Assembly: GCA_034696485.1 (NCBI GenBank)
Contig: JAQIWT010000280.1
Coordinates: 1-25,004 of the forward strand
DNA length: 25,004 bases
Source: Isohypsibius dastychi
Lineage: Eukaryota; Tardigrada; Eutardigrada; Parachela; Isohypsibiidae
Direction of reading: 5' to 3'
This document shows, piece after piece, positions 1-25,004 of this stretch. Position numbers and translations under genes: made by a program. The notes under the pieces were generated by a model. That model was not told the DNA's origin. It saw only the letters and a program-made list of their open reading frames with translations, and ran no database searches. Position 1 is the stretch's first letter; the number at the start of each line of letters is the position of its first letter.

Positions 1-452
1 GAGTTATTTAATTATCACTATTCTTCGAGATTTTTTCTTCGAATTCTCCGGATTATCGGTTACATTTTGTTCCAGGGACGAGAATTTTCGACCACCTTTG
101 TTCATTTTTCCAACATTTCACTCGGTTGTTTGAAATTGCTTTTAATATACATTTTTTGGGTGGATATTTTAATCCAGTTTTATTTTGACCGGAAGTGGAT
201 TACCTTTTTGAATTCAATGTTTTTCTCGCCACCGTTCTGTGATTTTCATAATGGCTGCTGTTGATTGCTTCTTTCGCTAAAGTGCTTTAGTTTCCATAAG
301 TCATGCTTTCAGAATTTGGAGGCATTAAAAAAAGTCAGGATTTGATCAATTTACTTGAACCTTGTTTGGCCTAACGTTTTAATTTATTGAATTGATTTCC
401 CGCTGTTTTTGGACAAGTTTTATGTTTTTTGACAATGTCTTTCTTGATGCAG
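1..452 (+). other. Probable IMPDH intron (no gene seen)
   Basis: T-rich sequence with no convincing coding exon. It ends in the acceptor 'gatgcag' at 446-452, directly before the first recognisable IMPDH exon, so it is most simply the 3' part of an intron of that gene. Short ORFs here match no family I recognise. Confidence 0.6.
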
Positions 453-2933
453 ATTTGATCATCTGGTCACGGCCCAAAAAGGAATCGCCTTGAAAGACGC
501 GCAAGATTTGCTTCGACAAAGCAAACGAGGCAAGCTGCCCATTATCGACGAGAAAGGGAATCTTATCTCGATTATGGCACGGACTGATTTGAAGAAGCGT
601 GGTGATTATCCGATGGCGACCCTCGATCAGTCTGGACAGTTGAGAGTAGCTGCCGCTATTGGCACAAGGGAAAGTGATCGCGAACGAGCGGAAGCTCTTG
701 TTAAAGCTGGCGTTGATGCTATCATCATCGATTCATCTCAGGTAAATTGCAGAGATGGTCAGATGAGGACTTCTTCGAGGAAAAAAAAGACGATATCGCG
801 GTTGAAAGATCACTGATAGAAATCGGGTCATTTTTTGATTTTGATTGCTTCTTTGACGGATGACTGTTTGTCTTGATTAGCTGTGTTAGTCAGAATTTTT
901 GAAAATTATTTCTCTGGGTTTTCTTTTCGAATTTCAAGACAAGTTCTGATTGATCATATTTTTTGCCGTCTCAGTCTCTCCAATTGGTACGCTTTAGGCC
1001 GTATTTTAGCTGTCGTTTCTACCAGTTTTTGCTTTGAATTCTTTTGAAGGTCCATGTTTTTCACCATACAATTTCTGATCAGCTTGAACTAATTTACGTG
1101 GAGACTGGACATTGTTTTGAACCGACTGAATTCAGCTTTGTACTTTTGCAGGGCAATTCGACTTTCCAGATTGAGCTGATCAAATATTTGAAGAAGAAGT
1201 ATCCCAGCGTGGACATCATTGCCGGAAATGGTGAGTCAAATCGAGAAGTGCTCTAACTTCCGGTGTATAACCGACATAAAGTTTCCGTAGTATTTTGGGA
1301 AATGTGTAGAGGAGTTTTCTCGTCAGGTTGTTGAATCAAAACAAGATACTGAACATACAAGAGAAGATTTGAGATGTGAATTCGAGTTTGCGGAGGAATG
1401 TACCGGTTTTGATTCGATAGGCGGTTACATTCTCCATCCATTTTCCCGTTTCTAGATTGGTGTAGGCAGTTTATATCTTCTTACTTTTGATTTGAAGTAA
1501 AATGTCTTGTGAAAGTGAAACACAGTTGTGAAAAATAAAACACGAGGGGAATATTTGTATGAAATTTTTCGATGTTGAGTATTTTTCAGAATACAGTACC
1601 GTACTTTACTGAACAAAGCTGTCAAAGTTAATTCATCACAAAAAATCTGACCATCCTTTTCCTGTCGCTTCAAATGATAAGAAACGGTAACGATATCTGA
1701 AATCGAATTTTCTTGTTAGATTGGAGGGAGATGCCCGAAGGTAAAGTTGTTCAACTCACTTTTGTTTGCGATTGCGTTGCTGAGTTTTCCTAGTTTGACC
1801 ATCTTTCATTTTTTTTTGTTTTTTTTTTGCATTCTTTAAGGTAATGATTTCATCTTTTTCCTCCCCGTGTCTTGAGTTCTTCACCGATATTTGTAAATCT
1901 TATTCGATTCATTTTGAGTTCATTTCCATGCGCGTTTGTGGCTGGCGAGTTTATGTTATCCACTTTTTTCCTCCGAAACATTATTTTGACTTTTTGTTCC
2001 TGCTTATTATTTTATTTGCTGATTTGTCGATATATCACGAATCATGTTCTTCTTCCTTGCAGTTGTTACCCAAGCACAAGCTGCCAACTTGATCGCCGCT
2101 GGTGCTGATGCTCTTCGAGTTGGAATGGGAAGTGGCTCGATTTGCATTACACAAGAAGGTAATTTTCAAATCATCGAACTCTGGTGAATAGAATATCAGT
2201 ATTTTATCTTCTAGTCATGGCTGTTGGTCGAGCTCAAGGTGCTGCCGTTTTCAACGTTTCCAAATACGCTGCTGCCTATGGGGTTCCCGTTATTGCCGAT
2301 GGTGGAGTTGGATCGATTGGTCATGTCATCAAAGCCCTTGCACTCGGAGCTTCTGCTGGTATGTTGGCGAGAATCCTGGCACTTTTTGGTGGATCCACCA
2401 GGAAGATAGAAAACATCTCTCGTTACCTGACTTTTTTGCTCGGTCCATTAGATGTTAATTATTTTTGACATAAGCTCCGTAATCGATTCGTTTTTCTTCC
2501 ACCTATTTTACCTGTCTGACATTTTCCGTTATTTCCAGCCATGATGGGCGGCCTGCTCGCCGGGACGAGCGAAACACCCGGTGAATATTATTTCCATGAT
2601 GGAATCCGATTGAAAAAGTATCGTGGAATGGGCTCGTTGGATGCGATGGAGCAGAAGAGCGGAAGCGGACCAGAACGCTATCTCATGTCCGCCGGAATTA
2701 AAGTTGCCCAAGGTGTTTCCGGCTCGGTTGTTGACAAGGGATCCATCCATAAGTTCCTCCCTTATCTGACCAATGGCATCCAATATGGACTTCAAGATGT
2801 CGGAGCGAAAAGCATCGAGGAATTCAAGCAGTTTTCGACAGATGGAACACTGCGCTTTGAACGACGCTCTCCGGCTGCACAGTATGAAGGCGGAGTTCAC
2901 GGTTTACATTCTTATGAGAAACGACTTTTTTAG
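453..2933 (+). CDS. IMPDH: Inosine-5'-monophosphate dehydrogenase, 3' exons (partial gene)
   Basis: IMPDH oxidises IMP to XMP with NAD+, the rate-limiting step of guanine nucleotide synthesis, in the cytosol. Exons read as 453-741, 1152-1230, 2063-2158, 2215-2358 and 2539-2933; all introns are GT-AG and the phases agree, giving 333 residues. Animal IMPDHs are about 514 aa, so roughly the first 180 residues lie upstream of the window. The first exon holds the end of the second CBS domain ([22 protein letters not shown]) and then returns to the TIM barrel ([12 protein letters not shown]). Exon 3 carries the catalytic loop [10 protein letters not shown] with the active-site Cys at 2143-2145. Exon 4 has VPVIADGG and exon 5 the flap motif [12 protein letters not shown]. 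The protein ends [14 protein letters not shown], the conserved animal C-terminus. Introns 742-1151 and 1231-2062 are long for this window. The identification is certain; the symbol is generic because the IMPDH1/2 split is vertebrate-specific. Confidence 0.96.
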
Positions 2934-3640
2934 AGGTTGTCATGTTTGGGAAATGGTGATTTTGAGTTTTATTCCTGCCAGATTCTGGAATGTTTAACGA
3001 ATACTAGAAAACGTCTTTTCGCTGTTGAGTAAAGATGTTGTTGATATTCAGCTTGTGTTGAAGTTGTGCTTACTTTCCTGTGAATGGACAGACGAGAAAA
3101 TGAGTTTCGATGACAGCCTTCAATTTTCTTGCCAGTCGACAGCTGTTCTTACAGATTAATTCAACATGTCCTTTCAATTTGGCTGAATAATGGGATGGAG
3201 TCTTGATCGTGACCAGTTATTGCACTCATGCCATTCTCTTCTGTAGTCACAGCCGGCGGTGACCTTTGAAACGAATGTTTCAAGAACTTCCAAAAGTAGC
3301 ATTAACGGGCTGCAGAGTTTGAGTCGTAGGGCTTTTTTAAAAACGAAACGCTGGAAGAGCCAGCCCATCAACCATGTTCCTAAAACGTGTGAGCTGGCCT
3401 GGCTTAGTGTCTTCAAAACCCAACATTGATGACCTTTTTATGATCTACCTTCAATCCGAGCATGAAAACAAAATTATGCTGACAACAGTCGCGGGCAACG
3501 TCGATGCTGACTCGATAAGGTTATCCAAATTGTGAATGTTTATAACAAATGTTCATTGAAACTTTGGGCAATTCGGTGGAGATTGTCTGCATTAATGTCA
3601 ATCAAAATGGACCGCAGTGCGTTGTTCTATCTGTGAAACA
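2934..3640. other. Intergenic region, nothing recognised
   Basis: This is the IMPDH 3' flank. A minus-strand ORF at 3174-3416 has no recognisable motif and no paralog in the window, so I do not call it. Confidence 0.5.
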
Positions 3641-4240
3641 GCTTTCCTCGAAATACTGGATGCAGATATAATTAAATGAAATCCAGTTCGTAATGACAGT
3701 TTTCGAATAGCTCAAAAAAAGCAGTTGACCGGGCAAACAAGTCACCTTACTTTACAGTCCTACTACGTACACGGGCGTCATAGATATCAGCGAGACAGAT
3801 GAGACCTGGGAAGCATCCATGTAGCCTTTGTGAGATGAGACCAGATGGACTTGGAAGACTTAGGCACCATATATTTGCAACCACAATGGCATTCTTATCC
3901 AATTTTTCCTTTCGTTCTATTGAAAATAATTGTCAGCATTTCCGAATGTCTAATTTCTGCCTGTCTTTTTATTCGAACGAAAAAAGGGTGTTCCTACAGA
4001 AAATAGACGAGAAATTGGATGGAAAAACATAGGAGGCTGCACTTTTAAATGGATGGGGAAAACGGCTCATTTGAGACGGAGGTTTAAAACACAGATGTAA
4101 CTCTTTGATCATCATTCATGAAGTCAGAAGTGCGAATATAAAGCAAACAGAACAGCTTTCCAGTTGCCAGAAGTAATGGATAAAACTAAATACATACGGC
4201 ACAAGAGAACAAAAGACAAGATGCGTCAATCTTTGAACGC
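3640..4240 (-). repeat. Duplicated 3' flank of BTB-Kelch copy 1
   Basis: This block lies just downstream (in minus-strand sense) of BTB-Kelch copy 1 and is clearly similar to 21570-22176 downstream of copy 3. Shared anchors include 'ttttcgaatagct' (3703 area and 21648 area), 'caaacaagtcacc', 'cgggc.t.atagatatc', 'cagaaaatagacgagaaat' and 'gtcagaagtgcgaa'. Copy 3's block has an insertion of about 100 bp between the second and third anchors. The duplication unit therefore extended well past the stop codon. It may be 3' UTR or simply linked DNA; no coding potential is evident. Confidence 0.75.
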
Positions 4241-6360
4241 TCATTCTGCACTCTCTCGCTGAAGGAGATTGAATGAAGAAGCCAGGAGACGAACCGGTGT
4301 AAAATCCAGTTCGTGAACACCTACATCGACGGTCGTATCATGAAGTTCACCCCACACATCGCTGATATGATCATAAACCCGTGTTGCGAAATTGTTTATC
4401 GGTTTAGGCACGACAATGCACACGATCCTGTTCTCCACGCAAATGACGTTCAAAATTTCTTCAGGGCAGACGGCTGAAAAGAAGAATCTTGGGGTTCATT
4501 CCGTTCGAAACAGATGCCAAATTCAGTGACATAAATTCTCAGTTTTTTTACGAAATTCGATACTGCTCCGATATACTGATAAAGTCAGAGATCTTACCGG
4601 TTTTGCGAAATTCCAAAGTACATGTAGCTGTGTTTAAAATCCACAATTTGGTGCCGCTAAGCTCTAAAGATAAAGATTCTCAGATCGGAAGATCAAATGA
4701 ATGTTCTTACCTAAAATATATATCATCCCATCAGGCCCAACGCAACAAGTTCTTGGTTCGGACGACAACGGCAGTGAGTCAAGCTTCATCGACCAAGCTT
4801 CGGAAGAAGAGACCTTGCTGGGATCATAAGTTACATAACGTCCGTTCGAAGTGAATACATGAATCTTTCCAGCAAGTGCGGTAAGCGCAGCCCAATCGCA
4901 GTAGACGAAATCGGGAACATCGATTCGGGTGATATTCCGGAAACTCATGTCCGAACAGTCGACTTGGTACAGAAAGAGCTTACAGTTGTTATCCCATAGA
5001 GCCATGTAAACAAACTCATCAAGATACGCTGCCGAAACTAAAACAGACTTCGGTACATCAATGTACGTCAGAATGGCAACATTAAACTCACGTTCGTCAA
5101 ACTCGAATTTTCGGCGTATATTTCGAGAGCCCTCATCAATAGCGAGATGCCACATGTCACGAATTGGATCGACTGCATCCAGGATGCGTTCTCGAAACAT
5201 GTGTATGAGCTGGAGACTTGCAGCCAGCTCTGTTCAAAAAAGCTTGAATGTCTGATTTATCGCGTAAAGACACTGATCCTGTAAATCGCGCGAGGGGATC
5301 AAAGAATAATGCTCCAGTTTTCCTGTGAGATGCCACCACCTCGATTGTTCCTGAAAATAACATTCCTGAGCAAGCGATTCATTATTACTCAGAAATGATG
5401 TTTACTTGGCTGGGATTCCGACGAATCATTGACAGAGGCGGCAAACATGCGAATAACAGCAGGCGTCGATGACTCATCTCGAAACTCGTCCAGAAGATTT
5501 TTCGAGAGACAACCACCGCGGATATATTTGGTCATGGCTTCAAACTCATCAGACCTGGTTGGAGGATCAACAGAAACCCAATTGCAGAGTGATCGGAAGA
5601 GGGTATCTTCTGAGACAACGAAAAGATCGGGATCAGAGATGATATCCAACCACTGCAAAAAAGTTGAAAACCGGACTGAGGTCAGCTATTTGATCAGGAT
5701 TGATAATAAATACCCATTTTCCAGACATTTCCATCAACTCTCCGGAGCATTTAGCGAGAATGTATTCAAAATTTCTCTCGAGAAGCTTAGAAGCTTCCTC
5801 GCTCACACCAATATATCCATGGTATTCTTCTGGTGTCAGATGCCCCCACAGAATAACCGAAATGTTGCAATTCTTCATCTCGCTTCGAATCAGTGCTGAG
5901 AATCGAGTGGAGAGATTCGTCATCTGGAGAAAGTTCGCTGCTCCGATGAGGTCTGCAAGATTGCTGTGACTTCCCATTTCCACCAAACCAGTCGAAGCCA
6001 GCTCAACCAGACTAAAACATAATCGTGAACACATGCCTAAACAAAAGCCTGGAATGATTCTCACTTTTTGAAGACGTCAAGGGAAATGTCCTCAAGCTTG
6101 ATCTCAGGAGTCCAGTCCGGATTATCTCTATTCCACCGTTCCACAAATGATCGAAAGTAATCGCTGATCAGGATCAGATGGCTTTTGTTGCAAAGAACGG
6201 CATCTTCATTCTCCCCTTCACAGCGAACAATCATGAGATCTTGAAAATTCATCTTCCAGTGATCTTGGAGGATTTTCAGCGATTCCACAGCATCCATCTC
6301 AAACAACTGGATGTACGATTTCCCACCCTTCTGGATCACAAGTTTTCCAGGCCATTCCAT
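4241..6360 (-). pseudogene. BTB-BACK-Kelch protein, copy 1 (frameshifted in exon 4)
   Basis: KLHL-type proteins are substrate adaptors of Cullin-3 ubiquitin ligases: BTB binds CUL3 and dimerises, BACK orients, and the Kelch propeller binds substrate. Exons (minus): 6360-6065, 6011-5714, 5652-5406, 5350-5092, 5037-4711, 4663-4598 and 4473-4241. Exons 1-2 hold the BTB fold (FQDLMIV, CNKSHLILISDYFRSF, AANFLQM). Late exon 2 and exon 3 hold BACK (WLDIISDPDLFVVSEDTLF). Exons 4-7 hold a divergent Kelch-like half (AAYLDEFVYMALW, YVTYDPSK, CCVGPDGMIYI, LWILNTAT, RVYDHISDVW). Exon 4 is 259 nt, not a multiple of three as in copies 2 and 3 (288, 285). The shift falls between CKSPA and the other-frame MFRERILDAVDP, near 5190-5205, and the read-through stops at TGA 5159-5157 after about 344 aa. 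Downstream exons remain open to the stop at 4243-4241. It is a recent pseudogene, a truncated BTB-BACK protein, or a sequence error. Confidence 0.82.
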
Positions 6361-6512
6361 TTCACACACCGGACGAAAGATATCAATAGCAATGCAGATG
6401 AAAAAAGATCTCTTGGTCAAAATGAGAAGTGAAGAATGAAATGATTCTTGTCCTGCCTGATTGACATTGAAATGCTGGCATTTGACTGTTTGAATTTGTA
6501 CACATACGTTGG

Positions 6513-6555
6513 CCGCAAAGCCGAGAGGAAGATACCCGCTTATCCTTGGTGCACC
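6513..6555 (-). promoter_or_regulatory. Conserved upstream block of BTB-Kelch copy 1
   Basis: Plus-strand 'ccgcaaagccga' at 6513-6524 followed by 'tacccgct' and 'ccttggt' recurs upstream of copy 2 (12428 onward, with 'ccgcaaagccga', 'cccgct' and 'cccttagt'). Copy 3 keeps only the second part (24491 onward, 'tacccgct' and 'attggta'). The distance to the ATG is similar in each case (153-217 bp). It may be a regulatory element or simply residual duplication identity. Confidence 0.4.
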
Positions 6556-6778
6556 CAAAGCCTGCCAGCCAGTAATGCGAATCTACGTTGGCGTATGTGG
6601 AATCGTCTCAGTTAAATCGTCTGAGCAGCGAAATATTTTCCTTAAGCAGGAGTTTAATAAACTTACGTACACGTCCTTTCGTTAAAGGTCAAATCACCGT
6701 TCATTAATTGAGCTGGTTGGCTAATGGCTCGAAAATGGTTCAACTGTGAATCTCAACGACGTACGACAAAGTCTAGCG

Positions 6779-6808
6779 ACAAATTGTGTCGAAGTCGACA
6801 CAATTTGT
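6779..6808. repeat. 30-bp near-perfect palindrome
   Basis: The 14-bp arm acaaattgtgtcga at 6779-6792 is exactly the reverse complement of 6795-6808, with a 2-nt centre. It lies between two divergently placed genes. It could be a dimeric factor binding site or a small foldback; no function is assigned. Confidence 0.8.
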
Positions 6809-7517
6809 ATACGACCACCTCAAAAGGTCACTATGTCTAAATTCGACTATTACAGATTCAAACGTTCTTGGAGAACTTGGTTTTTTCTTAGAAATCTGAA
6901 GCCCAGTTAACAGCAAACACAAATTTTATTCAGAAATCCAGAGGAACCTATGTTTTTCGAGCTACATAGTGAATATAACCAAAAGGAGCTCGGGCTCGAT
7001 GTTTGTGACCGTTCGTTCACAATCGTCGGCGTGGCTACTTCAGTCCTTCCACTCTACGTCATATCGTCAAGAAATCACTGTCTGTCTGAATAGCCACGAG
7101 ATTTGGCCCAGATCATACCGGGTCATTCTGTCGACCGAGTGTTGCTCCGACAATTTGTCAACTTCAAAAACAGAAACCGACGAAGCAATGATAATGAGCA
7201 AAAACAATAGTCTTGGTCTCTAATTGCCGGCAATATTTACCACATCTGTGGCAAGTTTGTTATCAGTTATCAAACAGACAGCATTGAAAAACAAAGCAAC
7301 CGTACCGTCTTTTGCCATCAATCTGACTTTTTCATGAACTTTGTATTCGAGTTCGAGATTACTTTAGCATGCAGTGGAGGTGAAGCGTGGAAAGGATTGT
7401 TTTTCAACACAGACGCATTTCTCACAGCGAACGAAAATCACGCTCTTAACCTCGCGTGGAAAAAGTATGAAAACAATTTTGCCCGACTGATGGTGTGTGG
7501 CTCGGCAGAAAAAAGGG

Positions 7518-7525
7518 TTATATAA
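7518..7525 (+). promoter_or_regulatory. Candidate TATA box of the receptor-like gene
   Basis: TTATATAA sits 35-43 bp before the ATG at 7561. If it is a real TATA box, transcription would begin close to that ATG, and the alternative ATG at 7525 would overlap the box and not be used. This supports the 7561 start, which begins directly with the signal peptide. Confidence 0.4.
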
Positions 7526-7560
7526 TGTCACTAACGGAACCAGATGACGAAACCACAACG

Positions 7561-8736
7561 ATGAATTATTATTTCACCTTGCTCTTTGTCTCATTTTTCA
7601 TTGTCCACGCAGAAGGGCAGTACAACAGACTTCCGAATGTCAAAGTTGTGACGCTCCTGGTAACTGACCGAAAATCATTCTGATGAGCCCTGTTGAAATC
7701 TATTTCTCATAGACTCCAAGGAGTCGGCTGGTTAATCGAAATGCTGATGGGACACTGGATGGATTCATCATCGAGCTCTTGAGCCTGATTGCTCCAATTG
7801 CCAGATTTCGATACACGACCGCTCTACAGCCTGATGGTGTATATGGATCACTTCGACCAAATGGAACATGGAGGGGAATTGTGGGATCACTGATTGCCGG
7901 TGTATGCTGTTCTTTACGAAAAGTTTGAGTTGTGTATTTATTGATCTGCTTTATACAGGATGCTGACATTGGCGCGATTGACCTTACCGTCACATCAGTC
8001 CGTGAACCACTTATTGACTTTACCTCTCCATTCGCCCAGAGTCCGATCCGCGTTTTGATGAACGTGGCAGATAGATTTGATTATGTTCACTTTCTGGTCA
8101 ACCGTGGAAGTCCATTTGAGCAAGTTTTACGAGTAAATATTCCATCACAAATATCAGGTTTTATCTTGAGATTTGATTTTGTTCTTGTCAATAGGGATCA
8201 ACTGCGCCTGCTGTTCAGGCTATATGGGCTGATATTGTAGCGAATGATGGGTTGGTGTCCGGAGCACGTGTAGCAGTGGATCGAGTTCTTGCTGGGGGTT
8301 ACGCATACATCGCCGATCAGATTGCTCTGCAGCCTTTTATAACGGAGAACCCTGGCAAACTTCGATATAATGGGACTTGCGATGATATCATCTCCAACAC
8401 TTATCTTGCCTTTGGAGTTCAATCAGGTGCGTTTCATCATGACATATCAGAACATTGCAAAACCTGTCTGGTGAAACCTGGTGTGTATCATGCGTTTTGT
8501 ATGTGTACCATTGAAGGCGAATTTTCGAATACGAGCCTGTGATTTTACTGTACCTTTCCTAACTCTAGCAGAAATTCTGATCCCGCACGGATCATGCTGG
8601 TAAACATTGAGAAGAATAAGATGAGAAGTGTTTCTTTGCAGGATCACCATTACGGAAACAAGTGTCAATCGCTATGTCCAAGATCAACGAATTGGGACAG
8701 CTCCAGTCTTTGCTTGCCAAATATGGATTGGTTTAA
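7561..8736 (+). CDS. Secreted ionotropic glutamate receptor-like ligand-binding protein without a channel
   Basis: Exons read as 7561-7659, 7713-7901, 7959-8132, 8195-8426 and 8642-8736; all are GT-AG, phases agree and the product is 262 aa. Residues 1-19 are a signal peptide (FTLLFVSFFIVHA). Residues 27-131 match lobe S1 of the receptor ligand-binding domain: DGFIIELLSLIAP (49-61), GVYGSLRPNGTWRGIV (75-90), DLTVTSVREPLIDFTSPF (104-121). S2 follows at once: RGSPFEQV (145-152), YAYIADQ (190-196), GSPLRKQVSIAMSKINELG (232-250). In true receptors M1, the pore loop and M3 separate S1 from S2, and M4 follows S2; here none of these exists and there is no amino-terminal domain. Retained pocket residues by alignment to GluA2: Thr106 (T480), Arg111 (R485), Ser147 (S654), Asp195 at the E705 position. 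The S1 tyrosine motif (SPYVM) is lost and Cys216 has no C-terminal partner. I infer a secreted small-molecule binding protein; the ligand is unknown. Confidence 0.85.
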
Positions 8737-9182
8737 TAACTCAAACTGCTTAAATCGCACCTGGCGGACTGGAATTTTTCGCGAAGTACTTTTAGAAGTC
8801 CCGTGGCTTTGTTTACAGCACACAAACCCATTTTTTCATCTTATGCTAGAGAAGATGTCATGAAAAGGCAGAAACTGACAAGATTGTTTCTTTTAGAAAG
8901 CGCTGTTGGCTATACGATTCCGTAAATATCTACCTTCTCTCCATGCAGTCGTTCTCGAGTTTGCGCTCTATAATTCACAAATTTAGGAACAAGGATGGTG
9001 TCAACCGGTCGAACCGACAACTGACGCTACACTAACGCTACTCAAGTTAATATTGAACAACAGTAATCATTCAAGTGTTCTCGGGCTGGGGGGAGGGGGG
9101 GGGGGCAATTAGAGTGGGGAACTCATTACTCACATTTAAAAGCACAAAGACGTTACAGTTGTCACCCTTTAATGCTATGAAT
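8737..9182. other. Intergenic region with interrupted G17 tract
   Basis: No gene seen. A G6-A-G11 tract lies at 9088-9105. The ORF at 8594-8863 is a shadow of the last receptor-like exon. Confidence 0.5.
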
Positions 9183-9930
9183 TCAAAGAAGAAAAGTCCA
9201 TTCTGTCAGCCATAACAGTGACAATACGAAAAGGTCAACTGAGCGAATTTTGCGATTCCCAGAGATCGATCGGTTGATCTTATTTACACCCAGTGAATCT
9301 GAGTACTGGGTATGTTCCCCATGATGGTTTGAATGAAATCTCCCGTTATAACCGTGACACTGTAAAGCAACGAAATGGCTAGGCCGTTTCGAGGACTCGA
9401 GGTCGTTTGTTCGCATTCGTAATAGCTCAACCCAAGGCGGTGTGAGCAGAGCACAGAAAAGAAACAGAAGGACGAACTGAGAAAACGGAAGGTGGGAAGC
9501 TTGCATACTGGAAGCAAGCAGTCCTTCTTCTTTCATGACCTCCATGTCCTCGGATGCCGAAGAGAACGCTGGCTCAAGTGCGCTGATAATCAGGTCACGT
9601 TCATCTAAGGAGACGAGGAGAGATTTGGTGTTTTGGGATAACCAGCTAACACACCATAAATCACGCTTTGACTGTTTAATACGCCACATCGAAGAGTTCA
9701 TCAAATGACCCAATAAATTTTCATTCTTTTTAATTTTGCTAGAATTTAAGCTGTCATTCGACACGAACAGCGATTGCACAGGGTGAGAGAATGAACGCTC
9801 TTGAAAGGTCACGATCGTGGGACAATGACAAAGAACGGGTTATCACAACGGGTACAGAAATCATCGCCGATGAGAATAGAATTACTCACGAACCATTTTT
9901 AGGATATTTGTGTCTGACCACTTTCTTGAT
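9183..9930 (-). pseudogene. Possible decayed ionotropic receptor-like sequence
   Basis: A 209-aa minus-strand ORF (9812-9183) contains a hydrophobic stretch QFVLLFLFCALL. Three pieces in three frames occur in the order expected for the S1, M1 and M3 parts of an ionotropic receptor. First is ISVPVVIT...DLSRAFILSPCAIAV (about 9875-9760), which resembles the end of S1 (APLTIT...DFSKPF). Second is the hydrophobic stretch (about 9495-9455). Third is ISLLYSVTVITGDFIQ (about 9375-9325), loosely like an M3 helix. An in-frame TGA follows NGS upstream, where receptors often have NGTW. No S2 was found. Each match is weak alone and only the order is suggestive. It could equally be an unrelated membrane-protein ORF or chance. 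Confidence 0.25.
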
Positions 9931-10094
9931 CGATCAAAAAAGAGCAGTAATGTGAGTATCTTTCATTGTTAATGATGCCCGAACTGACAAAATGATAACA
10001 GAGAACATGTCATGTGAGTTCTCTCGCTGCTAAGAATAGATAATTCCAAGGGAGAGAGCCAAAGATTGCGAAGAAAAGAGAAAGTTTGCAAACG

Positions 10095-12258
10095 TCATTC
10101 TGCGCACTTTCGGAGGATGATATTGAACGAAGACTGTAAAAATCGAACTGGTAAAAGATCCGAACCGAAAACACGCCCACCGATGGCCGTTTCCTGGGGT
10201 TCATCCCACAAGTCACGGACATGATCATAAACAAGTGTTACGATCTTTCCTGCCGACTTTGAATGAAGTTCGCATACGATCCTGTCCTCCACGGTCATCA
10301 CGTTCCAGGTCGTATCAGGGCCGGCGGCTGCAAGAAAATCTTAGGTTTCATTTGTTTACAAACTTATCGAATTTATCAATTCATCAGCGTGCAAAATATA
10401 TCTAAAGAGCTTTGGATAGGTTCGTATTTGATAAGAAATAAAGTTTAGTGAAATATCTTACCGGTGGTTCGAAATTCCGAAGTAGCCGAATTGAAGATCC
10501 AGAGTCTTTTCTCGCCAAGCACTAAACACCAAGGTTGACAGCTTGCTAATTGAATGGAATATACTATCTCACCTTGGATGTATATCATCCCATCGGGTCC
10601 AACGCAGCAACTGTCCAAGTACTTCGGAAAAGGTGTGGTATTGACGGCATACTGTACGACCAAGCCTCTGATGGACAGACGTTGGGATCATAGATGTATC
10701 GATGAGTCTTAGTGAACAGATGGATTTTTCCGCCAGTTCCAATGAGCACAGGACGACCGATGTTCCGAAGGTGGGTTGGCACATCGATGCGGATCATAGT
10801 TCTGAAAGTAGTGTCCGAACAATCGATTTTGAAAAAAAAGACTTCGTCATCGGAATATTTGAGTAAACCGATATAGATGAACCCATCAAGATATGCTGCT
10901 CCAACTAAAACAGACTTGGGTAACTCATTTCCCGTTTAAATAAAGACAGCACACTTACATTCTTCTTCCCAGAATGGTTCTCCGCGGTGTTGGGCAAAGT
11001 ATTGGGGCATCTGAACAAACCCGGAAGCCCAGATATCACGGAGTGGGTCGACTCTATCCAGAATGCGTTCCCGAAACTTGTACATTGACGCTGGAGTTCT
11101 ACAGCAAGCTTCATCCCAGAAAGCTCGAATGTCCGATTCAGCAGCAGCAGGTGACGATACTGCTCCAGTAAATCGACCCAATGGGTCAAAAAACAATGTT
11201 CTCTTATTCCCACTTCTCGATATCGCTGCCACCACCTCAATAGTTCCTGAAAAGGAAGCGATTAAGCGATTCAGTAGTTTACTAAACAGAACTCTTGTTT
11301 ACTTGGCTGAGATTCGCAGGAATCGTCAACACTGGCGACAAACATGTGAACTACAGAGGGTGTTGACGGCTCAGACCGAAATTCACTCAAGAGATCTTTT
11401 GACAAACGGCCACCACGGATGAACTTGGCCATGGCTACAAAGTCGCTAGACCTGTCTGGAGGATCAACATCAACCCAGCGGCGAATGGTCCGGAAAAGTT
11501 CATCTTCTGAGAGAACGAAGAGTTCGGGATCCGAGATGACATCCAACCACTAAAAACATTCTACTCTAACCAGATAGTTATCGGACTCAGATAACTGATA
11601 AATACCTCTTTTCCGGACATTTCCATCAGCTGCTTTGAGCATGTAGCGAGAATGTATCCAAAATTTCTCTTGACGAGTGAAGAAGCTTGCTCGCTTAAAC
11701 CAACAAATCCGTGGTACTCTTCTGACGCCAGATAGGACCACAGAATAACCGAGGGATTGAAATACACAATTTCATGTCGAATCAGGTCAGATAAGCGAGT
11801 GAAGAGATCCGTCATCTGGAGAAAGTTCGCAGCTCCGATGAGGTCCGCAAGATTGCTGTGACTCCCCATTCCCACCAAAAAACCAGTCGAAGCCAGCTCA
11901 ACCAAACTGAAAACACATTAACGTAAATACACTTCCCTATAAAAACCTTGGATGGTTCTCACTTTTTAAAAACGTCCAGTGAAATATTCTCAAGCTTGAA
12001 TTCCGGAGTCGAGTCTGGTTCACCTTTATTCCAGCGTTCCACGAAAGATCGAAAATAGGTGCTTATCTTGCTGAGATGACTTTTGTTGCAAACGATGGCA
12101 TCTTCATCCTCTCCTTTACCGCGAACAATAATCTGATCTTTCAAACTCATTTTCCAGTGTTCTTGGAAGAACTTCAGTGATTCCACAGCGTCGATCTCGA
12201 ACAACTTGAAATACGATTTCCCATCCTTCTGGATCACAAGTCTGGCAGGCCAATCCAT
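10095..12258 (-). pseudogene. BTB-BACK-Kelch protein, copy 2 (frameshifted in exon 5)
   Basis: Same family and structure as copies 1 and 3. Exons (minus): 12258-11963, 11906-11606, 11549-11303, 11246-10959, 10904-10573, 10521-10462 and 10327-10095. BTB: KMSLKDQIIV, CNKSHLSKISTYFRSFVERW. BACK: WLDVISDPELFVLSEDELF. The Kelch-like half has RYIYDPN, CCVGPDGMIYIQG, LWIFNSAT and LVYDHVRDLWDE. Exon 4 is intact (288 nt), unlike copy 1. Exon 5 is 332 nt where phase requires a multiple of three (336 and 327 in copies 3 and 1). Between the EAWS codons and the CCVGPDG codons there are 47 nt against 42 in both other copies. The open frame stops at TGA 10587-10585, giving about 483 aa without the last Kelch units. 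Exons 6-7 remain open to the stop at 10097-10095. It is a truncated protein, young pseudogene or sequence error. The N-terminal two thirds would still be expressible as BTB-BACK. Confidence 0.82.
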
Positions 12259-12427
12259 CTTCTGGGCGGATACGATAGAAACGAATGGAGTGCAGCACAG
12301 GCGAGAATGAAGAATATCTTTGCAGAAAATGGGGAAAGCAGAATGATATGGTTTTTCGTCTTGCCTGATTGAGAGCGAATGCTAGCGTTGTACTGTCCAA
12401 ACTCGTCAACATGAGCTACATGACTAT

Positions 12428-12475
12428 CCGCAAAGCCGACAGACCCGCCCCCGCTAACCCTTAGTTCAACGGACA
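12428..12475 (-). promoter_or_regulatory. Conserved upstream block of BTB-Kelch copy 2
   Basis: Contains the same 12-mer 'ccgcaaagccga' (plus-strand sense) and following 'cccgct...ccctta' as the block upstream of copy 1, about 170-217 bp before the ATG. It is either a retained regulatory element or residual duplication identity. Confidence 0.4.
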
Positions 12476-13490
12476 GCGAATTGCACTATGAATCCCTACT
12501 ACGGCGTTTCCAACTTGTGGTTTTACGAATACGAGTACTCAAGGTGATTAGCGAAATGTTAAACAACCAATCGTTCTTTGAGTTAGATACCTGAAGCTTA
12601 ATAAACAAAAAACATGACTGTTTCTCATCGGCTATGATTTATGTTCCCGTTGTGATAATCTGATCTTTGCGATCGTCTTCGGTTCATCAAATTTCGTAGG
12701 TTATCATACCACATACGTTCACCATAGCCGTTATGACCAGATCTATACAGATAGCTGGAACCACACGCCGGCCCAGTTTAAGCAGTCGTTATCGACGATG
12801 TTCCGGCTTGCTCGTGTTCCGTATCGTGAAAGGTCAAAAAATCAAACACAAGCAACCCCGTATCGAAGGTATATATTCCCGCTGTCACCAAAAACCCGAG
12901 TAGGGATTGTAGCGGATACGTTACTGTTGTTATTCCTGTGTAACCGTCATTTCTGGCCGCCACAGCGCGGACCCACTCAAGCACAAATCACCCAAAAGCA
13001 TTAATTCAAATTTGAAGGAGAACAGGACATGATTGATGGTAAGTCTTGATATAAAGGCATGGTTCAGGATTATGAATTATCCGAACTGTGCGGAATGCTA
13101 GGATGAACTTGTCAGGAGATAGTGCATTATTCGATGAGACAGAAGACTCAGAAACTTGGAAAAACAAGAGTATTATGCACGTACAGTAGTTTATTATGTT
13201 CTGTGGCGTCGTGGGTCGACTGACCTCTGGCTATCTAGCAAGGTAGAAGTGATACTAAGTGTGGTGGTAGGGGGGGGGGTGAGGAATGTTCGGACGCCAG
13301 TGATTGTTTTCGTTTGTTGTTTTCCGTTTTCGTTTTTCGCTGTTCTTCTTTTGTTGGTTGATTCGGAGTTCTTCTCGTTGCAGAGAACATTATTCTGCTT
13401 TACACAAATAAAGCCACTATTGGTTTCATGGTTTGTTCATGTGAATCACATCCGGACTGGTGAAGAGGCTGACGATTGTGAGAAGGAGAG
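12476..13490. other. Intergenic region upstream of BIN3-like gene
   Basis: No gene recognised. A minus-strand ORF at 12778-12984 is hydrophobic but has no motif or splice partner. A G10 run lies at 13270-13279. A 'gttgcag' acceptor-like site at 13377-13383 could be the 3' end of a 5' UTR intron (or trans-splice site) for the BIN3-like gene. Confidence 0.45.
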
Positions 13491-15652
13491 ATGGAGTCCA
13501 GAAATGTTGAGAACGATTTCGATAATCTGGTGGAGGAAATTGATAAGTCAGTGTTCATCTTTTACTCGCAAGAACAAACTCTGTTAACGCGTAAGTTCTC
13601 TGTAGAATCGAAATTCTCGCCACCAAATTGCTGAAAGACACCAAAAAGCTGACGTTTTTGATTGAAGGTAAATCCATCTTTCGTAAATTCAACTTTGTCT
13701 TTTCTTCGATCTAATTTGCGATTCGTATAGGTCTGGAGAACCACGAGAAAAATTGCGTTGTTCATCTGATGAAAAGTCCGCTGACGTCAGAATCAAGACT
13801 GGGAGATGCTGGGCTGCGAAGAACAGTTCAAAGCTGGAATAATTCGACGAAAGATTTGGAAATTGCCAACAAGAATCTCGTTCGCCGTTCTTTTATTCCG
13901 CCAGAATATTTCTTGTCTTTATCTTCTCTCGTGTTTTCAGGAGGGCGGCTTCAAGAAAAGTGTCAGGGATCCTATAAAAGAGTACGACGGGTTAAATGAT
14001 TCTGGACCGGAAGTTGACTGTTTGGTCGTGTTTCAGATATTTGAAAGTTTTGTCCAATTGCCATTCAAGTCTTGGAAAACGGCAGACTGCATTGCAGGTT
14101 TGGCTTTCTAGTTTCCTGGATAAATATATTGCTTTCATTTATTGTGTATCTTAAATGTAATGAAGAGTAAATTTTGGAAATTTCAGAGTTCGAGTTTCAA
14201 ACACATGGTTTCTTCTCACACATTCCTGTTTTTTTTTATCAGATCAAGTCTTGGTTTATATGATGTGTTCTCCAGGAACAAGCGAAAGCATTGGGAAGAT
14301 GGCGGAAAATTGAGAAGGAAGGCAAATTCTCTGTCACCACCGCCAAGCTCAACGATGTGAGTGGAATTTGTTGTGGACTGTGCTTTGTAGCTTATGCTAT
14401 TTCAGCTACTCATGAATTACCTACGTTTGATATCTTCGCAAATTTATCTTTTGCTCCATTTCCGGTTGCAATTGAATACACAAAAAGTTGAAGAAATCGG
14501 AACTTTGTTGTTTTCTGTACCTAGCTACATCCGGTTTGAAACAATGCAGAAATTGGGTTTAAGTTTTTTCCGGTAGTTGTCAAAGCTTACAGCATTTTTT
14601 GTAGGTCGCAAAACGATTTGTCTATATGATTTGTTCTGTCTTATAGATTGTTATACAGCTGGCGGAAGCTGATCATCTTGTCGACGCCCTTGACTCAGTT
14701 CTAAGAAGGAATCTTCACAAAATCCTGAATGATAGCGGGCAGTTACTTGATCCGATTCTCATCAACTTATCCATTTCCCAGGTCAGTTCGTGAAAATTTT
14801 CTTGAATTAGTTGAGCCGATTTTGTTGGGGGATTTCGTGTGAAACTGTATTCACAAATTTGAATATTTTGGTGGCAGCTGAATATTATTTTGGGCGGCAT
14901 CTTGGTATCCATATTGTAGCAATTGAACTCAAGATGATTATTTTGGGTTGTTAGGGGTGATCTTCGTTGCTTCAAGTTGTTTGCACATTATTTTTGGAAA
15001 CATATTTCAAGAATCGGTTCATTTTCGAAAGGAAATTAGCTGATATTTTTCTGGTTTCCCAATTCTTTGATTGGTTCATTTTGTTATTCCAGAAATGTGC
15101 GGTTGCGAATTTACTGGTTATTACAAAAAAATTAAAATTTATTTGTAATGATGTTTTTCTTTGTTTTTCTGGAAGATTTGAGATCAGATCATAAAGTTGC
15201 AGGAATTTATCATTTGGACGTATGCGGCTTGCTTATCCAGCGAAAGGGGAATGTTCTCAAGTATACACTTCATTTCACTTGATTTTGATTTGATTTGACT
15301 TTTAGTTGATACTTCGTTCAAATAATTTTGTTGGTTCGCGTCGATTTACCTAATTTCCTGGTAGGTTCTAAATTAATTCATTTATTGGAAGTAGCTGATT
15401 CGGAAATTTCTCATCGTTTCTGTAATTTTGAGTAATTCCGGTTAAGTGATTATATTTTCATCTGACTGAATTATTTTTTGACTATAGATGCAGAATCATC
15501 GGTCCACTTACACAATCCTCAACAATTTCGTTCGAACAACGAACCCAAACATCGAAATCTCCGAATCCTCACTGGAAGCTCAAATGAAGTCGCTCAATAA
15601 CCAGCTTGAATCTCTCTCTATCGTCAAAGGAAATATCCTTCCCAAAGAATAG
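13491..15652 (+). CDS. BIN3: BIN3-like BAR-domain protein
   Basis: BIN3 (yeast relatives Rvs161/Hob3) is a BAR-domain protein that binds and curves membranes and links to actin and Cdc42-type functions. Exons read as 13491-13546, 13606-13667, 13731-13879, 13941-13990, 14037-14097, 14276-14356, 14647-14781 and 15488-15652. Phases agree throughout and give 252 aa against 253 for human BIN3. Matches in order: VENDFDNLVEEID then KLLKDTKKL (VERDFE...LQKDMKK), HLMKSPL (DLLSNPL), FKKSVRDPIKEY (IQKTVIEPLKKF), GKRQTALQ (VKRREQALQ), KIEKEGKFSVTTAKL, LLDPILINLSISQ (YFQPSFESLIRAQ) and LESLSIV near the C-terminus (LRALSIV). No SH3 domain, as expected. An in-frame TGA at 13479-13481 lies just before the ATG; the N-terminus is about 16 residues shorter than in human BIN3, so an upstream coding exon is possible. 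The donor of exon 3 (gttcgc) is non-consensus and less certain. Intron 7 is long (14782-15487). Confidence 0.83.
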
Positions 15653-15883
15653 AATCATCTAAACTGATTTTAATCGAATATCTGTTCGGTTTATTTTAAA
15701 AATATTCGAGTTGACCTTTTATCTTTATTGACCGCTCAAATGATGACTCAGTTTATTTTCACAGTTTCCAAACCATCTTTTCTTATCTAGTCGTAAAATG
15801 GCCGTTAAATTTGCGGTAGTCTGAAATTCGTTTTAAAATGCTGATGTACTCCCATTTGAGGGAAAGCGCTGATTTTGATAAAC

Positions 15884-16571
15884 ATGGTGGTTTTTGTGTT
15901 CGTTGTCTCCTTATGCTTCTCATCGAGTTGGGCGAGTTCTTTGGCTTCGGATTCTAATTCTAAATCGGCAGAAAAAGAGCAGATTGATTATTTGATCCGA
16001 TCATTTACTTCGATCGAGTTTCCGGTCGGAACGCGACTTTGTGATGGACCCGAAAATTGCAATACCCATTCCCAAAGATGCGATTCAACGACGAAATTGT
16101 GTACGGGAAAAGAAGTCCCTGAATTCCCGCTTCACATTCAGAACGGTAAAATATGTCGAATTCGGTGATTTTTCGAATGACATTTCTTTATTTCAGTGAG
16201 CTGTTCCGATGATCGAGGATGTCCCTTCTTTTACAAATGTTCCTATCATCGCTGTGAATATACTTTATTCCGCGCTTGTCGAGCCAAATCAGAATGTTTC
16301 CAGAATTGCGGTTTGGAATTTGAGTGTCTGGAGCGGAATCTGGAAATGCCGGGAAAGAAGTGCTATCGAAGTGAGTGACTTTTAATAGGTTTTTGAAATA
16401 AAGCAGCGCAAGCGGGGATTTCTTCTTTTTATTGCAGAATGCCAGCGAGATCGCGATTGTTATGACTGTAATGGTGAATCATGTCGTTATCCGGATATAT
16501 TCCAGAAATTACTGACTTGCTGCAATGGCTACTGCAGTAAACGTATTGCTTGCCAAATGACCTTATCTTGA
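15884..16571 (+). CDS. Secreted cysteine-rich protein, tandem paralog 1
   Basis: Not a family I can name. Exons 15884-16145, 16197-16370 and 16438-16571 give 189 aa. The start at 15884 opens straight into a signal peptide (VVFVFVVSLCFSSSWA), followed by a polar Ser/Lys spacer and then 21 cysteines. These fall in blocks: CDGPENC..RC...LC; SCSDDRGC..KC..RC; ACRAKSEC.NCGLEFEC; KKC; KCQRDRDCYDC...SC; TCCNGYC...AC. The C-x5-C-x5-C-x4-C spacing recalls disulfide-rich EB or Dickkopf-like modules, but I cannot assign it. Exon boundaries fall between cysteine modules and are kept in the neighbouring paralog (17295-18515). It is probably an extracellular disulfide-stabilised protein; role unknown. Confidence 0.8.
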
Positions 16572-17294
16572 ATTGTGAAATTTCTTGAACCATCAGAGTA
16601 ATTGCAGTTTGTTTCTCTCTACTTTTGAAACCTAACTTTGTTCTGTTTTTTTAGAGTAATTATTGTCAACGTACTGCATTTTTGGAAAAAAGGAGGCATG
16701 ATATTCTCAAAGTCGATTTAACCTTTGGTCATCATAAAACATGAGGAAAAACTGCTTTTTTCTGCCCGTTTTTTATGTTGTCAAAGCAAAGTTCATAACC
16801 ATACCATAACAATTGAATCGTTACTTAATTTGATTTTGATAGTTTCGTTTTTCGTCTTGATCTTGGATTTGTCGAACATTTTTTTATGTGATATGAAAGT
16901 GGGTCGCATCTCGCATTTCTTAGACTAGCGAGCTATTTTTAATTTTATTTCGCATCGTGAAAGAATCGAGGTTAGATGGGTAATTTTAGAAACGAACAAA
17001 CTTTGAGCAAAAAACGACAACATCACTTTTCGGAACAGCCGATTTTGAAAAAGTTTCCTTGAATTCATCTGCGCACACGGCCAAGTCACGCTGCTTAATT
17101 AACTTAAGCAGCACCGGAAATGATTCAACTTGCCACTTTGAAACTCATGAGATGCAATCACCTTTTGTTCCCATGATTCATCATTCAAACACTCGACATT
17201 TAATTTCTTTCCAAAAATCCCTTCTTTCTCATCGTCATTTTTGCATGAACCATTCACTTCCGGATTAGAGTTTGTATTATTGCAATTATTTCAA
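16572..17294. other. Intergenic region between the Cys-rich paralogs
   Basis: AT-rich spacer of about 720 bp carrying the downstream flank of paralog 1 and upstream region of paralog 2. ORFs at 16725-16928 and 17059-17268 show no recognisable features. Confidence 0.5.
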
Positions 17295-18515
17295 ATGCAT
17301 CCTCGCACATCGGCTTTGTTGTCATTTATCGTTTGTTTATTTGGAGTGACCTTTGCTCAGCAGCACCTCGATGTCACATTGGGTCAGTCATTCGCGATCA
17401 AACGAAGTCCAATTTACAAGCGATTATTATTTTCGAACTGTCTGTTTTTCTGCTCATTTTTTGAATTTTTCGCAGAAACTGCTGATAATCTCCAGAAAAA
17501 CGGGAATAATGTGAGCGATTCAAACGGTAATGGACATGAAGATCACTGGAGTTCCTTAACGGCGGATCAACAGCAATATATTCTCTATGCATATTTTGCC
17601 TCAAATGTCCCATCGGATATTCAATTTTGTGATCGAGCGGAAGAATGTCCCAGTACGACAAGATGTGATGAAACCTGGAAACTCTGTGCGCCGAAGGAAT
17701 CTCCGCATTTCCCAAAAACAGGTGAATGAACATACAAACAATTATTACAGCAAACTTCGCAGCATCAGTATCTCTGAAATATGTGTTTTTAATGAGAAAA
17801 GGGACTGAACCAAAAGTAAGATGATCGAAGAAACATAAATTCCATATTTCGTAGAATACTTCCGATGAAAATTCCGAATGGAATTTTGCGTGCTCTAACA
17901 GATAGTTTCAAGTCTGGAAATATTCGTTAAAATTATTTTGATAGCTAAGATAGCTTTGATTTAAAACTTTCATTGATAACAAATATACATTATAATTTAC
18001 AATTTAGGTTTTGTCACAACCTTGTGGTTGAAAGCTCCAACTTATGATCTCGAATGTAACCACTTTTGATTTCATTAAAGCTTGTTTTTTGAAGATGGAT
18101 TCTGTGGTAAAGATTCGGATTGCAAGCCCATGTACCGTTGCGGAAACAACAAATGCCATCTAACCGGACCGCTGGCCTGCAAATCCCAAAGTGACTGTCT
18201 AGTTATTCCCGGACTAGAATTCACTTGCGTAGAACGTCCCCAGCAAGTCCCCGGGAAACGGTGTTGGAGAAGTCAGTTTTGTCCTAACCACTCTTGTTCG
18301 TTTCTGTATTTGTTGTTATTATTATAGAATGTTCGATAACCCGAGACTGTCTGGAATGCGATCAGGCGGCGAGTGCGGAAAGTGGGACAACGACATCCTC
18401 GTCTTCTTCGTCATCAAGTGATGATTTATCAGCTTGCAGAATACCCCAACCGTTTATACATACTCTTATCTGTCAGGATCACTTCTGCTCTAAAAATCAA
18501 ACCGCAATTGTGTAG
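17295..18515 (+). CDS. Secreted cysteine-rich protein, tandem paralog 2
   Basis: Paralog of the gene at 15884-16571. Exons read as 17295-17382, 17476-17721, 18095-18271 and 18328-18515, giving 232 aa. Signal peptide: SALLSFIVCLFGVTFAQQ. An N-terminal intron (17383-17475, 93 nt, GT-AG) has no stop and is a multiple of three, so a retained-intron form would also be open; its T-rich end and acceptor 'tcgcag' argue that it is spliced. Shared modules: FCDRAEECPSTTRC; FCGKDSDCKPMYRC; LACKSQSDC...GLEFTC; VPGKRCWR; KCSITRDCLEC. It has 18 conserved-type cysteines; relative to paralog 1 it lacks one in the GLEF module and two near the C-terminus. A Ser/Thr-rich insert (SGTTTSSSSSSSSDD) separates the last module. 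Intron 2 is 373 nt with the unusual acceptor 'tttgaag', the weakest junction. Function unknown; extracellular location inferred. Confidence 0.75.
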
Positions 18516-19390
18516 ACACGCGATTTTGTACAGTTTATCTTTGCCGTGTAATATCATTTGTTCCATAAATCTCATGATTTGTGCATGTGCGGTTCCTTTA
18601 CGTCTGCTAGGAAAAACTTCTATGGCGAATCTGGTCAATTTGCTGAGTTCAGGTAATGCGTTAACGCAGTGTGGCGTACTAGAATTTTGTTGCAAATGAC
18701 GTTGAGCAAACAACTGTATTCTGCTCGTACCAATCGTAACGTGAAATTGTTTCTCTCATAAACTGTTTGGGTCTGCTAGGGTCTGCTTTTGCACGCGGAT
18801 TCTCGGCTGTTTCGGGCTTATGGCGGAAGGTGGTCAAGACGTACTAACCTGCTTCTTGGAAATCAACCAGGTTAAATATCGTTCTGTCACTTTTTGCTAA
18901 TCGTCATCTTTTTCTCAGAGATCGTCTTCGGCAAGGCGATAGTTAACAGACTCTGTTAAAGGTCAAAGAGAAGGCCACTGTTTTGCATTACAAGATAGAT
19001 GACCTTCTTCGCCTGGGAAAGTTGTAATACAACGACGACGATCTTAAAATAGAAGTCTTGCCTTGTATCTATCCATCTATACGAGGAAGAGTAAATTGAA
19101 GTGGGCCTGGGTTTTTCTTCAACTTGGATGCAACAAGTGCGACATGGTCGGGAAGGTCCTCAGTTGCGCAAAATGCAGCGGCTTTTTGTTCGAAAGGATC
19201 AGCTTGACAAGGTCTTCTGAGCTTCCAAAGTCAGTTGACATTGCAAACGAGAGCAGTGCCCGCTGGTCTTCAGTCAATTCAGCTGGGGTAGGGCGGAGTT
19301 ACCTGTTGTCATTCCGGGGTTTTGGTTACGAGGGACGCTTTTGCTTGCTGGTGCACCGATTCTGTTGGAACTCACATTATTTACTCCACT

Positions 19391-19527
19391 TTGAAACTGC
19401 ACTGTATGTACAATTATGCTACCGTAAAGCGACAGTTCCTGTCCATTAGCCACACACATGTAATTAAAGTATCGGCTTAACCAATTCGCTTTACGGTAGC
19501 ATAATTGTACATACAGTGCAGTTTCAA
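19391..19527. repeat. Perfect 42-bp inverted repeat with 53-nt spacer
   Basis: The left arm 19391-19432 (starts ttgaaactgcactgtatgta) is the exact reverse complement of the right arm 19486-19527 over all 42 positions. The spacer is 19433-19485. Pairing stops exactly at both edges (19390/19528 and 19433/19485 do not pair). The arms contain the inner motif ctaccgtaaagcg. If transcribed it would form a long perfect hairpin. It may be a foldback or MITE-type element or a small-RNA precursor; no clear target-site duplication was seen. Confidence 0.93.
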
Positions 19528-19791
19528 TAATTCAGTTACTTTGTTAACACCTGGTAATGGATGATTTTGCATAACACAGCTGGGCAGCCATGACATAGTA
19601 ATCCAAACTCACACGTTTTGACTTCCAAGTAGTTCAGTCAGTTAGTATCTTTCAACCGCGAGACCTGAAGATACCCAAGCATGGGTATATCGGCAAGATA
19701 TTGATCGCCATCTTATCGCTTGTAGTTTTTGGATGACACCACTGAGTTAGATGCAGCTGCCCTTGAGGTGAGGGCATAAATCGACTATCTC

Positions 19792-19842
19792 TTCACTGCA
19801 CGTACAAGGTAGTGCTCTTCTGAGAGCACACTGCGCAGTGAA
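19792..19842. repeat. Compound stem-loop
   Basis: The outer arms TTCACTGC (19792-19799) and GCAGTGAA (19835-19842) pair. Inside, GTGCTCT (19812-19818) pairs with AGAGCAC (19823-19829) around a 4-nt loop. CACTGCGCAGTG at 19829-19840 is itself a perfect palindrome. Short pairings like this can arise by chance. Confidence 0.5.
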
Positions 19843-20473
19843 TCTTTGTGGATGAATAGGATCACGATGCACAGCATCACATTTCAAGGTTTGGGTCGTT
19901 TTGACGCCATTTCAAATACTAACAGATTACCAGAAAGTACCTGCAAGCTAGCCACCATAGAACTGACACAGGGGCCGTCCGTTAAGATAACCAGTATTTT
20001 TCCTCTTCGGTTCATGAGTCAAGCTCAAGTTTCCACCATGGAATATTACAGTTCTTACTGATTTTTGTGGACGAATCCGACGAACGAAAGAGTTTTTATG
20101 GACAACTAGAAAACTGCTCGTGACTGGTAATTTGATCGATATGTGGTGTTTCGTCTCAGTGAGGGCACTGGCCATCACGTTATTTAGAAGCATTGTCTTT
20201 TATGAAGGAGATTCAGACAGCTATCTTGACGAGGCATTCAAGTCACGTGCACGTGTTAATCTGCGAGATCTCAAAAGGAGCTAACTCGCAGGTTTTTTTC
20301 TGTTACGTTTCTGATCATCTGATACTCTGTCTGAGTGGGTTGCTGAACATACAAATATTCTGTCACTTACTCGCGACCTTTGAACAGTTGTTTTGGTTAT
20401 CGTTGCGTGCAATCAGCACAAAAAAGCTGCGATGGCTGTATTAAGACCAATTTGATATTCAAGAATCTGCCGT

Positions 20474-20484
20474 GCATATATTTC
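20474..20484 (+). promoter_or_regulatory. Candidate TATA box of the mucin-like gene
   Basis: The 'gcatatattt' stretch lies 20-31 bp before the ATG at 20505. Placement fits a TATA box only if the 5' leader is very short, so support is weak. Confidence 0.25.
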
Positions 20485-20504
20485 GAATTCAAGTGTCACG
20501 CACA

Positions 20505-21167
20505 ATGATGGACATTCTTGTGCTAATATTTTGCACCATCTGCCCTCTTCTGCTTGGCTCTGTGGTCATGCAAGAAGATTTCACTCCAAATTCCGTCAGG
20601 ATCCCACCTTCAGGACGACGACGCACTACTACTACGGATGCTGCCCTCGCGAGTCGCGATAACTTTAGTACGATCCTTGTTACTTCTGACGATTCAGTAA
20701 ACACCGAACTGACTACTTCTCCACTAACAACTGCCTCGGAATTCACATCAAGTTCGTCCATAATAACAACATCAGTGCTTCAAGTTGTGCCCTCTCAGAA
20801 CACAGGCACACCAGATGTCCTTGACTCGCAAGACGGATCAAATGGCTCAACATCACTTCTAGCACCTATTCAGAACGCTACAACCCCACAACATCTCGGA
20901 CAATCTACCGATTCGTTTTCAGTGCAGTCTATTACTAGCAGCAGTACCACCGTTGTGACAACTACTACGTCAACACTGTCTTTGGCCAGCTCCGACGTTA
21001 ATCCAGGACAAGAAACTTCTTCAGCTCCGAAGATCAGGGCTCCTCTGTCATATGAGCCCGTCAACTGGTGGAGTGGAGCAATCATCACTTTGATTGTATC
21101 TACGATACTTGTGGCAATCACAGCAGTGGTCGTGATTGTCAGGTTAGAGATCGAAATACAGCTTTGA
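20505..21167 (+). CDS. Mucin-like single-pass membrane protein
   Basis: Single-exon ORF of 220 aa from ATG 20505 (a second ATG follows at once at 20508). I chose this start because it opens into a signal peptide (DILVLIFCTICPLLLGSVV). Residues of about 25-185 form a low-complexity Ser/Thr-rich ectodomain with TTTT, SSSS and TSSSTT runs. It has three N-glycosylation sequons (NFS, NGS, NAT), and as a mucin-like stalk would carry dense O-glycans. After the juxtamembrane motif EPVNWWS comes one transmembrane helix (about 191-212, AIITLIVSTILVAITAVVV) and an 8-residue tail (RLEIEIQL). Topology is type I. No adhesive or enzymatic domain is visible. A donor-like GT at the RLEI codons and an acceptor 'tgttttag' near 21200 would give a slightly different short tail. 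No homolog recognised. Confidence 0.65.
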   Translation: MMDILVLIFCTICPLLLGSVVMQEDFTPNSVRIPPSGRRRTTTTDAALASRDNFSTILVTSDDSVNTELTTSPLTTASEFTSSSSIITTSVLQVVPSQNTGTPDVLDSQDGSNGSTSLLAPIQNATTPQHLGQSTDSFSVQSITSSSTTVVTTTTSTLSLASSDVNPGQETSSAPKIRAPLSYEPVNWWSGAIITLIVSTILVAITAVVVIVRLEIEIQL

Positions 21168-22176
21168 GTGTGATTGCCTGTGAAATTCGTGTTGTTTTAG
21201 GATTTGTCGGGGTCACAACTGAAACGTTGCAGGCCACAATGGATCATTTTGGTAACATGATGTTTTGTACCAATCACGTTTTTCTGCAATGTTTGAACAG
21301 CACTGTCACAACCGATGTAGCGGACCTGACTTCTGGTGACAGTCGTAACAATATTCATTCGCGAAACTGGAATAGTTTCTCATTTAGCGTTATTTTGGAT
21401 TTCCCCGTAGTCAGCTGCATAGATGTCAGCTTTTGAAGCGGTCATACTGTAGCCGTATGCGGTCATATTGTAGCTGTATGCGGTCATACTGTAGGTCATA
21501 CTTAATAACATTCGCGGTCTTATATCGATGCAGACTCGGTGATGTACTGGGTTTTGCGAGACGTAAAGAAGCTTTCCTCTAAGCACTGAACGCATGTATA
21601 TCAAAATGAAGTTTTAGTTCGTGAGGACACTTTTCGAATAGCTTAAATATTTGCACATGATCGGACAAACAAGTCACCACATTACGGTCTTCCTGGAACT
21701 AGCTTCGGGCTTTGGCTCACTGATTTTGAAAACCTCAGCTTCATTCTAACATGCGGGGTTGTAAGAAGTTCTCAAAAATACGGTATTCCCATTCCGAGTT
21801 AAACAGCTTAGTCTTTAATTACCAACTGGATCGGAATTTGAAGTTCACGGGCATAATAGATATCGGTGAGACAAAGGAGAATATTGAGAATGAATGACAG
21901 CCGTTACGAAAGTCAAATTTTGCTTGCTTTCCGTTCAAATAAAATATGGTGTTCCTGCAGAAAATAGACGAGAAATTGGATAAAAGAACATAGAATGCTG
22001 CACGTCCAAATGGATCGGGAAAACGGTCATGTAGAACACAGATGTGAGTCGTCGATTATTATTCATCAGGTCAGAAGTGCGAACACGAGGAAATACAGCT
22101 TGCCAATGGATGAAACTGAACGTGGCCAAAAAAGGTCAAGATCGCGTCGATCTTCCAGCGCTCATTCTGCACTCTT
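21168..22176 (-). repeat. Intergenic region including duplicated 3' flank of BTB-Kelch copy 3
   Basis: From about 21570 to 22176 this sequence is similar to 3640-4240 downstream of copy 1 (shared 'cagaaaatagacgagaaat', 'caaacaagtcacc', 'gtcagaagtgcgaa'). Relative to copy 1 it has an insertion of about 100 bp near 21690-21840. The left part contains only a short tandem repeat at 21438-21495. ORFs here are not supported as genes. Confidence 0.7.
21438..21495. repeat. 21-bp tandem repeat, about 2.8 units
   Basis: Units at 21438-21458 and 21459-21479 (gcggtcatactgtagccgtat and a two-mismatch copy), then a partial third from 21480. The reverse strand reads as MTAYGYS-type heptads, but the ORF carrying them is short and unsupported. 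Confidence 0.85.
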
Positions 22177-24312
22177 TCACGGCAGGAGATTGAATGAAGA
22201 AGTCAGGAAACGAACTGGCGTAAAATCCATCCTGGGACCACACGCACTGACAGTCGTATCGACGGGTTCTGCCCACAAATCGGCGATATGATCATAAACC
22301 CGGGTAGCGAAATTGTTTCTCAGTTCCGGCTCGACGATGCACACTATCTTGTTCTCCAGGCACATGACGTTCGAGATTTTATCGGGGCAGATGGCTGAAA
22401 AGAAGAATCTCGGATATCATTCCGTTCATATGTATCAAGTCCAATCACTTGCAAAAAATCTCAGTCCTCACATGTGATTTGAATAAGGACAGATTTCGTG
22501 ATGACAACGGAGATCTTACCGGTGCTGCGACACTCCAAAGTAGCTGCATTGAGAACCCACAGTTTGGTGTCGCTGTACTCTAAACACAAAGGTCCGCAGC
22601 TTGTCAATTTATGAGAATAAGCTTACCTTGAATATATATCATCCCATCAGGCCCAACGCAACAAGTTTGCGCCCCGTTCTTGAGATCTGGTGTTTCCGAG
22701 GCATCCGACCAAGCTTCGGAAGGACAATCCTTGCTGGGATCATATGTTACATATCCGTCCGAAGCGAATAAATGGATCTTTCCAGCAAATCCGGTCAGCA
22801 CATCCCAAGGATAGTTGCAGAGGAAATCGGGCATTTCAATCCTCCTGATATTCCGGAAGGCAGTGTCCGAACAATCGACTTTGTAGAAACGGACCGTGCC
22901 CCAACTGCCATCGTTTTGCCATAAAGTCATGTAAACGAACCCATCAAGATACGCAGCTGAAACTAAACCAGACTTCGGTACATCGTCACCGTATTCGCTG
23001 GAATGAAAACACAAAACTTACGTTCAAGAAAATCAAATGGTTTTCCACATCGAGGATCTGTACTCTTACGTCCTGCGGGGCACCAGATATCCCGAATCGG
23101 GTCAACAGCATCCAGAGTGCGTTCTCGAAACATGTTCATAATATTTACTGGTGACTTGCAGCAAGCTTCACCCCAAAACGCTTGAATGCTGGTTTTCTCC
23201 GGTAGGGATATTGATCCAGTAAATCGGGCGAATGGATCATGGAATAACGTCAAATGATTCCCATCCTTTCCAGCTTCTGTCCTGCATGCCAACACTTCGA
23301 CTCCTCCTAAAAAATCACGCATTTAACCAATTCTTTTATACTCAGAAAATAATATTTACGGAGCTGAGATTCCGATAAATCGTTGATAGAGGCGGCAAAC
23401 ATGCGAATAACAGCAGGCTTTGATAATTCATCCCGACATTCATTCAGAACTTTGTTCGACAGACAGCCACCGCGGATATACTTGGAAATAGCCTCAAAGT
23501 CATCGGACCTGATTAAAGGATCAACAGAAACCCAGTGGCAAATTGTTCGGAAAAGAGCATCTTCTGAGACGAGGAAGAGATCCGGATCCGAGATGATATC
23601 CAACCACTACAAGCGCTGATTAGATGAGCTGTTTCAACAAAGAAAATTAACAATTACCTGACTTCCGGTCAGATCCATCAATTCTTCGGACCATTTTGCC
23701 AGAACATATTCAAAGTTCCTCTTGACCAGTTTAGAAGCTTCCTCGCTCACACCAATACATCCATGGGACTCCTCTGGCGTCAGATAGCTCCACAGAATCA
23801 CAGGAATATTATTATGCTTCATCTCAACTCGAATCAATTCAGCAAATCGAGTGGAGAGTTTCGCCATTTGAAGAAAGTTCGCTGCCACAACGAGATTCCC
23901 AAGACTGCTGTGACTCCCGATTTCCAGCAAACCAGTCGAACCAAGCTCTACCAAACTAAAAACATGAAGATGAACACAGTTCTTCACCAAAACAAGAATG
24001 TAATCAGTCTCACTTTTTGAAGACGCCAAGGGAGATTTCAGGCTCCAGCTTGATTTCAGGAGTCGTATCCGAGCCATCTTTATTCCACCGTTCAACGAAC
24101 GACCGAAGGTATGAGCTGATCTGGATAAGATGGCTCTTGTTGCAAACAATGGCATCTTCATTTTCCCCATGACCGCGAATAATAATCTGATCTTCCAGAC
24201 TCATCTTCCAGTGTTCTTGGAAGAAATCCAAAGAGTCAACGGCGTCGATCTCAAAGAGCTTGACGTACGACTTTCCGCGTCTTTGGATCACAAGTCTGGC
24301 AGGCCAGTCCAT
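22177..24312 (-). CDS. BTB-BACK-Kelch protein, copy 3 (intact)
   Basis: Exons (minus): 24312-24014, 23955-23658, 23606-23360, 23306-23022, 22962-22627, 22579-22520 and 22394-22177; all are GT-AG and phases agree for 580 aa, the usual KLHL size. Start MDWPARLVIQ aligns with the other copies. BTB, residues about 25-135: KMSLEDQIII, CNKSHLIQISSYLRSF, ANFLQMAKL. BACK, about 140-275: SHGCIGVSEEASKLVKRNF, WLDIISDPDLFLVSEDALF. Kelch-like half, about 280-575: ARFTGSISL, AAYLDGFVYMTLW, YVTYDPSKDCPSEAWS, CCVGPDGMIYIQG (about 475-488), LWVLNAAT, RVYDHIADLWAE. Kelch motifs are degenerate, without clear GG doublets. The stop (TGA 22191-22189 region) ends the protein at FNLLP, four residues before copies 1 and 2, whose endings read RESAE and RKCAE. 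By family it should act as a Cullin-3 adaptor in the cytosol; substrate unknown. Confidence 0.87.
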
Positions 24313-24490
24313 TTTACAGGTAGAGGTTGGAGGTAAACGATGTGAATTCAGATGAAAAAAGGAATCTCTTGTGCGAACTGGAAAAAGTGAAGTGTAGTTG
24401 TTTTTCTCGTTTCGCCTGATTGAGGGTGGGATACAATTTAAAATGGACGTACTTCTCGGCCATGGGTCACCCGCGATGTCAGGTGAGGGA

Positions 24491-24515
24491 TACCCGCTCA
24501 CAATTGGTACAAGGG
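24491..24515 (-). promoter_or_regulatory. Partly conserved upstream block of BTB-Kelch copy 3
   Basis: 'tacccgct' followed by 'attggta' (plus-strand sense) matches the block upstream of copy 1 at 6533-6551 at a similar distance from the ATG (179-203 bp). The 12-mer ccgcaaagccga is not retained here. Confidence 0.35.
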
Positions 24516-25004
24516 GACATCCGCCGGGGGGGGGGGGGGAGGGTGGGGTAGGCCGGAGACATAGAAAAGTCAAATTAAATGCGAGGATTGACTTACAAAA
24601 AAATTAAATCCTTCATTTTTCTGAGCATGATGGACTTTGGCTGCCGAGAGCAACAACGCTGATATTTCATTATTATTTGAGATTTATGAATTATTGTTAT
24701 TTTCATTCACCGCGGTCATAAAATTTAACCGCAGCAGTAGATCGGCGGTAATGGCTTTTTCGGAACCCGCTCAAGCTATTTCAGGAATTATTCTGGTTTA
24801 TGGAGGCCTTTCATTCTGTTTCCTGCCATTGCCATATGGTGTCTCTTTGCCTCTTGGAGAACAAAGAAGAAATGCTCTTTGCTCTTGAAATAGAATTATT
24901 TTGAAAATTGGAGTGGACTATAGAAACTTCCTATGAATAGCGTGTCTCGAACTTCGAATCATCATCCGCTGCAAAAAGCGGGGGGGGGGGGGGGGGGGGG
25001 GTGC
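24516..25004. other. Window edge: G-runs and an unassigned hydrophobic ORF
   Basis: A G14 run occupies 24526-24539 and a G22 run 24980-25001, three bases from the window end. A plus-strand ORF with an ATG at 24751 (to 24888) encodes about 45 residues with a hydrophobic stretch (AISGIILVYGGLSFCFLPL). I do not recognise it and see no supporting splice partner, so it stays uncalled. Confidence 0.5.

Follow-up and report, generated by a model that had tools for sequence, protein, structure and literature searches.

The gene at positions 7561–8736 of the window, a 25,004-nt stretch of contig JAQIWT010000280.1 (C280) from the tardigrade Isohypsibius dastychi, raises the question of whether the ligand-binding domain (LBD) of an ionotropic glutamate receptor can exist in an animal as a natural protein without the channel. 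A first-pass annotation, made from the sequence alone, had read five exons here that join in phase to 262 residues, and rebuilding the gene from the sequence gave the same structure: five exons on the + strand, separated by GT-AG introns of 53, 57, 62 and 215 bases with phases 0, 0, 0 and 1, and a coding length of 789 bases including the stop. In the product, a signal-peptide-like hydrophobic start is followed by S1, then by S2 and, directly after S2, by the stop. Exon 1 (7561..7659), which was set by its hydrophobic start and by splice phase, carries the ATG, the hydrophobic N-terminus MNYYFTLLFVSFFIVHAEGQ and the start of S1. Exon 2 (7713..7901) encodes the first part of the S1 lobe, to LIAG; exon 3 (7959..8132) encodes the end of S1 joined directly to the start of S2; exon 4 (8195..8426) encodes the S2 lobe; and exon 5 (8642..8736) encodes the end of S2 and the TAA stop, with no M4 or C-terminal hydrophobic tail, as in the related gene models described below. 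Judged by hydropathy rather than by a signal-peptide program, the window protein has a start that resembles a signal peptide and no other strongly hydrophobic stretch, and it would probably be exported from the cell. A TATATAA box about 40 bases 5' of the ATG (7519..7525, + strand) is a possible but weak core promoter, recognized by sequence pattern only.

A check against the ligand-binding profiles PF10613 and PF00060 had been proposed. A Pfam scan of the window protein matched Lig_chan-Glu_bd (PF10613; 87.4 bits, E 9.5e-25), beginning at residue 45 in exon 2, and SBP_bac_3 (PF00497; 37.9 bits, residues 43–260); a third match, to LVIVD at E 0.19, fell under its cut-off. PF00060, which represents the pore, was found in the window's own eukaryote assembly (G000; 30.4 Mb, 1648 contigs) at four places on only two contigs, C807 and C247. 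A phmmer search of PDB sequences was headed by the LBDs of GluK4 and GluK1, the best match being GluK4 (E 1.5e-20, residues 45–258). When a profile was built from 12 members of the family to which the gene belongs, it aligned with almost the entire GluK1 S1S2 construct (3e-43, 151 bits), except that the beginning of S2 is shorter by about nine residues in the family, and the best 60 of 414 PDB matches were all glutamate receptors, the delta-2 receptor or Drosophila CG3822. By these comparisons, the similarity to the LBD of glutamate receptors of the kainate/AMPA/delta class is far beyond chance. PF10613 and SBP_bac_3 each match all 12 aligned members, and only these two profiles matched above cut-off, so that no Cys-loop receptor LBD is present in the family.

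Soluble S1S2 constructs, in which the pore is removed and S1 is tied to S2 by a short linker, are a familiar engineering design. The likeness to them that had been remarked on in the window protein extends to the GluK1 construct match given above and to the length class (LBD entries in the PDB, for example 1txf, have about 258 residues). Unlike these constructs, the window protein belongs to a natural, germline, multi-gene family with signal-peptide-like starts.

In order to define how S1 meets S2, the junction was mapped to codons. IRVLMN ends at codon 131 (8061–8063) and RGSPFEQV begins at codon 145 (8103–8105), which leaves 13 residues between N131 and R145 (8061..8105, + strand), all of them inside exon 3; the pore module M1-P-M3 is absent. 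Since S1 and S2 lie 13 residues apart within a single exon, splicing cannot hide a pore there, and the in-exon fusion described by the first-pass annotation stands. The mature chain has no transmembrane segment, its maximum 19-residue hydropathy being 1.44, compared with 2.26 (M1-pore-M3) and 2.66 (M4) in the channel receptor encoded on C807. M4 is likewise absent: the stop codon immediately follows S2, and the 1.5 kb of coding strand beyond it contain no hydrophobic stretch. In a span of 2574 bases that starts where exon 1 ends and runs 1.5 kb beyond the gene, no stop-free stretch on the coding strand reached a hydropathy of 1.9 or more. Hydrophobic stretches do occur in minus-strand frames near the gene, but the coding-strand frames contain none, and the membrane-spanning exon that had been named in advance as fatal to the channel-less reading was therefore not found on that strand, in the gene or after it, by hydropathy scanning. 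The claimed lack of an amino-terminal domain (ATD), which most receptors have, also held, with no match to PF01094 (ANF_receptor) on C280. Genome-wide, this profile gave 40 exon matches on 31 contigs, none of them among the eight contigs that carry the soluble family, which suggests many receptors with that domain beyond the glutamate receptors. Marker searches of the genome gave no match to Col_cuticle_N, SL1, Chitin_bind_4, COX1 or 5.8S rRNA; the first three, which matched no control genome either, speak weakly against a nematode and an arthropod.

To count relatives of the gene, the genome was searched with PF10613, which matched 26 exon places, and with one family protein as query, which at an E limit of 0.1 gave 55 exon places, including the channel receptors on C807 and C955. 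By eye, C955 also looks like a membrane receptor, though the PF00060 search missed it; the absence of PF00060 alone is therefore no proof of a missing pore. Three loci in all read as channel receptors (C807, C955 and C247, the last truncated where its contig ends). In a splice-aware alignment run on 18 stretches, with S1+S2 models counted if longer than 200 residues, there were 13 models on eight contigs: the window gene, C344, C512 (two), C978 (four), C485 (two), C581, C361 and C33. All 13 lack a pore between S1 and S2, in line with the channel-less reading of the window gene. Five further loci are partial, one more on C978 and one each on C725, C363, C917 and C1071. Because its model is ragged, C33 was omitted from the alignment and from later counts, leaving 12 members. 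A methionine with a hydrophobic start is present in 10 of the 13 models, the window gene included, and the first exon was not found for C581, C361 and C33. The junction exon is 174 bases long in 10 of 12 members and was modelled at 184 in C978c and 154 in C361. On C978 (L015, L016), which is 13.3 kb long, the five family loci, one of them partial, are distributed over both strands. The signal-peptide region of C512a (L013, near 3087–2977) contains an internal repeat, with CAFAGLFF occurring twice.

These models bear on whether the window gene is instead a membrane receptor whose pore or M4 comes from alternative exons or was lost from the assembly. The contigs are short, and 8 of the 13 gene spans scanned hold a coding-strand stop-free stretch of at least 1.9, located in an intron, downstream or, for C978c, in S2. 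The C978c stretch, VVAGGFALVADLITLLPIV, reaches 2.24, close to the 2.26 of the C807 membrane segment, and counts against the soluble reading; in the other 11 of 12 members the mature-chain maximum is 1.22–1.81. Against a mis-modelled receptor, the window span itself has no such stretch, the join of S1 to S2 falls within an exon both in the window gene and in the modelled paralogs, and all 13 models end 0–4 residues from the end of S2. We regard a hidden pore or M4 as highly improbable.

Decay of former receptors into pseudogenes would also leave genes without channels. Ragged models (C33 and C725) and the five partial loci are what such remnants would look like, but none of the 13 S1+S2 models has an internal stop (a mild test, as the aligner penalizes stops), and the substitution pattern points the other way. 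The window gene and C344, 88% identical, gave a dN/dS of 0.11 by NG86 and 0.14 by YN00, at dS values of 0.67 and 0.54, respectively. Eight pairs were tried, of which three gave NG86 ratios (0.11–0.19) and three gave YN00 ratios (0.14–0.27), the rest having no usable dS. Wherever a ratio was obtained, it indicates purifying selection. With the pocket arginine conserved as well, we consider it improbable in the extreme that these genes are decaying remnants.

The phase-1 intron 4 (8427..8641, + strand) lies before SPLRKQ in the window gene; the channel receptor gene on C807 has an intron, before SPYRDE, that agrees with it in position and phase. By a rough count, the chance of such a coincidence is about 0.6% for one given intron. 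This one intron, held in common with a channel receptor, supports descent from a receptor, and together with the profile match to GluK1 it favours descent from an animal receptor over gain from bacteria. A bacterial periplasmic amino-acid-binding protein that arrived by horizontal transfer and gained its introns later would account for the SBP_bac_3 match in every aligned member and for the periplasmic-binding-protein layout, and it is compatible with the tree, which is unrooted. However, the profile match to an animal receptor LBD, at 151 bits, stands against 37 bits for the one bacterial binding protein found; a search of the genome_contigs prokaryote collection with one peptide pattern found no relative; and the C807 intron also argues against transfer, which we judge very unlikely. 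The proposed return to a periplasmic-binding-protein layout thus stands as far as the layout goes: the family resembles bacterial family 3 solute-binding proteins (PF00497) in its soluble, bilobed form and its matches to their profile. It does not extend to kinship, as the nearest relatives of the family are glutamate receptors and its sequence is much nearer to animal receptors than to bacterial proteins.

In a 16-row tree, rooted only at its midpoint and containing two long bacterial rows, all 12 soluble members lie to the same side of a branch whose support is 66/91 and which occurs in 67% of bootstrap trees. This lends weak support to a single origin of the soluble family. The loss of the receptor parts most likely preceded the multiplication that produced at least 13 copies.

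Beyond the genome, when the single sequence was compared with a protein database, none of 1722 candidates reached 1e-3. A search with the family profile gave at least four matches among 7998 candidates scored, three of them pore-bearing proteins (P0001–P0003) and the fourth a bacterial binding protein (P0004); candidates were 0.55–1.75 times the query length, so that full-length receptors could not appear. The sole match to the junction exon (P0005) is an S1 piece about equally close to channel receptors and to the family, and was set aside as it ends differently from the family junction. Viral contigs searched with the profile gave no match; an IMG/VR contig (L028) that was picked up by a degenerate DNA pattern was attributed to chance (tblastn E 0.036). 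NCBIfam contains no model that matches the family. Among the titles and opening lines of abstracts listed, few of them from subscription journals, no report of a natural channel-less ionotropic glutamate receptor LBD family was seen, and none is mentioned in the accessible parts of three papers that name PF10613 or survey C. elegans secreted proteins (PMC7738191, PMC3534327, PMC5335605). Relatives may have been left unremarked in annotated genomes.

We compared the pocket of the family with that of channel receptors, taking the roles of residues from GluA2 and GluN1: Arg485 holds the ligand's alpha-carboxylate, the acid at 705 its alpha-amine, and Thr655 reads the side-chain carboxylate of glutamate. 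The Arg485 equivalent, Arg111 in the window protein (8001..8003, + strand), is arginine in 12 of 12 members. An acid occupies position 705 in 10 of 12, with aspartate in nine, including Asp195 of the window protein (8315–8317, GluA2 Glu705), and glutamate in C581; the exceptions are alanine in C512a and histidine in C361. Thr480 is threonine in 7 of 12 and serine in 2 of 12, with glycine in C361, and at the Pro478 position 11 of 12 members have aspartate, C361 having a gap there. Position 450, covered in 10 members, is aromatic in four and leucine in six. Thr655 is retained only in C512a (1 of 12) and is phenylalanine in seven members including the window protein, which, like C344, also has proline at the Ser654 position. 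The aligned S2 cysteine of receptors is found in 0 of 12 members; in six, a different cysteine lies close by (NGTC; in the window protein, C216). C361 and C512a are outlying copies with varied pocket residues, while the window protein and C344 are identical at the eight pocket positions compared.

On this alignment, the putative carboxylate anchor is fixed, the putative amine anchor is mostly kept and the presumed contact to the glutamate side chain is mostly lost. With arginine in all members, an acid in 10 of 12 and phenylalanine for Thr655 in 7 of 12, a small amino acid is therefore likelier as ligand than glutamate. GluN1, whose ligand is glycine, has valine at the Thr655 position. The likeliest ligand would be a small neutral alpha-amino acid such as glycine, serine or alanine, and the Pro-Phe pair of the window protein could instead select another ligand, perhaps one that is no amino acid.

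These data best support the reading that the gene encodes a secreted S1S2 protein without a channel. We think it quite probable that the family consists of soluble amino-acid binders derived from an animal ionotropic glutamate receptor gene that lost its ATD, M1-P-M3 and M4. The product would be a bilobed (Venus-flytrap) protein in which a short linker connects S1 and S2. From this anatomy we infer secretion, the ligand class and the physiological role: the protein would bind a small alpha-amino acid outside cells, and its most likely function would be to buffer, carry or scavenge it. Receptor LBDs are generally traced to soluble binding proteins; if our reading is true, the family took that step backwards within an animal and supplies S1S2 proteins of natural origin. 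A fixed carboxylate anchor combined with a varied side-chain pocket would also make the family suitable for the study of ligand choice.

The closest parallel is the molluscan acetylcholine-binding protein (Smit 2001, as cited in PMC7789530). It is a pentamer and in the snail Lymnaea acts on acetylcholine. As proposed for the window protein, it is a secreted LBD of a neurotransmitter-gated channel that has no channel; unlike the window protein, it has the fold of another superfamily (Cys-loop), so that the window family may be called its glutamate-receptor counterpart by analogy only. The accessible part of PMC7789530 treats acetylcholine-binding protein as a known Lymnaea protein. It is somewhat likelier than an even chance that a receptor gave rise, in an independent invention of this kind, to multiple secreted amino-acid binders, the copies differing in their ligands and serving in synaptic buffering or chemosensation. 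The family would make testable the idea that soluble, receptor-derived proteins buffer extracellular amino-acid transmitters, as happens with acetylcholine in snails.

Alternatively, the copies could be chemosensory carriers like odorant-binding proteins, each secreted into sensory lymph and each binding its own environmental molecule. The family has many divergent copies, some clustered (the five loci on C978, and two each on C512 and C485), and positions 450, 654, 655 and 705 differ among copies around the fixed Arg485, as such carriers might; the identity of the window and C344 pockets speaks against it. Variant ionotropic receptors (IRs) are similar in being a receptor-derived family with many divergent copies and possible chemosensory use, according to the accessible parts of PMC12087990 and PMC5335605. 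The first-pass annotation took the pore always to interrupt S1 and S2 in animal ionotropic receptors; the latter paper gives PF10613 (S1) followed by the channel domain PF00060 as the arrangement in most IRs, and the window family lacks PF00060. We hold chemosensory carriage to be possible but on balance doubtful; the evidence does not separate it from the buffer or scavenger role that we prefer.

Other genes were noted elsewhere in the window. Three repeated clusters of related BTB/kelch-like genes, recognized by eye, lie on the minus strand (4116–6582, 10095–12381 and 22177–24603); the four of their open reading frames (ORFs) that were scanned gave no Pfam match over cut-off, one of these four matching GST_C_8 at E 0.067. 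A Ser/Thr-rich ORF on the + strand (20445–21167) with a hydrophobic segment near its end looks mucin-like by eye; no Pfam profile matched it at E 0.1 or below. Also on the + strand are two cysteine-rich, secreted-looking genes (15860–16571 and 17151–18421) with a repeated cysteine spacing seen by eye, one ORF of which matched DUF7107 below cut-off, and the exons of an IMP dehydrogenase gene (448–2933), for which the ORF at 2520–2933 matched Pfam IMPDH at 1.5e-30 and the upstream exons were assigned by eye.
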